Shown: in pieces, positions 1 to 57,440 of the stretch
Position numbering within the stretch: position 1 is the first letter of the stretch
How the letters are laid out: each line of letters opens with the position of its first letter
NCBI GenBank assembly: GCA_027489355.1
Contig: JAIXZY010000056.1
Location: 1 to 57,440, forward strand
Direction: 5' to 3'
Source of the DNA: Paracoccaceae bacterium
GTDB taxonomy: Bacteria > Pseudomonadota > Alphaproteobacteria > Rhodobacterales > Rhodobacteraceae
Length of the DNA: 57,440 nt
Made by a program: the position numbers and the translations under genes
The notes under the pieces: model-generated
Database searches by the model: none
Seen by the model: only the letters and a program-made list of their open reading frames with translations
Told to the model about the DNA's origin: nothing

Positions 1-2592
1 GGTGTTGGTCAGCGGGGCCTGCAGATCGGCCCGAACCGCAACGCCCGCATCGGCATAGGACGCGAGGTCGAAGCCCAGGCCCCCCTCCAGCCGGTCCTTG
101 CCCGCCCCGCCGATCAGCCGGTCGTCGCCGTCCCCGCCGTACAGCAGGTCATTGCCCGCCCCGCCCGACAGCCAGTCCGCGCCGCCGCGCCCGGTCAGGC
201 GGTCGTTGCCAGCCCCCGCCTCGACCACGTCGGCAGCATCGGAGCCGGAGAAACCGTCGCCAAAACCGGTCAGGATGAAGCCTTCGATCGAGGTGTAGAT
301 GTCCCCGGCCGCGTCTCCGGTTGCAAGGCCGGGGTCGAGCAGGTCAATCGCGACGGCCGTTCCTGCACCGTCGTAGCTTGCGAAATCCGTCCCGTTGCCG
401 CCGTCCAGCCGATCCCCGCCCTGGCCACCCAGCAAGGTGTCGTCATTCTCGCCGCCGTAGAGCGAATCGTTGCCTTCTCGCCCCTCCAGGCGGTCGTTTC
501 CGTCCAGGCCGAACACCCCGTTGGCCTGGCCGTCCCCGCGGAGCGTGTCATTGTAGTCCGAACCTTCCAGGTCCTCGATCGCGAAGTAAACGTCCCCCGC
601 GGCCTCGCCGGTGTTCTGCCAGGTCTGGCCCAGGTCGACGACCAGACCGGTCATCGTCTCGCGATAGCTGGCCCGGTCGCGGCCCGCGCCGCCGTCCAGA
701 ACGTCGCTTCCCGTTCCGCCCAGCATCGTGTCGTTGCCGTTGCCGCCGAACAGGCTGTCATCGCCGCCCAGGCCGGACAGTCGGTCGTTGCCGTCCATTC
801 CTTCCAGACGGTTGACCACCCCGTTCCCGATGAACCAGTCCGAAAAGGCCGACCCCACGATCCCCTCGATCGAGATATAGGTCTGCCCCGCCGCGATATT
901 GGTATTGAAGCCCATGTTCTGCATGTTCACGCGGACGCCGCCAGTCGCCCGCGCCAGGAAGATCACGTCAAATCCGGCTCCCCCGTCGATCGTGTCAGCC
1001 CCGGATGAGACCATGAAGGCGTCGTCGCCCGTGTCGCCTTTGAGATAGTCGATCTGGTTGGTGCCGTGGATCAGGGTCTCGGGGTCGGGCGGCGTCGGAA
1101 GGCTGTGCCAGAGGCCGATGAAGTCGCGCAGCTGGAAGCTGCCCGGCTGCAGCGGCAATCCGTTCGGCGTGACCAGCTCCAGCGTCTCCTCGCCCCAGGA
1201 GATCAGCGCGCCGGTTGCGGTCGCGGTGATGGTCAGCGCAGCAAGCGAATGGATCGCGCCCCAGCCGGACAGGTCGATGCGGTCGATGCCCAGCTGGAAA
1301 TCGGCGATCACGTCGTGGCCACCATCGGCGCCCAGGACGAAGGTATCCGCCCCCGCGCCGCCGTACAGCGTATCCACGCCACCGCCATCGGCCAGAACAT
1401 CCGTCCCGGCCCCGCCCTGGATCAGCTCGCTTCCATCGCCGCCCAGGATCATGTCCGACCCCGATGTCCCGGTCAGGGTGGCCGCGTCGATGCCGCCGGT
1501 CTGGATCGGAGTCAGGGTGCCCGGATCGATCATTAGCCGGGTGATCCCGGTGCCCTCGCCCGTCACGAACAGCTCGATCGCGCCGCCCACCAGCCGCGCC
1601 GTCATCGCGGTGATGTTGTCCAGCGCCAGACCGGGGGCATTCAGCATCTGACCGCAGTTGAGAAGCTGCCCCTCGGGGGTCAGCATCATCACCGTCAGCC
1701 CGTCATCCGCCCCGCCCGCGATGACGAAGACCCGGTCCCCCATCGTTGCGGTCGCCAGGGACTGCACCCCCTGGAACCGGGTGTCCAGCGTGTCGATCAC
1801 ATGGTCCGCGACCCGCAGCGAGCCGTCGGGCGCGATCCCGATCACGCTGACCGACGAGGACCCGGACGAAGCCACCAGCAGGTAGGTCGCCCCGCCGATC
1901 TCGACCACCTTGACGTCCGAGGGGTCGCCGATCCCCAGCCCCTGCGGCGCCCCGATCATCTGCGCCGTCCCCAGCAGGCCGTTCGCGCCGACCGGAAAGG
2001 CCCGGACCACATCCGCCTCCAGCGACAGGCTGACCATGAACCGGTTGCCGCCCACCGTGACCGGCAGAAGCGATGCGATATCAAGCCCCGGATGCGCGCC
2101 GTCCAGCCGGGTCGAGCCAACCAGTGTCATCGTCCCGTTCGCCGCGACGGCGTAGGTGTGGATCGTGCTTTCGCCCGACCTCGCCGCGTAAAAGTAGGTT
2201 TGACCGCCGATCTGCACCACGCTCTGCGCACCGATCGCGCCGGCCAGGCTGCCCGGAAGCTGCACAGCCGGCCCCAGGGCGCCGTCCGCGCCCAGCGCGT
2301 AGGCCATCACGCCGGCGCTGTTCGACCCCGTCACCACCAGGTGCCGCACGCCGTTGATCGTCAGCGTCTCGACCACGGCCTCGGCGGGCAGCGCGGTGCC
2401 GGAAACCAGTGTCTCCTGATCGACCAGGTCCATGCCGCCAGTGACATCCAGCGCCAGAACGCCGCCGCCTGCGCGCGTCGCCGTGTACAGCAGGACCTTG
2501 CCGTCCCGGACCACAAGTTCCAGATCGGAAATACCCGACACCATGTTCAGCGGCGCTGCCGTGAACGTCTCCAACACCTGAAAGCTTATCAC
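1..2592 (-). CDS. RTX-type calcium-binding repeat protein, partial (3' end outside window)
   Basis: Read leftward from a GTG at 2592, the frame stays open to base 1 (864 codons), so the C-terminus is missing. An in-frame TGA lies four codons upstream of the GTG; an ATG at 2544 is an alternative start. The first ~330 residues have no RTX repeats and contain recurring short strand-rich units (VVEIGGATYLLVASSGS-like), suggesting a beta-propeller-like domain. After that come many blocks of the nonapeptide type GGxGxDxLx (for example GGDGSELIQGGAGTDVL and GGNGNDTMLGG), which in the RTX family bind calcium in parallel beta-rolls. Such proteins are usually secreted by type I systems through a C-terminal signal, not visible here. 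No N-terminal signal peptide is seen. Target or activity is unknown; surface adhesin or matrix roles are only inference. It lies 129 bp downstream of the UDP-glucose dehydrogenase gene on the same strand. Confidence 0.85.
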   Translation of the reverse strand, partial: MISFQVLETFTAAPLNMVSGISDLELVVRDGKVLLYTATRAGGGVLALDVTGGMDLVDQETLVSGTALPAEAVVETLTINGVRHLVVTGSNSAGVMAYALGADGALGPAVQLPGSLAGAIGAQSVVQIGGQTYFYAARSGESTIHTYAVAANGTMTLVGSTRLDGAHPGLDIASLLPVTVGGNRFMVSLSLEADVVRAFPVGANGLLGTAQMIGAPQGLGIGDPSDVKVVEIGGATYLLVASSGSSSVSVIGIAPDGSLRVADHVIDTLDTRFQGVQSLATATMGDRVFVIAGGADDGLTVMMLTPEGQLLNCGQMLNAPGLALDNITAMTARLVGGAIELFVTGEGTGITRLMIDPGTLTPIQTGGIDAATLTGTSGSDMILGGDGSELIQGGAGTDVLADGGGVDTLYGGAGADTFVLGADGGHDVIADFQLGIDRIDLSGWGAIHSLAALTITATATGALISWGEETLELVTPNGLPLQPGSFQLRDFIGLWHSLPTPPDPETLIHGTNQIDYLKGDTGDDAFMVSSGADTIDGGAGFDVIFLARATGGVRVNMQNMGFNTNIAAGQTYISIEGIVGSAFSDWFIGNGVVNRLEGMDGNDRLSGLGGDDSLFGGNGNDTMLGGTGSDVLDGGAGRDRASYRETMTGLVVDLGQTWQNTGEAAGDVYFAIEDLEGSDYNDTLRGDGQANGVFGLDGNDRLEGREGNDSLYGGENDDTLLGGQGGDRLDGGNGTDFASYDGAGTAVAIDLLDPGLATGDAAGDIYTSIEGFILTGFGDGFSGSDAADVVEAGAGNDRLTGRGGADWLSGGAGNDLLYGGDGDDRLIGGAGKDRLEGGLGFDLASYADAGVAVRADLQAPLTNT

Positions 2593-2721
2593 TTCCGGCC
2601 CCAGTCACACCCATTTACCCGGGGACGAGACTGCCGCAGGGCCGGTCAGGGCCGATGATCGAAACGGGGCGCAATCGCGGCGATTGGCTGCGATTTTCGG
2701 CAAAGCCTTCGAAACCGGCGG

Positions 2722-4026
2722 CTAGCGGCCGACCCCGACATAGGCGGTGAAACCCGCCTTGCGCACCTCGGCCGGGTCATAGATGTTGCGCAGGTCCGCC
2801 ATCTGCGGCGTCGCCATCTTCCGCGCCAGTTTCGCCAGGTCGAGTCCCCGGAACTCGTTCCATTCGGTCAGAAGGACGACCAGGTCGGCGTCGTTCGCCG
2901 CCTGGTACGGGTTCTCGACCCATTTCACCCCGGGAAGCAGCGCCTCGCCCTCGTGCCGGCCCTGGGGGTCGCTGATCCGGACCTTCGCGCCCGCACCGAC
3001 CAGCGCCGGAATGATCGTCAGGGACGGAGCATCGCGCATGTCGTCCGTGTTCGGCTTGAACGTCACGCCCAGCACCGCGATGGTCCGGTCGCGCAGGCTG
3101 CCCCCGCAAAGATCGGCGATCTTGTCGATCATGCGGCGCTTTACCTCGTCGTTGACCTTGATCACCGTCTCGACGATCTGCATTGGCGCGGCATGTTCCT
3201 GTCCGATCCGCGCCAAGGCCTTGGTGTCCTTGGGAAAACAGCTTCCGCCATAGCCCGGGCCCGCATGCAGGAACTTGTCGCCGATCCGGCCGTCCATCCC
3301 GATCCCGCGCGCCACGGTCTTCACATCGGCCCCGACCTTCTCGCACAGGGCCGCGATTTCGTTGATGAAGGTGATCTTGGTGGCCAGGAAGGCATTCGCA
3401 GCGTACTTGATCAGCTCGGCGCTTTCCAGGCTGCAGAAGATCATGGGAAATTCGCGCAGGCTGAGCGGGCGGTAAAGCTCGGCCATGACCTTGCGCGCCT
3501 GGGAGGTCTCGACGCCGACCACCACGCGGTCGGGCCGCATGAAATCGTCGATCGCCGCGCCCTCGCGCAGGAATTCGGGGTTCGAGACGACATCGAACTC
3601 TGCCGCCGGATTGGCCGCCTGCAGCGCCTCGGCGACCTTGCGGTTGGTTCCCACCGGCACCGTGGACTTGGTGACCACGACCGCATAACCGGTCAGCGCC
3701 CGCCCGATTTCGGCTGCCGCCGCCATCACGTAGCTCAGATCCGCGTGGCCATCGCCCCGCCGGGTGGGCGTGCCGACCGCGATGAACACCGCCTCGGCCC
3801 CGTGGACGGCCGCCGCAAGATCGGTGGTGAAGGACAGCCGCCCTGCCGATGCGTTCTTGGCGATCAGCGCCTCGAGTCCTGGCTCGAAGATCGGCACCTG
3901 TCCGGACGTCAGCCGCTCGATCTTGCCCGCATCCTTGTCGACGCAGGTCACGTCATGCCCGAAATCGGAAAAGCACGCGCCCGAGACCAGTCCGACATAC
4001 CCCGTTCCGATCATCGCGATCCGCAT
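2722..4026 (-). CDS. ugd: UDP-glucose 6-dehydrogenase
   Basis: 434 aa, full length for the family. It oxidises UDP-glucose to UDP-glucuronate with two NAD+, supplying precursors for exopolysaccharide or LPS. The N-terminal Rossmann fold shows GTGYVG at residues 7-12. The family catalytic cysteine is C263 in GPGYGGSCFPKD, and the central helix motif ESAELIKYAANAFLATKI is intact. The start is the ATG at 4026 because it begins directly with the Rossmann strand MRIAMIG and is preceded by GGAAGGG; an upstream in-frame extension of ten codons (MPLACRKGWT) looks like leader. It stands alone on the minus strand, with the RTX gene after it; no glycosyltransferases lie next to it in the window. Confidence 0.96.
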   Translation of the reverse strand: MRIAMIGTGYVGLVSGACFSDFGHDVTCVDKDAGKIERLTSGQVPIFEPGLEALIAKNASAGRLSFTTDLAAAVHGAEAVFIAVGTPTRRGDGHADLSYVMAAAAEIGRALTGYAVVVTKSTVPVGTNRKVAEALQAANPAAEFDVVSNPEFLREGAAIDDFMRPDRVVVGVETSQARKVMAELYRPLSLREFPMIFCSLESAELIKYAANAFLATKITFINEIAALCEKVGADVKTVARGIGMDGRIGDKFLHAGPGYGGSCFPKDTKALARIGQEHAAPMQIVETVIKVNDEVKRRMIDKIADLCGGSLRDRTIAVLGVTFKPNTDDMRDAPSLTIIPALVGAGAKVRISDPQGRHEGEALLPGVKWVENPYQAANDADLVVLLTEWNEFRGLDLAKLARKMATPQMADLRNIYDPAEVRKAGFTAYVGVGR

Positions 4027-4132
4027 CGTCCATCCCTTCCGGCATGCCAGAGGCAATGTCTATGCAGCGGCGGATGGGCTGTCAAATTCCGTCCGAACCG
4101 GGGCCCGCGCAGACGGCAGGCCCCGGCATACC

Positions 4133-4504
4133 TCACAGCGGCGCGGGCTTGGGAAAACGCTCCTTCACCGCGGCGACCGCGGCCAGCCAGGCCTCTTGCG
4201 TCCCCTCGCCGCGCTGCCAGCGGAAGAACAGCGGGTCGGCCTCCTCGGCCAGCGCCTCGCGCACCGCCCGGTCGCGGTCGGCAAGCGCCGCCTCATGCTC
4301 GGCCTGGGCCCGTGCGGCAAGCTCTTCGGGCGTCGGCTCGACGGGAACCGGGGCCGGTCGTGCGACCCAGTTGCCCTTCGTGGTCCGACGGTGTGCGACC
4401 AGGAACTCCAGCGCCAGGTCCTCTACCGCCTCGCTCCCCTCGCGTGGCTCGCTCCCGATCCAGCCGGGGATGCCATCCTTTGTGAACAGGACATGCAGGG
4501 TCAT
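4133..4504 (-). CDS. Small protein partnered with tail-fibre-like gene; tail assembly-like
   Basis: 123 aa starting MTLHVLFTKDG. The start at 4504 is set by GGAGGA lying inside the end of the upstream gene, whose TGA ends at 4509, so the two are translationally coupled. The middle is an alanine/glutamate-rich helical stretch (PTPEELAARAQAEHEAALADR). The C-terminal part contains ADPLFFRWQRGEGTQEAWLAAVAAVKERFP, which resembles the C-terminal region of phage tail-fibre assembly proteins (a DPLFFKxQRGE-type motif). I infer a chaperone or partner role for the DUF2793 protein from this similarity and the coupling. There is no direct evidence of activity, and it could be simply a conserved hypothetical of this gene pair. 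Confidence 0.8.
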   Translation of the reverse strand: MTLHVLFTKDGIPGWIGSEPREGSEAVEDLALEFLVAHRRTTKGNWVARPAPVPVEPTPEELAARAQAEHEAALADRDRAVREALAEEADPLFFRWQRGEGTQEAWLAAVAAVKERFPKPAPL

Positions 4505-4508
4505 GCGG

Positions 4509-7445
4509 TCAATCCTCCGTCTGGAACATGATCGGGCCAAGCATCACGCCGGTCACGGCCGATACCCCGCCAACGCTGGTGTAAAGCTTGGGCGTCAGGA
4601 AATCGGTGTTGGCCGGCAGGTTGGTCGTCACCGTCCCCGAGGCCAGCGCGCCGTTGCCCAGGTTCTCCACCTCGTAGGAAAGGCTCTGCACCGTTCCGGG
4701 CGGCGCATAAAGCCGCAGGCGATAGGCGAAGCTGCTGTCTGCGTTCGGCTTCGGGAAGCTTGCGCCCAGGGCGATCTTCGTCGCCGTTCCGGTCGCGTCA
4801 TTGTGCATGAACTGCACCTGGGTGTCCGCGGCGTCGTAGCCGATTCCGGCAATGCGCAACAGGGTCGAGGGGTTCACGTCCGTCGGCGCCGCGGTATCGC
4901 CAAGCCCCATGAAGAAACGGTGGCTTGCGTTGGTGACGCCGGTGTCGGGACCGCCATGCATCACGCCCCAGAACCCGCCCTCCCAGGCATTGCCCCCGCC
5001 GATGGAAAGCTGTGCCGCGTTGTTGCGCCAGCTGGCGACGGCCGTGGTGGCCGCCGTGGTGATCCGGTAGCCAAGCCGCTTCATCCGCGCCAGCCGCGAC
5101 CCGGCCGCGACGTTCAGTCCCGTCGCCGTTCCCGCCGTGGCGGGCGACATGCCGATGTTGGTCACTGTCGTCCCCACCGCCGGCATGAACAGCGAATAGT
5201 TCCCGTTCGCGATCAGCGGCTGCAACGGATGCGCCTCGCCCGAGGTCGGGGTCAGGAAGGCCGGCCACGGCTGGCTCGCCCGGGTAACCGCGACCAGCTT
5301 CGCCCCGCCGGACGCCGGAACCGCAGGGGTAGCCCCCGCGACAAGCCGCAGCTGGCCGCCCTCGATCTCCACGTCCGCGGCCCCTGCGAAAGCACCGCCG
5401 CTGTTGTACTGGATCTCTCCCGAACTGCCGCCCGGCGCGCCGCCTCCGCCCCCCGCCGGCGCGGCCCAGGTCCCGTCCGCCCGCAGGAAGTTCGTCGTCC
5501 CGCCGCCCGAAGCCGGAGCCAACCCCTTGGCCGCGATCGAGAACGTATCCAGAAGCTCAGTCACCTGCGCGCCCGTCAGGTCCGCCGGGTCCGCCGCCGC
5601 GCCCGTCGCATTGCCCTTGATGGTCGCGGCGGGCATGTTCGCAAGCTTTGCATTCGTCACCACATCGGCATCGATCGTCCAGCTCGCGCCCGATCCGCTG
5701 ACCGTGATGTCGCCCTTGTCGCCGTCCGAGATCCCGCCGCCACCCGCTGGCGCGGCCCAGGTTCCGTCCGCGCGCAGGAAGTTCGTCGTGCCGCCGCCCG
5801 AGGCCGGGGCCAGGCCCTTGGCCGCGCTGGTGAAGGTGTCCAGCAGCGCCGTCGCCTGCGCCCCCGTCAAATCCTCCGGCGCGCCCGAGCCCGCCGTCGC
5901 CCGCCCCTTCAGCGTTCCCGTCGCCACGCTTGCCAGCTTCGCGTTGGTCAGCGTCCCCGCCGCGACCTGCGCGTCCACCAGCTGCGCCGCGACAAGGTTG
6001 CCCGCCACCCGGCCTACCACCGTGTTCGTCCCCACGGCAAGGTCCGCCGGGTCCGCCGTCGCCCCCGTCGCGTTGGCCTTGATCGTGTTCGCGGCCATGT
6101 CGGCAAGCTTGGTGTTGCCCACCGCATTGGCCGCGATGGTCGCCGCGAAAGTCCCCGTCCCCGAGCCCGTGACATCGCCGCTCAGCCCAATCGTCTGGTC
6201 GCCGGTGTTGGTCCCGGTGATCGCGTCCAGCTTGGCCTTGTCCGCCGCCGACATGAACCCCGCCGCCGATCCAGTGGCCGCCGCATGCAACGCGCCTCCG
6301 GCCCGGCTGCCGTGGGCGGCATCGTCGAACCGCGCCGCCGGCAGCGTTCCCGCCGTCAGGTCCGCCGCCGACCCGCTGGTCGCGACCGCCGCGAGTCCCG
6401 TGATGGTCGACGCCGCCTGCGTCCCGGTATGCGTCGCCCGGTCGCGCAGCGCCGCGTCCGTCGCGTTTGCCGTCGCCCCGTCCGCCACGTTCAGCACGCC
6501 CCGCACCTGCACCGCTGTCAGCGCCTCCGGGCTTCCCGTTCCGGCCGTGACGCGCCCCAGGATCGTCCCGCTCGCCAGCGCCGCCATCTTGCCCAGGCTC
6601 ACCGCGCCGGCGTCGATCGTCCAGACCGCCCCCGCGCCGCTCACCGTGATGTCGCCCTTGTCCCCGTCGCTCACCCCGGCACCGCCACCCACGACCTGGG
6701 TCGCCCCCGCGGACCGCACCTTGACCTCTCCCGTCGTGGTGTTCAGCCACAGCGTCCCGTCAGACGGAGCCACCGGGTCCGCCGCCTGCCCGCCCAGATG
6801 CACCGGCTGCGGCAGCGTGACCTCGCCCGTCGCCGCGGCCGAGACCAGCGCGACCGACCAGCTCGACCCGTCCGCGCTGACCTTGACGCTGAAATCGTCC
6901 GACCCGGCAGTCCCCATCTCGGCCCGACCGCCGAACCCGGTCTGGAACAGCAGGCTGGCGGTATCCCCCGCCACCGCCTTGTTCAGCTTCAACTGATGTC
7001 CCGCCCCCGCATGGTTCAGCAGAGTCGCAGGTGCTGAAACCGCCAGCCGGTTCGTCGCATCCGGCGTGGCCGACACACCCAGGCGCCCCACGGTGAACGG
7101 TCCATCCGACAGCGCGATCCAGGTCAGCCCGTTGAAGAAGGCCATCTGGCTTTCGGCCATCACATAGGCCTGCCAGCCCGCCAGCGGCTGGGTGAACTGC
7201 CAGCCCGCCTGCGTGTAAAGCGCAATCCGCCCCGCCTGCCCCACCCAGGGACCCGTGGCGCCCGCCGCCACGATATGCCGGTCGCCAATCGCGGGCAGCG
7301 CCGGAGGCGCGGTAAGCGTGCGGTTGATCACCGCCAGCTGCACCATCAGGTCCAGCTTCACCAGGGCCTCGTTGTGGGTGACATGTTTCTGCGCCTGCGC
7401 CGGAAGGATCAGGGGCAGCGACAGGATCGTCGTTTCATCGGGCAT
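4509..7445 (-). CDS. DUF2793 domain protein with phage tail-fibre-like repeats
   Basis: 978 aa; SD GGAGG precedes the ATG at 7445. Residues ~1-110 form the DUF2793 domain ([17 protein letters not shown], then [19 protein letters not shown] and a WIALSDG end), a family seen in phage tails and in lone genes of Rhodobacteraceae. Residues ~230-720 are low-complexity Gly/Ala/Thr repeats of the kind found in tail fibres: [12 protein letters not shown] occurs twice, [11 protein letters not shown] and [12 protein letters not shown] once each, and a long unit ending [19 protein letters not shown] occurs twice nearly identically (DNA about 5450-5552 and 5740-5842). The C-terminal ~250 residues are non-repetitive and resemble a receptor-binding or lectin-like head. 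No other phage structural genes flank it, so it is probably a domesticated tail-tip protein or is used by a distant phage/gene-transfer-agent locus. Confidence 0.85.
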
Positions 7446-7803
7446 CGGAACCTCCGCGGGATCGCCTTGGCCCGGGACCCTAGGAAAGCTTCCTTCACAG
7501 CCGCTGATCAGACCGGACGCCCGCCCCCCGACCCACGCAACAGTGCCCCGCGCGCGGCTCTGCCTGTTTCACCCGCCCCTTGCTCTTTTCCCAAAATACT
7601 CTCTGGGGGTTTGGGGGGCGAAGCGCCCCCAACGACCGAGGAGGAGGCGCAGTCCGACGACGAGACAAAAGACTTGCGCGCCAGCGCTCCTTTCCAAAAC
7701 CGTCCCCACCCCTGCGGGACGCCGGGTCAGCCGTTCCCCACTCGACAGTCCCGCCGCCCTCCGCTTTCCTTACCTCCACGCCAGCTGACCCAAGGCCGCC
7801 CCG
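7446..7803. other. Divergent intergenic region without a gene
   Basis: 358 bp between the divergent starts at 7445 and 7804. I find no convincing coding region. It holds the hairpin-plus-TATTT element at 7577-7630 (listed separately). The rest is GC-rich without a clear promoter that I could name. Confidence 0.6.
7577..7630 (-). repeat. Hairpin-TATTT intergenic element, copy 1
   Basis: On the minus strand this reads a perfect 7-bp hairpin (CGCCCCC / GGGGGCG on the plus strand at 7614-7620 and 7624-7630, loop aag), then ACCCCCAG, then AGTATTTTGGG and an A/G-rich tail. The same order of parts (G/C5 hairpin, ACCCCC, GATATTTG, AAGAA, GAGG) occurs at 44122-44171. Both lie between genes. Function unknown; see findings. 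Confidence 0.6.
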
Positions 7804-8622
7804 ATGACCCTTCGCCCTGCTGTCCTCCTCCTTGCCCTGTCCGCGCATCCTGCGCTGGCCGAACTGCGCCTCACCTCGCAGGTCCCCGGCCTCGAGATCC
7901 TGCCGCTCGCCACCCTCCCCGCCGCGCCACCGGACCGGGGCGAGACCGACTTCTGCTCTCACCTCTTTCGCAACCCCGTCACCACGCCCGGCGGCCGGGA
8001 TGCCGCTGCCAAAGGGTGGCACGTCACCGCCGAGACGGCGCTCGGCGATCTTGCTGCGGTCAGCTTCGTCGGCAGCGCCACGCCCGCCACCAGCGGCAGC
8101 TGCGAACTGCTCGACGGCAACATCGGGCTTTATTCCGGCGACCGGCTCGTCGCCCTCGTCTACGGCACCGACTCCCAGGCGCTCCTCATCGGCAGCCTCC
8201 GCCCCTTCGGCGAGGGGGTCCGCATCCTGTCGGGCGACCTCCTGGCCGGGACGGTGGCCGACCTGAGCCGGGCGGGCGACGCTCTCACCCTCACTCCGCC
8301 CGCAGATGAGGAGCCGGTCTGCAACGGCACCGGAGTGGTCCCGGCCATCGAGGGCCTGCCGATCGACAAGGCCCGCCAGCTCCTGACAGCCGCCGGCTGG
8401 GAACCCGTCCCCGGTGACCCAGAGACGCAGAGCATCGGCCTGGCCCAGGAGCTTGCCGGCGCCGGGATGACCGAGGTCGGGGACTGTTCCGGCACCGGCT
8501 TCGCGTTCTGCGCCTTCAGCTACACCTCCCCGGCAGGCGAGCTTTCCGTCATCACCGCCGGCGAAGGGGGCGAGGACGGCAGCCTGCCAGCCGTCGTGCG
8601 CTACGATGCCGACTGCCGCTGA
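7804..8622 (+). CDS. Secreted protein of unknown function
   Basis: 272 aa. Residues 1-19 form a clear Sec signal peptide (MTLRPAVLLLALSAHPALA, cleavage before ELRL). The mature part contains several cysteines (SHLFRN preceded by FC, GSCELLDG, EEPVCNGTG, VGDCSGTGFAFC, DADC at the end), consistent with disulfides in the periplasm. Residues ~175-270 (IEGLPIDKARQLLTAAGWEPV) resemble a PASTA-like unit in which a small helix precedes a strand-rich half, but the match is weak. I do not recognise a family. It is a single gene between the divergent DUF2793 gene and the DUF2237/haemoglobin pair. Confidence 0.8.
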   Translation: MTLRPAVLLLALSAHPALAELRLTSQVPGLEILPLATLPAAPPDRGETDFCSHLFRNPVTTPGGRDAAAKGWHVTAETALGDLAAVSFVGSATPATSGSCELLDGNIGLYSGDRLVALVYGTDSQALLIGSLRPFGEGVRILSGDLLAGTVADLSRAGDALTLTPPADEEPVCNGTGVVPAIEGLPIDKARQLLTAAGWEPVPGDPETQSIGLAQELAGAGMTEVGDCSGTGFAFCAFSYTSPAGELSVITAGEGGEDGSLPAVVRYDADCR

Positions 8623-8661
8623 CGTCCGGCGGCTGGTAAACCTTTCCTGAACGACCGTGGG

Positions 8662-8709
8662 CAAGCCCTTGATTTCACAGGAACCGACACCACCGTCCTG
8701 CGTGGACAC
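8662..8709 (+). repeat. Bipartite intergenic motif, copy 1
   Basis: CAAGCCCTTGATTTC at 8662-8676, then 25 bp, then GTGGACAC at 8702-8709, upstream of the DUF2237 gene. An identical pair of words with the same 25-bp spacing occurs at 30207-30254. AACG also matches eight bases upstream of both copies. Role unknown; see findings. Confidence 0.55.
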
Positions 8710-8747
8710 GGCTGGACAGCCCGGACCCGACCTGCCATGCTGGCCGC

Positions 8748-9116
8748 ATGAAACTTCCCTCGCTCAACGTCCTCGGCCAGCCGCTGGAGCCCTGCTCCAC
8801 CGACCCCGTGACGGGCTTCTTCCGCGACGGCTGCTGCAACACCGGCCCGCTTGACCGCGGCCTTCACACCGTCTGCGCCCTGATGACGGCGGAATTCCTG
8901 GCCCTCTCGAAATACCTTGGCAACGACCTCTCCACCCCCAGGCCGGAATACGGGTTCAAGGGCCTGCAACCCGGCGACCAGTGGTGCCTCTGCGCCGCCC
9001 GCTTCCTTCAGGCCCATGACGAGGGGGCAGCGCCGAAGGTCCGCCTAGCCGCGACCCATCAGGCCACCCTCGGCATCGTCTCCCTCGACATCCTGCGGCA
9101 ATACGCCACCGACTGA
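8748..9116 (+). CDS. DUF2237 family protein
   Basis: 122 aa, full length for the family. Recognisable by NVLGQPLEPCS near the start, TGFFRDGCCNTG, the ALMTAEFLALSKYLGNDLSTP block and PGDQWCLCAARFLQA, ending with the usual SLDILRQYA. DUF2237 proteins are small, widespread in proteobacteria and cyanobacteria, and have no established biochemical function; the conserved cysteines (CCNTG, WCLC) may bind a metal. The ATG at 8748 lacks a strong Shine-Dalgarno. The gene is followed after 4 bp by the truncated haemoglobin gene, so the two are probably cotranscribed. Confidence 0.9.
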   Translation: MKLPSLNVLGQPLEPCSTDPVTGFFRDGCCNTGPLDRGLHTVCALMTAEFLALSKYLGNDLSTPRPEYGFKGLQPGDQWCLCAARFLQAHDEGAAPKVRLAATHQATLGIVSLDILRQYATD

Positions 9117-9120
9117 CCGG

Positions 9121-9549
9121 GTGGACTCCCGCCCCCTGCGGCGCGACACGGAACGCATGATCCCGCCCCGCTTCGACATCTCCGAAGACCAGATCGCCCG
9201 CGTGGTCGCGACCTTCTACGCCTGCATCCGCGAACATCCCGGCCTCGGACCGGTCTTCGCGGCCCATGTGACCGACTGGCCGCAACACGAGGCGAAGATC
9301 ACCCGGTTCTGGAAGAACGCGATCCTGCACCAGCGCGGCTATGACGGAAACCCGCTCGCGGTCCACCGTGCGGCTGGAAACGTGCGCCTTGGAATGTTCG
9401 ACGTCTGGCTCGGGCTCTTCGACAGCGTCCTTCGCCGCGAACTCCCGGCCGACACCGCCGCGGCCTGGTCGACCCTGGCCCACCGGATCGGCCGCGGTCT
9501 CATGTTCGGGATGCAGGGAGAGCCGGGCACCCCTCCGTCACTTCGCTGA
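9121..9549 (+). CDS. Group III truncated haemoglobin
   Basis: 142 aa from a GTG at 9121; the ATG at 9157 (MIPPRFDISEDQ) gives a 130-aa product closer to family length and is preceded by ACGGAAC, so the true start is uncertain. The order FDISEDQIARVVATFYACIREHPGLGPVFAAHV, then WPQHEAKITRFWKNAIL and YDGNPLAVHRAA, is typical of group III trHb. The proximal haem ligand is the histidine in LAVHR. Members bind oxygen, NO or related small ligands in the cytoplasm; the physiological partner is not known. It follows the DUF2237 gene closely, and its end overlaps by 12 bp the end of the convergent LuxR-type gene. Confidence 0.9.
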   Translation: MDSRPLRRDTERMIPPRFDISEDQIARVVATFYACIREHPGLGPVFAAHVTDWPQHEAKITRFWKNAILHQRGYDGNPLAVHRAAGNVRLGMFDVWLGLFDSVLRRELPADTAAAWSTLAHRIGRGLMFGMQGEPGTPPSLR

Positions 9550-10074
9550 AACGGTGGCCTGCGGCGCCGGGGCGGGCATCGGTCGCACTGCCCCATCGTC
9601 CCGCATCAGGTCCTCGATGAACAGGCTCAGAAGCTGGGACCGCCCGCTGACCCCGGCCTTGCGGTAGATCGCATTGGTCTGCGCCTTGACCGTCCCCTCG
9701 CTGGTCGACCGCAACGCGGCGATCTCGGCGGTGGACATGCCCTTGATAGCGAAAAGGGCGACATCACGTTCCGAGGGCGTCAGCCCCCATTCTGCGAAGC
9801 GCTCCTGCAAAAGATCCATGAACGCCCCCGAGGCCCGGCGCAGTTGCTCTTCCGCCTTGTGCCGATCCCGTAGCGCCCGCCGCAGCATCACGCCGCCAAG
9901 GACAACGCCCAGGATCAAGCCGACCGCGGCGCCGATTTCCAGCAGCTCGCGCATTTCCCAGCTGATCGGCGTGGTCTGGATGCCGATCACGGATGAGAGG
10001 ATGTCGGACACGAAGAAGAAGGCGCACAGCGCCTGGATCACGAAGATCGCGATGAAGGGGGCCGCGCGCCTCAC
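9538..10074 (-). CDS. Membrane-anchored LuxR-type transcriptional regulator
   Basis: 178 aa. The N-terminus has two hydrophobic segments (residues ~6-27 FIAIFVIQALCAFFFVSDIL and ~47-66 IGAAVGLILGVVLGGVM), followed by a short charged helix (RDRHKAEEQLRRASG). A C-terminal LuxR/GerE helix-turn-helix covers ~95-155 (LTPSERDVALFAIKGMSTAEIAALRSTSEGTVK, then RKAGVSGRSQLLSLFIEDL). There is no receiver or autoinducer domain. It sits 33 bp downstream of the second poly-Asp PepSY-like gene on the same strand, so it probably belongs to that operon and may sense an envelope signal through its membrane part (inference). It overlaps the convergent haemoglobin gene by 12 bp. Confidence 0.88.
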   Translation of the reverse strand: MRRAAPFIAIFVIQALCAFFFVSDILSSVIGIQTTPISWEMRELLEIGAAVGLILGVVLGGVMLRRALRDRHKAEEQLRRASGAFMDLLQERFAEWGLTPSERDVALFAIKGMSTAEIAALRSTSEGTVKAQTNAIYRKAGVSGRSQLLSLFIEDLMRDDGAVRPMPAPAPQATVSAK

Positions 10075-10107
10075 GCCGCGGCCCGAGCCAGGTGCCCGGA
10101 CATGCGG

Positions 10108-10530
10108 TCAGTCGTGGCCGTCATCATCATCGTCATCATCGTCGTCATCGTCATCACCACTGCCACCGCCACCATGACCACTGTTGTCGTCGTCATCGTC
10201 ATCATCGTCATCGTCATCATCATCCTGGTCCTTGCCACCTTTGCCGGACCCGTCATCGATGATCTGGATCTTTCCCTTGCCCCCGGACAGCGGAGTCCAG
10301 AGATCCCGCAGGATCTCGCCCGTCCGCGGGTTGATGATGATCTCGCGCGAACCGTCCTTGCGCGAAGCAACGATGCGCACACGGCCAAGCAGCGTCCGTT
10401 CGCTTGTTACCGAGCGGAACCCCTGCCGTTTCAGCTGATCCACGATATCCGAAATCACGTCCTGGGCCAGCGCCGGGCCGGCCACCACGACCCCCCCTGC
10501 CAACCCGCAAAGAAACGCCCGGCGTTTCAT
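10108..10530 (-). CDS. Exported PepSY-like protein with poly-aspartate tail (second of pair)
   Basis: 140 aa from the ATG at 10530 (a GTG at 10542 would add four residues). The N-terminus MKRRAFLCGLAGG with two arginines looks like a Tat-type signal, with cleavage after PALA. Residues ~24-90 (VISDIVDQLKRQGFRSVTSERTLLGRVRI, then GSREIIINPRTGEILRD) fit a PepSY-like fold, in which a helix precedes a sheet that ends in a NPxTGE turn. The C-terminal ~50 residues are Asp runs split by a short NSGHGGGGSG linker. The tail would be strongly acidic and could bind calcium or other cations in the periplasm (inference). The same architecture occurs in the gene just upstream. The coding DNA of the tail is a tract of gtc/atc triplets prone to slippage. 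Confidence 0.85.
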   Translation of the reverse strand: MKRRAFLCGLAGGVVVAGPALAQDVISDIVDQLKRQGFRSVTSERTLLGRVRIVASRKDGSREIIINPRTGEILRDLWTPLSGGKGKIQIIDDGSGKGGKDQDDDDDDDDDDDDDNSGHGGGGSGDDDDDDDDDDDDGHD

Positions 10531-10619
10531 TTCCAACCCCACCCCAGTTCCGGCCGACTATGCGACATGGGCCGGACCCCGGCAAGACCGGGGCCCGGGA
10601 TGCGCGTCAAGTCGCGACC

Positions 10620-11069
10620 TCAGTTGTCGTCGTCGTCATCGTCGTCGTCATCATCGTCGTCGCCGTCATCGTCGCCGCCGTGATCATCGTCATCGTCATC
10701 ATCGTCATCATCATCATCGTCGTGATCCGGGCCGTGATCATCGTCGTCGTCGTCGTCGTCCCCATCCTCGAAGTCGCCATCGACGGTCTTCACGTCCTTT
10801 CCGGTCCGGCCAGCATCGTCGCCGTCCGCGGCTTCGGATTCCTGGTCGATGATGCTTCCCGTCGCGTTGTCGTAGACGACCTCGACCTTGGTGCCGTCCT
10901 TGATTGCCTCGACCTTGGTCTGCGTCGGGCCGATCTTCACCTCCACGAAGGTGTAGCCCTCGGCCAGGTAGTCGTCGGCCAGCTGGTTGCCGTCGATCGC
11001 GGCGAATGCCGCCCCGGCGGTCAGGGCGATCGCGGCGGTGTAGGTCAGAAGTCTGGTTTTCAGCTTCAT
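10620..11069 (-). CDS. Exported PepSY-like protein with poly-aspartate tail (first of pair)
   Basis: 149 aa from the ATG at 11069, chosen because GGAGA precedes it and a Sec signal peptide follows (MKLKTRLLTYTAAIALTAGAAFA, cleavage about residue 23). Residues ~25-80 (GNQLADDYLAEGYTFVEVKIG, TKVEAIKDGTKVEVVYDNATGSIID) match the PepSY pattern of one helix followed by strands. Residues ~81-149 are almost all Asp with a few Gly/His. It is paralogous in layout to the next gene downstream (89 bp apart) although the PepSY cores are not closely similar. Together with the LuxR-type gene they form a likely three-gene operon. Function is unknown; cation binding or peptidase inhibition are only possibilities. 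Confidence 0.87.
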   Translation of the reverse strand: MKLKTRLLTYTAAIALTAGAAFAAIDGNQLADDYLAEGYTFVEVKIGPTQTKVEAIKDGTKVEVVYDNATGSIIDQESEAADGDDAGRTGKDVKTVDGDFEDGDDDDDDDDHGPDHDDDDDDDDDDDDDHGGDDDGDDDDDDDDDDDDN

Positions 11070-11272
11070 CAGGGTGTCTCCACAATGTTGCGTTCTGCGC
11101 CCTGCTGCACATGGTGCCGTCAAGAGCATGGAGACAGCACACCCGCCCCGCGCCGCGCTGGCCATTCCACCGCGGTTTAGAACGTTGACCCTAGACCCGC
11201 AGTTTGCCGATCTAAACCAGAGTTTATGCTGCTTACCGCAAGCCCCGCAGACCCGGCCGCGAAAGGCACAAA

Positions 11273-11304
11273 GGAAAAGGCCCGCGGCTGCGATGCCACG
11301 GGCC
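11273..11304 (-). terminator. Rho-independent terminator after trpB
   Basis: On the minus strand a 6-bp stem GGCCCG/CGGGCC with further pairing inside (GTGGC...GCCGC) is followed by TTTTCC. It lies 25 bp after the trpB stop and would end the trpF-trpB transcript. Confidence 0.8.
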
Positions 11305-11328
11305 CTGACCGGCGGTCCTTGGCGGCGG

Positions 11329-12561
11329 TCAGACTTTCATCTGCACGCCCAGGTGCTTGGCGACGGTGAAGATGTCCTTGTCGCCGCGGCCGCACATGTT
11401 CATCACGATGATCTTGTCCTTTGGCAGCGTCGGCGCGAGCTTCATCACCTGGGCCAGGGCATGGCTCGGCTCCAGCGCAGGTATGATTCCCTCCAGCTTG
11501 CAGCACAGCTGGAACGCCTCCAGCGCCTCGGCATCGGTGATGCTGACATATTCGGCGCGGCCCACGTCGTGCAGCCAGGCGTGTTCCGGACCGATCCCCG
11601 GATAATCCAGACCGGCCGAGATCGAGAAGCCCTCCAGGATCTGCCCATCCGCATCCTGCAGAAGGTAAGTCCGGTTGCCATGCAGAACCCCCGGACGTCC
11701 GCCGGTGAGCGAGGCGCAATGCTCCATCCGGTCGTCGACGCCCTTGCCACCGGCCTCGACGCCCACGATCCGCACCGACTTGTCGTCAAGGAACGGGTAG
11801 AAGAGGCCCATCGCGTTCGACCCACCACCGATGGCGGCGACAACCACGTCGGGCAGGCGGCCTTCGCCTTCCTGCTCGGCCAGCTGCCAGCGGACCTCCT
11901 TGCCGATGATCGACTGGAAGTCGCGGACCATCGCCGGATAGGGGTGCGGCCCCGCCACGGTGCCAATGCAGTAGAAGGTGTCGCGGACGTTGGTCACCCA
12001 GTCCCGCAGCGCGTCGTTCATCGCGTCCTTCAGAGTGCCGCGACCGGAGGTCACCGGGATCACCTCGGCGCCCAAAAGCTTCATGCGGAACACGTTCGGC
12101 GCCTGGCGTTCCACGTCATGCGCGCCCATGTAGACCACGCATTTTAGGCCGAATTTGGCGCAGACCGTCGCCGTCGCCACGCCATGCTGGCCAGCGCCGG
12201 TTTCCGCGATGATCCGGGTCTTGCCCATCCGCCGCGCCAGGATGATCTGGCCCAGCACGTTGTTGATCTTGTGTGCGCCCGTGTGGTTCAGCTCGTCGCG
12301 CTTCATGTAGACCTTGGCACCGCCCAGGTGTTCGGTCAGCCGCGGGGCGAAGTACAGGGGCGAGGGGCGACCGACGTAGTGCTTCCACAGGTCGTCCATC
12401 TCGGCCCAGAAGCTGGGGTCGGTCTTGGCGTGGTTGTAACGCTCTTCCAGCTCCAGGATCAGCGGCATCAGGGTCTCAGAGACGAAGCGCCCGCCAAAGA
12501 GGCCGAAGCGCCCCGCCTCGTCCGGTCCCGTCATGAAGCTGTTCAACCCGTCCTCGGCCAT
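11329..12561 (-). CDS. trpB: Tryptophan synthase beta chain
   Basis: 410 aa, full length. It catalyses PLP-dependent condensation of indole with serine, in complex with TrpA (not in this window). The PLP lysine is K98 in [11 protein letters not shown], and the phosphate-binding loop GGGSNA is at residues 245-250. [28 protein letters not shown] and [13 protein letters not shown] are typical. The start ATG at 12561 gives the usual [16 protein letters not shown]-terminus. It follows trpF after 122 bp that contain a three-hairpin element, so part of the upstream transcription may stop there. A good terminator follows the gene. The separation of trpA from trpFB is common in alphaproteobacteria. 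Confidence 0.98.
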
Positions 12562-12613
12562 GATGCACCCCCGTTGTTCCGTTCGGGATGTAGCGCCAAT
12601 GGGGCGTCGGGAA

Positions 12614-12683
12614 AAGCCGGAGTTTTCGAAAACTCCGGATCGGAGCCTTCGAAGGCTCCGTCACGATTTCTTCGAAGAAATCG
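12614..12683 (-). repeat. Three-hairpin TTCGAA element, copy 1 (after trpF)
   Basis: Read on the minus strand directly after the trpF TGA, three palindromes follow one another: GATTTCTTCGAAGAAATC, GGAGCCTTCGAAGGCTCC and GGAGTTTTCGAAAACTCC. Each is a perfect 18-bp palindrome centred on TTCGAA, and the last is followed by GGCTTTTCC. A second, less perfect copy in the same order and orientation to its gene follows maeB (51419-51482). The third hairpin plus T-run could terminate transcription between trpF and trpB. Confidence 0.8.
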
Positions 12684-13349
12684 TCACCGCAGGATCGGAA
12701 CGCCGCCCTTCACCCCCTGCGCCGCCTCGACAAAGGCCGCGATCCGCGCGGGGTCTTTCACCCCCGGCGCGCTTTCCACGCCCGAGGACACGTCCACCTG
12801 CCGCGCGCCCGTCAGCCGCACCGCCTGGGCCACGTTGTCGGGCGTCAGCCCTCCGGCGAGCATCCAGGGCCGCAGCCACTTGCGCCCGACGAGAAGCCGC
12901 CAGTCGAAGGCCAGCCCATTGCCCCCCGGCAGGTCCGCCCCCTTGGGCGGCTTGGCGTCGATCAGCAGCTGGTCGGCAACCAGGCTCATGTCAATCAGCC
13001 CCGCCAGGTCCTCCTCGCCCGCGACGCCAATCGCCTTCATCACCGGCAGGCCGTAGCGCGCCTTCACCTCGGCCACGCGGTCGGGCGGCTCATGGCCGTG
13101 AAGCTGCAGCATGTCCAACGGCACCGTTTCGACGATGCGATCCAGCGTCGCGTCGTCGGCATTCACCGTCAGCGCCACCTTGCACAGCCCCTCGGGCGCG
13201 CCGAGCGCCAGGTCGCGCGCGGCCTCCACCGTCAGGTGGCGCGGGCTTTTCGGGAAGAAGACGAAACCGGCATAAGCCGCCCCAGACCCCGCGACGGCCG
13301 CCACGTCGGCCGCCGTGCGCAGGCCGCAGATCTTGACGCGGACGTCCAT
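12684..13349 (-). CDS. trpF: Phosphoribosylanthranilate isomerase
   Basis: 221 aa, normal length. It converts N-(5-phosphoribosyl)anthranilate to the deoxyribulose form in tryptophan synthesis. Family motifs are [12 protein letters not shown] at the start (catalytic Cys in KICG), [20 protein letters not shown] and, near the end, [19 protein letters not shown] (catalytic Asp in VDVSSG). The ATG at 13349 lies one base past the lapA TGA (TGAgATG), so translation is coupled. The stop is followed at once by the three-hairpin TTCGAA element, and trpB comes next. Confidence 0.97.
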
Positions 13350-13350
13350 C

Positions 13351-13704
13351 TCACCGCTTTTCCAGCAGGGCCAGGACTTCATCCTGCGGCGGGACCGAGG
13401 TCGAATCCTTCAGCACCGCCAGTTCCCGCTCCAGCCGCGCGACCTCGCGCGATTTCTGGCTTGCGGTGGCGCGGTGGCCGTGTTCGCGGAACCATTCCCA
13501 GACGAAGCCGATCAGCACCCCCGCGATGATGCCGGCGAAGATCACCAGGAACAGCGGCAGTTCCATCGCCCAGGTCAGCCCGGTCAGCGCAGCCAAATCC
13601 TCGGGCAGCAGTCGCACGGACACGGGCGCGCGGTTGGCCAGAGCCACCGTCAGCAGCGACAGGCCCAGCAGGACCAGAAGGATCAGTCTCAGATAGCGGA
13701 TCAT
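13351..13704 (-). CDS. lapA: LapA-domain inner membrane protein
   Basis: 117 aa from the ATG at 13704, preceded by a G-rich SD (GGGGGG). Two membrane segments (residues ~4-22 [21 protein letters not shown] and ~47-70 [19 protein letters not shown]) are separated by a short loop [14 protein letters not shown], the classic LapA pattern. A cytoplasmic coiled-coil-like tail ([16 protein letters not shown]) follows. In E. coli LapA works with LapB in control of LPS synthesis; the alphaproteobacterial protein sits between ihfB and trpF and its role is less clear. Coupled to trpF. Confidence 0.88.
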
Positions 13705-13770
13705 CACAGCCCCCCAAGGGTTCGGGGCCACTATCGGCCCGATCCGGGCCGGGTGCAAGGCGATGGGGGG

Positions 13771-14052
13771 TTACTTGCCGTTCAGCCGGTCGCGCAGAAG
13801 CTTGCCGGTCTTGAAGAAGGGGACCTTCTTGTCATCGACCTTCACCGCCTCGCCCGTGCGGGGGTTGCGGCCGACGCGGGCATCGCGCGCCTTGACCGAG
13901 AAGGCCCCGAAGCCCCGAAGCTCGACCCGGTCGCCCTTGGCGAGCGCCTCGATGATTTCCTCGAAGACCGTGTTCACGATCCGCTCGACATGGCGTTGGG
14001 TCAGATGCGGGTTCTCATCCGCGATCTTCTGGATCAGTTCCGAACGGATCAT
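13771..14052 (-). CDS. ihfB: Integration host factor subunit beta
   Basis: 93 aa from the ATG at 14052, which gives the standard [17 protein letters not shown] start and family length. The DNA-bending arm holds the hallmark [12 protein letters not shown] around residues 60-72, and GFGAFSVK precedes it. With IhfA (elsewhere) it forms the heterodimer that bends DNA in transcription, replication and recombination. It lies after rpsA as in most proteobacteria, with a strong terminator hairpin between them. lapA, trpF and trpB follow on the same strand. Confidence 0.96.
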
Positions 14053-14170
14053 CCGTAGTCCCCCCTGTGGTTCGGCCCCTGGCAGGGGGCCGCCACGCTG
14101 TTGTTCTGCCGGGACTATAGCGGCAGGATTCGTGTTCGGGCAAATGAAAACCGGGACTTGGACGAAAGGA

Positions 14171-14197
14171 AAAGGCCCCGCTTGCGGCGGGGCCTTT
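14171..14197 (-). terminator. Strong hairpin terminator between rpsA and ihfB
   Basis: Perfect 11-bp stem AAAGGCCCCGC / GCGGGGCCTTT with a 5-nt loop, flanked by A-rich and T-rich ends, so it can work in both directions. It follows the rpsA stop by about 30 bp, so ihfB probably has its own promoter or depends on read-through. Confidence 0.85.
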
Positions 14198-14229
14198 CCG
14201 TTCAATCAGGGGTTAAGCACCCGGAAGGC

Positions 14230-15909
14230 TTAGCCGCGGTCCTTCAGCGCCGCGCCCAGGATGTCGCCCAGCGATGCGCCCGAATCGGACGAGCCATACT
14301 GTTCGACGGCTTCCTTTTCTTCGGCGATCTCGCGCGCCTTGATCGACAGGCCCAGCTTGCGGGTCTTCGGGTCGATGTTGGTCACGCGGACGTCGACGTG
14401 GTCGCCCACCTGGAAGCGCTCGGGGCGCTGGTCGGCACGGTCGCGAGCCAGGTCCGAGCGGCGGATGAACGACTTGGCGCCGTTGTATTCCACCTCGATC
14501 CCGCCGTCTTCGATCGCGGTCACGGTCACGGTGATCACCGCGCCGCGCTTCACGCCGTCAACCGCATCGGTGAAGGTGTCGTCGCCCAGAGCCTTGATCG
14601 AGAGCGAGATACGCTCTTTCTCGACATCGACTTCGGTGACGGCGGCCTTGACCACGTCGCCCTTGCGGTAGTTCTGGATGGCTTCCTCGCCACGCTGGTC
14701 CCAGGACAGGTCCGAAAGGTGGACCATGCCGTCGATGTCGTTGTCGAGGCCGACGAACAGACCGAATTCGGTGATGTTCTTGACTTCGCCTTCGATCGCC
14801 GAGCCAACCGGATGGGTTTCCGCAAAGACTTCCCACGGGTTGCGCTGGGTCTGCTTGAGGCCCAGGGACACCCGACGCTTGGCGCTGTCGATTTCCAGCA
14901 CCATGACGTCAACCTCTTGCGAGGTCGAGACGATCTTGCCGGGGTGCACGTTCTTCTTGGTCCAGGACATTTCGGACACGTGAACCAGGCCCTCGACGCC
15001 GGCTTCCAGCTCCACGAAGGCGCCGTAGTCGGTGATGTTGGTGACGCGGCCCTTGTGAACCGTGCCGATGGCATACATCTTCTCGACGGCATCCCACGGG
15101 TCGGACTGGAGCTGCTTCATGCCCAGGCTGATGCGGTGGGTTTCCTTGTTGATCTTGATGACCTGAACCTTGACGGTCTCGCCGATCGACAGGATTTCCG
15201 ACGGGTGGTTGACGCGGCGCCAGGCCATGTCGGTGACGTGCAGCAGGCCGTCCACACCGCCCAGGTCAACGAAGGCACCGTATTCGGTGATGTTCTTGAC
15301 CACGCCGTCGACGACTTGACCTTCGGTCAGGTTGCCGATGACTTCGGCGCGCTGTTCGGCGCGGGACTCTTCCAGGATCGCGCGGCGCGACACGACGATG
15401 TTGCCGCGGCGACGGTCCATCTTCAGGATCTGGAACGGCTGCTTCATGCCCATCAGCGGGCCAGCGTCACGCACGGGGCGCACGTCAACCTGGCTGCCGG
15501 GAAGGAACGCCACGGCGCCACCCAGGTCGACCGTGAAGCCGCCCTTGACGCGACCGAAGATCGCGCCATCGACGCGCTGCTCGGCGGCATAGGCCTTTTC
15601 CAGACGGTCCCAGGCTTCCTCGCGGCGAGCTTTCTCGCGCGAGATCTGGGCTTCGCCGCGGGCGTTCTCGACGCGGTCCAGGTAGACCTCGACGGTGTCG
15701 CCGACGTTGATCGACGGAGCCTCGCCGGGGTTCGCGAATTCTTTCAGGTCGATGCGGCCTTCCATCTTGTAGCCGACATCGATGATGGCCTGGCCCGCCT
15801 CGATGGCGATGACCTTGCCCTTGACGACAGTCCCCTCTTCCGGGGTGTCGATTTCGAAGCTTTCCTTCAGAAGGGCTTCGAAGTCTTCCATGCTTGCTTT
15901 AGCGCACAT
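14230..15909 (-). CDS. rpsA: 30S ribosomal protein S1
   Basis: 559 aa from the ATG at 15909 (MCAKASMEDFEALL). A GTG at 15930 would add seven residues, but the ATG fits family starts and has AAGGA upstream. Six S1/OB repeats are visible, for example GTVVKGKVIAIEAGQAIIDVG, GQVVDGVVKNITEYGAFVDLGG and GTVHKGRVTNITDYGAFVELE. S1 binds mRNA at the ribosome and helps unfold and position leaders with weak SD sequences, relevant here because several genes have poor SDs. A terminator-like hairpin lies in its leader region (15979-16032) and another follows the gene. Confidence 0.97.
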   Translation of the reverse strand: MCAKASMEDFEALLKESFEIDTPEEGTVVKGKVIAIEAGQAIIDVGYKMEGRIDLKEFANPGEAPSINVGDTVEVYLDRVENARGEAQISREKARREEAWDRLEKAYAAEQRVDGAIFGRVKGGFTVDLGGAVAFLPGSQVDVRPVRDAGPLMGMKQPFQILKMDRRRGNIVVSRRAILEESRAEQRAEVIGNLTEGQVVDGVVKNITEYGAFVDLGGVDGLLHVTDMAWRRVNHPSEILSIGETVKVQVIKINKETHRISLGMKQLQSDPWDAVEKMYAIGTVHKGRVTNITDYGAFVELEAGVEGLVHVSEMSWTKKNVHPGKIVSTSQEVDVMVLEIDSAKRRVSLGLKQTQRNPWEVFAETHPVGSAIEGEVKNITEFGLFVGLDNDIDGMVHLSDLSWDQRGEEAIQNYRKGDVVKAAVTEVDVEKERISLSIKALGDDTFTDAVDGVKRGAVITVTVTAIEDGGIEVEYNGAKSFIRRSDLARDRADQRPERFQVGDHVDVRVTNIDPKTRKLGLSIKAREIAEEKEAVEQYGSSDSGASLGDILGAALKDRG

Positions 15910-15978
15910 ATAGATCAGTTTCCTTTTCACGTGTTTTCACTGGCCATGCGGTTGGCTCCGCCGGTCTTGGCCCTGAAC

Positions 15979-16032
15979 GAAAAAACGCACCCATCCGGCG
16001 AACCGGCGGCGCTGAGTCCCTTCAGGATGGGC
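15979..16032 (-). terminator. Terminator-like hairpin upstream of rpsA
   Basis: On the minus strand GCCCATCC pairs with GGATGGGT over a 28-nt loop holding an inner CCGG/CCGG stem, and GCGTTTTTT follows directly. It ends cmk-yihY transcription or acts as an attenuator in the rpsA leader. Confidence 0.65.
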
Positions 16033-16075
16033 GGCCTATAGACCCATCACCCCGCCGAGGCAAGGAAAACCGGCC

Positions 16076-16933
16076 CTAGACGGCGGCAGCAAAGCCGCGG
16101 CGGATCGCCGTGCGGCGGTCAAGCTCGGCATTGATCTCGGCCCCGATCAGCACCATCACGGTGGAAAGCCAGACCCAGAGCATCAGGACAACCACCCCGG
16201 CCAAAGAGCCATAGGTCTCGTCATAGCTGCCGAAACTGCTGACGTACCAGCCAAGCCCGGCCGAGGCGGCGACCAGTCCGACAGCCGCAACCACCGCGCC
16301 GGGCGTGATCCAGCGCCATTCCGCATCGGGCCGGTTCGGTGCCCAGGTGTAGATCGCTGCCAGTACGGCCAAAAGCAGGGCCAGGATCGCCGGCCAGCGC
16401 AGGGTCAGGACCAGGACCTCGCCGACCGGCCCCAGACGTTCCACCAGAAACGGCAGCGCGGCGACCAGGACGCCCAGCAGGATCACCAGCGCAATGGCAC
16501 CCAGGGTGAAGGCCAGAGCGACCAGGTTCAGCCGGACAAAGCTGCGCGTCTCCTTCACGTCGTAGGCGATCCCCAGTGCCTCGATCAGCGCCTTGGTGCC
16601 ACCGTTCGCAGACCACAGCGCAATGACCAGCGCGATCAGCGCCGTCAGCGACAGCGCCCCGTTCGCCTTGCCCGCGATCCGCGTCGCCTGGTCTGTAAGC
16701 AGGCTCGCCGCCTCGACCGGGATCAGGCCGGCGACCGGGGCCAGCATGCCGGGCACCTCGGCCGGGGCCAGGATCAGACCGAAGACCGAGATCAGCGCGG
16801 TGATCGCCGGAACGATGGCCAGAAGAGCATAGAAAGTCACGCCGGCCGCCACGGCAAGCACTCGGTCCCGGTCGATCTCGACCTTCAACTCGCGCAGGAA
16901 GTCCCAGAAATCGGCAAGGGATCGGATCGGCAT
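16076..16933 (-). CDS. YihY/virulence factor BrkB family membrane protein
   Basis: 285 aa; SD AAGGAG precedes the ATG at 16933. Six membrane segments are visible after an N-terminal amphipathic stretch (for example VLAVAAGVTFYALLAIVPAI, LSLTALIALVIALWSANGGTKAL, VALAFTLGAIALVILLGVLVAALPFLV, VLILALLLAVLAAIYTWAPN-like, and two near the C-terminus around VAAVGLVAASAGLGWYV and VVLMLWVWLSTVMVLIGAEINAEL). The motif YALLAIVPAITALISVFGL and the terminal LIGAEINAELDRR are family signatures. Despite the old RNase BN name, the biochemical function is not settled. It lies 37 bp after cmk and between cmk and rpsA, which are usually adjacent in this group. Confidence 0.9.
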   Translation of the reverse strand: MPIRSLADFWDFLRELKVEIDRDRVLAVAAGVTFYALLAIVPAITALISVFGLILAPAEVPGMLAPVAGLIPVEAASLLTDQATRIAGKANGALSLTALIALVIALWSANGGTKALIEALGIAYDVKETRSFVRLNLVALAFTLGAIALVILLGVLVAALPFLVERLGPVGEVLVLTLRWPAILALLLAVLAAIYTWAPNRPDAEWRWITPGAVVAAVGLVAASAGLGWYVSSFGSYDETYGSLAGVVVLMLWVWLSTVMVLIGAEINAELDRRTAIRRGFAAAV

Positions 16934-16970
16934 CGGCGGGCTCCTTTCGGGGGAAACCCGCGAAATGCGG

Positions 16971-17561
16971 TCAAGTTCCGACCAGGCGGGCTTCCACCAC
17001 CGCCACCGCGGCCGCCACCGCCTCGTCGATCGTCATGCGGGAGGTGTCGATCAGCACCGCATCCGAAGCCGGCCGCAACGGCGCGTCCGCCCGGCCCATG
17101 TCGCGGGCATCGCGTTCCCGCACCTCGGCCAGCACCTGCGCCTCGTCGCCGCCAAGCTCCAGCCAGCGCCGATGCGCGCGGACCTCGGGGCTTGCGGTCA
17201 CGTAAAGCTTCACCTCGGCCTCGGGGCAGATCACCGTGCCGATGTCGCGCCCGTCCAGGACCGCTCCGCCCTCGCCACGTGCAAATCGGCGCTGGAACTC
17301 GACCAGAGCCGCCCGGACCTCGGGCAAGGCCGCGACCCGGCTGGCGGCCTGGCCCGCCTCCAGCGTGCGTAGATCGCCGCGGCCCAGGTCCTCGGGCGTC
17401 AGGCTGCGGGCGGCCTCGCCGGGATCGCCGCCCTTCATTCCGACGGCGCGGTACAAGAGGCCCGTGTCCAGGTGCCGGAAGCCGAAGCGATCCGCCACCG
17501 CGCGAGAGATCGTGCCTTTGCCCGCCGCCGCCGGTCCGTCGATTGCCACCGTGAAGATCAT
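16971..17561 (-). CDS. cmk: (d)CMP kinase
   Basis: 196 aa, slightly short for the family (~210). It phosphorylates CMP and dCMP with ATP. The P-loop [10 protein letters not shown] is at residues 9-18, and [14 protein letters not shown] (CMP-binding) and [24 protein letters not shown] follow with the conserved DGRDIGT motif. The cmk-rpsA order is conserved in many proteobacteria; here yihY lies between. The upstream region is shared divergently with the cold-shock gene. Confidence 0.96.
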
Positions 17562-17660
17562 CGTCCCGCCTCTGCGTCCGCCTTCGGATGCCCCGTGGAC
17601 CTAGGGGGAAACGCCGCGCGGGTGAAGCAGATTTTGTGCCCGCTGCGCCGGGACACGGGC

Positions 17661-17684
17661 GTGGGGTGGGCAATCTGCCCACCC
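17661..17684 (+). repeat. REP-like hairpin headed by GTGG, copy A
   Basis: GTG then GGGTGGGCA / TGCCCACCC, a perfect 9-bp stem with a 3-nt loop atc. The form GTRGGGTGSGC with matching right arm recurs at 32533-32554 on the other strand. It lies between divergent genes, so it is not a terminator. Confidence 0.55.
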
Positions 17685-17765
17685 TGATCTGGCCCCGCAC
17701 GGCCCAAGCCATTGATAAGCCTTGTCCGCAACCTGCCGACATGACGCTTTCTGCAGGATTTCCGC

Positions 17766-17794
17766 TTGGATTCGTGCGTCGATCTGCCTATCTT
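17766..17794 (+). promoter_or_regulatory. Candidate promoter of cold-shock gene
   Basis: TTGGAT (-35), 17-bp spacer, TATCTT (-10). Transcription from here would give a leader of about 115 nt, typical for cspA-type genes. Predicted only. Confidence 0.4.
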
Positions 17795-17914
17795 GATCAC
17801 CGCGACGTTATCTTTTCGACCACTGTCTCCGACCATCGGCCACAGCAATCGACTACAGCTGACGGGGCCAAGCCGCTGCATCCCGCGGGCGGTACTTTGA
17901 CAGGAGACTTCACG

Positions 17915-18121
17915 ATGGCCAAGGGCACCGTGAAATGGTTCAACGAAACCAAGGGCTACGGCTTCATTGCCCCGGAAGGCGGCAAGAAGGACGTATTCGT
18001 CCACATCACCGCGCTGGAGCGTGCTGGCCTGCGTGGTCTGAAGGACGGCCAGGCCGTGACCTTCGACATCGAAGCCGGCCGTGACGGCCGCGAAAGCGCG
18101 ACCAACCTGGCGCTGGCGTAA
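17915..18121 (+). CDS. Cold-shock protein (CspA family)
   Basis: 68 aa starting [18 protein letters not shown], with the two RNA-binding motifs RNP1 (KGYGFIAPE) and RNP2 (KDVFVHIT). The ATG at 17915 is preceded by AGGAGA. Family members bind single-stranded RNA or DNA and melt structures as RNA chaperones. The long upstream leader suggests regulation at the mRNA level as for cspA. It is monocistronic, facing the pseudo-receiver gene convergently. Confidence 0.96.
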
Positions 18122-18130
18122 GCCTGAAAG

Positions 18131-18160
18131 GGGGCGGCCCGGACTTTCCGCGTCCGCCCC
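18131..18160. terminator. Possible shared hairpin between convergent genes
   Basis: GGGGCGG / CCGCCCC, 7-bp stem with a longer partly paired loop, between the cold-shock gene and the pseudo-receiver gene. On the minus side it is followed by CCTTTC. Weak T-run on the plus side. Confidence 0.4.
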
Positions 18161-18170
18161 TACCCCTGCT

Positions 18171-18602
18171 TCAGTTCATCACCATCGCTGCGCGGTCGCG
18201 CAGCACATGGTCGAATCCGATGCGAAAGCTGGCTTCGGAGACATCATCGGGCAGGCAGACGGCGGTCCGGCGGCCCAGGGGATAGGCTGGCACATCGAAC
18301 TCACGGCTGACCAGCATCACCCGCATCTTCGCGTCGCCCGCAATCAGCGTTGAAATCGCCTGCTCGGCCCCGGCAATCCCGCCGAACCCGTCGCAGTCCA
18401 TGACGAACAGGTCATAGCCCAGCGGATCGTCCAGAATCGCGGTGACCGCATCCTCCAGATCGTCGACCGTATCGATCACGCTGCCAAACTGCGCAAGCCG
18501 CCGCGCCGTAAGCCCTTCGGCCTGGTCAGTCAGAAGCATGACCCGCACACCCAGAGTGTGAGGTTGTACCGGCTGGCGGTTGGTCTGAATGAATGTCTGC
18601 AC
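18171..18602 (-). CDS. Degenerate receiver-like protein
   Basis: 143 aa from the GTG at 18602, chosen because GGAGGA lies seven bases upstream. Another GTG two codons earlier sits too close to that SD, and an ATG at 18539 would remove 21 residues. Residues ~21-140 read like a response-regulator receiver: a first strand VMLLTDQAEG, helix LTARRLAQFG, then YDLFVMDCDGFGG, where D69 takes the place of the phosphoacceptor, and MRVMLVSREFDV like the later strand with Ser. The usual acidic pair of the first strand is missing and a conserved Lys is not seen, so phosphorylation is doubtful. No output domain. Function unknown. Confidence 0.75.
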   Translation of the reverse strand: MQTFIQTNRQPVQPHTLGVRVMLLTDQAEGLTARRLAQFGSVIDTVDDLEDAVTAILDDPLGYDLFVMDCDGFGGIAGAEQAISTLIAGDAKMRVMLVSREFDVPAYPLGRRTAVCLPDDVSEASFRIGFDHVLRDRAAMVMN

Positions 18603-18864
18603 GCGCACTCCTCCACTACCTTCTGCCAGTTTTGCTGAACAATGCGGAGAGCATTCGCCCGAATAAAGGAATCTCGGAGTAAAAACTACCTGATCGCGCC
18701 ACATTCAAGCCAAGGTTGCCGGCGTCGGGAAGACAATCCGCGTTCAAGTTGCAAGACTGGTGACACTGCGTTGCCGAAGTACCCATTGTGTCGCTGTTAA
18801 CCTATTCTGAACAAGATTGCAGCCCTTCATCGGGCTCATGCCTGATTCGCGGAAAGGGCTCAGT

Positions 18865-19611
18865 ATGAATCGTCACACGAACATGACTTTCCTGGACCTG
18901 CGCCAGGACCTCGCCGCCGCTTTCCGCTGGACGGCGCGGCTGGGGATGCACGAGTCGGTGGCCAACCACTTCTCGCTTGCCGTCAACGCAGAGGGCACAC
19001 GTTTCCTGATCAATCCGAACGGCCGCCACTTCAGCCGGATCACCGCCTCCTCTCTGGTCGAGATCGACGCGAACGATCCCGCCACCATGTCCCGCCCCGA
19101 TGCGCCCGACCCTACCGCCTGGGGCCTGCACGGCTCGATCCACCGCGCCCTGCCCCACGCCGCCTGCGTGATGCACGTCCATTCCATCCACGCCACGGTG
19201 CTTGCCAGCCTGGCCGACTCGCGCCTGCCCGCCATCGACCAGAACACCGCGATGTTCCACAACCGCGTGGTGATCGACGACCACTACGGCGGCATGGCCT
19301 TCGAGGAAGAGGGCGCCCGCTGCGCGCAGTTCCTCTCGGACCCGAAGATCACCACGATGATCATGGGCAACCACGGCGTCCTGGTGATCGGGCGGACCGT
19401 GGCCGAGACGTTCAACCGTCTCTACTATTTCGAACGCGCGGCCGAGACCTATATCCGCGCGCTGCAGACCGGCCGCCCCCTCCGCGTCCTGCCCGAGGAG
19501 ATCGCCGAAAAGACCGCCTGCGAATGGGAGGCCTACCCCGGCTTTGCCGAGAACCACCTGCGCGAACTCCGCGCGATCCTTGACGCCGACGACCCGGCCT
19601 ACGCCTCCTGA
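18865..19611 (+). CDS. Class II aldolase/adducin family protein
   Basis: 248 aa from the ATG at 18865, preceded by GGAAAGGG. The class II aldolase fold is marked by [16 protein letters not shown] near the N-terminus, the zinc ligand pair HVHSIH at about residues 110-115, and [29 protein letters not shown] near residue 170-195. Such enzymes cleave or isomerise sugar phosphates or hydroxy acids using a divalent metal. The substrate cannot be told from sequence. It ends in a 13-bp overlap with the convergent oxoprolinase gene. No transporter or regulator flanks it. Confidence 0.9.
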
Positions 19612-22600
19612 CCCCAGCCGCCCCCGCCCGGCGTGCGCATCTCGAAGACAGCCCCTGCGGGCAGCTCGCATTCGTCATTTCCCCTCAGCCGCTCGCTTCG
19701 GCCGTCAGGATAATGCACCCAGTTCTCGCCCACCGCTCCCGGCCCGCCGCCCGCTCCGCCGAACGGGGGCACCATGCGGCTGCCGCACAGCGTCGTCACT
19801 GTCACCCCAGCCAGGAACCGCAGCTTCCGCACCGCCCCCTCGCCGCCCCGCCAGCGTCCCGACCCACCCGAGCCCTCGCGGATCGAAAACGCCTCCAGCC
19901 GCACCGGGAAGCGTTTCTCCAGCACCTCGGGGTCGGTCATCCGGGTATTGGTCATGTGGCTTTGCACCGCATCGCAGCCCTTGAACCCAGGCCCGGCCCC
20001 CGTGCCCCCCGCGATGGTTTCGTAGTTCTGGAACCGCTCATTGCCCCAGATGAAGTTGTTCATCGTGCCTTGCGCCGCAGCCACGACCCCCAGGGCACCG
20101 TACAGCGCGTTGCAGGCCGACTGGCTGACCTCGGTGTTCCCCGCGATCACCGCCGCCGGGGCCACGGGGTTTAACAGCGTCCCCTCGGGCACGATGATCG
20201 TCAGCGGCTTCAGGCACCCCTCGTTCAGCGGGATCGGCTTGCCGACCAGGGTGCGGAACACATACAGCACCACCGCGCGCGTCACCGCTTGCGGCGCGTT
20301 GTAATTGCCCTTGTGCTGCAGGCTGGTCCCGGTGAAGTCGATAATCGCCGACCGCGCCATGCGATCGACCGAGATCTTTACCTGAATGGTCGTTCCGATA
20401 TCCATCGGATATGTGAACGATCCGTCATGCAACCGATCAATCACGGCCCGCACCGATTCCTCTGCGTTCCGCTGGACATGGTCCATATAGACTGCCACGA
20501 CGTCGGCCCCGTGCAGCGCCACGACCCGCAGCAGCTCGCGCCGACCCGTCTCGTTCGCCGCGATCTGCGCCTTGAGGTCCGCCATGTTCTGGTCGATCGA
20601 CCGGCACGGCCAGCGCCCGGAGGCCAGAAGCGACCGCGTCTCGGCCTCGCGCAGGGTTCCACGGACCACCAGCGGAAACAGGTCGATAACCACGCCTTCC
20701 TCTTCGATGGTCGTGCTGTCCGGAGGTGCGGAACCCGGCGTTCGTCCACCGATGTCCGCATGATGCCCCCGCGACCCCAGCCAGAATGCCGCCCTTCCAT
20801 CGACGAAGACCGGAGTGATCACGGTGACATCCGGCAGGTGCGTTCCCCCGTTCCAGGGGGCATTCAGCATCCAGGCATCGCCCTCTTCCGCCGTGGCGCC
20901 GACCGCCGCAATGACCGTCTTCACCGCGTGGGACATCGAGCCAAGGTGCACCGGAACATGCGGGGCATTGGCAACAAGGTCGCCGCTTGCGTCAAAGATC
21001 GCACAGGAAAAATCCAGCCTTTCCTTGATATTGACCGACCAGGCCGTGTTCGCCAGGGTGGCCCCCATCTGATCTGCCACCGACATGAACAGGTTGTTGA
21101 ACACCTCCAGAAGCACGGGGTCGACCTTTGTTCCCGCTGCTGGCGGACGCGCCACCGCCTCGATCCGCCGAAGGATCAGGTTCGCCTGACCATCGACGGT
21201 CGCTTCCCAGCCCGGCTCGATCACCGTGGTCGCCGTCGCCTCGGTGATGACCGCCGGACCCGCGATCCGGGTTGCCGACCCGCAGTCCTCGCGCCGGTAA
21301 AGCGGCACTTCCTGCCAACGCCCCCCGGCACAGACGGTCAGGCTGTCGACCGGCCTGCCCGCAGCGCCGCCCACAGCCAGGTCCGGCAGACCGGCACCGC
21401 CGCCTTCCGCTTCCACTGCCAGCATCTCGAACAGCAGCGCCCGCTCGGGTGAGGTGAAGCCGAACCGGGCCTGGTGCGCTGCCGCAAAGTCGCGCGCCAT
21501 CGCTTGTGCGTCGGCAAAAGGGACCGGCAGCGATTGGTGCTGCCCCTCGTAGCGCAGATGCGCCGTCAGCGTCAGGCGCGGTGCCGCGATCCCCTGACCT
21601 ACCAGGTCCTCTGCGGCCTCGCGCGCCAGAGCGTCGATCCGGGCACGCGCCTCTCCCGCCGCGGCAAGTGGCGCGTCGAACTGCGCCTCGCGCAGTGCGC
21701 GCAAATGGGCAAGACCCATGCCGAAGGCAGACAGCACCCCGGCCTGAGGATGTATGAAAACGGTTTTCATGCCCAAGGCATCCGCAACGCCGCAAGCATG
21801 CTGCCCCCCCGCGCCACCAAAGCATTGCAGCGCGTAAGCAGTGACATCGTGGCCGCGCTGCACGCTTATCTTCTTGATCGCATTGGCCATATTGTCGATG
21901 GCAATGCGCAGGAACCCCTCGGCGATGACTTCGGGCGGATTCAATCGGCCGGTCACCGCTGCCACCTCCTCCGCCAGCGCCGCGAACTTCTGCCGCACCA
22001 CCTCGGCATCCAGCGGCTGGTCCCCGCCCGGCCCGAACACCGCCGGAAAATGCTCGGGCGACAGCCGCCCCAACATGACGTTGCAATCGGTGATCGTCAG
22101 CGGTCCGCCACGCCGGTAGCAGGCGGGCCCCGGATTGGCCCCTGCGCTTTCCGGCCCCACCTGCAAGCGCCCGTCGAGGAAGAAGCAGATCGACCCGCCC
22201 CCCGCCGCCACCGTGTGAATGTCCATCATCGGCGCGCGCATCCGGACGCCTGCGACCTCGGTCTCGAACGATCGTTCATATACGTCCGCATAATGGCTCA
22301 CGTCGGTCGAGGTGCCACCCATGTCGAACCCGATCAGCCTGTCGAACCCCGCCGCTTCTGCGGTCCGGACCATCCCGACAATCCCGCCCGCTGGCCCCGA
22401 CAGGATCGCATCCTTCCCCTGAAACCGCCCTGCCTCGGTCAACCCGCCGTTCGACTGCATGAACAGAAGCCGCCCGGTCGCCCGGCCCATGTCCAGCGCG
22501 CCTTCCACTTGCGCCACATAGCGCCGCAGGATGGGCGAGAGGTAGGCATCGACCACCGTCGTATCCCCCCTCGGCACCAGCTTCGCCAGGCGAGAGACCT

Positions 22601-23177
22601 GATGCGACAGGGAAATCTGCGTGAACCCCGCGTCCCGCGCCAACTCTCCCACCCGCGCTTCGTGACTCGGGTTCACGTGCCCGTGCATCAGCGCCACCGC
22701 CACCGCCACGATCCCCTCGGCCCGCGCCGACGCAAGTGCCGCTACCACTGCGGCCTCGTCCAAGGGCCGCACCTCTGCCCCCTCGGCATCCAGACGCCCA
22801 GGGATTTCGAACACACGTTCATAAAGCAGGTCCGGCCGCCGGATATCCAGGTCGAAGAGCGCCGGCCGCGCCTGCGTCCCGATCCGCAGAAGATCCCCGA
22901 ACCCCTCGGTGATCAGCAGCGCGACCCGCTCGCCCTTGCGCTCCAGCAGCGCATTGGTGGCGACCGTCGTCCCCATCTTCACGGCCGCAATCGCGCCATC
23001 GGGTATCGACTCTCCTGGCGCCAGACCCAGGCAATCCCTGATTCCCTGCACCGCCGCGTCCGGGTAGCGCTCGGGATTCTCCGACAAGAGCTTCGTCGTC
23101 ACCAGTCGGCCATCCGGCGCGCGGCCGACCACATCGGTGAAGGTGCCCCCCCGGTCGATCCAGAATTCCCATGCCAT
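19599..23177 (-). CDS. Hydantoinase A/B fusion, 5-oxoprolinase type
   Basis: 1192 aa, the length of one-chain 5-oxoprolinases. The N-terminal ~680 residues are HyuA-like ([51 protein letters not shown] and [23 protein letters not shown]). The C-terminal ~500 are HyuB-like ([65 protein letters not shown] and [10 protein letters not shown]). In the family, ATP hydrolysis by the A half drives opening of 5-oxoproline or a hydantoin ring. It is monocistronic and overlaps the aldolase gene by 13 bp at the 3' ends. Whether 5-oxoproline or another lactam is the substrate is open. Confidence 0.94.
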
Positions 23178-23345
23178 GCGCCACCTCCGCGCCCTTTGGT
23201 GGCCCGCCGCGCGCCGGGATGCAACAGTCGACCGTTCCCAGCCACCGGCACGCGTATGGGGTTTCGTCAGGGTCCACCTGTCAGCGGCTCATGCGAAAGA
23301 CCCGCAATCCAACCAAGCCCAACCGCCGAAACGCAGGCGACCGCT

Positions 23346-24023
23346 TCACCCCCCGACTTTCCCCAGCAGTTCTTCGACCTTCGGCCCCAGGCCTTCGACG
23401 ATCAGCTTCACCCCCTCGGGGTTCGGATGGAGACCGTCCGCCTGCATGAACTTCGCCATCGACGCCGGATCAGCCGGATCCGCCCCCGCCGCGCGCAGCC
23501 CGCCGAAGAAGTCATCTGCCAACAGCGTTCCATAGGCCGACGACAATTCCCCATACATCCTGTCAAAGGCCGCCTTGTACTCCGGTCCGAAATTCCCCGG
23601 TGCCTTCATCGACACCAGAAGCACCGGCAGCTTCCGCGCCACGGCTTCCTTCAAGATGCCATCCAGATTCGCCTTCGACGCGACCGGGTCGATCCCGCGC
23701 AACAGGTCGTTCCCCCCAAGCGTCACGATCAGCGCGTCCGCATCCGGCCCCAGGGCCCAGCCGATCCGCGCCAGCCCCCCCGCCGTCGTATCCCCCGACA
23801 CGCCCGCGTTCTGCACCACCACGTCATGCCCCTTGGCCTTCAGCCAGCCCTCCAGCACCGGCACGAAGCCCTGCGACTGGTCCGCCAGCCCATACCCCGC
23901 CGTCAGGCTGTCGCCCAGCGCCACCACCGTCACCGGCTCGGATGCCGCCGCACCGGCCAGCAACAACGTGACCAGAAGCCCATTGCGGACCCGCGCAATC
24001 GCGCCATATCCCTTTGCAACCAT
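23346..24023 (-). CDS. tesA: Arylesterase / TesA-type SGNH hydrolase
   Basis: 225 aa from the ATG at 24023 (MVAKGYGAIARVRNGLL). An ATG at 24044 (MKRSLGAM) is equally in frame and would overlap the start of the divergent gene. A signal peptide spans residues ~1-28 (hydrophobic GLLVTLLLAGAAA). SGNH blocks are GDSLTAGYG (Ser39), the Gly in NAGVSGDTTAGGLARI, GGNDLLRGI, and DGLHPN near the C-terminus with the catalytic Asp and His. Family members hydrolyse esters, thioesters and lysophospholipids in the periplasm. In E. coli tesA is likewise divergent from ybbA-ybbP, which supports the call for all three genes. Confidence 0.93.
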   Translation of the reverse strand: MVAKGYGAIARVRNGLLVTLLLAGAAASEPVTVVALGDSLTAGYGLADQSQGFVPVLEGWLKAKGHDVVVQNAGVSGDTTAGGLARIGWALGPDADALIVTLGGNDLLRGIDPVASKANLDGILKEAVARKLPVLLVSMKAPGNFGPEYKAAFDRMYGELSSAYGTLLADDFFGGLRAAGADPADPASMAKFMQADGLHPNPEGVKLIVEGLGPKVEELLGKVGG

Positions 24024-24042
24024 TGCCCCAAGGGACCGTTTC

Positions 24043-24738
24043 ATGACCGACGCCATCCTCGCGCTGACCGATGCGCGGCTGACCCTTGCCGGAAACGCCG
24101 GCCCGGTCGAGATCCTGAAGGGCATCACGCTTTCGGTCCACAAGGGCGAAACGGTCGGGCTCATCGGGCCATCGGGGTCGGGCAAGTCGTCGCTCCTCAT
24201 GCTCATGGGCGGGTTGGAGCGTGCCACCGGCGGCAAGGTTCTCGCCCTCGGGCAGGACCTGACCGCGATGAACGAGGACGCGCTCGCCCGCTTCCGCCGG
24301 GGGAATATGGGGGTTGTGTTCCAATCCTTCCACCTCATTCCGACGATGACCGCGCTCGAGAACGTGGCGTTACCCCTGGAACTGGCGGGCGCGCCCGACG
24401 CCTTTGACCGGGCGCAGGCGGAACTGACCTCCGTGGGCCTTGGCAAGCGGATGCACCACTACCCCAGCCAGATGTCCGGCGGCGAACAGCAGCGCGTGGC
24501 GCTGGCCCGCGCCGCCGCGCCCCGGCCCGCGATCCTTCTAGCGGATGAGCCCACCGGGAACCTCGACGGCGTCAACGGCCAGGCGATCATGGACCTGCTC
24601 TTCGGCCTCCGTGACCGCCACGGCGCCACGCTGGTCCTCGTGACCCACGCACCCGAACTTGCGCAGCGTTGCGACCGGGTGATCCGCCTCGCCGACGGCC
24701 TCCTGGCCCCCGAAGCCCACGCGAAAGCCGCCGAATGA
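24043..24738 (+). CDS. ybbA: ABC transporter ATP-binding protein, YbbA-type
   Basis: 231 aa; the ATG at 24043 has AAGGGA eight bases upstream. Walker A GPSGSGKS at residues 42-49, Q-loop VVFQSFHLIPTMTALENV, signature MSGGEQQRVALARAA and Walker B ILLADEPTGNLD, then the H-loop VTHAPE. The MacB/LolD-like Q-loop with HLIP is typical of exporters of this class that work with FtsX-type permeases. The next gene overlaps by 4 bp (ATGA) and encodes such a permease. The substrate is unknown in E. coli as well. Confidence 0.95.
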   Translation: MTDAILALTDARLTLAGNAGPVEILKGITLSVHKGETVGLIGPSGSGKSSLLMLMGGLERATGGKVLALGQDLTAMNEDALARFRRGNMGVVFQSFHLIPTMTALENVALPLELAGAPDAFDRAQAELTSVGLGKRMHHYPSQMSGGEQQRVALARAAAPRPAILLADEPTGNLDGVNGQAIMDLLFGLRDRHGATLVLVTHAPELAQRCDRVIRLADGLLAPEAHAKAAE

Positions 24739-27248
24739 GCCTTTCTCTCACCATCGCCCGCCGTGAACTCCGCGGCGGCCTCAAGGGCTTCCGCGTCTTC
24801 CTCGCCTGCCTCGCCCTCGGCGTCGCGGCCATCGCCGCCGTCGGCACCCTTCGGACCGGCATCCACCAGGGCCTGACCGACCAGGGCGCGGTGATCCTTG
24901 GCGGCGATGCCGAGATGCGCTTCACCTACCGCCCCGCCGACGCGGACGAACGCGCCTACATGGATCGGATCGCCACCAAGGTGTCCGAGGTCTACGACTT
25001 CCGCTCGATGGCGCTGATCCAGGACGACCAGGCGCTGACCCAGATCAAGGCCGTCGACGACGCCTGGCCCCTGACCGGCGCGGCCCGGCTTGATCCGCCG
25101 ATCCCCGTCGCCGAGGCGCTGGCCGTGACCGATGGCCTGCCGGGAGCGATCATGGACCCCGTCCTGATCGACCGCCTTTCGCTGAAACCCGGCGACACCT
25201 TCCGCCTCGGCACCCAAGAATTCCGCCTGACCGCCGCCCTGACGCGAGAGCCGGACTCCGCCTCCACCGGCTTCACCCTCGGCCCCCGCACCGTCGTCCA
25301 TTCCGACGCGCTCGCAAACTCCGGCCTTCTCGCCTCTGGCTCGATGTACGAAACCCGCTACCGCCTGCTGCTGCCGCCGGACGCGGACCTGCAAGCGCTT
25401 GAAGACCAGGCGGAAACCACCTTCCGCGACAAGGGCATGCGCTGGACCGACAGCCGCAACGCCGCCCCTGGGATCGAGGCCTTCGTCGACCGCATCGGCA
25501 GCTTCCTCGTCCTCGTCGGCCTCGCTGGCCTCGCCGTGGGCGGGGTCGGCATCTCGGCCGCGATCCGGTCCTACCTCGACGGCAAGGTCGAAACCATCGC
25601 CACCCTGAAAACGCTCGGAGCCGAGGGTGGCCTGATCTTTCGCAGCTACCTCTGGCAGACCGCCATCCTCTCCGCCCTCGGCATCGCCATCGGCCTTGCC
25701 TTGGGCGCAGTGGCGCCGATGCTGGCCGCCCCTCTGATCGAAGCCTCCCTCCCCTTCCCCGCCGAAATCCGCCTCTCCCCCGGCGCCCTGCTGGAGGCCG
25801 CCTTCTACGGCACCCTCTCCGCCCTGATCTTCACCCTCCTCCCCCTCGCCCGCACCGAACGCATCCGCCCCGCCGCGCTCTACCGAGGCGGCACCGGCAC
25901 CCGCGCCTGGCCCCGCAAACGCTACCTGACTGCCCTCGCCCTCCTCTCCGTGATGCTCATCGGCAGCGCCACCTGGCTTTCCGGCATCCCGGAGCTTGCC
26001 CTCGGCGCGGCGGGCGGAGTCCTCGGTGCCCTGATCATCCTCGCCCTCTCCGCCGCGGGCCTGAGATGGGCCACCAAACGCCTCGCCCGCACGAAACTTA
26101 CCCAAGGCCGCCCCGCCACCCGCGCGGCCCTTGCGGCCATCGGCGCGCCCCGCTCCGACGCCACCTCCGTCGTCCTCTCCCTCGGCCTCGGCCTCTCGGT
26201 GCTGGCGGCGGTAGGCCAGATCGACTGGAACCTGAGGCAAGCCATCGCCACCGACCTGCCCACCCGCGCCCCGGCCTTCTTCTTCGTCGACATCCAGCCC
26301 GACCAGCTGGACCCGTTCCTCGCCATGATGAAGGCCAACCCCGCCGTCACCGACATGGAAACCGCCCCCATGCTGCGCGGCGTCATTACCCAGATCAACG
26401 GCAAGCCCGCCCGCGAAGTGGCCGGCGACCACTGGGTTGTTAGAGGCGACCGCGGCATCACCTACGCCGCCACCCCCGGCCCCAAGACCCGCATCACCGC
26501 CGGGCAGTTCTGGCCCGAGGACTACACCGGCGACCCCCAGATCAGCTTCGCCGCCGAGGAAGCCGAGGAAATCGGCCTCAACCTCGGCGACACGATGACC
26601 GTCAACATCCTGGGCCGCGACCTGACCGCCACGATCACCTCGTTCCGCGAGGTCGACTTCTCCAACGCCGGGATGGGCTTCGTGATGACCCTGAACCCAA
26701 GCGCGCTGGCCGGTGCCCCCCACACCCATATCGCCACCGTCTACGCGCCCCCGGAAGCCGAGGCACAGATCCTGAAGGACGTCACGAAAACCTGGCCCAA
26801 CATCACCGCCATCGGCATCCGTGAGGCCGTGGACCGCGTGGCCGAGGCGCTCAGTGCCATCGCCACAGCCACCGCCTGGGCCGCCGCAGGCACGCTCATC
26901 ACCGGCTTCGTCGTCCTGATCGGGGCCGCAGCGGCAGGCGAACGCGCCCGCATCTACGAATCCGCGATCCTGAAGACCCTCGGCGCCACGCGCGGCAAGA
27001 TCCTCTCCAGCTTCGCCCTCCGCTCAGCCCTCATGGGCGCGGCGGCAGGCGTCGTCGCCGTCATCGCCGGGGGCATCTCCGGCTGGGCGGTCATGACCTT
27101 CGTCATGGACTCGACCTACCGGTTCGAGCCCCTGTCGGCCATCGGCATCGTCGCTGGAGGCATCCTCGCCACCCTCCTCGCCGGCCTCTTCTTCGCGCTC
27201 AGGCCGCTCAACGCCCGCCCCGCCCGCACCCTGCGCGCGCAGGACTAG
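24735..27248 (+). CDS. ybbP: ABC transporter permease, YbbP-type (FtsX family)
   Basis: 837 aa from the ATG at 24735, which overlaps the stop of the ATPase gene. An N-terminal membrane segment (RVFLACLALGVAAIAAVGTL) is followed by a large periplasmic region. Two FtsX blocks come next: one about residues 255-380 (GSFLVLVGLAGLAVGGVGISAAI, LWQTAILSALGIAIGLALGAV), and a C-terminal one about 710-835 (WAAAGTLITGFVVLIGAAAAG, LRSALMGAAAGVVAVIAGGIS, GIVAGGILATLLAGLFFAL). YbbP-family permeases are paired with YbbA. The stop overlaps the convergent methyltransferase gene by 4 bp. Confidence 0.93.
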   Translation: MSLSLTIARRELRGGLKGFRVFLACLALGVAAIAAVGTLRTGIHQGLTDQGAVILGGDAEMRFTYRPADADERAYMDRIATKVSEVYDFRSMALIQDDQALTQIKAVDDAWPLTGAARLDPPIPVAEALAVTDGLPGAIMDPVLIDRLSLKPGDTFRLGTQEFRLTAALTREPDSASTGFTLGPRTVVHSDALANSGLLASGSMYETRYRLLLPPDADLQALEDQAETTFRDKGMRWTDSRNAAPGIEAFVDRIGSFLVLVGLAGLAVGGVGISAAIRSYLDGKVETIATLKTLGAEGGLIFRSYLWQTAILSALGIAIGLALGAVAPMLAAPLIEASLPFPAEIRLSPGALLEAAFYGTLSALIFTLLPLARTERIRPAALYRGGTGTRAWPRKRYLTALALLSVMLIGSATWLSGIPELALGAAGGVLGALIILALSAAGLRWATKRLARTKLTQGRPATRAALAAIGAPRSDATSVVLSLGLGLSVLAAVGQIDWNLRQAIATDLPTRAPAFFFVDIQPDQLDPFLAMMKANPAVTDMETAPMLRGVITQINGKPAREVAGDHWVVRGDRGITYAATPGPKTRITAGQFWPEDYTGDPQISFAAEEAEEIGLNLGDTMTVNILGRDLTATITSFREVDFSNAGMGFVMTLNPSALAGAPHTHIATVYAPPEAEAQILKDVTKTWPNITAIGIREAVDRVAEALSAIATATAWAAAGTLITGFVVLIGAAAAGERARIYESAILKTLGATRGKILSSFALRSALMGAAAGVVAVIAGGISGWAVMTFVMDSTYRFEPLSAIGIVAGGILATLLAGLFFALRPLNARPARTLRAQD

Positions 27249-27988
27249 GGGGTCACCGGCACCGGTTCCAGGCCTGCGCCCTCTATGGCAGCCTGGCGGA
27301 ACAGGGGGAACCCTGCCCGCCGCTCGGCCCGTGCACTCGCCATCTGGAACGAGCCGAAGAACCTCTCGACCCCGAAACCCTTGATGTCCACGGTCCCATA
27401 CTCGGCAAGGATCCTGTCGTAGCTCTGGGCCAGTACGCGGCTTGCCGGGTCCAGACCCGAGACGCAGACCAGCCCCGTCGGCTGGCAGTCCAGCACCGTG
27501 ATGGTCAGCTCCGGCCGCCAGGTCTGCAGGATCGGGATCAGCTTCCAGACATCCCCGGTCCAGGGCCCGTCCGGCAGATTGTCCAGGTCGCGCCGGGTCA
27601 TCCTGACCCCATAGGGCACGCAGTCATGCAGCAGGATCACCCCGCCCGGAGCCATCGCCGCCTCGGTATTGATGAAGTCGCGCAGCAGGAACTCGACCAG
27701 GTGCATCCCGTCCAGGAAGGCAAGGCCCAAAGCGATTCCGTTGCGCGCCAGGAAGCCCGATCCGAAAAAGTCGTCGCTGGTCTGCTGGAACACATGCAGC
27801 GCGGGTTTCTTGCCGATGATGTTGATCTCGGCCCGGAAGAACGGGTCCACCGCGATGGTCTTGGACCGGACCGGAGCGAAGGTCTTTCCCGACCGGCATC
27901 CCACTTCAAGATACCAGTCGAAAAGGCAGGCCTCGTGCAGGAACCGCAGGAAGCGGTAGTAGGGCATGCCAGAGGGTTTGACGAACAT
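27245..27988 (-). CDS. Class I SAM-dependent methyltransferase-like protein
   Basis: 247 aa from the ATG at 27988. The glycine motif I is LEVGCRSGKTF at residues ~28-38, and TIAVDPFF supplies the acidic end of strand 2. LAFLDGMHLVEFLLRDFINTE and PGGVILLHDCVPYG resemble the Methyltransf_24 group of small-molecule O-methyltransferases. The C-terminal ~60 residues are not recognised. Substrate unknown. It faces the ABC permease gene and overlaps it by 4 bp; upstream is the pirin terminator. Confidence 0.85.
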   Translation of the reverse strand: MFVKPSGMPYYRFLRFLHEACLFDWYLEVGCRSGKTFAPVRSKTIAVDPFFRAEINIIGKKPALHVFQQTSDDFFGSGFLARNGIALGLAFLDGMHLVEFLLRDFINTEAAMAPGGVILLHDCVPYGVRMTRRDLDNLPDGPWTGDVWKLIPILQTWRPELTITVLDCQPTGLVCVSGLDPASRVLAQSYDRILAEYGTVDIKGFGVERFFGSFQMASARAERRAGFPLFRQAAIEGAGLEPVPVTP

Positions 27989-28055
27989 CAACGGTCCTGC
28001 GACTGAACGCGGGCACCATGCCGGGGCGCGGGCCGCAGCGCAAGCCGCCAGGGGA

Positions 28056-28083
28056 AAAGGCCCGCCGGTTGGGGCGGGCCTTT
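28056..28083 (-). terminator. Rho-independent terminator after pirin gene
   Basis: Perfect 11-bp stem AAAGGCCCGCC / GGCGGGCCTTT with a 6-nt loop, starting five bases after the pirin stop on the minus strand and followed by TTTTCC. Confidence 0.88.
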
Positions 28084-28087
28084 CCGA

Positions 28088-28999
28088 TCAATGTGCCGGG
28101 CGGATGAAGGTCCCGTTGCGCAGTTCGGTGAAGGCCTGGCGCAGTTCCGCCTCGGTGTTCATCACGATCGGCCCGGCCCAGGCGACCGGCTCCTCGATCG
28201 GAGCACCGCTGACCAGCAGGAACCGCACCCCCTCGGGCCCCGCCGTCACCGTCACCTCGTCGCCCGCGCCGAACCGCACCAGCGTCCGGTTGCCCGAAAG
28301 GTCACGGATGTTGACCTCCTGCCCGCGCACTTCCTTTTCCAGAAGCACGCCCTCGGGCCGCGCCGCATCACGGAAGTTCCCCGCGCCTTCGAACACATAG
28401 GCAAAGGCCCGACGCCGGGTATCCACCTTGAAGGTCTTGCGCTTGCCCGCCGGGACATAGACGTCCAGGTACTGCGGGTCCGCCGCGATCCCTTCCACCG
28501 GGCTTTTCACCCCGCGATAGTCGCCAATCACCACCCGGATCGAGGTGCCGTCATCCTCGTGCCGCTCGGGCAGCGCCTCGGCCGGCATGTCCTGATAGCG
28601 CGGCGCGGTCATCTTCAGCGCCTTGGGCAGGTTGCCCCAAAGCTGGATGCCATGCATCCGGCCCTTGTCGTCGCCCTTCGGCATTTCCTGGTGCAGGATG
28701 CCCCGCCCCGCCGTCATCAACTGCAGCGACCCCGGCCCCAGGATGCCCCGGTTGCCAAGCGAGTCGCCATGCTCCACGGTCCCCGCCAGCACATAGGTGA
28801 TCGTCTCGATCCCCCGGTGCGGGTGCCAGGGAAAGCCCGCCGAATAGTCCCGGGGATGATCGCCCCGGAAGTCGTCGAACAGCAGGAACGGGTCCGCCTC
28901 GGTCGGGTCCTGAAACCCGAAGGCGCGGTGCAGATGGACGCCTGCACCCTCGATATGGGGGGAAGCGCGGCGGGTCTCGATGACGGGACGGATGGACAT
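28088..28999 (-). CDS. Pirin family protein
   Basis: 303 aa from the ATG at 28999, preceded by AGGAGA. The N-terminal cupin carries the pirin metal motif FPWHPHRGIETITYVLAGTVEHGDSLG (His-x-His, then Glu/His) and GSLQLMTAGRGILHQEMP. The C-terminal cupin includes the FLLVSGAPIEEPVAWAGPIVMNT segment. Some bacterial pirins have quercetin 2,3-dioxygenase activity in vitro, but the natural role is unclear. A strong terminator follows. It is monocistronic. Confidence 0.93.
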   Translation of the reverse strand: MSIRPVIETRRASPHIEGAGVHLHRAFGFQDPTEADPFLLFDDFRGDHPRDYSAGFPWHPHRGIETITYVLAGTVEHGDSLGNRGILGPGSLQLMTAGRGILHQEMPKGDDKGRMHGIQLWGNLPKALKMTAPRYQDMPAEALPERHEDDGTSIRVVIGDYRGVKSPVEGIAADPQYLDVYVPAGKRKTFKVDTRRRAFAYVFEGAGNFRDAARPEGVLLEKEVRGQEVNIRDLSGNRTLVRFGAGDEVTVTAGPEGVRFLLVSGAPIEEPVAWAGPIVMNTEAELRQAFTELRNGTFIRPAH

Positions 29000-29092
29000 G
29001 GGTCTCTCCTGATTTGCGTTGCCCAGAACATGGGGCGGAGCGGCCCCCGCGCCAATGCGCAAATGCGGGGAGAGTCTGTGCAGGGATGCACG

Positions 29093-29593
29093 TCAACCAG
29101 AGTGAAGCCGGGGGTCCAAGGCGAACCGCTCCTGCCGGACGTCCTCGAACCTCCCGACTGCCCAGCCCACATCGAAAACCACATTCCAACTGTGGCGTGA
29201 GACCGTGGATGGCACGAATACGAAAGCCCCGCTTGCCAACAAGGCATCGCCAAAGGCCTGCTGACCGGGTCCATGCACCGTTGGCACCAGCCAGTTCGGG
29301 TTCGGCACCTCCTCGGGCGGCACCACTCGGACCAGCGCCGGGTCCGCAATCCGGGCCGAGGTCAACACATGCGGAACGGTGTCCAGCGCCTTGAACCCCT
29401 TGTGGACGGACACCTCCAGGATCGCCGTTGCGGGGTCAAGCGCGGCATAGACCGCGCGCACGCCCCTGGAATTCCAGCGCCCGCCGACAAGGAAAGCCCC
29501 CTCGCCGGAACTCCAGGTCGCTGCGTGTCGTGCGTGATCCAGTCGCCAGAACCGGATCTCGCCCGCGCCCAGCGGCGGCGGCAGCGGTGTCAC
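29093..29593 (-). CDS. RES-domain toxin
   Basis: 166 aa. RES signature residues are visible: an Arg in FWRLDHARHA, GRWNSRGVRAVYAALDPATAILEVSVH (Arg-Glu) and a late Ser in FVPSTVSRHSWNVVFD. RES toxins of type II systems deplete NAD+; that activity is established for homologues, not shown here. Its ATG overlaps the antitoxin stop by 4 bp (ATGA), with the antitoxin first, the usual order for this family. Confidence 0.92.
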   Translation of the reverse strand: MTPLPPPLGAGEIRFWRLDHARHAATWSSGEGAFLVGGRWNSRGVRAVYAALDPATAILEVSVHKGFKALDTVPHVLTSARIADPALVRVVPPEEVPNPNWLVPTVHGPGQQAFGDALLASGAFVFVPSTVSRHSWNVVFDVGWAVGRFEDVRQERFALDPRLHSG

Positions 29594-30081
29594 ACATAGA
29601 CCCCGTATTCCAGCTGCGTCAGGTAGGTCTCCACCGCCTCGGCCCCGGCGCTTGAAGCCAGAAGGTCGATGGGACGCCGGTTGTCCAACCCGATGGCCGG
29701 GCTTTCCAGCCAGCTTTCCGCCGCCTCCTTCGATCCCATGACGTCCATCGCCCGCGCCAGGATTTCCGCAAAGCGCCAGGTCCGGCTGCTTTGCTCGGGC
29801 GACAGCTGCGACCCGGCGGCGTCCTTCTTGCGGCGCTGGAAGGTCCGGATGCTCATCCCGATGGCCTTCTCCAGCGCATCGCCCCGCGACAGGACCTCCG
29901 TCGCCTCGATCAGCTGCAGCAGCGCGTCCGAGGGCAGCCCCTCCAGGATCAGGTCATGCGCATCCAACGCCCCCTCGACGGCCCGCCGCAGGACCTTTCG
30001 CCCACCCAAAAGCCGATAAGCCCGGGCAGCGGAGTCCCCTCCATCCGCGGGGTGTCCCTTTTGCAAAGCTGTGGCAGGCAT
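29590..30081 (-). CDS. Xre/MbcA/ParS-type antitoxin (DUF2384)
   Basis: 163 aa. The N-terminal helix-turn-helix region is around residues 40-90 (LIEATEVLSRGDALEKAIGMSIRTFQRRKKD), and the DUF2384 toxin-binding part follows (SSRTWRFAEILARAMDVMGSKEAAESWLESPAIGLDNRRPIDLL). It neutralises the RES toxin and probably represses its own promoter. Two palindromes in the upstream region (30114-30123 and 30127-30141) are candidate operators. Confidence 0.93.
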   Translation of the reverse strand: MPATALQKGHPADGGDSAARAYRLLGGRKVLRRAVEGALDAHDLILEGLPSDALLQLIEATEVLSRGDALEKAIGMSIRTFQRRKKDAAGSQLSPEQSSRTWRFAEILARAMDVMGSKEAAESWLESPAIGLDNRRPIDLLASSAGAEAVETYLTQLEYGVYV

Positions 30082-30113
30082 CGCACCCTCGCGTCAGCTG
30101 TCGCCCATAATGT

Positions 30114-30141
30114 GACACGTGTCGCGAACCTTGTCAAGGTT
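30114..30141 (-). promoter_or_regulatory. Candidate operator of the RES/Xre pair
   Basis: Two adjacent palindromes, GACACGTGTC (30114-30123) and AACCTTGtCAAGGTT (30127-30141), 33-60 bp upstream of the antitoxin start. Their position fits autorepression by the Xre antitoxin. Confidence 0.5.
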
Positions 30142-30206
30142 GCGGGCTACCGGGCGCTTCAAAAGAGGATGGAAACGCTCCTTAACAAACCCCTAACGCT
30201 CACCGA

Positions 30207-30254
30207 CAAGCCCTTGATTTCCCTGATCCATCCAGGTTTGTCCACCGTGGACAC
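30207..30254 (+). repeat. Bipartite intergenic motif, copy 2
   Basis: CAAGCCCTTGATTTC at 30207-30221, then 25 bp, then GTGGACAC at 30247-30254. Same words and spacing as 8662-8709. Here GTGGACAC is the right half of a perfect palindrome TGTCCACcGTGGACA (30239-30253), which touches the stop codon of the GntR gene. Confidence 0.55.
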
Positions 30255-30901
30255 TACCCCGTCAGATGCCGCAGACCTTGGGTCACGTCGGTCCGCACCG
30301 CCAGCCGCAGCCCCGGCTCGTCCCCCGCCTTCAGGGCCGCCAGGATCATCCGGTGGTGGGTCGGCGGCTCCCGCCGCTTCACCTTCGCATAGACCGCCCG
30401 CATCGTCGGCCCAAGCTGCAGCCAGACCGTCTCACACATCGCCAGCATCGCCGGGGTCTGGGCGCGCAGGTAGAGGGTCCGGTGGAACTCCAGGTTGGTG
30501 CGGACATAGGTGACCGCGTCCCCCCGCACCGCCGCGTCGCCGTTCATCAGGTTGATCGCCGTCAGCCGCTCGATCAGCGCGAAGTGGGCGCGGGGCAGCG
30601 CGCGGGCAGCCATCTCCGGCTCCAGCAAAGCGCGGATCGCCGCCAGTTCCTCGATCCGCTCCGGGGTCAGTTCCGGCGTGGAAATCCTGCCCGAGGAGGA
30701 CAGCGTCAGCGCCCCCTCTGCAACCAGCCGCCGCACCGCCTCACGCGCGGGGGTCATCGAGACGCCGAACTGCTTGCCCAACCCCCGAAGGGTCAGCGAC
30801 TGGCCGGGGTCCAGCTCGCCATGCATCACCTGCTGGCGCAACGTCCGGTAAACCCGCTCATGCGCGGCCGCGTTCGGGTCGGTGGGGCGCGGGGTCAGCA
30901 T
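30254..30901 (-). CDS. GntR family regulator, FCD subfamily
   Basis: 215 aa from the ATG at 30901. The winged helix-turn-helix is at ~20-80 (VYRTLRQQVMHGELDPGQSLTLRGLGKQFGVSMTPAREAVRRLVAEGAL) and the FCD ligand domain follows (IRALLEPEMAARALPRA, NLEFHRTLYLRAQTPAMLAMCETVW, HHRMILAALKAGD), with the His residues that bind metal in this subfamily. The effector is unknown. It starts five bases after the stop of the YgjP-type peptidase gene (SD AGGA), so it is probably in the same operon. Confidence 0.92.
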   Translation of the reverse strand: MLTPRPTDPNAAAHERVYRTLRQQVMHGELDPGQSLTLRGLGKQFGVSMTPAREAVRRLVAEGALTLSSSGRISTPELTPERIEELAAIRALLEPEMAARALPRAHFALIERLTAINLMNGDAAVRGDAVTYVRTNLEFHRTLYLRAQTPAMLAMCETVWLQLGPTMRAVYAKVKRREPPTHHRMILAALKAGDEPGLRLAVRTDVTQGLRHLTG

Positions 30902-30906
30902 GGCGG

Positions 30907-31599
30907 TCAATCCTGAAAGCGCAGCCTGTGCAGCGTATTTCCATGCGCCCTCAGCCAGGCACGGTGGTCCTTCCAGTCCGGACAGATGCCGGTGACCACC
31001 CTCCAGTAGGCGGGCGAGTGGTTCAGCTCGACCAGATGCGCCACCTCGTGCGCGGCGACGTAGTCCAGCACCGCCGAAGGGGCGAGGATCAGTCGCCAGG
31101 AATACATCAGCCGCCCGTCGGGCGAGCAAGAGCCCCAGCGGGAACGGGTGTCGCGCAGGGCCAGCGAAGTGTAGCGGCGGCCGACCATCTCGGCGTAGCG
31201 GGTCGAAGCGGTGGCAAGCCGGTCGCGGGCGAGGACCTTCAGCCAGGCCGCGACCCGGGGGGCCATCGTCGCCGGATCGCCGGGCACCAGAAGCTGTCCG
31301 CCCTCGACCCGCACCGCGCGACCCGTCGCGGGGGCAAGGATCAGATCGACGCCCTCAACCGAAACGACCGAGCCGAATCCCACCGCCCGCAAGGCCGAGG
31401 CGGGCATCGCCGACAGTGTCTGGCGTACCCAGTCCTCGTTCCTGCGCAGGAAGGCCATCGCGTCCCCTTCCCGCGCGCGGAGCGGCATCGACAGGGTCAC
31501 CTTCCCGTCCAGCCGCGACACCCGCAGCGAGAATCGCCGCGCGCGGGCCGACCGTTTCAGATGCACCTCGACCGGAGGAGGGCCTGGCAGAACCGGCAT
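30907..31599 (-). CDS. YgjP-type zinc metallopeptidase-like protein (M48 superfamily)
   Basis: 230 aa from the ATG at 31599. The motif HEVAH at residues 184-188 with a third ligand H194 (HEVAHLVELNHSPAYW) and TRSRWGSCSPDGRLMYSWRLILAP are hallmarks of the YgjP family. The N-terminal part (RSARARRFSLRVSRLDGKVTLSMP) is the usual beta-strand region. Family members are predicted metal-dependent hydrolases; the biological substrate is unknown. SD AAGGGG precedes the start. The GntR gene follows at once. Confidence 0.92.
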   Translation of the reverse strand: MPVLPGPPPVEVHLKRSARARRFSLRVSRLDGKVTLSMPLRAREGDAMAFLRRNEDWVRQTLSAMPASALRAVGFGSVVSVEGVDLILAPATGRAVRVEGGQLLVPGDPATMAPRVAAWLKVLARDRLATASTRYAEMVGRRYTSLALRDTRSRWGSCSPDGRLMYSWRLILAPSAVLDYVAAHEVAHLVELNHSPAYWRVVTGICPDWKDHRAWLRAHGNTLHRLRFQD

Positions 31600-31723
31600 G
31601 GAAACCCCTTGAAACCTTCGGCGAACATAGCCATTTTCCCCGGCACACAAAAGGCTTTGACAGTCGCCTGCACCTGTGGCAAGCGGCAGCTTTCCTGCTT
31701 ACCCAGCACCTGAAGGGATCACC

Positions 31724-32059
31724 ATGCCCAAAGCAGAATGGGGCACGAAGCGCATCTGCCCGACGACCGGCAAGCGCTTCTACGACCTGAACAAATCCCC
31801 GATCGTCAGCCCTTACACGGGCGAGGTCGTGGATATCGAATCCGTGCGCCGCAAGATGGCCGCCTCGGTCATTTCGCGCGCCGTCCCCGACAAGGATGAC
31901 GACGTTCTGGTCGAGGATCTGGAAACCGAAGACGCGCTCTTGGATGGCGCGGTGGCCGACGATTCCGAGATGGACGACGATCTTCTGGAAGACGACGCGG
32001 ACGACAACGTGTCGCTCGACGACCTGGCCGACGTGCCGGGCGACGAGGAAGAGGTCTGA
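31724..32059 (+). CDS. TIGR02300 family acidic protein
   Basis: 111 aa from the ATG at 31724 with GAAGGGA upstream. Residues 1-40 hold the family core (AEWGTKRICPTTGKRFYDLNKSPIVSPYTGE) with CPTTG probably a zinc-knuckle-like turn. The second half is acidic (VEDLETEDALLDGAVADDSEMDDDLLEDDADD). Conserved in alphaproteobacteria and of unknown function. A TTGACA at 31657-31662 may be a -35 box, but no convincing -10 box follows. It is followed by the tRNA-Ala gene. Confidence 0.93.
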   Translation: MPKAEWGTKRICPTTGKRFYDLNKSPIVSPYTGEVVDIESVRRKMAASVISRAVPDKDDDVLVEDLETEDALLDGAVADDSEMDDDLLEDDADDNVSLDDLADVPGDEEEV

Positions 32060-32095
32060 GGATCGGTCGCCGGCGGCAAAGGGTGTTTTTTCCCC

Positions 32096-32124
32096 TTGCA
32101 GGCCCCGGCGACCTGTCCTAGATA
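32096..32124 (+). promoter_or_regulatory. Promoter of tRNA-Ala
   Basis: TTGCAG (-35), 17-bp spacer, TAGATA (-10), about 40 bp upstream of the tRNA. Confidence 0.6.
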
Positions 32125-32165
32125 GCCGGCATCGCGGCGGAAACGGTGCGATGCTTCTCTCCGGT

Positions 32166-32241
<76 letters not shown>

Positions 32242-32256
32242 AGAGAGACTGAAAGC

Positions 32257-32280
32257 GGGGCGGTTCACACCGCCCCTTTT
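32257..32280 (+). terminator. Terminator after tRNA-Ala
   Basis: 7-bp stem GGGGCGG / CCGCCCC, loop TTCACA, followed by TTTT. Confidence 0.85.
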
Positions 32281-32557
32281 CATTTCTGCCCCCCTGTTGC
32301 ACGGCTTGGCCTGACCCACCGGACGGTTGGGGTGCCGAAGCGTTAAGGCCGGGGGGAGTGCGGGCGGCACGCTAGGGCGAACATCTGTCCAACCCATTGG
32401 GACCGCTGTGTTAATTGCCAGACGGACCAGAGTGGCGGCTGTTTGCCATGCGTCTGGCATCTGTCTGGCATCCGTCGGGCGGAAAGCCCGATCCGACGGT
32501 GTTAACCTTGCTGGCGAATCAGCGAAGGGAAAGGTGCGCTGTAGCGCACCCTACGCC
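32281..32557. other. Intergenic region between tRNA-Ala and RND pump with repeats
   Basis: No convincing gene. Contents: inverted repeat GCCAGAC (32417-32423) / GTCTGGC (32452-32458); a direct repeat GTCTGGCATC twice with an 11-bp period (32452 and 32463); a nested hairpin CCGTCGG...CCGACGG (32472-32499) with inner GGGC/GCCC; and a REP-like hairpin (32533-32554). Confidence 0.6.
32533..32554 (-). repeat. REP-like hairpin headed by GTAG, copy B
   Basis: On the minus strand GTAG (32554-32551) leads into GGTGCGCT / AGCGCACC, an 8-bp palindrome with a 2-nt centre. It begins three bases after the stop of the RND gene and may also stop transcription, with TTTCCC following. The form matches copy A at 17661-17684. 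Confidence 0.55.
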
Positions 32558-35500
32558 TTATTCGGCCGGTTGCGCCCGGCCGCGCAGCCTTTCGGGGCGG
32601 AACCGGGCGTACCACTCGCGCCGCTTCTGACGCTGCCAGAACCAGGGCTTCGGGTTGTCGTCCCGCGTCACCAGCATCAGCATCGAGGGGATGATGATCA
32701 AGGTCAGCACGGTCGCGAAGGCCAGCCCATAGACGATGGCCGACGACAGCGCGATCCACCACTGGGTCGAGGGCGCGCCAATGGTCACTTCGTGGTTCAG
32801 AAGCTCCATGTTCAGGCCGAAGGCGATGGGAAGGACCCCCAGGATCGCTGTCAGCGCAGTCAGCACCACGGGCCGCGCGCGTTCGCGGCAGGTCTGGAGA
32901 ATCGCCTCGATCTTCGGGCGACCCTCGTGACGGAGAGTGTCGTAGGTGTCGATCAGCACGATGTTGTTGTTCACCACCACCCCGGCCAGCGCGATGATGC
33001 CGATGCCGGTCATCACCATCGTGAAGGGCTGGGCCATGATCATCAGGCCCAAAAGCACGCCGATGGTGGACATGATGACCGCCGACAGCACCAGCCAGAC
33101 CGAGGTAAAGTTGTTGAACTGGGCCAAGAGCACGATGAAGATCAGGAAGATCGCCGCTGCGAAGGCCTTGGACAGGAAGGCCCCCGCCTCGGCCTGCTCG
33201 GCGTCCTCGCCTGCAAGTTTCCAGCGGATGCCGTACTGGTCAAGGTTCGCGGCCTCCATCTCCCTGGTGATCTGGGCATAGATCGCGTCGGCCTGCACGC
33301 CTTCGCGGATGCCGGCCTGCACCGTCACGGTGCGCGAGCCGTCAAGGCGGGTCAGCGTGCCGGTGGTGGGCGCGGGCTTGCGGGTCACGAAGTTCGAGAT
33401 CGGGACCGAGCCTTCCGCAGTCTGGATGCGCAGCTGGTCCAAGGCCGAGATCGTGCGCTGGTCGGCGGGCAGGCGCAGGACGATGTCCACCGCGTCGTCG
33501 GCCCCGGCGGGGCGGTAGTCCGACAGTTTCAGCCCGCCCGTCACCAGCTGCACCATCGCCCCCACGGTCGAAGGGGCGATGCCATAGCGCGAGGCAGCGG
33601 CACGGTCGACCTGCAGCTCCCAGTCGACGCCGGGCGGTGGCAGACCGTTGGAAATGTCGATGACATCCGGCACCTGCGCCAGCCGCTCGGCCACCTGGAC
33701 CGCGACTTCGTTCAAATGGGTCGGGTCGTCGGCGGACAGCTGGATCTGGATTGCCTTGCCCGTGGCCGGGCCGGCCTGCGGTACCGAGACCTGGATGTCG
33801 ACGCCGGGAATGCCGACCATCGCCTGCCGCAGGTCGGCCAGGATGGCGTTCGCGTTCTTCCGTTCGCGCCAGTCGACGAATTCGTACTGGATGGTGCCGA
33901 TCACGTCGGGGTCGACGTCGTTCCCCATCCCGCCGCCGCTGCCGGTGCGGGTGTAGACCGTCTCGACCCCTGGCCAGCCGAGGATGCGCTTCTCGGCCTG
34001 GGCCACCAGCGCGTCCTTTTCCGCGATGGACAGGTTGCCGCGCGCCTTGACGTAGAGCAGGCCGAATTCGGGTTCGACGTCGGGGAAGAAGATCACGCCC
34101 TTCCCCCAGTGGATGTAGGCGTAGGGCACCGAGGCGAGAAGGCCGATGGCCAGGACCAGCACCGTCCAGGGGTGTCGCACGGCGCGGCCCACGACCCACA
34201 TGTAGGCGCCGTCCTTGTGCTTTTCCACATGCTTGAAGGGCTTGGCGATCAGTGCGCCCAAGGTCGGCACGAAGATCAGCGCGTAGACCAGGGAGGCCGA
34301 CAGCGTGACGATCAGGGTGATCGGCAGGTATTTCATGAACTCGCCGACGATGCCCGGCCAGAACAGAAGCGGCGAGAAGGCCGCCACGCGGGTCATCGTG
34401 GCCGCGACCACCGGGCCGGTCATCTTGTGGGACGCCATCGCGAAGGCCTCGCGCTTTTCCATCCCCTCGGACATCCGGCGCTCCGCATATTCGGTCACGA
34501 TGATCGCGTCGTCGACCAGCATCCCGACGGCCAGGATCAGCGAGAAGAGGACCACGATGTTGACCGTGTAGCCCCAAAGCGACAGCGCCAGCATCCCCAT
34601 CAGGAACGAGGCCGGGATGGCCAGGCCGATCAGCAGCGAGGCGCGCACCGAAAGGGCGTAGAGGATGACGATGAACACCAGGATCACCGCCGTCAGGACC
34701 GAGTTCTGCAGGTCGAACAAGAGCTGGCGGATGTCCTTGGACTTGTCCTGGCTGAAGCTGACCTCGGTGCCTTCGGGCAGGAACTGCCGAAAGGCTTCCG
34801 TCACCGCCTTCACGTCGTCGACCGTCTGGATCAGGTTCGCGCCTGTGCGCTTCGAGACCTCGATCGCAATGGCGGGGGCGCCGTTCAGCCGGGTGACGGT
34901 CTGGGGTTCCTTCATCGTCGGCAGGATGTCGGCGATGTCGCGGACGCGGACAGTTGCGGTGCCGGTCGAGACGACAGGAAGGTTCGCCACGTCCTCGATG
35001 GTTTCCAGCAGCGAGGGGACCTTGATCGCATAGCGGCCCTCGGCCCCTTCCAGCGAACCCGCGGCGACCAGCTGGTTCCCGGCGGCGAACCCGGCGATCA
35101 GGATGTCGGGGCGCAATCCGTAGGTCGCCAGCTTGCCGGGGTCGATCACCACCTCGACCAGGTCGTCGCGCACGCCCTTGAGGTCGGCGTTCAGGACGGG
35201 GGGCAGTTCCTCGATCCGGTCGCGCAACTCGCGGCCGGCCTTCGCCAGCACGCGTTCGGGCACGTCACCGGAGAGCGTGATGACGAGGATCGGGAATTCG
35301 GACAGGTTGACCTCGTTCACCGTCGGCTCATCCGCGCCGTCGGGCAGTTCGGGCCGGGCCATGTCGACCTTGTTCCGCACATCGTCCAGCGCCTTCTTCA
35401 GGTCGGCCCCGGCCTGGAACTCGATCAGCACGTTGCCGCCGTTCTGATAGGCGGTCGAGGTCATCTTCTTGATGCCGGTGATCGACTTCAGCGCCGTCTC

Positions 35501-35701
35501 CATCGGGCGCAGCAGGAGCCGCTCGCTGTCCTCGGGCGAGATGCCGGTATAGTGCATGCTGACGTAAAGGATCGGGATCTGGATGTCCGGCTCGGCTTCC
35601 TTGGGGATCGAGACATAGGCCAGCGTCCCGGCCAGCATCAGGAACAAGAGGACCGAGATGGTCAGGCGTGCATTGCGGATGGCGGTTTCGACAAGTCTCA
35701 T
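32558..35701 (-). CDS. RND efflux transporter, inner membrane permease
   Basis: 1047 aa, full length. The RND layout is clear: first transmembrane segment (ISVLLFLMLAGTLAYVSIP), a periplasmic domain, then a block of segments with the proton-relay motif GMLVDDAIIVTEYAERRMSEG. A second periplasmic domain and the C-terminal block (VLLGLMIMAQPFTMVMTGIGIIALAGVVVNNNIVLIDTYD) follow. The sequence is closest in style to the HAE-2/AcrB-like exporters of drugs or lipids; the substrate is not evident. Its ATG overlaps the adaptor stop by 4 bp. No outer membrane channel gene is nearby. Confidence 0.95.
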   Translation of the reverse strand: MRLVETAIRNARLTISVLLFLMLAGTLAYVSIPKEAEPDIQIPILYVSMHYTGISPEDSERLLLRPMETALKSITGIKKMTSTAYQNGGNVLIEFQAGADLKKALDDVRNKVDMARPELPDGADEPTVNEVNLSEFPILVITLSGDVPERVLAKAGRELRDRIEELPPVLNADLKGVRDDLVEVVIDPGKLATYGLRPDILIAGFAAGNQLVAAGSLEGAEGRYAIKVPSLLETIEDVANLPVVSTGTATVRVRDIADILPTMKEPQTVTRLNGAPAIAIEVSKRTGANLIQTVDDVKAVTEAFRQFLPEGTEVSFSQDKSKDIRQLLFDLQNSVLTAVILVFIVILYALSVRASLLIGLAIPASFLMGMLALSLWGYTVNIVVLFSLILAVGMLVDDAIIVTEYAERRMSEGMEKREAFAMASHKMTGPVVAATMTRVAAFSPLLFWPGIVGEFMKYLPITLIVTLSASLVYALIFVPTLGALIAKPFKHVEKHKDGAYMWVVGRAVRHPWTVLVLAIGLLASVPYAYIHWGKGVIFFPDVEPEFGLLYVKARGNLSIAEKDALVAQAEKRILGWPGVETVYTRTGSGGGMGNDVDPDVIGTIQYEFVDWRERKNANAILADLRQAMVGIPGVDIQVSVPQAGPATGKAIQIQLSADDPTHLNEVAVQVAERLAQVPDVIDISNGLPPPGVDWELQVDRAAASRYGIAPSTVGAMVQLVTGGLKLSDYRPAGADDAVDIVLRLPADQRTISALDQLRIQTAEGSVPISNFVTRKPAPTTGTLTRLDGSRTVTVQAGIREGVQADAIYAQITREMEAANLDQYGIRWKLAGEDAEQAEAGAFLSKAFAAAIFLIFIVLLAQFNNFTSVWLVLSAVIMSTIGVLLGLMIMAQPFTMVMTGIGIIALAGVVVNNNIVLIDTYDTLRHEGRPKIEAILQTCRERARPVVLTALTAILGVLPIAFGLNMELLNHEVTIGAPSTQWWIALSSAIVYGLAFATVLTLIIIPSMLMLVTRDDNPKPWFWQRQKRREWYARFRPERLRGRAQPAE

Positions 35702-36792
35702 TGGCCGACCCCGGAGACAACCTCGACCGTCTCGCCGTTGCGTACGAGATCCTGGCCGGCGGTGATGATGCGGACGCCGTCTGGCACACCGATCACGACA
35801 AGGCCGTCAGCGGTGTCGTCGATGATCTGGACCGCGGCGAACTGGGCCAAGTTGTCCGTCCCGACGACGCGCAGGCCAAGCTCGCCCTTGTCGGAGAGCG
35901 TGATGATCGACCGCGGCACGACCACAGCGCGGACCGGCTGCGCGTAGAGCGAGACCTCGGCCGTCATCCCCGAGGGCAACGTCATCCTCGGGTTCGGCAG
36001 CGCGATTTCAACCGGGAAGGTCCGGGTCTGTGCCGAAGCCTCTCGGGCCACAAGGCGGACGGTGCCGTCCATTTCCGTCCCGTTGACCAGTCGCACCTTG
36101 GCGGTGGACCCCACGGCGACCGAGGCCAGGTCGACCTCGCTGACTTCGGCCCGCACCAGGATCGGGTCCAGCGACAGGATCGTCGCCACGGGCGTTCCAG
36201 TCTGGACCCATTCGCCAAGCTCGACCGAGACCTGGTCGACGATCCCGGCGAAGGGTGCCTTCAGCCGCAGCCGGTCGGCGGCGGCGTGGGCGCGGTTCAG
36301 CTCGGCTTGGGCCGCGTCGCGCGCCGAGCGGGCGTTGGTCAGATTCGACTCCGAGGTGCTGCCGCCCTGAAACAGCTTCTCGGCCACGGCAAGATCCCGC
36401 TCCTTCTGCTCCAGCGCGATGCGGGCGATCTCTTCCTGGGCGACAGCCTCGGGGCCTTCCAGTTCCATCACCACGGCACCGGCGTCGACCATGCCGCCCT
36501 TGGACATCGTCAACGACGAGATAACCCCGTCGGCCCGCGCCGCAAGATCGACGCGCTTGTCCGCCTCGGTGATGCCCGACAGCCGGATCGCGCGGGCGTG
36601 GTCGATGAACGCAGGCTCAACCGCAGACACGGTGCGGACCAGCGGAGCGGCGCCGGTGGGCGCGGCGGTCGTAGGGGATTCCGTACCCTCGGCCGTCTGC
36701 GCGCTGCCGACGGACGAGAACTCGCCCGTGGCGATCCAGGCCCCGGCGGCGACCATGACGCAGAAGGCAGCGATGCGATGGAACTTGGGCAT
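35698..36792 (-). CDS. RND efflux periplasmic adaptor
   Basis: 364 aa from the ATG at 36792. An N-terminal membrane anchor or signal (residues ~5-24, IAAFCVMVAAGAWIATGEF) is followed by the barrel-sandwich (VDLAARADGVISSLTMSKGGMVDAGAVVMELEG), an alpha-hairpin rich in Glu/Ala (IALEQKERDLAVAEKLFQGG, LTNARSARDAAQAELNRAHAAADR) and the second half of the lipoyl-like domain (LKAPFAGIVDQVSVELGEWVQTG). These adaptors bridge the RND pump and an outer membrane channel. Cotranscribed with the pump. The SD is weak. Confidence 0.94.
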   Translation of the reverse strand: MPKFHRIAAFCVMVAAGAWIATGEFSSVGSAQTAEGTESPTTAAPTGAAPLVRTVSAVEPAFIDHARAIRLSGITEADKRVDLAARADGVISSLTMSKGGMVDAGAVVMELEGPEAVAQEEIARIALEQKERDLAVAEKLFQGGSTSESNLTNARSARDAAQAELNRAHAAADRLRLKAPFAGIVDQVSVELGEWVQTGTPVATILSLDPILVRAEVSEVDLASVAVGSTAKVRLVNGTEMDGTVRLVAREASAQTRTFPVEIALPNPRMTLPSGMTAEVSLYAQPVRAVVVPRSIITLSDKGELGLRVVGTDNLAQFAAVQIIDDTADGLVVIGVPDGVRIITAGQDLVRNGETVEVVSGVGQ

Positions 36793-37133
36793 GGCGGGCA
36801 GGTTCCGGACAAGTTGTTGATTGGAAAAGAATTCTTTGGTCGCGGGACGGGATTGGGCGCCACGGCCGGGCAGTGCATGTGACTGGATACAACGACGGGC
36901 AAGTGATACGCCTGCCGCGAAACAAGGTCCAGCGTCGTGTTGCAACCGCTTTGGCATTGACTTCAACCGCCAAAAGGCCCATCTCCCCCCTGTCCGAAGC
37001 CCGTGCCCGCGTGAGGCACCGAAAGGTCCGGACGCAAGGTTCCCACCATCACGCAGGGGCGCCGCCGCGCGGCACGGTCACGGGCATTCGTCCGGGGCGA
37101 GGGTCGCGGGCCCTTTGACGAATGGACGAACCC
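36793..37133. other. Divergent intergenic region, no gene seen
   Basis: 341 bp between the efflux adaptor and the helicase. No convincing coding region, repeat or clear promoter that I can support. Confidence 0.55.
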
Positions 37134-38471
37134 ATGACCACTTTTGCCGACCTCGGCCTGTCGCCGAAAATCCTGAAGGCGCTGGAAAAGACCACGCTGA
37201 AAACCCCCACGCCGATCCAGGCGCAGGCCATCCCGCACATCATGGAAGGCCGCGACCTGATGGGGCTTGCGCAGACCGGCACCGGCAAGACCGCGGCCTT
37301 CGGGCTGCCGCTGCTGCATCGCCTGCTGGACATCGGCCACCCGCCCGGGCCGAAGAACGTCCGCGCGCTGGTGCTGGCCCCCACGCGGGAACTGATCACC
37401 CAGATCAAGGACAACTTCGAGGTCTTTACCAAGGGCACCGCCGTCAAGGTGACGATGGTCGTGGGCGGAGCCTCGCTCTTCAAGCAGGCGCAGGCGCTGT
37501 CGAAGGGGACCGACGTGCTGGTGGCCACCCCCGGCCGGTTGATCGACCTGCTGGAACGCGGCGATGTGAGCCTTGAGAAATGCGGCTACCTTGTGCTGGA
37601 CGAGGCCGACCACATGCTGGACATGGGCTTCATCCACAGCCTGCGGAAGATCGCCAAGCACATCCCGCTGAAGCGGCAAACGCTGCTGTTCAGCGCCACG
37701 ATGCCCAAGGACATCGAGGAAATCGCCGACACCTACCTGCGCAACCCGATCCGCGTGCAGGTCTCGCCCCCCGGCAAGCCGGTGGAACGGATCAGCCAGG
37801 GCGTTCACTACATCCCGAACGGAGACAAGGCGAAGCTTCTGGAGGAATACCTGCTGAAGCATCCGGGCGAGCAGGCGCTGGTCTTCGGCCGCACCAAGCA
37901 CGGGTCCGAGAAGCTGGCCAAGCTCTTGGCGACCTGGGGCTTCAAGGTGGGGTCCATCCACGGCAACAAGAGCCAGAACCAGCGCGACCGCACCCTGACC
38001 GAGTTCCGCAATGGCGAGCTTGACGTGCTGGTCGCCACCGATGTCGCCGCGCGCGGGATCGACATCCCGACCGTGCGCCACGTCTACAACTTCGACCTGC
38101 CGAATGTGCCGGAAAACTACGTCCACCGCATCGGCCGCACGGCGCGGGCGGGGGCCGAGGGGTCCTCGATCAGCTTCTGCGCGCCGGCCGAGATGGTGGA
38201 GCTGCAGGCGATCGAGAAGCTTCTGAAGAAGCCGCTTCCCGTGGTGGGCGGCGCGCCCTGGGCTGCGGATGTGGTGGCTGCGGCCCCGCGTCCGGGCCAG
38301 AACCGCGGGCAGAAGCCGCAGCGGCAGGGCGGGCAGAAGCCGGGGTCGAAGCCCCCTGCCCCAGGCCAGCGCGTGTCGCAAAAGCCGCGTGCGGCCGGAG
38401 CCAAGCCGCAGGGCGGCAGCTTCGCGCCGAAGCGGGCCGAAGGCGGCGGGCAGAAGCGCCGTCCGGGCTGA
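37134..38471 (+). CDS. DEAD-box ATP-dependent RNA helicase, RhlE-like
   Basis: 445 aa from the ATG at 37134 (MTTFADLGLSPK). An ATG four codons upstream (37122) is also possible; neither has a strong SD. Q motif with TPIQAQAIPHI; motif I AQTGTGKT (46-53); motif II LDEADHMLDMGF; SAT in LLFSATMP; and motif VI HRIGRTARAG. The C-terminal ~80 residues are a basic Gly/Gln/Lys/Pro-rich tail (QNRGQKPQRQGGQKPGSK) that binds RNA non-specifically, as in RhlE proteins. Role in ribosome assembly or cold adaptation is known for the family. Confidence 0.95.
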   Translation: MTTFADLGLSPKILKALEKTTLKTPTPIQAQAIPHIMEGRDLMGLAQTGTGKTAAFGLPLLHRLLDIGHPPGPKNVRALVLAPTRELITQIKDNFEVFTKGTAVKVTMVVGGASLFKQAQALSKGTDVLVATPGRLIDLLERGDVSLEKCGYLVLDEADHMLDMGFIHSLRKIAKHIPLKRQTLLFSATMPKDIEEIADTYLRNPIRVQVSPPGKPVERISQGVHYIPNGDKAKLLEEYLLKHPGEQALVFGRTKHGSEKLAKLLATWGFKVGSIHGNKSQNQRDRTLTEFRNGELDVLVATDVAARGIDIPTVRHVYNFDLPNVPENYVHRIGRTARAGAEGSSISFCAPAEMVELQAIEKLLKKPLPVVGGAPWAADVVAAAPRPGQNRGQKPQRQGGQKPGSKPPAPGQRVSQKPRAAGAKPQGGSFAPKRAEGGGQKRRPG

Positions 38472-38475
38472 GGGG

Positions 38476-38928
38476 TCAGGCCCCCTCGACCTCGAGGTGG
38501 AGCTTCATGTCCAGAAGCACCTGCTGAATGGCCAGCGTCTCGCGCAGAAGGCGCTTGGCCTCGTTGACCGAGATCTTCCCGTCGCCGATGGCCTGGTTGT
38601 ATTCCGCCATCAGCATGGCGAAGCGCTGCGACAGCGCCACCACGTCCTGGTTCACCCCGGCCGAGGTCGCGTTGCGCTTTTCGCCGTCGTAGGACAGCGT
38701 GATCCCGCGCAGGTCGGCCAGCGCGGCGGTGACATGGGGAAAGCGGCTTGCTGCCTCGAGCGCGGCGACGACATCGATGGGCATGAAGCGGTCGTCATGT
38801 TCGTCGCTGTCGGAATAATAGCGCCCGAGCGTGGCCTTGGACTTCCCGGTCAACTCGCAGGCGGCTTCGATGCCAACGTCCTTCACCAGCGCCTCGGTAT
38901 GCTTCTTCAGATAGGACGCGACCGACAT
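38476..38928 (-). CDS. Phage CII-like helix-turn-helix protein
   Basis: 150 aa. Residues ~10-80 (LVKDVGIEAACELTGKSKATLGRYYSDSDEHDDRFMPIDVVAALEAASRFPHVTAALADL) resemble regulators of the CII/phage regulatory type: a compact helix-turn-helix (AACELTGKSKATLGRYY) and then a helical dimer part. The second half is helical (VNQDVVALSQRFAMLMAEYNQAI, ISVNEAKRLLRETLAIQQVLLDM). The gene ends five bases after the helicase stop on the other strand. The inverted repeat TTCCCATtaatcggATGGGAA at 38976-38996, upstream of its start, could be its own operator. No other phage genes are close. Confidence 0.75.
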   Translation of the reverse strand: MSVASYLKKHTEALVKDVGIEAACELTGKSKATLGRYYSDSDEHDDRFMPIDVVAALEAASRFPHVTAALADLRGITLSYDGEKRNATSAGVNQDVVALSQRFAMLMAEYNQAIGDGKISVNEAKRLLRETLAIQQVLLDMKLHLEVEGA

Positions 38929-38975
38929 TCACCCACTCCACCGATCCGGGCCAGATGGGGAAACCCGGAGTCTTT

Positions 38976-38996
38976 TTCCCATTAATCGGATGGGAA
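38976..38996 (-). promoter_or_regulatory. Operator-like inverted repeat upstream of CII-like gene
   Basis: TTCCCAT / ATGGGAA, 7-bp arms with a 7-bp spacer taatcgg, 48 bp upstream of the start at 38928. Confidence 0.45.
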
Positions 38997-39165
38997 CCGT
39001 TTGTCATGGATAAAGAGGTTCCGGGGCGACCCGGAATGGTAGCGAGTGGCCGGTGTCCCCAGCACCGGCAAGGGTGGGGTCCGCCGCATCATCCCCAGGG
39101 GTGACGGCGGTGCCGACGAAACGCGGCGGGCCCGTGTTTGCCAGTGCGCGGGAACGCTCCCGCGA

Positions 39166-39184
39166 TGTGTGTGTGTATGTGTGT
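39166..39184. repeat. TG dinucleotide tract
   Basis: Alternating TG run of 19 bp with one A interruption, directly after a perfect 7-bp hairpin. It lies upstream of tdk. Such tracts are prone to slippage. Confidence 0.7.
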
Positions 39185-39293
39185 CGACGGGTTCGCCCGA
39201 CTGCCCGGTGCATGGTTCCTTCGGTAAGCCGGGCCGTGTCTGCCAGCCATCCCGCTTGCAGCGCGGCCCGGTCATCGGCTAGGGGATCGCCGC

Positions 39294-39872
39294 ATGGCAA
39301 AGCTGTATTTCCACTATTCGACGATGAACGCGGGGAAATCGACCTCGCTGCTGCAGGCCTCGCACAACTACCGCGAGGGCGGGATGCAGACCTATCTGAT
39401 CACCGCGCAGTTCGACAACCGCGCCGGCCAGGGACGGATCGCCAGCCGGATCGGCATCGGCGAGGAGGCCGATACCTTCGGCCCTGGCGAGGACCTGTTC
39501 GAAAAGCTACGGGCGCGCTTCGCGGCAGGCCCCGTCGCCTGCGTCTTCATCGACGAGGCGCAGTTCCTGTCCAAGGAGCAGGTCTGGCAACTGGCCCGCG
39601 CGGTGGACGATCTGGGTGTGCCGGTCATGGCTTATGGCCTGCGGGTGGACTTCCAGGGCAACCTCTTCCCCGGCTCGGCGGCGCTGCTGGCCTGGGCCGA
39701 CGAGATGCGCGAGGTGCGCACGATCTGCCAGTGCGGCAAGAAGGCCACCATGGTCATCCGGCGGGGACCGGACGGGCGGGCGCTGCGCGAGGGCGAGCAG
39801 GTGGTGATCGGCGGGAACGAGACCTACGTCAGTCTCTGCCGCCGTCACTGGAGGGAAGCGGTCGGCGACTGA
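39294..39872 (+). CDS. tdk: Thymidine kinase
   Basis: 192 aa, type II thymidine kinase. P-loop STMNAGKS (9-16), FIDEAQFL with the catalytic Glu, YGLRVDFQGNLFPGS (substrate lid) and a zinc-binding half-site CQCGKK with SLCRRH near the C-terminus. It phosphorylates thymidine with ATP in pyrimidine salvage. Its 3' end overlaps the convergent DMT transporter gene by 28 bp. Confidence 0.96.
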   Translation: MAKLYFHYSTMNAGKSTSLLQASHNYREGGMQTYLITAQFDNRAGQGRIASRIGIGEEADTFGPGEDLFEKLRARFAAGPVACVFIDEAQFLSKEQVWQLARAVDDLGVPVMAYGLRVDFQGNLFPGSAALLAWADEMREVRTICQCGKKATMVIRRGPDGRALREGEQVVIGGNETYVSLCRRHWREAVGD

Positions 39873-40780
39873 TCCCGGGCGGGCCGGGCAATCAGGACAC
39901 CCGCCAGCACGATCAGCGCCATCCCGGCAACGGCCAGCAAGCTCAGCGTCTCGCCCCAGAGGATATAGCCCCAGGCGGCCGAGGCCGGCAGGATCACGTA
40001 TTCGAAGACCGACACGCGCGAGGCCTCGGCGATCTGGTAGGCCTTGACGATCATGCCGACCCCCAGAAGCGAGCCCGCCGCCTGCACGAAGGTCCACCAC
40101 AGGAAGGTGCCCGTCGGCCAGACCGGCCCACGTTGCAGGAAGCCCTCGGCGCCTTCCGCCACCGGCAGCGGCACCAGCCACAGCACCGTCATGCCGATGG
40201 CTCCGATCACGCCCAGCATTCCGAAGAACCCGGCCACGATGGTCTCGGGCGTCTCGCCTGCGCACCATTCACGGGTCGCGATGTTGCCCATGGCGTAAAG
40301 CGCGCCCGAGATGACCGGCAAAAGGGCCGCGAAGGTGGCCCCCGACAGCGCCTCGGGTCCCAGGACCAGCACGACGCCCGCAAAGCCCACCACCACCGCG
40401 AGGATCTGCAAGCCAAGGATCGGCCGATCATAGGCAAAACGCTGGATCAGAAGCACGAAGATCGGCGCGGTGAAAAGGCCCGCCGCCACCTGAGCCACCG
40501 GCAGGAAGGCCAGCGCCCCGAAGTAGATCACCATCGCCCCACCGTGGATCGCCGACCGCGCCAGAACGCCCTTGGGTCGCTTCGGTCGCAACCTCAGGCC
40601 CAGCGGCATCGCCACCAGCGCCAGGATCACGAAGGCCATCGCCGTCCGCGTCGCATGGAACTGCCAAAGCCCCGCGTCCTGTGCGATGACCCGCACGTAG
40701 TTGTCGGTATAGGCAATCACGCAGGCATAGATCAGCACCGCGCCAAAGGCGGCCAGGGTTCGGTTCGGGGTATTCGTCAT
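39845..40780 (-). CDS. DMT-superfamily transporter, EamA type
   Basis: 311 aa from the ATG at 40780; a TTG at 40792 would add four residues but the ATG has GGACGAG upstream. Two EamA units of five transmembrane segments each can be traced. The first begins LAAFGAVLIYACVIAYTDNYV and includes IYFGALAFLPVAQVAAGLFTAPIF. The second includes ETIVAGFFGMLGVIGAIGM and YVILPASAAWGYILWGETLSLLAVAGMALIVLAGV. EamA proteins export or import small metabolites; the substrate is unknown. Its end overlaps tdk by 28 bp. Confidence 0.92.
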   Translation of the reverse strand: MTNTPNRTLAAFGAVLIYACVIAYTDNYVRVIAQDAGLWQFHATRTAMAFVILALVAMPLGLRLRPKRPKGVLARSAIHGGAMVIYFGALAFLPVAQVAAGLFTAPIFVLLIQRFAYDRPILGLQILAVVVGFAGVVLVLGPEALSGATFAALLPVISGALYAMGNIATREWCAGETPETIVAGFFGMLGVIGAIGMTVLWLVPLPVAEGAEGFLQRGPVWPTGTFLWWTFVQAAGSLLGVGMIVKAYQIAEASRVSVFEYVILPASAAWGYILWGETLSLLAVAGMALIVLAGVLIARPARDQSPTASLQ

Positions 40781-40954
40781 CTGCTCGTCCAACTGGCTTT
40801 GCCAGACAGGACCCGACTACGGACCCGCCTGCCTGCCCGGACGCGACCTTTCCGCGCAATTCCCGGTCGCTCGTGTGCATCCGGCAAGGGTCATTGTCGC
40901 CGCCGCCGGGGACAGCTAAGCTGGCGGCAAAGCAGGCAGAGACCATTTCAGCCG

Positions 40955-41971
40955 ATGACGGCGCTACGAAAGTATCAACGGCTGGAATGCGGGGGCCTGT
41001 GGCGCGAAACGCCGCAGGACCAAAGGCGCGAGGTGCTGGTGCGTTTCGGCGAGGCGACGCTGGTGCTGTCCGATCCGAAAAGCGGCACCGCGATCAGCCA
41101 CTGGTCGCTGCCCGCCATCGAGCGTGTCAATCGGGGTGAGGAGCCTCCGGTCTTTGCCCCCGGCCCCGAGGCGCTGGAAAGCCTGGAACTGACCGATCCC
41201 GACATGATCGCCGCCCTGGGTGCAGTACGCCATGCCGTTCAGGCCGCGACCGCCAAGCCCGGCCGGCTGCGCGGGGTACTTCTGGCCGGGGCCGCGGCAG
41301 CGGTGCTTCTGGTCGCCGTCGTCTGGCTTCCCGGCGCGCTGGTCACTCACACCGCCTCGGTCGTGCCGCTGGCGCAGCGTGCCGACATCGGGCAGCGCGC
41401 GTTGGACGACCTGACCCGCGTCACCGGCGCGGCCTGCAACAACCAGCTTGGCCTGCAGGCGCTTGCAGCCCTGTCCGAACGCGTGTTCGGCCCGGTCGAC
41501 ACGCCGATCCTCTACGTCCTGCCCGAGGGCGTCGAACAGCCGCTGCACCTGCCCGGCGACGTCATCATCCTGCCGCGCCGCCTGATCGAGCAGGCGAACG
41601 GCCCGGAAGCCGCCGCCGGGGCCGCGCTGGTCGAACGGCTGCGCAGCCGGGCGCGCGATCCGATCGTGCCGCTTCTGGAACATGCCGGGCTGAAGGCCAC
41701 GGTGCAGCTTCTGACCACGGCCGAGCTTCCCGACAGCGCACTTGCCGGCTATGGCGAGGCGCTTCTGCGCGCGCCCCCCGTGGCCCTGCCAGAAAGCAGT
41801 GTGCTGTCCGCCTTCGAGGCCGCGCAGGTTCCCGCGACTCCCTATGCGCTGGCTGTCGCCCCCGAGGCGAATGCCGCCCTTGCCGCGAGTGATCCCTACA
41901 AGGGCCTTGCGCCGACGCCGCTCATCCCCGACGAATCCTGGATCGCGCTGCAGGGCATCTGCGGCGGCTGA
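40955..41971 (+). CDS. Membrane-anchored protein of unknown function
   Basis: 338 aa from the ATG at 40955, with no clear SD. The cytoplasmic part (residues ~1-100, YQRLECGGLWRETPQDQRREVLVRFGEATLVLSDP) is followed by one membrane segment (~105-125, GVLLAGAAAAVLLVAVVWLPGALV). An outer domain of ~210 residues follows with LPLHLPGDVIILPRRLIEQAN-like and PDSALAGYGEALLRAPPV segments. Around residues 145-230 the sequence resembles the fold of small zinc peptidases, but no HExxH is present, so activity is doubtful. Function unknown. It is divergent from the DMT gene. Confidence 0.8.
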   Translation: MTALRKYQRLECGGLWRETPQDQRREVLVRFGEATLVLSDPKSGTAISHWSLPAIERVNRGEEPPVFAPGPEALESLELTDPDMIAALGAVRHAVQAATAKPGRLRGVLLAGAAAAVLLVAVVWLPGALVTHTASVVPLAQRADIGQRALDDLTRVTGAACNNQLGLQALAALSERVFGPVDTPILYVLPEGVEQPLHLPGDVIILPRRLIEQANGPEAAAGAALVERLRSRARDPIVPLLEHAGLKATVQLLTTAELPDSALAGYGEALLRAPPVALPESSVLSAFEAAQVPATPYALAVAPEANAALAASDPYKGLAPTPLIPDESWIALQGICGG

Positions 41972-41974
41972 CGG

Positions 41975-42508
41975 TCAGGGCTGCACCAGCCGTGCCTCGG
42001 GAAAGCCCCGCCCAACCAGCGACGCCCGCGCGGCCTCGCCCGCCGACGCATCGTCGAACGGGCCGGCATACAGCGTGATCAGCGTCGCGCTGCCGTCCTG
42101 GACCTGGGCACGAACGACCCCGAACTCCAGCCTCTTCAGCACGTCCTCGGCCCTGGCGGCCTTGTCTGCCTCGGGAAAGCTGCCCACGTCCACATAATAG
42201 CTGTCGGGCGCCCCGGCAGTGGCGGATGCGCTGTCGGTCCGGGGCACCGTCGCCGGCTGGACGCCCACCTCCTCGGCCACCGGCACGCGGCGGCCCGAGG
42301 GCGGGTTGCCGCAGACTGGCACGCCTTGGCGCGAGACGCGGGGAATCCACAGCACCTCACCGCCCGCGCCAGCGCGGACGAACATGCACCCCTTGCTGTC
42401 GACATATTGCAGCCCGGCGTAATCCGGCGGTGGCAGTTCGGCCGGCTGCGCCGGCTCGGCCAGCGCCCGAAGCGCCGGCAGCACCAGCAGGGCCGCGGCC
42501 CGGATCAT
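41975..42508 (-). CDS. SPOR-domain periplasmic protein
   Basis: 177 aa. A signal peptide ([17 protein letters not shown], cleavage about residue 17), then a linker, and a SPOR domain at ~102-177 ([58 protein letters not shown]). SPOR domains bind denuded peptidoglycan at division sites. It is the last gene of the nucleoside operon: its ATG overlaps the upp stop by 4 bp. Its link to salvage is unclear, so it may only be carried along. Confidence 0.9.
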
Positions 42509-43137
42509 TTGGTGCCGAACATCCGGTCCCCGGCATCGCCCAGGCCGGGCACGATATAGCCGTGGTCGTTCAGGTGGCTGTCTACCGCCGCCGTGACGAT
42601 CGGCACGTCCGGGTGCGCTTCCTTCATGCGCGCGATCCCCTCGGGCGCGGCAAGCAGGCAGAGGAACCGGATCTGCTTCGCCCCCGCCTTCTTCAGAAGC
42701 GAGATCGCCGCCACGGACGAATTCCCCGTGGCCAGCATCGGGTCGACGACGATGGCGATCCGGTCCTCCATCTTCTCGGGCAGCTTGCAGTAGTATTGCA
42801 CCGGCTGCAGCGTTTCCGGGTCGCGGTAAAGCCCGATGAACCCCACCCGCGCGGCCGGGATCAGTTCCAGGATGCCATCCAGAAGCCCGTTCCCCGCCCG
42901 CAGGATGCTGACCAGCGCCAGCTTCTTGCCCTCGATCGCCGGGGCGTCCATTTCCTCAAGCGGGGTCTCGATGCGCTTGGTGGTCATGGGGAGTTCCCGC
43001 GTCACCTCATAGGCCAGGAGCAGACTGATCTCGCGCAGAAGCTTGCGGAAGGACGCGGTCGAGGTGTCCTTCTCGCGCATCAGGGTCAGCTTGTGCTGGA
43101 CCAACGGGTGACTGACGACGGTCAGGTGATCCAGCAT
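42505..43137 (-). CDS. upp: Uracil phosphoribosyltransferase
   Basis: 210 aa from the ATG at 43137 ([18 protein letters not shown]), which lies one base past the add TGA. PRPP loop [10 protein letters not shown] at residues 131-140. [12 protein letters not shown] and the [18 protein letters not shown] end (uracil contacts) are typical. It converts uracil and PRPP to UMP. Part of the cdd-deoA-deoB-add-upp operon, where it recycles uracil released by deoA or cdd. Confidence 0.98.
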
Positions 43138-43138
43138 G

Positions 43139-44116
43139 TCAAACCTCCAAGAGCTTTCCGATCCTCGTCTTGGTATCCGCATCGCAGAAGGCCGCGTCAA
43201 GCGACTGGCGCGCGATCCGCCGGAATTGCCCCTCGTCCCAGTCGAAGGCCCGGTGCAGCTCCTCATACTCCCGCGCCATCGTGGTGTGGAAGAAGGGCGG
43301 GTCGTCGGTCGAGATCGTCACCGTCACCCCCCGCCGGTCCAGCTCATTGATCGGGTGGTCACGGAAGCTCTTGTAGATGCCCAGCGTCACGTTCGACCCC
43401 GGACAGACCTCCAGCACGATCCCCTTCTCGGCCAGCTCATCGACCAGCGCCAGGTCCTCGATCGCCCGCACCCCATGCCCGATCCGCTCCACCTCCAGAT
43501 CGCGCACCGCACCCCGGACCGAGTCCGGCCCGCCCCACTCCCCCGCATGGGCCGTGAGCCTGAGCCCCGCCTCCCGCGCGCAGTCGAAGGCCCAGCGAAA
43601 ATCCTTGGGCGCGCCGATCTTCTCGTCCCCCGCGATGCCGAACCCCACGATCCAGTCCCCCGCCGTCTCCGCGGCACACCGCGCCGTCTCCCGCGCCTTC
43701 TCCGGCCCGAAATGCCGGATGCAGGTGATGATCCCCCGCAGCGTGATCCCCATCTGCCGCTCTGCCTGATCCGCCGCCTCGCGCATCGCGTGAAGGTACT
43801 CCCGCCAGGCCCCCACATCCCGCCCGCCACAGAAATCCGGCGACAGGAACGTCTCGGAATAGACCACCCCCGACTTCGCCGATTCCTCCAGAACCGCCAA
43901 CGTCAGCCGCGCATAATCCTCCGGGCTCTGCAGCGCCGAGGTCGCCGCCTCATAGACCTTCAGGAAGTCCCAGAAGTCCCTGTACTTGTACTGACCGCGC
44001 GCATCGAACACCCCGGATATGTCCAGATGCTTCTCCTTTGCCAGCCCCGCGATGAACGCAGGAGGCGCCGCCCCCTCCAGATGCAGATGCAACTCGACCT
44101 TCGGCAATCCGCTCAT
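43139..44116 (-). CDS. add: Adenosine deaminase
   Basis: 325 aa from the ATG at 44116 ([15 protein letters not shown]). Zinc ligands H10 and H12 are in the first strand; HAGEW and [11 protein letters not shown] carry the other catalytic residues (Glu, His, two Asp). It deaminates adenosine (and perhaps adenine-like bases) to inosine. The leader holds the hairpin-TATTT element (44122-44171), whose GAGG end supplies the SD. Third from the end of the salvage operon. Confidence 0.95.
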
Positions 44117-44121
44117 CACAG

Positions 44122-44171
44122 CCTCATTCTTCGTCCACAAATATCCCGGGGGTCCGGGGGCTGGCCCCCGG
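44122..44171 (-). repeat. Hairpin-TATTT intergenic element, copy 2
   Basis: On the minus strand: CCGGGGGC / GCCCCCGG hairpin (44154-44171), then ACCCCCGGGATATTTGTGG and AAGAATGAGG, ending at the SD of add. Same layout as copy 1 (7577-7630). It sits between deoB and add. Confidence 0.6.
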
Positions 44172-44182
44172 TCCGACCGAAG

Positions 44183-45391
44183 TCAAAGGAAACTCCGCCC
44201 CGGCCCTTGCGAGCCCACCCCCAGATGCGCCGCCACGCTTGCCCCTACATCGACGAACCCGCGCAGCCCCACCTCGCGCCGACCCACGCCCCAACCCACC
44301 ACCGGCACCCGCTCCCGCGTATGCTCGGTGCCCTTGAACGTCGGGTCATTGCCGTGGTCCGCCGTGAAGATCGCCAGGTCCCCCGGCCGCAACTGCGCGA
44401 AGAACCGGGGCAGACCCGCATCGAACCACTCGAGCGCACGGGCGTATCCCGCCACATCGCGGGGATGACCATACAGAGTGTCGAACTCCACGAAGTTCGC
44501 AAAGGTCAAGCTGCCGGGCTCAGCCTCGGCCCCAAGCCGGACCAGATGTTCGAAAAGGTCAGCATCCGACTTCCCCTTCCAAAGCTTGCCGATCCCCCGC
44601 ATCGAGAAAATGTCGCCGATCTTGCCGATGGCATGCGTCGCCCGGCCCGCGCCCGCCACCCAGTCCAGAAGCGTCGGCGCAGGCGGCGCGATGGCATAGT
44701 CATGCCGGTTCGAAGTCCGCTTGAAATCGCCGCAGGTCCCGGTGAAGGGCCGCGCGATGACCCGGCCCACCTTGCGCGCATGCAGCATCGGCGCCAGGTC
44801 CTGACATAGATTCAACAGCCGCTCCAGCCCGAAGGCCTCTTCATGCGCGGCGATCTGGAAGACGCTGTCGGCGCTGGTGTAGCAGATCGGCCAGCCGGTC
44901 CGCAGATGCTCTTCGCAATGCTCGGCAATGATCGGCACGCCCGACGCGTGGCAGTTCCCGAGTATCCCCTCGGTCCCCGCCAACCGGCAGACCTCGGCCA
45001 CGATGTCGTCGGGGAAGGCGGGCACCGTGTCAGGGAAATAGGTCCAGTCCCAGGGCACCGGCACCCCCGCAAGTTCCCAGTGACCGGAGGGGGTATCCTT
45101 ACCCCGCGACACCTCCTCCGCCGCGCCCCACAGCCCTTGCGGCACCGCCTCCAGCCCCGGCGTCGCGGCCCCCGAGGCGAGCCGGATCGCCGCCCCAAGG
45201 CCAAGCCGATCCAGGTTCGGCATCTTCAACGGACCCGACCGCCCCACCTCTGCCCGCCCCTCCGCGCAGGCCTGCGCGATATGGCCCAGGGTGTTCGACC
45301 CCGCGTCCCCAAACGCCGCCGCATCGGGTGCACCGCCGCAGCCGACCGAGTCCATCACCACCAGAAAAGCCCGACCTTCGAATGGGGCCAT
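44183..45391 (-). CDS. deoB: Phosphopentomutase
   Basis: 402 aa, full length. Metal-binding and catalytic motifs of the alkaline phosphatase superfamily are VVMDSVGCGGAPDAAAFGDAGSNTLGHIA at the N-terminus, and FTADHGNDPTFKGTEHTRERVPVV near the C-terminus. The central cap has the phosphorylated Thr region GKDTPSGHWELAG. It interconverts ribose-1-P or deoxyribose-1-P with the 5-phosphates. Its start overlaps the deoA stop (TGATG). Confidence 0.98.
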   Translation of the reverse strand: MAPFEGRAFLVVMDSVGCGGAPDAAAFGDAGSNTLGHIAQACAEGRAEVGRSGPLKMPNLDRLGLGAAIRLASGAATPGLEAVPQGLWGAAEEVSRGKDTPSGHWELAGVPVPWDWTYFPDTVPAFPDDIVAEVCRLAGTEGILGNCHASGVPIIAEHCEEHLRTGWPICYTSADSVFQIAAHEEAFGLERLLNLCQDLAPMLHARKVGRVIARPFTGTCGDFKRTSNRHDYAIAPPAPTLLDWVAGAGRATHAIGKIGDIFSMRGIGKLWKGKSDADLFEHLVRLGAEAEPGSLTFANFVEFDTLYGHPRDVAGYARALEWFDAGLPRFFAQLRPGDLAIFTADHGNDPTFKGTEHTRERVPVVGWGVGRREVGLRGFVDVGASVAAHLGVGSQGPGRSFL

Positions 45392-46701
45392 CAGCCGATC
45401 CTCTTCTGTATCAGGGCCGGTTCCTCCGGCAGCTCCGGCACGATGCCATAGGCCGCCTGCACCGCCGCCACCGCCGCGCGGGCCGCGTCTTCCGTCACCG
45501 CATGGACCATCGCCAGCGGCACGCCTTCGCCGGTTTGCTCACCGATCCCCGCCAGGTCCGACAACCCGACCGAGGGGTTCACCCGGTCGCCCTCGCGCAA
45601 GCGGCCTCCGCCCAGATGCACCACGGCCAGGCCCAGCGCCTCGCCATCGATCCGCGCGATGAACCCGTCCTTCGGCGACGGCACCTCCATCATCACCGGA
45701 GCCGAGGGCAGCCGGTCCGGCCAGCGTTCCACGAAATCCGCAGGCCCGCCCTGCGCCACGACCATGCGCCCGAAACACTCTGCCGCAGCCCCCGACTCCA
45801 GCGCCTGCGCGATCCGCCCCTCGCCGTCCTGAGCGTCCGAGGCCAGCCCCGCCAGCGCCAGCACCTCGCCGCCCAGCGCCACCGTCACGTCCCAAAGCGC
45901 CGCGTTGACCGAGGTTCCGGTCAGCGTCTCCATCACCTCGATCACCTCCAGCGCATTGCCCGCCGCCGTCGCCAGCGGCTGCGACATGTCGGTGATCAGC
46001 GCACTGGTCATGCACCCCGCCCCCTGCGCCGTCTTGACCAGCGACCGTGCCAGCGCCTCGGCCTGCTCTGGCGTCTTCATGAACGCACCCGAGCCGCACT
46101 TGACGTCCAGCACCAGCGCCTCCAGCCCCGCCGCCAGCTTCTTCGACAGGATCGACGCCGTGATCAGGTCAATCGACTCCACCGTCGCCGAGACATCGCG
46201 GATCGCGTAAAGCCGACGGTCCGCCGGGGCGAGGTCGGCGCTGGCCGCCACGATGGCGCACTTCACCTCCGCCATCTGCTTGCGCAAGGCCGCCTCGGTC
46301 AGCCCCGTCCGAAACCCCGGAATGGCCTCCAGCTTGTCCAGCGTGCCCCCGGTATGTCCCAGCCCGCGGCCCGAGATCATCGGCACATAGGCGCCGCAGA
46401 CCGCCAGCGCGGGCGCAAGCAGCAGCGAGGTGCAATCCCCGATCCCACCGGTGGAATGCTTGTCCACCACCGGCCCCGGCAGATCCCAGTCCAGAACCTT
46501 CCCGCTGTCCCGCATCCCCCGCGTCAGGGCGACACGCCCCTCTTCGGACAGACCCTTCAGCAGCACCGCCATTGCAAAGGCCCCCGCCTGCGCGTCCGTC
46601 ACCGCGCCCGAGGCAAGACCCATCGCGAACCAGCGCAAATCCTCGACCGAAGGCTGTCCCCCGTCGCGGATCCTTGCGATCACCGCTCGGGCGTCGGTCA
46701 T
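45391..46701 (-). CDS. deoA: Thymidine phosphorylase
   Basis: 436 aa. Phosphate-binding KHSTGGIGDCTSLLLAP, ISGRGLGHTGGTLDKLEAIPG and MTSALITDMSQPL are family signatures, as is LVLDVKCGSGAFMKT. It cleaves thymidine and deoxyuridine to the base and deoxyribose-1-P, which DeoB then isomerises. It overlaps cdd upstream by 4 bp (ATGA) and deoB downstream. Confidence 0.98.
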   Translation of the reverse strand: MTDARAVIARIRDGGQPSVEDLRWFAMGLASGAVTDAQAGAFAMAVLLKGLSEEGRVALTRGMRDSGKVLDWDLPGPVVDKHSTGGIGDCTSLLLAPALAVCGAYVPMISGRGLGHTGGTLDKLEAIPGFRTGLTEAALRKQMAEVKCAIVAASADLAPADRRLYAIRDVSATVESIDLITASILSKKLAAGLEALVLDVKCGSGAFMKTPEQAEALARSLVKTAQGAGCMTSALITDMSQPLATAAGNALEVIEVMETLTGTSVNAALWDVTVALGGEVLALAGLASDAQDGEGRIAQALESGAAAECFGRMVVAQGGPADFVERWPDRLPSAPVMMEVPSPKDGFIARIDGEALGLAVVHLGGGRLREGDRVNPSVGLSDLAGIGEQTGEGVPLAMVHAVTEDAARAAVAAVQAAYGIVPELPEEPALIQKRIG

Positions 46702-47090
46702 GTCCGTTCCATGTGAGCGGCGGTGAAGACGCCCGGCAGAAGCTCGGCCACCGTCATCACCTTCGACTTCCCGTCCGTGGTGCAGAGGGTGACCTTGACG
46801 TCCTGCCCCGCGAACTCGGCGATCTTCTGGCGGCAGCCGCCGCAGGGCGGGACGGGGTCGGGGCTGTCGGCGATGACGCAGACCTCGGCGATCCGGGTGT
46901 CCCCCGCGGCGATCATCGCCGCGATGGCCCCGGCTTCCGCGCAGGTGCCTTCCGGGTAGGCCACGTTTTCGACATTGCAGCCGACATGCACCGCACCCGA
47001 GGTCGACCGCAAGGCCGCCCCGACCTTGAACCGCGAATAGGGCGCATAGGCCCGCTCCCTGACCGCCGTTGCCGCCTGCAGAAGCGTCAT
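46698..47090 (-). CDS. cdd: Cytidine deaminase
   Basis: 130 aa from the ATG at 47090 (MTLLQAATAVRERAYAPYSRF) with GGAGGG upstream. Catalytic C50-A-E52 in TCAEAGAIAAMI and zinc Cys83/Cys86 in PPCGGC. It deaminates cytidine and deoxycytidine to uridine forms. First gene of the operon; a RutR-like operator (47101-47116) lies directly upstream, next to the SD. Confidence 0.97.
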   Translation of the reverse strand: MTLLQAATAVRERAYAPYSRFKVGAALRSTSGAVHVGCNVENVAYPEGTCAEAGAIAAMIAAGDTRIAEVCVIADSPDPVPPCGGCRQKIAEFAGQDVKVTLCTTDGKSKVMTVAELLPGVFTAAHMERT

Positions 47091-47100
47091 TGCACCCTCC

Positions 47101-47116
47101 TTGACCATTTGGTCAG
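47101..47116 (-). promoter_or_regulatory. RutR-like operator in front of cdd
   Basis: CTGACCAAATGGTCAA on the minus strand: TGACCA / TGGTCA inverted repeat with a 2-bp spacer. It differs from the published RutR consensus TTGACCAnnTGGTCAA at only one outer base. It ends just upstream of the cdd SD (AAGGAGGG), a repressor-type position. RutR senses uracil and thymine. Confidence 0.6.
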
Positions 47117-47150
47117 AGTGTGGAGCCCCGTCGCGATTTCCGCAAGCGGG

Positions 47151-48227
47151 TCAGAGAACCCGCGTCGGCGGATTGCCGGGCAGCGTCACCTCCAGCAGTT
47201 CCAAGTCCGCCGTCGCGTCAGAGTAGCGCGTCGCCATGCCCGGCGGGATCACGAAGGCATCGCCAGGGGACAGGCGGAAGGGCTCCTTCCCCTCGCCCTC
47301 CAGCGTCATGCCGCCCTGCATGACGAAGGTGAAGAGGATGTCACCGTCATGCACCGTCCAGGGCGCGACGCCGTTGGGCCGGGCCACCATGACTGAGGCC
47401 ACGCCCTTCGTCGCCGCCATGATCCCGGTATCCCGCGCCTCGAAGCCGGGGATGCGGAAAGGCTTGAAGACCCCGTCCTTGCCGATGTCGTGGACGAACT
47501 TCTGCCCGTCCCACTCTCGGTCGGGGCGGTAGTGCGGAGTGGGCAGGGTCATGTCGTGGTCGATTTCGGTGACATGCTCGGCCGGAACGCCGATTTCCAC
47601 CACCTGCACGCCCTCGGAATGCAGCACCTTGTGGCGGATGCGCGGCGGCTGGATGAAGCAGTCCCCGGCGTGGATGCGGCGGATGCCGCCCTGGTCTTCA
47701 TACAGAACGTCCACCCAGCCCGCCACGCAGAAGATCAGCTGGAAGCCGACCTTGTGGTAATGCACCATGTCCGGCACCGGCCCGTCCGGCACGCGGATGT
47801 GACTTGCGATCATCGCACCGCCAAGGCGCGTCGGCACCAGGTCGCGATACTCCATCCCCGCCCGCCCGATCACCCAGGGCGCCTGGTCGGCCAGCCGCCG
47901 CACCACGAAGGCATGCTCGGTCGTAGGCGTCACGACCGGAGGGTTCAGCTCGTCGATTTCCACCTTTGTCCCGTTCGGCGCCACCAGCGACTTCGCCCCG
48001 CCCGCGAACCCCGGGTCATCCGTCAGGATGCGCAGCGTCCCCGGGGCCTCCGTCGCGCCCTTCTCGATCCGCAACCGCACGCCATGCCCGGACAGCACCG
48101 CCACGGACGGGTTGTCCGCCGGGAAGATCATGTCCAGCCGGAAGCCCAGCGTCTTGGTGTAGAACGGCAAATCGTCCCGCAGCTCTTGCGTCGGCAGCCG
48201 GATCTCGGCGCGGATCTCCTGGGTCAT
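47151..48227 (-). CDS. VOC-cupin fusion protein
   Basis: 358 aa. Residues ~1-115 look like a VOC/glyoxalase half (EIRLPTQELRDDLPFYTKTLGFRLDMIFPADNPSVAVLSGHG, with Glu/His positions partly missing). Then come two cupins: HYHKVGFQLIFCVAGWVDVLYEDQG with GDCFIQPPRIRHKVLHS, and WTVHDGDILFTFVMQGGMTLEGEG with GDAFVIPPGMATRYSD. The first cupin carries a metal-binding His pattern (HYHK...). The second lacks one His of the usual set. A dioxygenase or lyase role is possible but not assigned. Its start overlaps the stop of the GntR gene by 4 bp. Confidence 0.85.
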   Translation of the reverse strand: MTQEIRAEIRLPTQELRDDLPFYTKTLGFRLDMIFPADNPSVAVLSGHGVRLRIEKGATEAPGTLRILTDDPGFAGGAKSLVAPNGTKVEIDELNPPVVTPTTEHAFVVRRLADQAPWVIGRAGMEYRDLVPTRLGGAMIASHIRVPDGPVPDMVHYHKVGFQLIFCVAGWVDVLYEDQGGIRRIHAGDCFIQPPRIRHKVLHSEGVQVVEIGVPAEHVTEIDHDMTLPTPHYRPDREWDGQKFVHDIGKDGVFKPFRIPGFEARDTGIMAATKGVASVMVARPNGVAPWTVHDGDILFTFVMQGGMTLEGEGKEPFRLSPGDAFVIPPGMATRYSDATADLELLEVTLPGNPPTRVL

Positions 48228-48859
48228 GGTCTCTCCTCAATGCGGTGGTAGGCGGTTTCGGCGTCGTAGATGAAGCGCAGCATCAGGTCCGAGGCGCGTG
48301 GCCCGTCCTGCGCCGCAATGGCGTCCAGAAGGGCCTTGAGCCCCGCGATGATCGTCCGGCGGGCATCGGGGTCCGGCAGAGTCGCAAAGCGCACCGACTG
48401 CACCTGCCCGGAATGGCGCTGAATCGCGCCACGCAGTTCACCGTTGCGCACCGCCCCCAGCCAGGCATTGCGGAACGCCTCCGACCCGCGATGGAAGGCC
48501 GCCACGTCCGCCCCCGCCGCCTTCGCCACATCCAGCCCGGCGCGCATCGCGTCAAGGTCCCCGTCAGACCGATCCCGCGCCACACAGGCCACCGCATAAG
48601 GCTCCAGCAGGCGGCGAAGCACGAAGACCTCGGCGATCCGCTCTGGCGACAGGTTCGGCAAGGCGAACCCCCGGCTGGTGCTTTCGAGATACCCTTCGCT
48701 GACCAGCTGCATCAGTGCCTCGCGCACGGGCATCCGGCTGACGCCCATCTCGGCGGCGATCACGTGATCCACCAGCCGCGCCTGCGGCCCCACTTCGCCA
48801 CGCAAAAGGCGCAGGCGAAGGGTTTCATAGATGCGGGTACGGTGGCTCGTCCGGGTCAT
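48224..48859 (-). CDS. GntR family regulator, FCD subfamily
   Basis: 211 aa from the ATG at 48859 (MTRTSHRTRIYETLRLRLL). Winged HTH at ~5-75 (LVDHVIAAEMGVSRMPVREALMQLVSEGYLES) and an FCD domain (VFVLRRLLEPYAVACVARDR, AFHRGSEAFRNAWLGAVRNGEL) with metal-binding His residues only partly present. No good SD is seen, so translation may be weak or the transcript nearly leaderless. Two GTATAC words upstream (48871-48876 and 48934-48939) are candidate operators. It is first in a two-gene operon with the VOC-cupin gene. Confidence 0.92.
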   Translation of the reverse strand: MTRTSHRTRIYETLRLRLLRGEVGPQARLVDHVIAAEMGVSRMPVREALMQLVSEGYLESTSRGFALPNLSPERIAEVFVLRRLLEPYAVACVARDRSDGDLDAMRAGLDVAKAAGADVAAFHRGSEAFRNAWLGAVRNGELRGAIQRHSGQVQSVRFATLPDPDARRTIIAGLKALLDAIAAQDGPRASDLMLRFIYDAETAYHRIEERP

Positions 48860-48870
48860 GGAGAAAAGAA

Positions 48871-48939
48871 GTATACAGTTCCCACCGATAGTCCAGCAAA
48901 ACAGCCATTCTTGGCCAGAAGCGCGCCGTTTCCGTATAC
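48871..48939 (-). promoter_or_regulatory. Candidate GntR operators (two GTATAC palindromes)
   Basis: GTATAC at 48871-48876 and 48934-48939, 63 bp apart (six helical turns), upstream of the GntR gene and in the shared region with maeB. Many FCD-type GntR proteins bind TNGTATACNA-like sites. Confidence 0.45.
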
Positions 48940-49075
48940 TATTACTGCTGCTAGCGCCACCACTTGCTTGCAAAGCCGAAAACCGCTTGCGGCTTTTCCG
49001 CGATTTCCATAACCCGCAAATGCAGGCATGGTGGCCCGGCAAGGCCGGCCACGAACCAATAAAACCGGCTCACAA

Positions 49076-49101
49076 AAGATGGTTCAACGTTAAACCATCT
49101 T
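49076..49101 (+). promoter_or_regulatory. Hairpin directly upstream of the maeB Shine-Dalgarno
   Basis: AAGATGGTT / AACCATCTT, 9-bp stem, loop CAACGTTA, ending one base before AGGAGGGG. It may act as a 5' UTR structure or as an operator palindrome (core AACGTT). Confidence 0.5.
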
Positions 49102-49114
49102 CAGGAGGGGACAG

Positions 49115-51403
<2,289 letters not shown>

Positions 51404-51418
51404 GTCGGGGGGCGCTTT

Positions 51419-51482
51419 CTTCGAAGCAATCGTGCCGGAGCGTTCAACGGCTCCGGTGCGGAGTTTCCGAAAACTCCGCACT
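51419..51482 (+). repeat. Three-hairpin TTCGAA element, copy 2 (after maeB)
   Basis: Starting about 15 bases after the maeB stop: TTTCTTCGAAGcAATC, GGAGCGTTCAACGGCTCC and GCGGAGTTTCCGAAAACTCCGC, in the same order and orientation to the gene as copy 1 after trpF. The palindromes carry single mismatches. The last hairpin is followed by ACTTCTTTT and can act as a terminator. Confidence 0.75.
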
Positions 51483-51484
51483 TC

Positions 51485-51578
51485 TTTTGCAAAACGCGCG
51501 CTTCCGTTCGAAACGACTTTGCAGCGAAGTGCAAGTTTGCAAAATTTCGCCCCCTGCCATCCCCAGTTCTGCAAATAA
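51485..51578 (+). promoter_or_regulatory. TTTGCAAA-type site cluster upstream of prpE
   Basis: TTTTGCAAAA (51485-51494), TTTGCA (51518-51523), GTGCAA (51529-51534), TTTGCAAA (51536-51543) and CTGCAAAT near 51570. ScfR/PccR regulators of propionyl-CoA metabolism in Rhodobacter bind TTTGCAAA repeats. Confidence 0.5.
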
Positions 51579-51665
51579 GTCGCACTCCGCTACCGGTAAC
51601 ACCGTTGCGCGGACCGCATCCCATCGCATACGAACCCCTCAGTGCATCAGCGGGGGGAGATCGCG

Positions 51666-53552
51666 ATGAGCTACGCACAGGTCTACAGCCAGTGGCAGCA
51701 GGATCCGGAGGGCTTCTGGCTCTCCGCCGCCGGGGGGATCGACTGGGTGAAGAAGCCCACGAAGGCGCTGAGCGCCGACCGCGCGCCCCTTTACGAATGG
51801 TTCACCGACGCGACCGTCAACACCTGCTGGAACGCCGTCGACCGCCACGTCGTCGCTGGACGCGGCAAGCAGCCCGCCATCATCCACGACAGCCCCGTCA
51901 CCGGCACCAAGCATGTCATCACCTACGCCGAGTTGCAGGACCGGGTCGCCCGACTGGCGGGGGCGCTGAAGGCCAAGGGCGTCACCAAGGGCGACCGCGT
52001 CATCATCTACATGCCGATGGTCCCCGAGGCGCTGGAGGCGATGCTGGCCTGCGGCCGGATCGGCGCGATCCACTCGGTCGTCTTCGGGGGCTTCGCGGCG
52101 CATGAGCTGGCCGTCCGGATCGACGACTGCACCCCCAAGGCGATCATCGCGGCCTCCTGCGGGATCGAACCCAGCCGCGTGGTCCACTACAAGCCGCTTC
52201 TCGACGCCGCCATCGAGCAGGCGACCCACAAGCCCGACTTCTGCGTGATCTTCCAGCGCGAGCAGGAAGTGGCGAAGCTTGTTCCCGGCCGCGACGTCGC
52301 CTGGCACGAGTTCCAGTACGGCGTCACCCCCGCCGACTGCGAGCCGGTCGAAGGCAACCACCCGGCCTATATCCTGTACACCTCGGGCACCACCGGCGCG
52401 CCGAAGGGCGTGGTCCGCCCGACCGCCGGCCATCTGGTTGCGCTGAACTGGACGATGCGCGCGATCTACAACTGCGGCGCAGGCGATGTGTTCTGGGCGG
52501 CATCCGACGTGGGCTGGGTCGTCGGCCACAGCTACATCTGCTACGCCCCGCTGATCGCGGGCTGCACCACCATCGTCTACGAAGGCAAGCCCGTCGGCAC
52601 CCCGGACGCCGCCGCCTTCTGGCGCGTGATCGGCGAGCACAAGGTGCGCAGCTTCTTCACCGCCCCCACCGCGCTTCGCGCCATCAAGCGTGACGACCCG
52701 GAGGGGAAGCTGGTCCCCAAGCTCCCCACGCTTCAGGCGCTGTTCCTGGCGGGCGAAAGGGCAGACCCCGACACGATCCAGTGGGCGCAGCGGCATCTGA
52801 ACGTGCCGGTGATCGACCACTGGTGGCAGACCGAAACCGGCTATGCCATCGCCGCCAATCCCTTCGGGATCGAACACCTGCCGGTCAAAATCGGCTCTCC
52901 CTCGGTGCCGATGCCGGGTTACGACGTGCAGGTCCTGGACGAAGGCGGCCACCCGGTCAGCCCCGGCACCCTGGGCGCCATCGCGGTCAAGCTTCCCCTG
53001 CCCCCCGGCACGCTGCCAACCCTGTGGAATGCCGAGGACCGCTTCCGCAAAAGCTACCTCGACCACTTCCCCGGCTATTACGAGACCGGCGACGCAGGCT
53101 ACATCGACGCCGATGGCTACCTCTACATCATGGCCCGCACCGATGACGTCATCAACGTCGCTGGCCACCGCCTGTCCACCGGCGCGATGGAGGAGGTGTT
53201 GGCCAGCCACAAGGATGTGGCCGAATGTGCCGTCATCGGCGTTGCTGACGACCTCAAGGGCCAATCGCCGCTGGGCTTCCTCTGCCTGAACAAGGGCTCG
53301 AACCGGCCGCATGACGAGGTGGTGAAGGAATGCGTGCAGCTGGTGCGCGACCAGATCGGCCCGGTCGCCGACTTCAAGCGCGCCGTCGTCGTCGACCGCC
53401 TGCCCAAGACCCGCTCGGGCAAGATCCTGCGCGGAACGATGGTCAAGATCGCCGACGGGCAGCCCTGGAAAATGCCGGCCACCATCGACGACCCGGTCAT
53501 TCTGGACGAAATAACCACCGCGCTGCAAAGCCTCGGCCTCGCCAAGGCCTGA
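51666..53552 (+). CDS. prpE: Propionate-CoA ligase
   Basis: 628 aa from the ATG at 51666 (MSYAQVYSQWQQDPEGFW) with GGGGGAGA upstream. AMP-binding signature YTSGTTGAPKGV (with catalytic region TSGTTG), GDVFWAASDVGWVVGHSYICYAPL, WWQTETGYAIA, YETGDAGY and the acetylated Lys site TRSGKILRGT near the C-terminus. The ligase forms propionyl-CoA from propionate, CoA and ATP. The DWVKKPTKAL N-terminal region fits PrpE rather than Acs. TTTGCAAA-like sites upstream suggest regulation with propionate metabolism. Confidence 0.95.
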   Translation: MSYAQVYSQWQQDPEGFWLSAAGGIDWVKKPTKALSADRAPLYEWFTDATVNTCWNAVDRHVVAGRGKQPAIIHDSPVTGTKHVITYAELQDRVARLAGALKAKGVTKGDRVIIYMPMVPEALEAMLACGRIGAIHSVVFGGFAAHELAVRIDDCTPKAIIAASCGIEPSRVVHYKPLLDAAIEQATHKPDFCVIFQREQEVAKLVPGRDVAWHEFQYGVTPADCEPVEGNHPAYILYTSGTTGAPKGVVRPTAGHLVALNWTMRAIYNCGAGDVFWAASDVGWVVGHSYICYAPLIAGCTTIVYEGKPVGTPDAAAFWRVIGEHKVRSFFTAPTALRAIKRDDPEGKLVPKLPTLQALFLAGERADPDTIQWAQRHLNVPVIDHWWQTETGYAIAANPFGIEHLPVKIGSPSVPMPGYDVQVLDEGGHPVSPGTLGAIAVKLPLPPGTLPTLWNAEDRFRKSYLDHFPGYYETGDAGYIDADGYLYIMARTDDVINVAGHRLSTGAMEEVLASHKDVAECAVIGVADDLKGQSPLGFLCLNKGSNRPHDEVVKECVQLVRDQIGPVADFKRAVVVDRLPKTRSGKILRGTMVKIADGQPWKMPATIDDPVILDEITTALQSLGLAKA

Positions 53553-53581
53553 CGCGGCTCTGGACAGCGCCCACAACCTGA

Positions 53582-53610
53582 GGCAATCTTTGCAATATGC
53601 AAAGATTGCC
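53582..53610. promoter_or_regulatory. Perfect 13-bp palindrome between prpE and HPt gene
   Basis: Arms GGCAATCTTTGCA / TGCAAAGATTGCC with loop ata. The core TTTGCA-ata-TGCAAA resembles the TTTGCAAA words in front of prpE. No T-run follows, so a pure terminator is less likely; it could be an operator or both. Confidence 0.55.
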
Positions 53611-53625
53611 CCGTGTCCTTACCGC

Positions 53626-54147
53626 ATGACCCGCGCTCCGTCATCTGCGACCGATCCGCGGGTCCAGGCTCTTGCCGACCTCCGCCGCGCAGTCCAGGTG
53701 CTGCGGTCGCATCTCGACACCCCGGACCAGCAGGCCGACCTGTTCCTGATCGAAGAGGCCGCCGCCCGCCTTTCGCTGCCCCGCCCGCCCGCGGCCACCG
53801 GCATCGCCGATTTCGACCCCACCCGCCTGACACACCTGCTGGAAATCACCGGCCCCGACCTCGGCCCTGAGCTTCTTGCCCGGCTGACCGAGGACCTGTC
53901 CTCGACCCGCGAGGGCCTCACCCTGGGGGCCGAGGCCGCCGACTGGAAACGCCTGCGCGAGGCGAGCCATGTGCTGATCTCGCTTTCGGGGTCGGTCGGG
54001 GCGATCTCCCTGCAGGCAATGGCCGAAAGCCTCAACGCGCTTGCCCACCGGCAGGACCGCGAGGGCTTGAACACCCTGATGCCCCCGCTATCGGGCGAAC
54101 TCGACGCCCTGATCCGCCTGGTCCGCGCGACCAAAGCCCCCATGTAA
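53626..54147 (+). CDS. HPt-domain phosphotransfer protein
   Basis: 173 aa from the ATG at 53626, with a poor SD. The C-terminal half is an HPt bundle, with H115 in REASHVLISLSGSVGAISLQ corresponding to the phosphorylated His of HxLKG-type sites. The N-terminal half (VQALADLRRAVQVLRSHLDTPDQQADLFLIEEAAARLSLP) is helical. It stands eight bases before the sigma-54 response regulator, so the two form a relay unit like LuxU-LuxO. No histidine kinase lies nearby. Confidence 0.85.
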   Translation: MTRAPSSATDPRVQALADLRRAVQVLRSHLDTPDQQADLFLIEEAAARLSLPRPPAATGIADFDPTRLTHLLEITGPDLGPELLARLTEDLSSTREGLTLGAEAADWKRLREASHVLISLSGSVGAISLQAMAESLNALAHRQDREGLNTLMPPLSGELDALIRLVRATKAPM

Positions 54148-54155
54148 AGCCCCTG

Positions 54156-55592
54156 ATGAAAGCCTCGACCCCCCTCACCCGCCCCGCCGTGCTTCTGGTC
54201 GAAGACACGATGTCGTTGCAGATGGTCTATCGGTCGATCCTTGCGACCGCCGGTCATCGTGTTGCCGTCGCGTCCACGGCTTCGGACGGGTTGGAACAGT
54301 TCCGTACCCACCGGCCGATGGTCGTGCTGCTGGACCTGATCCTGCCCGACCGCGACGGGCTGGAGGTGATGCAGGAAATCCAGGCGATCCAGCCCGAAAC
54401 GCGCGTCATCGCGATCACCGCCAACGGTTCGGTCAACCGCGCGGTCGAGGCGATGCGCGCCGGGGCGCATGATTTCCTCGTCAAGCCCTTCGACGAGGGC
54501 CGTCTCCTCTCGGCCGTGCAGAACGCGCTGGTCGAAGCAGGCCCGCGCGATGCCGTGAAGCCTGCCGATCCCTCGGCCGCCGTCACCCGCAAGGCCGATG
54601 CCGCCCAGGTCAGCGAGGGATCGGGCTTCATCGGTTCGTCCGAGGCGATGAAGCGCATCCACGGCACCATCGCCTCGGTTGCCCGCTCGATGGCCACCGT
54701 CTTCATCACCGGCGAAAGCGGCACCGGGAAGGAACTTTGCGCCCTGGCCGTCCACGCCAATTCCAACCGCTCGTCCGGCCCCTTCATCGCGCTGAACTGC
54801 GGCGCGATCCCGCAGGACCTGCTGGAATCCGAAGTCTTCGGCCACATGAAGGGCAGCTTCACCGGGGCGATCTCCGACAAGCAGGGCGCGGCCACGGCAG
54901 CCGATGGCGGCACGCTCTTCCTGGACGAGATCTGCGAAATGGCCCCGGCGCTGCAGACCAAGCTTCTGCGGTTCCTCCAGACCTCCACCGTCCAGCCCGT
55001 CGGCGCAACGCGGCCTCGCAAGGTCAACGTCCGCATCGTCTGCGCCACGAACCGCGACCCGCTTGACGCCGTCCGCCGCGGCCATTTCCGCGAGGACCTG
55101 TATTACCGCCTCTACGTCGTCCCGATCCACATGCCGCCTTTGCGCGACCGCGGCCAGGACATCATCGAGATCGCCGAGGCCGCCCTTGCCCGCTTCGCCC
55201 AGGAAGAGGGGCGCGAGTTTCACGGCCTCGACCCGGCCGTGCGCAACCTGATGCTGTCGCATTCCTGGCCCGGCAATGTGCGCCAGCTTCTGAACGTGAT
55301 GCGCAATGTCGTGGTGCTGAACCAGGGCGGCTGGGTCACGCCCGAGATGCTGCCCCCCGGCCTTGCGGACGAAGGCCGCCCCGCCGACCCGCAGCCCCTC
55401 CCCGCCGCCGTGCGCGATGCCTTGACACCGGACAGCCTGCTGGGCCTGCCCCTGGCCGAAGCCGAGCGGCGCCTGATCGAGGCGACACTTGCCCATTACG
55501 GCGGCTCGATCCCCAAGGCCGCGCGGGTGCTGGATGTCTCGCCCTCGACGCTTTACCGCAAGATCGAGGCCTGGAATGCCAGGGCCAGCTAG
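54156..55592 (+). CDS. Sigma-54 dependent response regulator (NtrC/LuxO type)
   Basis: 478 aa. Receiver domain with phosphoacceptor D60 ([13 protein letters not shown]), conserved Thr/Ser in VIAITANGS, and the Lys in [13 protein letters not shown]+ domain ~155-390 with Walker A GESGTGKE (186-193), sigma-54 contact motif GSFTGA (233-238) in place of the usual GAFTGA, and Walker [10 protein letters not shown] Fis-type HTH closes the protein ([24 protein letters not shown]). The Ser in the GAFTGA loop is unusual and may alter contact with sigma-54. Paired with the HPt gene upstream. Its stop overlaps nadK by 4 bp. Confidence 0.95.
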
Positions 55593-56350
55593 ACGAACTG
55601 CTCGCCGATCAGCCGTTCCTCGAGCCCGTGGCCGGGGTCGAACAGCAGGCGGTGGCGGATGCTTTCCTCGGACCGGACCTCGACGCTGACCACGTCGCGG
55701 ACCGAGGACCGGCTGTCCGCATCCGCCATCACCGGCCGCTTCTCGCCCTCGACCACATCGAACCGCACCACCGCCGTCCGCGGCAGCAGCGCACCACGCC
55801 AGCGCCGGGGCCGGAAGGCCGACATCGCCGTCAAGGCCAGCACGTCCGACCCGATGGGCAGGATCGGCCCGTGCGCCGAGTAGTTGTAGGCCGTCGACCC
55901 CGCCGGAGTCGCCACCAGCGCCCCATCGCAGACCAGCTCCTCCAGCCGAACCCGCCCGTCGATGCTGACCCGCAGCTTCGCCGCCTGCGGACCCTGCCGC
56001 AGCAGCGAGACTTCGTTGATCGCCAGCGCCTCGGTGATCTTGCCGCGCGCGTTCTCGGCCCGCATCGCCAGGGGGTTGATCACCGTCTCCTCCGCCGCCG
56101 CCAGCCGTGCCGGCAGGTCCTCCAAGGCATAGGCGTTCATCAGGAACCCGATCGTGCCGCAGTTCATCCCATAAACCGGCAGCCGCCGCCCATGCGCCGC
56201 GTGCAGGGTCTGCAGCATGAACCCGTCGCCCCCCAGCGCCACGACCACCTCGGCCCGCCGCCCGTCCGCCTGCCCATAGGCCGCCGTCAGCGCCTGGAAG
56301 GCCGCCACCGCCGCCGGGGCCTTCGAGGCCGTGAACCGGATCTTCGTCAT
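55589..56350 (-). CDS. nadK: NAD kinase
   Basis: 253 aa. GGDG at residues 40-43 ([15 protein letters not shown]), NE in [10 protein letters not shown], and the [18 protein letters not shown] block of NAD-binding and catalysis. It phosphorylates NAD to NADP. Divergent from glyA with 195 bp between. The stop overlaps the response regulator gene by 4 bp. Confidence 0.97.
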
Positions 56351-56545
56351 GGGATCCCCCTTCCGCGCCAGTCTTGGCTGCCCCGCCCCGCAAACTCAAG
56401 CCCTGCCCGCGTTTCCGATCGGCGGCGCGCGGTTCCGCAGGGTCGCTTTATTTCGCACCGGCCGTGGAAGAGGTCGCTTTCCTGCCTTTCCCCATGATCG
56501 CGACTGCTCTACATAGCCCGCAACTTTCACCATGAGGGCAGAACG

Positions 56546-57440
56546 ATGAACGCTTCCCACCGCGACACCGGTTTCTTCACCGAACCCCTGTCCTCGCGCG
56601 ACCCCGAGCTGTTTGGCGCGGTGACGCAGGAACTTGGCCGCCAGCGGCACGAGATCGAGCTGATTGCCTCCGAAAACATCGTCTCCCGCGCCGTGATGGA
56701 AGCCCAGGGCTCGGTGATGACCAACAAATACGCCGAGGGCTATCCCGGCAAGCGCTACTACGGCGGCTGCCAGTTCGTCGACGTGGCCGAAAACCTCGCC
56801 ATCGAGCGTGCCAAGCAGCTGTTCAACTGCGCCTTCGCCAACGTCCAGCCGAACTCCGGCTCCCAGGCGAACCAGGGCGTGTTCCAGGCGCTCCTGAAGC
56901 CCGGTGACACCATCCTGGGGATGAGCCTCGACGCCGGCGGCCACCTCACCCACGGCGCCGCGCCGAACCAGTCGGGCAAGTGGTTCCACGCGGTCCAGTA
57001 TGGCGTCCGCAAGCAGGACCTCGAACTCAACTACGACCAGGTCCAGGAACTGGCGACCGAGCACAAGCCTAAGCTGATCATCGCCGGTGGCTCGGCCATC
57101 CCGCGCGTGATCGACTTCAAGCGCATGCGCGAGATCGCGGATTCGGTCGGTGCCTTCCTCCTCGTCGACATGGCCCACTTCGCCGGGCTGGTGGCCGCTG
57201 GCCTCTACCCGTCGCCCTTCCCGCACGCCCACGTCGCCACCACCACGACGCACAAGACCCTGCGCGGCCCCCGCGGCGGCATGATCCTCACGAACGACGA
57301 GGACATCGCCAAGAAGGTCAACTCGGCGATCTTCCCGGGCATCCAGGGCGGCCCGCTGATGCACGTCATCGCCGCCAAGGCCGTAGCCTTCGGCGAGGCA
57401 CTGCGCCCCGAATTCAAGACCTACCAGGCCCAGGTCATCA
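56546..57440 (+). CDS. glyA: Serine hydroxymethyltransferase, partial (3' end outside window)
   Basis: 298 codons to the edge of the window, start ATG at 56546 with GAGGGCAG upstream. The PLP lysine is K237 in [28 protein letters not shown] and [23 protein letters not shown] are family motifs. It interconverts serine and glycine with tetrahydrofolate. The missing part should be about 130 residues. The upstream 195 bp hold no recognised element. Confidence 0.98.

Follow-up and report, generated by a model that had tools for sequence, protein, structure and literature searches.

Among the repeats we found described, the kind closest to the present one is that of rhizobia. There, RIMEs, Sm-repeats and the AB and C motifs are intergenic elements of palindromic or mosaic type, present in dozens of copies per genome and of unknown function (PMC2573895). 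REP elements have been described from S. meliloti (PMC2873474). REPs carry a GT(A/G)G head and have an associated PF01797 transposase (PMC2817692), and those located within 15 nt of a stop codon stall ribosomes (PMC12306157). The puf intercistronic stem-loop of R. capsulatus is reported to be an mRNA decay terminator (PMC5927463). Template switching is described as a means both to create and to keep hairpins (PMC8794818; see also PMC8604942 for template switching as a mutational cause). In one survey of stem-loop families, Rhodobacter is absent from the main text (PMC2267715), and the accessible parts of PMC3997798 and PMC7866481 hold nothing further.

We describe here a composite element of three hairpins which occurs twice in a 57,440-nucleotide stretch of DNA from a Paracoccaceae bacterium (contig JAIXZY010000056.1; hereafter the window). 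The element seems to represent a new family of small repeat. The members of this family are interspersed palindromic repeats, non-autonomous and about 68 nt long, which insert as a unit, have a conserved structure and persist mostly immediately behind stop codons.

The two copies in the window

Copy 1 (12617-12684, minus strand) lies directly 3' of trpF, which encodes phosphoribosylanthranilate isomerase (12684..13349, minus strand; Pfam PF00697, E 4e-44). Hairpin 1 (12663..12684, minus strand) is a perfect 22-nt palindrome whose first base is also the last base of the trpF TGA stop codon (12684-12686), hairpin 2 (12641..12660, minus strand) is a perfect 20-nt palindrome, and hairpin 3 (12617..12638, minus strand), again perfect and of 22 nt, is followed by CTTTTCCC. 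These are the three longest even palindromes in the window. A gene for a 410-aa PLP-dependent enzyme (11329..12561, minus strand; PF00291, E 5e-42) starts 122 nt past the trpF stop on the same strand, and we take it to be trpB from its place and its N-terminus.

Copy 2 (51412-51479, plus strand) lies behind a gene for a 762-aa maeB-type malic enzyme with a phosphate acetyltransferase domain (49115..51403, plus strand, stop codon 51401-51403; PF00390, PF03949 and PF01515). Its hairpins 1 (51412..51433) and 2 (51436..51455) are imperfect, and hairpin 3 (51458..51479) is followed by ACTTCTTTTGC, all on the plus strand. In the stems of this copy, 21 of the 26 pairs are Watson-Crick and one is G-U. 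The first-pass annotation had described the same order of hairpins in the same orientation to the gene at both loci, with copy 1 beginning at the trpF TGA and perfect, and copy 2 slightly eroded; all of this agrees with our reading. It had placed the start of copy 2 about 15 bases behind the maeB stop (51419). The element in fact begins 8 nt after the stop, 7 nt earlier than claimed. Palindromes resembling TTTGCAAA are located 3' of copy 2 (51485-51580 of the window) and recur behind maeB in many congeners.

Copy number and distribution

A blastn search with copy 1 returned 16 near-complete copies in the 4.2-Mb genome, both window copies included (E 1e-34 to 4e-12), so the two window copies are not a product of chance. 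These 16 copies, aligned with the three-helix structure, served to train a covariance model, a search which the first-pass annotation had proposed for this genome and its relatives. In its own genome the model recovered 17 full copies among the best 150 of 2885 candidates scored, that is the 16 training copies and one more. Partial copies are also present and several consist of hairpins 1 and 3 only.

Among 394 genomes of the same family, 72 have a match at E <= 1e-3, a figure that includes many single weak matches, and 13 at E <= 1e-8 (13 candidates scored per genome). Within the genus, 24 of 30 congeners have a match at E <= 1e-8; the number of match rows per genome, counted over both strands, ranges from 0 to 78. 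In a class-wide sample only 2 of 385 genomes match at E <= 1e-5; both belong to this family and one is the genome of origin. The 80 loci listed come, among others, from Tabrizicola, Rhodobacter, Xinfangfangia, Pseudogemmobacter, Frigidibacter, Fuscovulum and Pseudorhodobacter. The repeat has multiplied separately in several Rhodobacteraceae lineages.

Neither the plasmid nor the phage collection yielded a match to copy 1, and carriage of the repeat in either is not supported. Rfam at its gathering score contains no family for either copy, a tRNA being the sole match in the window. In open-licence papers we found no named family for a three-hairpin repeat and none in which the letters of the palindromes occur. 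The earlier statement that no named family has this three-part layout therefore stands with respect to Rfam and this literature, mosaics of palindromes as such being a known kind (RIMEs, and the AB and C motifs of rhizobia).

Structure and its conservation

For comparison we assembled a catalogue of 157 elements. Its rows are the best 150 from one set of 171 matches and the best 150 from another of 156, which leaves aside the 27 weakest, second-strand readings among them. Part of its loci were found, among the matches listed, through a pattern for hairpins 1 and 2, and the sample leans towards well-kept copies. The usual unit (118 of 157 elements) is 68 nt long and comprises hairpins of 9, 8 and 9 bp with tetraloops and 2-nt spacers. 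Exactly three hairpins appear in the fold of 141 of the 157.

In the alignment of the 16 copies, the three-helix structure leaves 94.9% of cells paired, and slid registers at most 59%. Cells changed on both sides number 24 against 9.1 in shuffles; pairs with a double change are less telling, with 5 against 3.4 expected and 31 of 500 shuffles reaching 5. Among the most variable pairs are 52-63 and the outermost ones of hairpins 1 and 3, their two sides changing jointly. Full copies in this genome differ at 4-5 of 68 nt in the closest pairs and at a median of 12, and have no flank in common. Their edges are sharp; when the 12-nt flanks on both sides of 15 copies are compared, at most 10 agree on a base at any one position. 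With 17 full copies at unrelated loci, these edges place the element among the interspersed palindromic repeats of the MITE-like, non-autonomous type.

Orthologous copies form 27 groups, with the same relative orientation in 63 of 63 links. In 30 orthologous pairs, stem letters differ at 7% and loop or spacer letters at 38% (183/480), and there are 26 double changes from one Watson-Crick pair to another. Without two pairs that include a copy with an indel (L231), which inflates mismatches, the remaining 28 show 25 double changes, 13 changes with G-U and 24 mismatches. Flanks of orthologous copies diverge by 12-25%; over this range stems are kept and loops drift. Some orthologous copies have decayed to 17 to 22 of 26 pairs. 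The three-hairpin structure is thus conserved, be it as RNA or as DNA.

Self-complementarity is found in 124 of 354 tetraloops, and in 7 of 84 loop comparisons TTGA stands against its exact reverse complement TCAA. Among the 118 elements of 68 nt, the commonest loops of hairpin 2 are TCAA (42) and TTGA (38), themselves mutually reverse complementary; after TCGA, hairpin 1 favors TCAA and hairpin 3 favors TTGA. Two loci (L120 and L122) carry perfect TTCGAA-centered palindromes with other stems (e.g. CAAATTTCTTCGAAGAAATTTG) beside a second palindrome, perhaps representing a sister family. In one genus (that of G280, loci L140-L147) the three-hairpin layout is often built from other stems (GGATTTCG, GGACCC, GAAATC), so the layout outlives the sequence.

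Were the mRNA strand under selection, G-U oppositions would be expected to outnumber A-C ones on it. G-U oppositions number 38 and A-C oppositions 27 overall, with 9 and 10 in tandem elements in forward orientation and 5 and 3 in reversed ones. In the catalogue there is no excess of G-U over A-C on the transcribed strand and no signal either way; since the ratio does not follow the transcribed strand, this test gives selection on RNA no support. Pairing of the cutC, trpF and maeB copies is better where the genome has more matches (Spearman 0.62 for 20 copies; 0.66 for 14 genomes, p 0.01; the genome of origin counts 32 matches), a correlation which is partly circular because the match count itself falls where copies decay. 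Together, the two observations leave room for a cause at the DNA level or in mutation, for example template switching.

Position relative to genes

Gene context was read from our own codon-model calls, made without annotation. Of the 157 elements, 65 lie between convergent genes, 45 in tandem gaps in forward and 28 in reversed orientation, 5 in divergent gaps and 2 within an ORF; the 12 unclassified elements are close to a locus edge or have no called neighbor and were dropped from the context counts. The median distance to the nearest stop is 6 nt, and among the 138 elements in gaps with a gene end it is at most 20 nt in 116 and at most 15 nt in 110. In tandem gaps, the median distance of the element is 9 nt to the stop and 57 nt to the following start, the stop side being the nearer in 60 of 73. 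The genome of origin taken alone, which is free of pattern bias, gives the same picture, with 21 of 24 elements within 15 nt of a stop. Among gaps of at least 70 nt, those with an element are enriched in convergent ones (65/144 against 25/334 without an element, p 2e-20) and depleted in divergent ones (6/144 against 114/334, p 3e-14).

The fixed orientation to the gene, which the first-pass annotation had noted, is common to both window copies and does not extend to the catalogue, where the bias is weak (forward in 45 of 73 tandem cases against 28 reversed, p = 0.06). Persisting copies thus lie mostly immediately behind stops. Both orientations occur, and the gap is very often a convergent one. 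That only two copies might exist, or that copies might be placed at random relative to genes, had been given as grounds for abandoning the idea of a family; neither applies, since the composite repeat is found genome-wide and is tied to stop codons.

Individual loci

At trpF and maeB, presence or absence was scored by visual inspection of the sequences. At trpF, 28 loci of the genus were read. A trpB-type gene follows within 400 nt in 15 of these, and the element or a remnant is present in 10 of the 15; the remnants comprise one hairpin 3 only, one with two hairpins and one badly decayed. The 5 short junctions without the element show it to be dispensable at trpF-trpB. At the remaining trpF loci other DNA or another gene comes next, or the locus ends.

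The element is present behind maeB in 8 of 28 loci of the genus, one of them with two hairpins. Six congeners (L334, L335, L343, L350, L351 and L358) have a different, longer and imperfect hairpin directly after the maeB stop, resembling CTCCTCGTTCGACTTCGTC, with a fold of -40 kcal/mol for one case. An exact-pattern search of the loci recovered this hairpin from L334 and, once, from L258; the address may therefore be shared by another family of palindromic repeats.

Both ORF elements of the catalogue lie at one site, in cutC (PF03932, here split by the insert). The unit is present there in frame in 9 of the 27 genomes of the genus scored; the 18 others have a short linker instead, of 7 residues in 13. 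These are filled and empty orthologous sites of the unit. No target-site duplication can be read at them, the empty sites having diverged too far. Pairing was scored in eight of the nine cutC copies and is complete in 5 and partly lost in the other 3 (17, 21 and 23 of 26 pairs); hairpin 3 of the cutC copies shows compensated changes. In a predicted CutC structure, the insert would lie between a helix and a strand, with pLDDT below 50 for most of residues 118-137, and the rest of the insert-bearing fold is mostly well modeled. In a cutC tree the insert-bearing proteins are not one group (6 changes, at least 2 of them forced, with unsettled bootstrap). A single clean gain of the insert is therefore not supported, and repeated insertion, loss and gene exchange are indistinguishable at this site.

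Possible roles and origin

The best explanation, in which we would place about half of our confidence, is that gene 3' ends are where this non-autonomous palindromic repeat settles, and that its hairpins form a barrier there in both directions, for the mRNA 3' end or for the terminating ribosome. In the transcript, the three hairpins would stop 3'-5' exonucleases, so that the 3' end which Rho-type termination leaves on the mRNA would be both fixed and protected. Elements no more than about 15 nt behind a stop may, in addition, slow ribosomes as they terminate. A barrier working in both directions fits the placement of the repeats, the lack of U-tracts and the lack of a fixed orientation. The puf stem-loop and the REPs would be precedents by likeness of action and not by descent. 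Several observations are at odds with the barrier. The G-U/A-C strand test lends no support to selection on the mRNA strand, pairing upkeep follows the genome-wide match count, which a purely local role does not predict, and template switching could keep the arms complementary without selection. In addition, some orthologous copies decay, 5 of 15 trpF-trpB junctions lack the element, and in the cutC copy within an ORF a role at gene ends is meaningless.

Template-switch repair is a serious rival explanation for the pairing pattern. It forms part of a broader account, which we consider possible, if tentative, as one joint claim: the repeat is selfish only, its hairpins are needed for its own copying as single-stranded or cruciform DNA by a hypothetical enzyme, its placement behind stops is the least harmful insertion, and template-switch repair keeps its arms complementary. 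Template switching is described as capable of creating and keeping hairpins (PMC8794818). The range of 0 to 78 match rows within one genus, the patchy occupancy of orthologous loci (maeB 8/28, short trpF-trpB junctions 10/15, cutC 9/27), the insertion inside an ORF, the absence of a G-U excess on the transcribed strand and the poorer pairing in copy-poor genomes all point this way. So do the 7 of 84 reverse-complementary loops, as spacer inversion gives them, although single C-to-T and G-to-A steps from TCGA would also suffice. However, harmless insertion predicts an even fill of convergent gaps and 3' flanks, and the tandem elements hug the stop at their median of 9 nt. Nor does it sit easily with orthologous copies which keep their stems and not their loops over 12-25% flank divergence.

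Translation control in the manner of E. coli REPs, in which a hairpin no more than some 15 nt behind the stop would stall the terminating ribosome and lower the output of the upstream gene, strikes us as rather unlikely. Such spacing is commoner here than among the REPs themselves, 110 of 138 elements lying within 15 nt of a stop against 446 of 4,072 predicted E. coli REPs (PMC12306157), but three hairpins exceed what such control needs, and membership in the REPs fails with the absence of RAYT. The Y1 transposase domain PF01797 passes the Pfam cut-off in 0 of 36 genomes, with two weak sub-threshold matches (G409 and G415), and mobilization of the RAYT/IS200 type is not supported. Nor was a GTAG/GTGG-type head seen beside the palindrome in the 12-nt flanks of 15 copies of this genome.

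A more speculative and quite improbable proposal is that the three-hairpin unit is the substrate of a novel system acting in trans. This factor, an enzyme or an RNA-binding protein distinct from RAYT, would place the unit behind stops and keep its stems perfect. Its loss in a lineage would lead to joint decay of all copies there, and the repeat would combine mobility with the function of a 3'-end module that works genome-wide and in both directions.

It is very unlikely that the repeats are bidirectional intrinsic transcription terminators. Strong hairpins between convergent genes would suit such a function, and the T-run after hairpin 3 noted by the first-pass annotation is present, if short, in both window copies. 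It is not general: of 155 catalogued elements, 2, which are the window copies, have TTTT no more than 12 nt behind hairpin 3, and none (0 of 155) has it at that distance behind hairpin 1 when the opposite strand is read. The repeats as a family are therefore not U-tract terminators, and intrinsic termination is ruled out as the family function despite T-richer tails in a loose scan. In that scan for a hairpin plus T, gene ends with an element pass more often than those without, both in tandem (17/65 against 28/274, p 0.002) and in convergent arrangement (22/121 against 20/183, p 0.09). In a scan for terminator-like structures, copy 2 passes (1 found against 0.6 in shuffles) but copy 1 itself fails. 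The trpF locus may also terminate, since the CTTTTCC tail behind its copy recurs in 6 further congeners, at loci outside the catalogue.

A DNA-level site between genes, whether for gyrase, for a nucleoid protein or as a cruciform relieving supercoiling where transcripts collide, is the least probable reading: the repeat is palindromic, occurs in either orientation and is enriched in convergent gaps, but self-complementarity is missing from 230 of 354 tetraloops, so the center of a dyad site lacks conservation, the hairpin centers lie by layout 23 nt apart, which is not a whole number of helical turns, and 73 of 138 elements are in tandem gaps.

Should the preferred role at gene ends be correct, many genes in a group of Rhodobacteraceae would owe their 3' ends to one mobile unit, and the filled and empty orthologous sites would be a natural experiment on the effect of a 3' hairpin. 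Should the selfish account alone hold, the element would still be a palindromic repeat free of RAYT, and a comparison, within one genus, of species rich in copies with species that have none could serve to trace its copying enzyme. The in-frame insert of the unit in CutC illustrates how a repeat may turn into protein.

Comparison with known systems

The puf stem-loop of Rhodobacter capsulatus is, like the repeat described here, an intergenic hairpin in a relative; the likeness concerns the proposed action only. The puf structure is a single locus and the three-hairpin repeat is interspersed. Rickettsia palindromic elements (RPE) are palindromic repeats which can insert in frame in genes, as the present unit does at cutC. 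They differ in belonging to another bacterial order, and in-frame insertion here concerns one gene (cutC; 2 of 157 elements) against mainly gene-end positions.

REP, BIME and REPIN sequences are likewise short extragenic palindromes, part of them near stops, multiplied within genomes. In contrast to the REP/RAYT system, the three-hairpin repeat shows no GT(A/G)G head in the 15 copies compared and is accompanied by no PF01797 protein above the cut-off in the 36 genomes. The nearest kind described remains that of the rhizobial RIMEs, Sm-repeats and AB and C motifs, which are alphaproteobacterial intergenic repeats and mosaics of palindromes as well. The fixed order of three hairpins and the tight stop-codon address are absent from the accessible descriptions of RIMEs and the AB and C motifs, the comparison being one of descriptions only. 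The class-wide search of 385 genomes with the three-hairpin model matched only two, both in the family in which the repeat was found.
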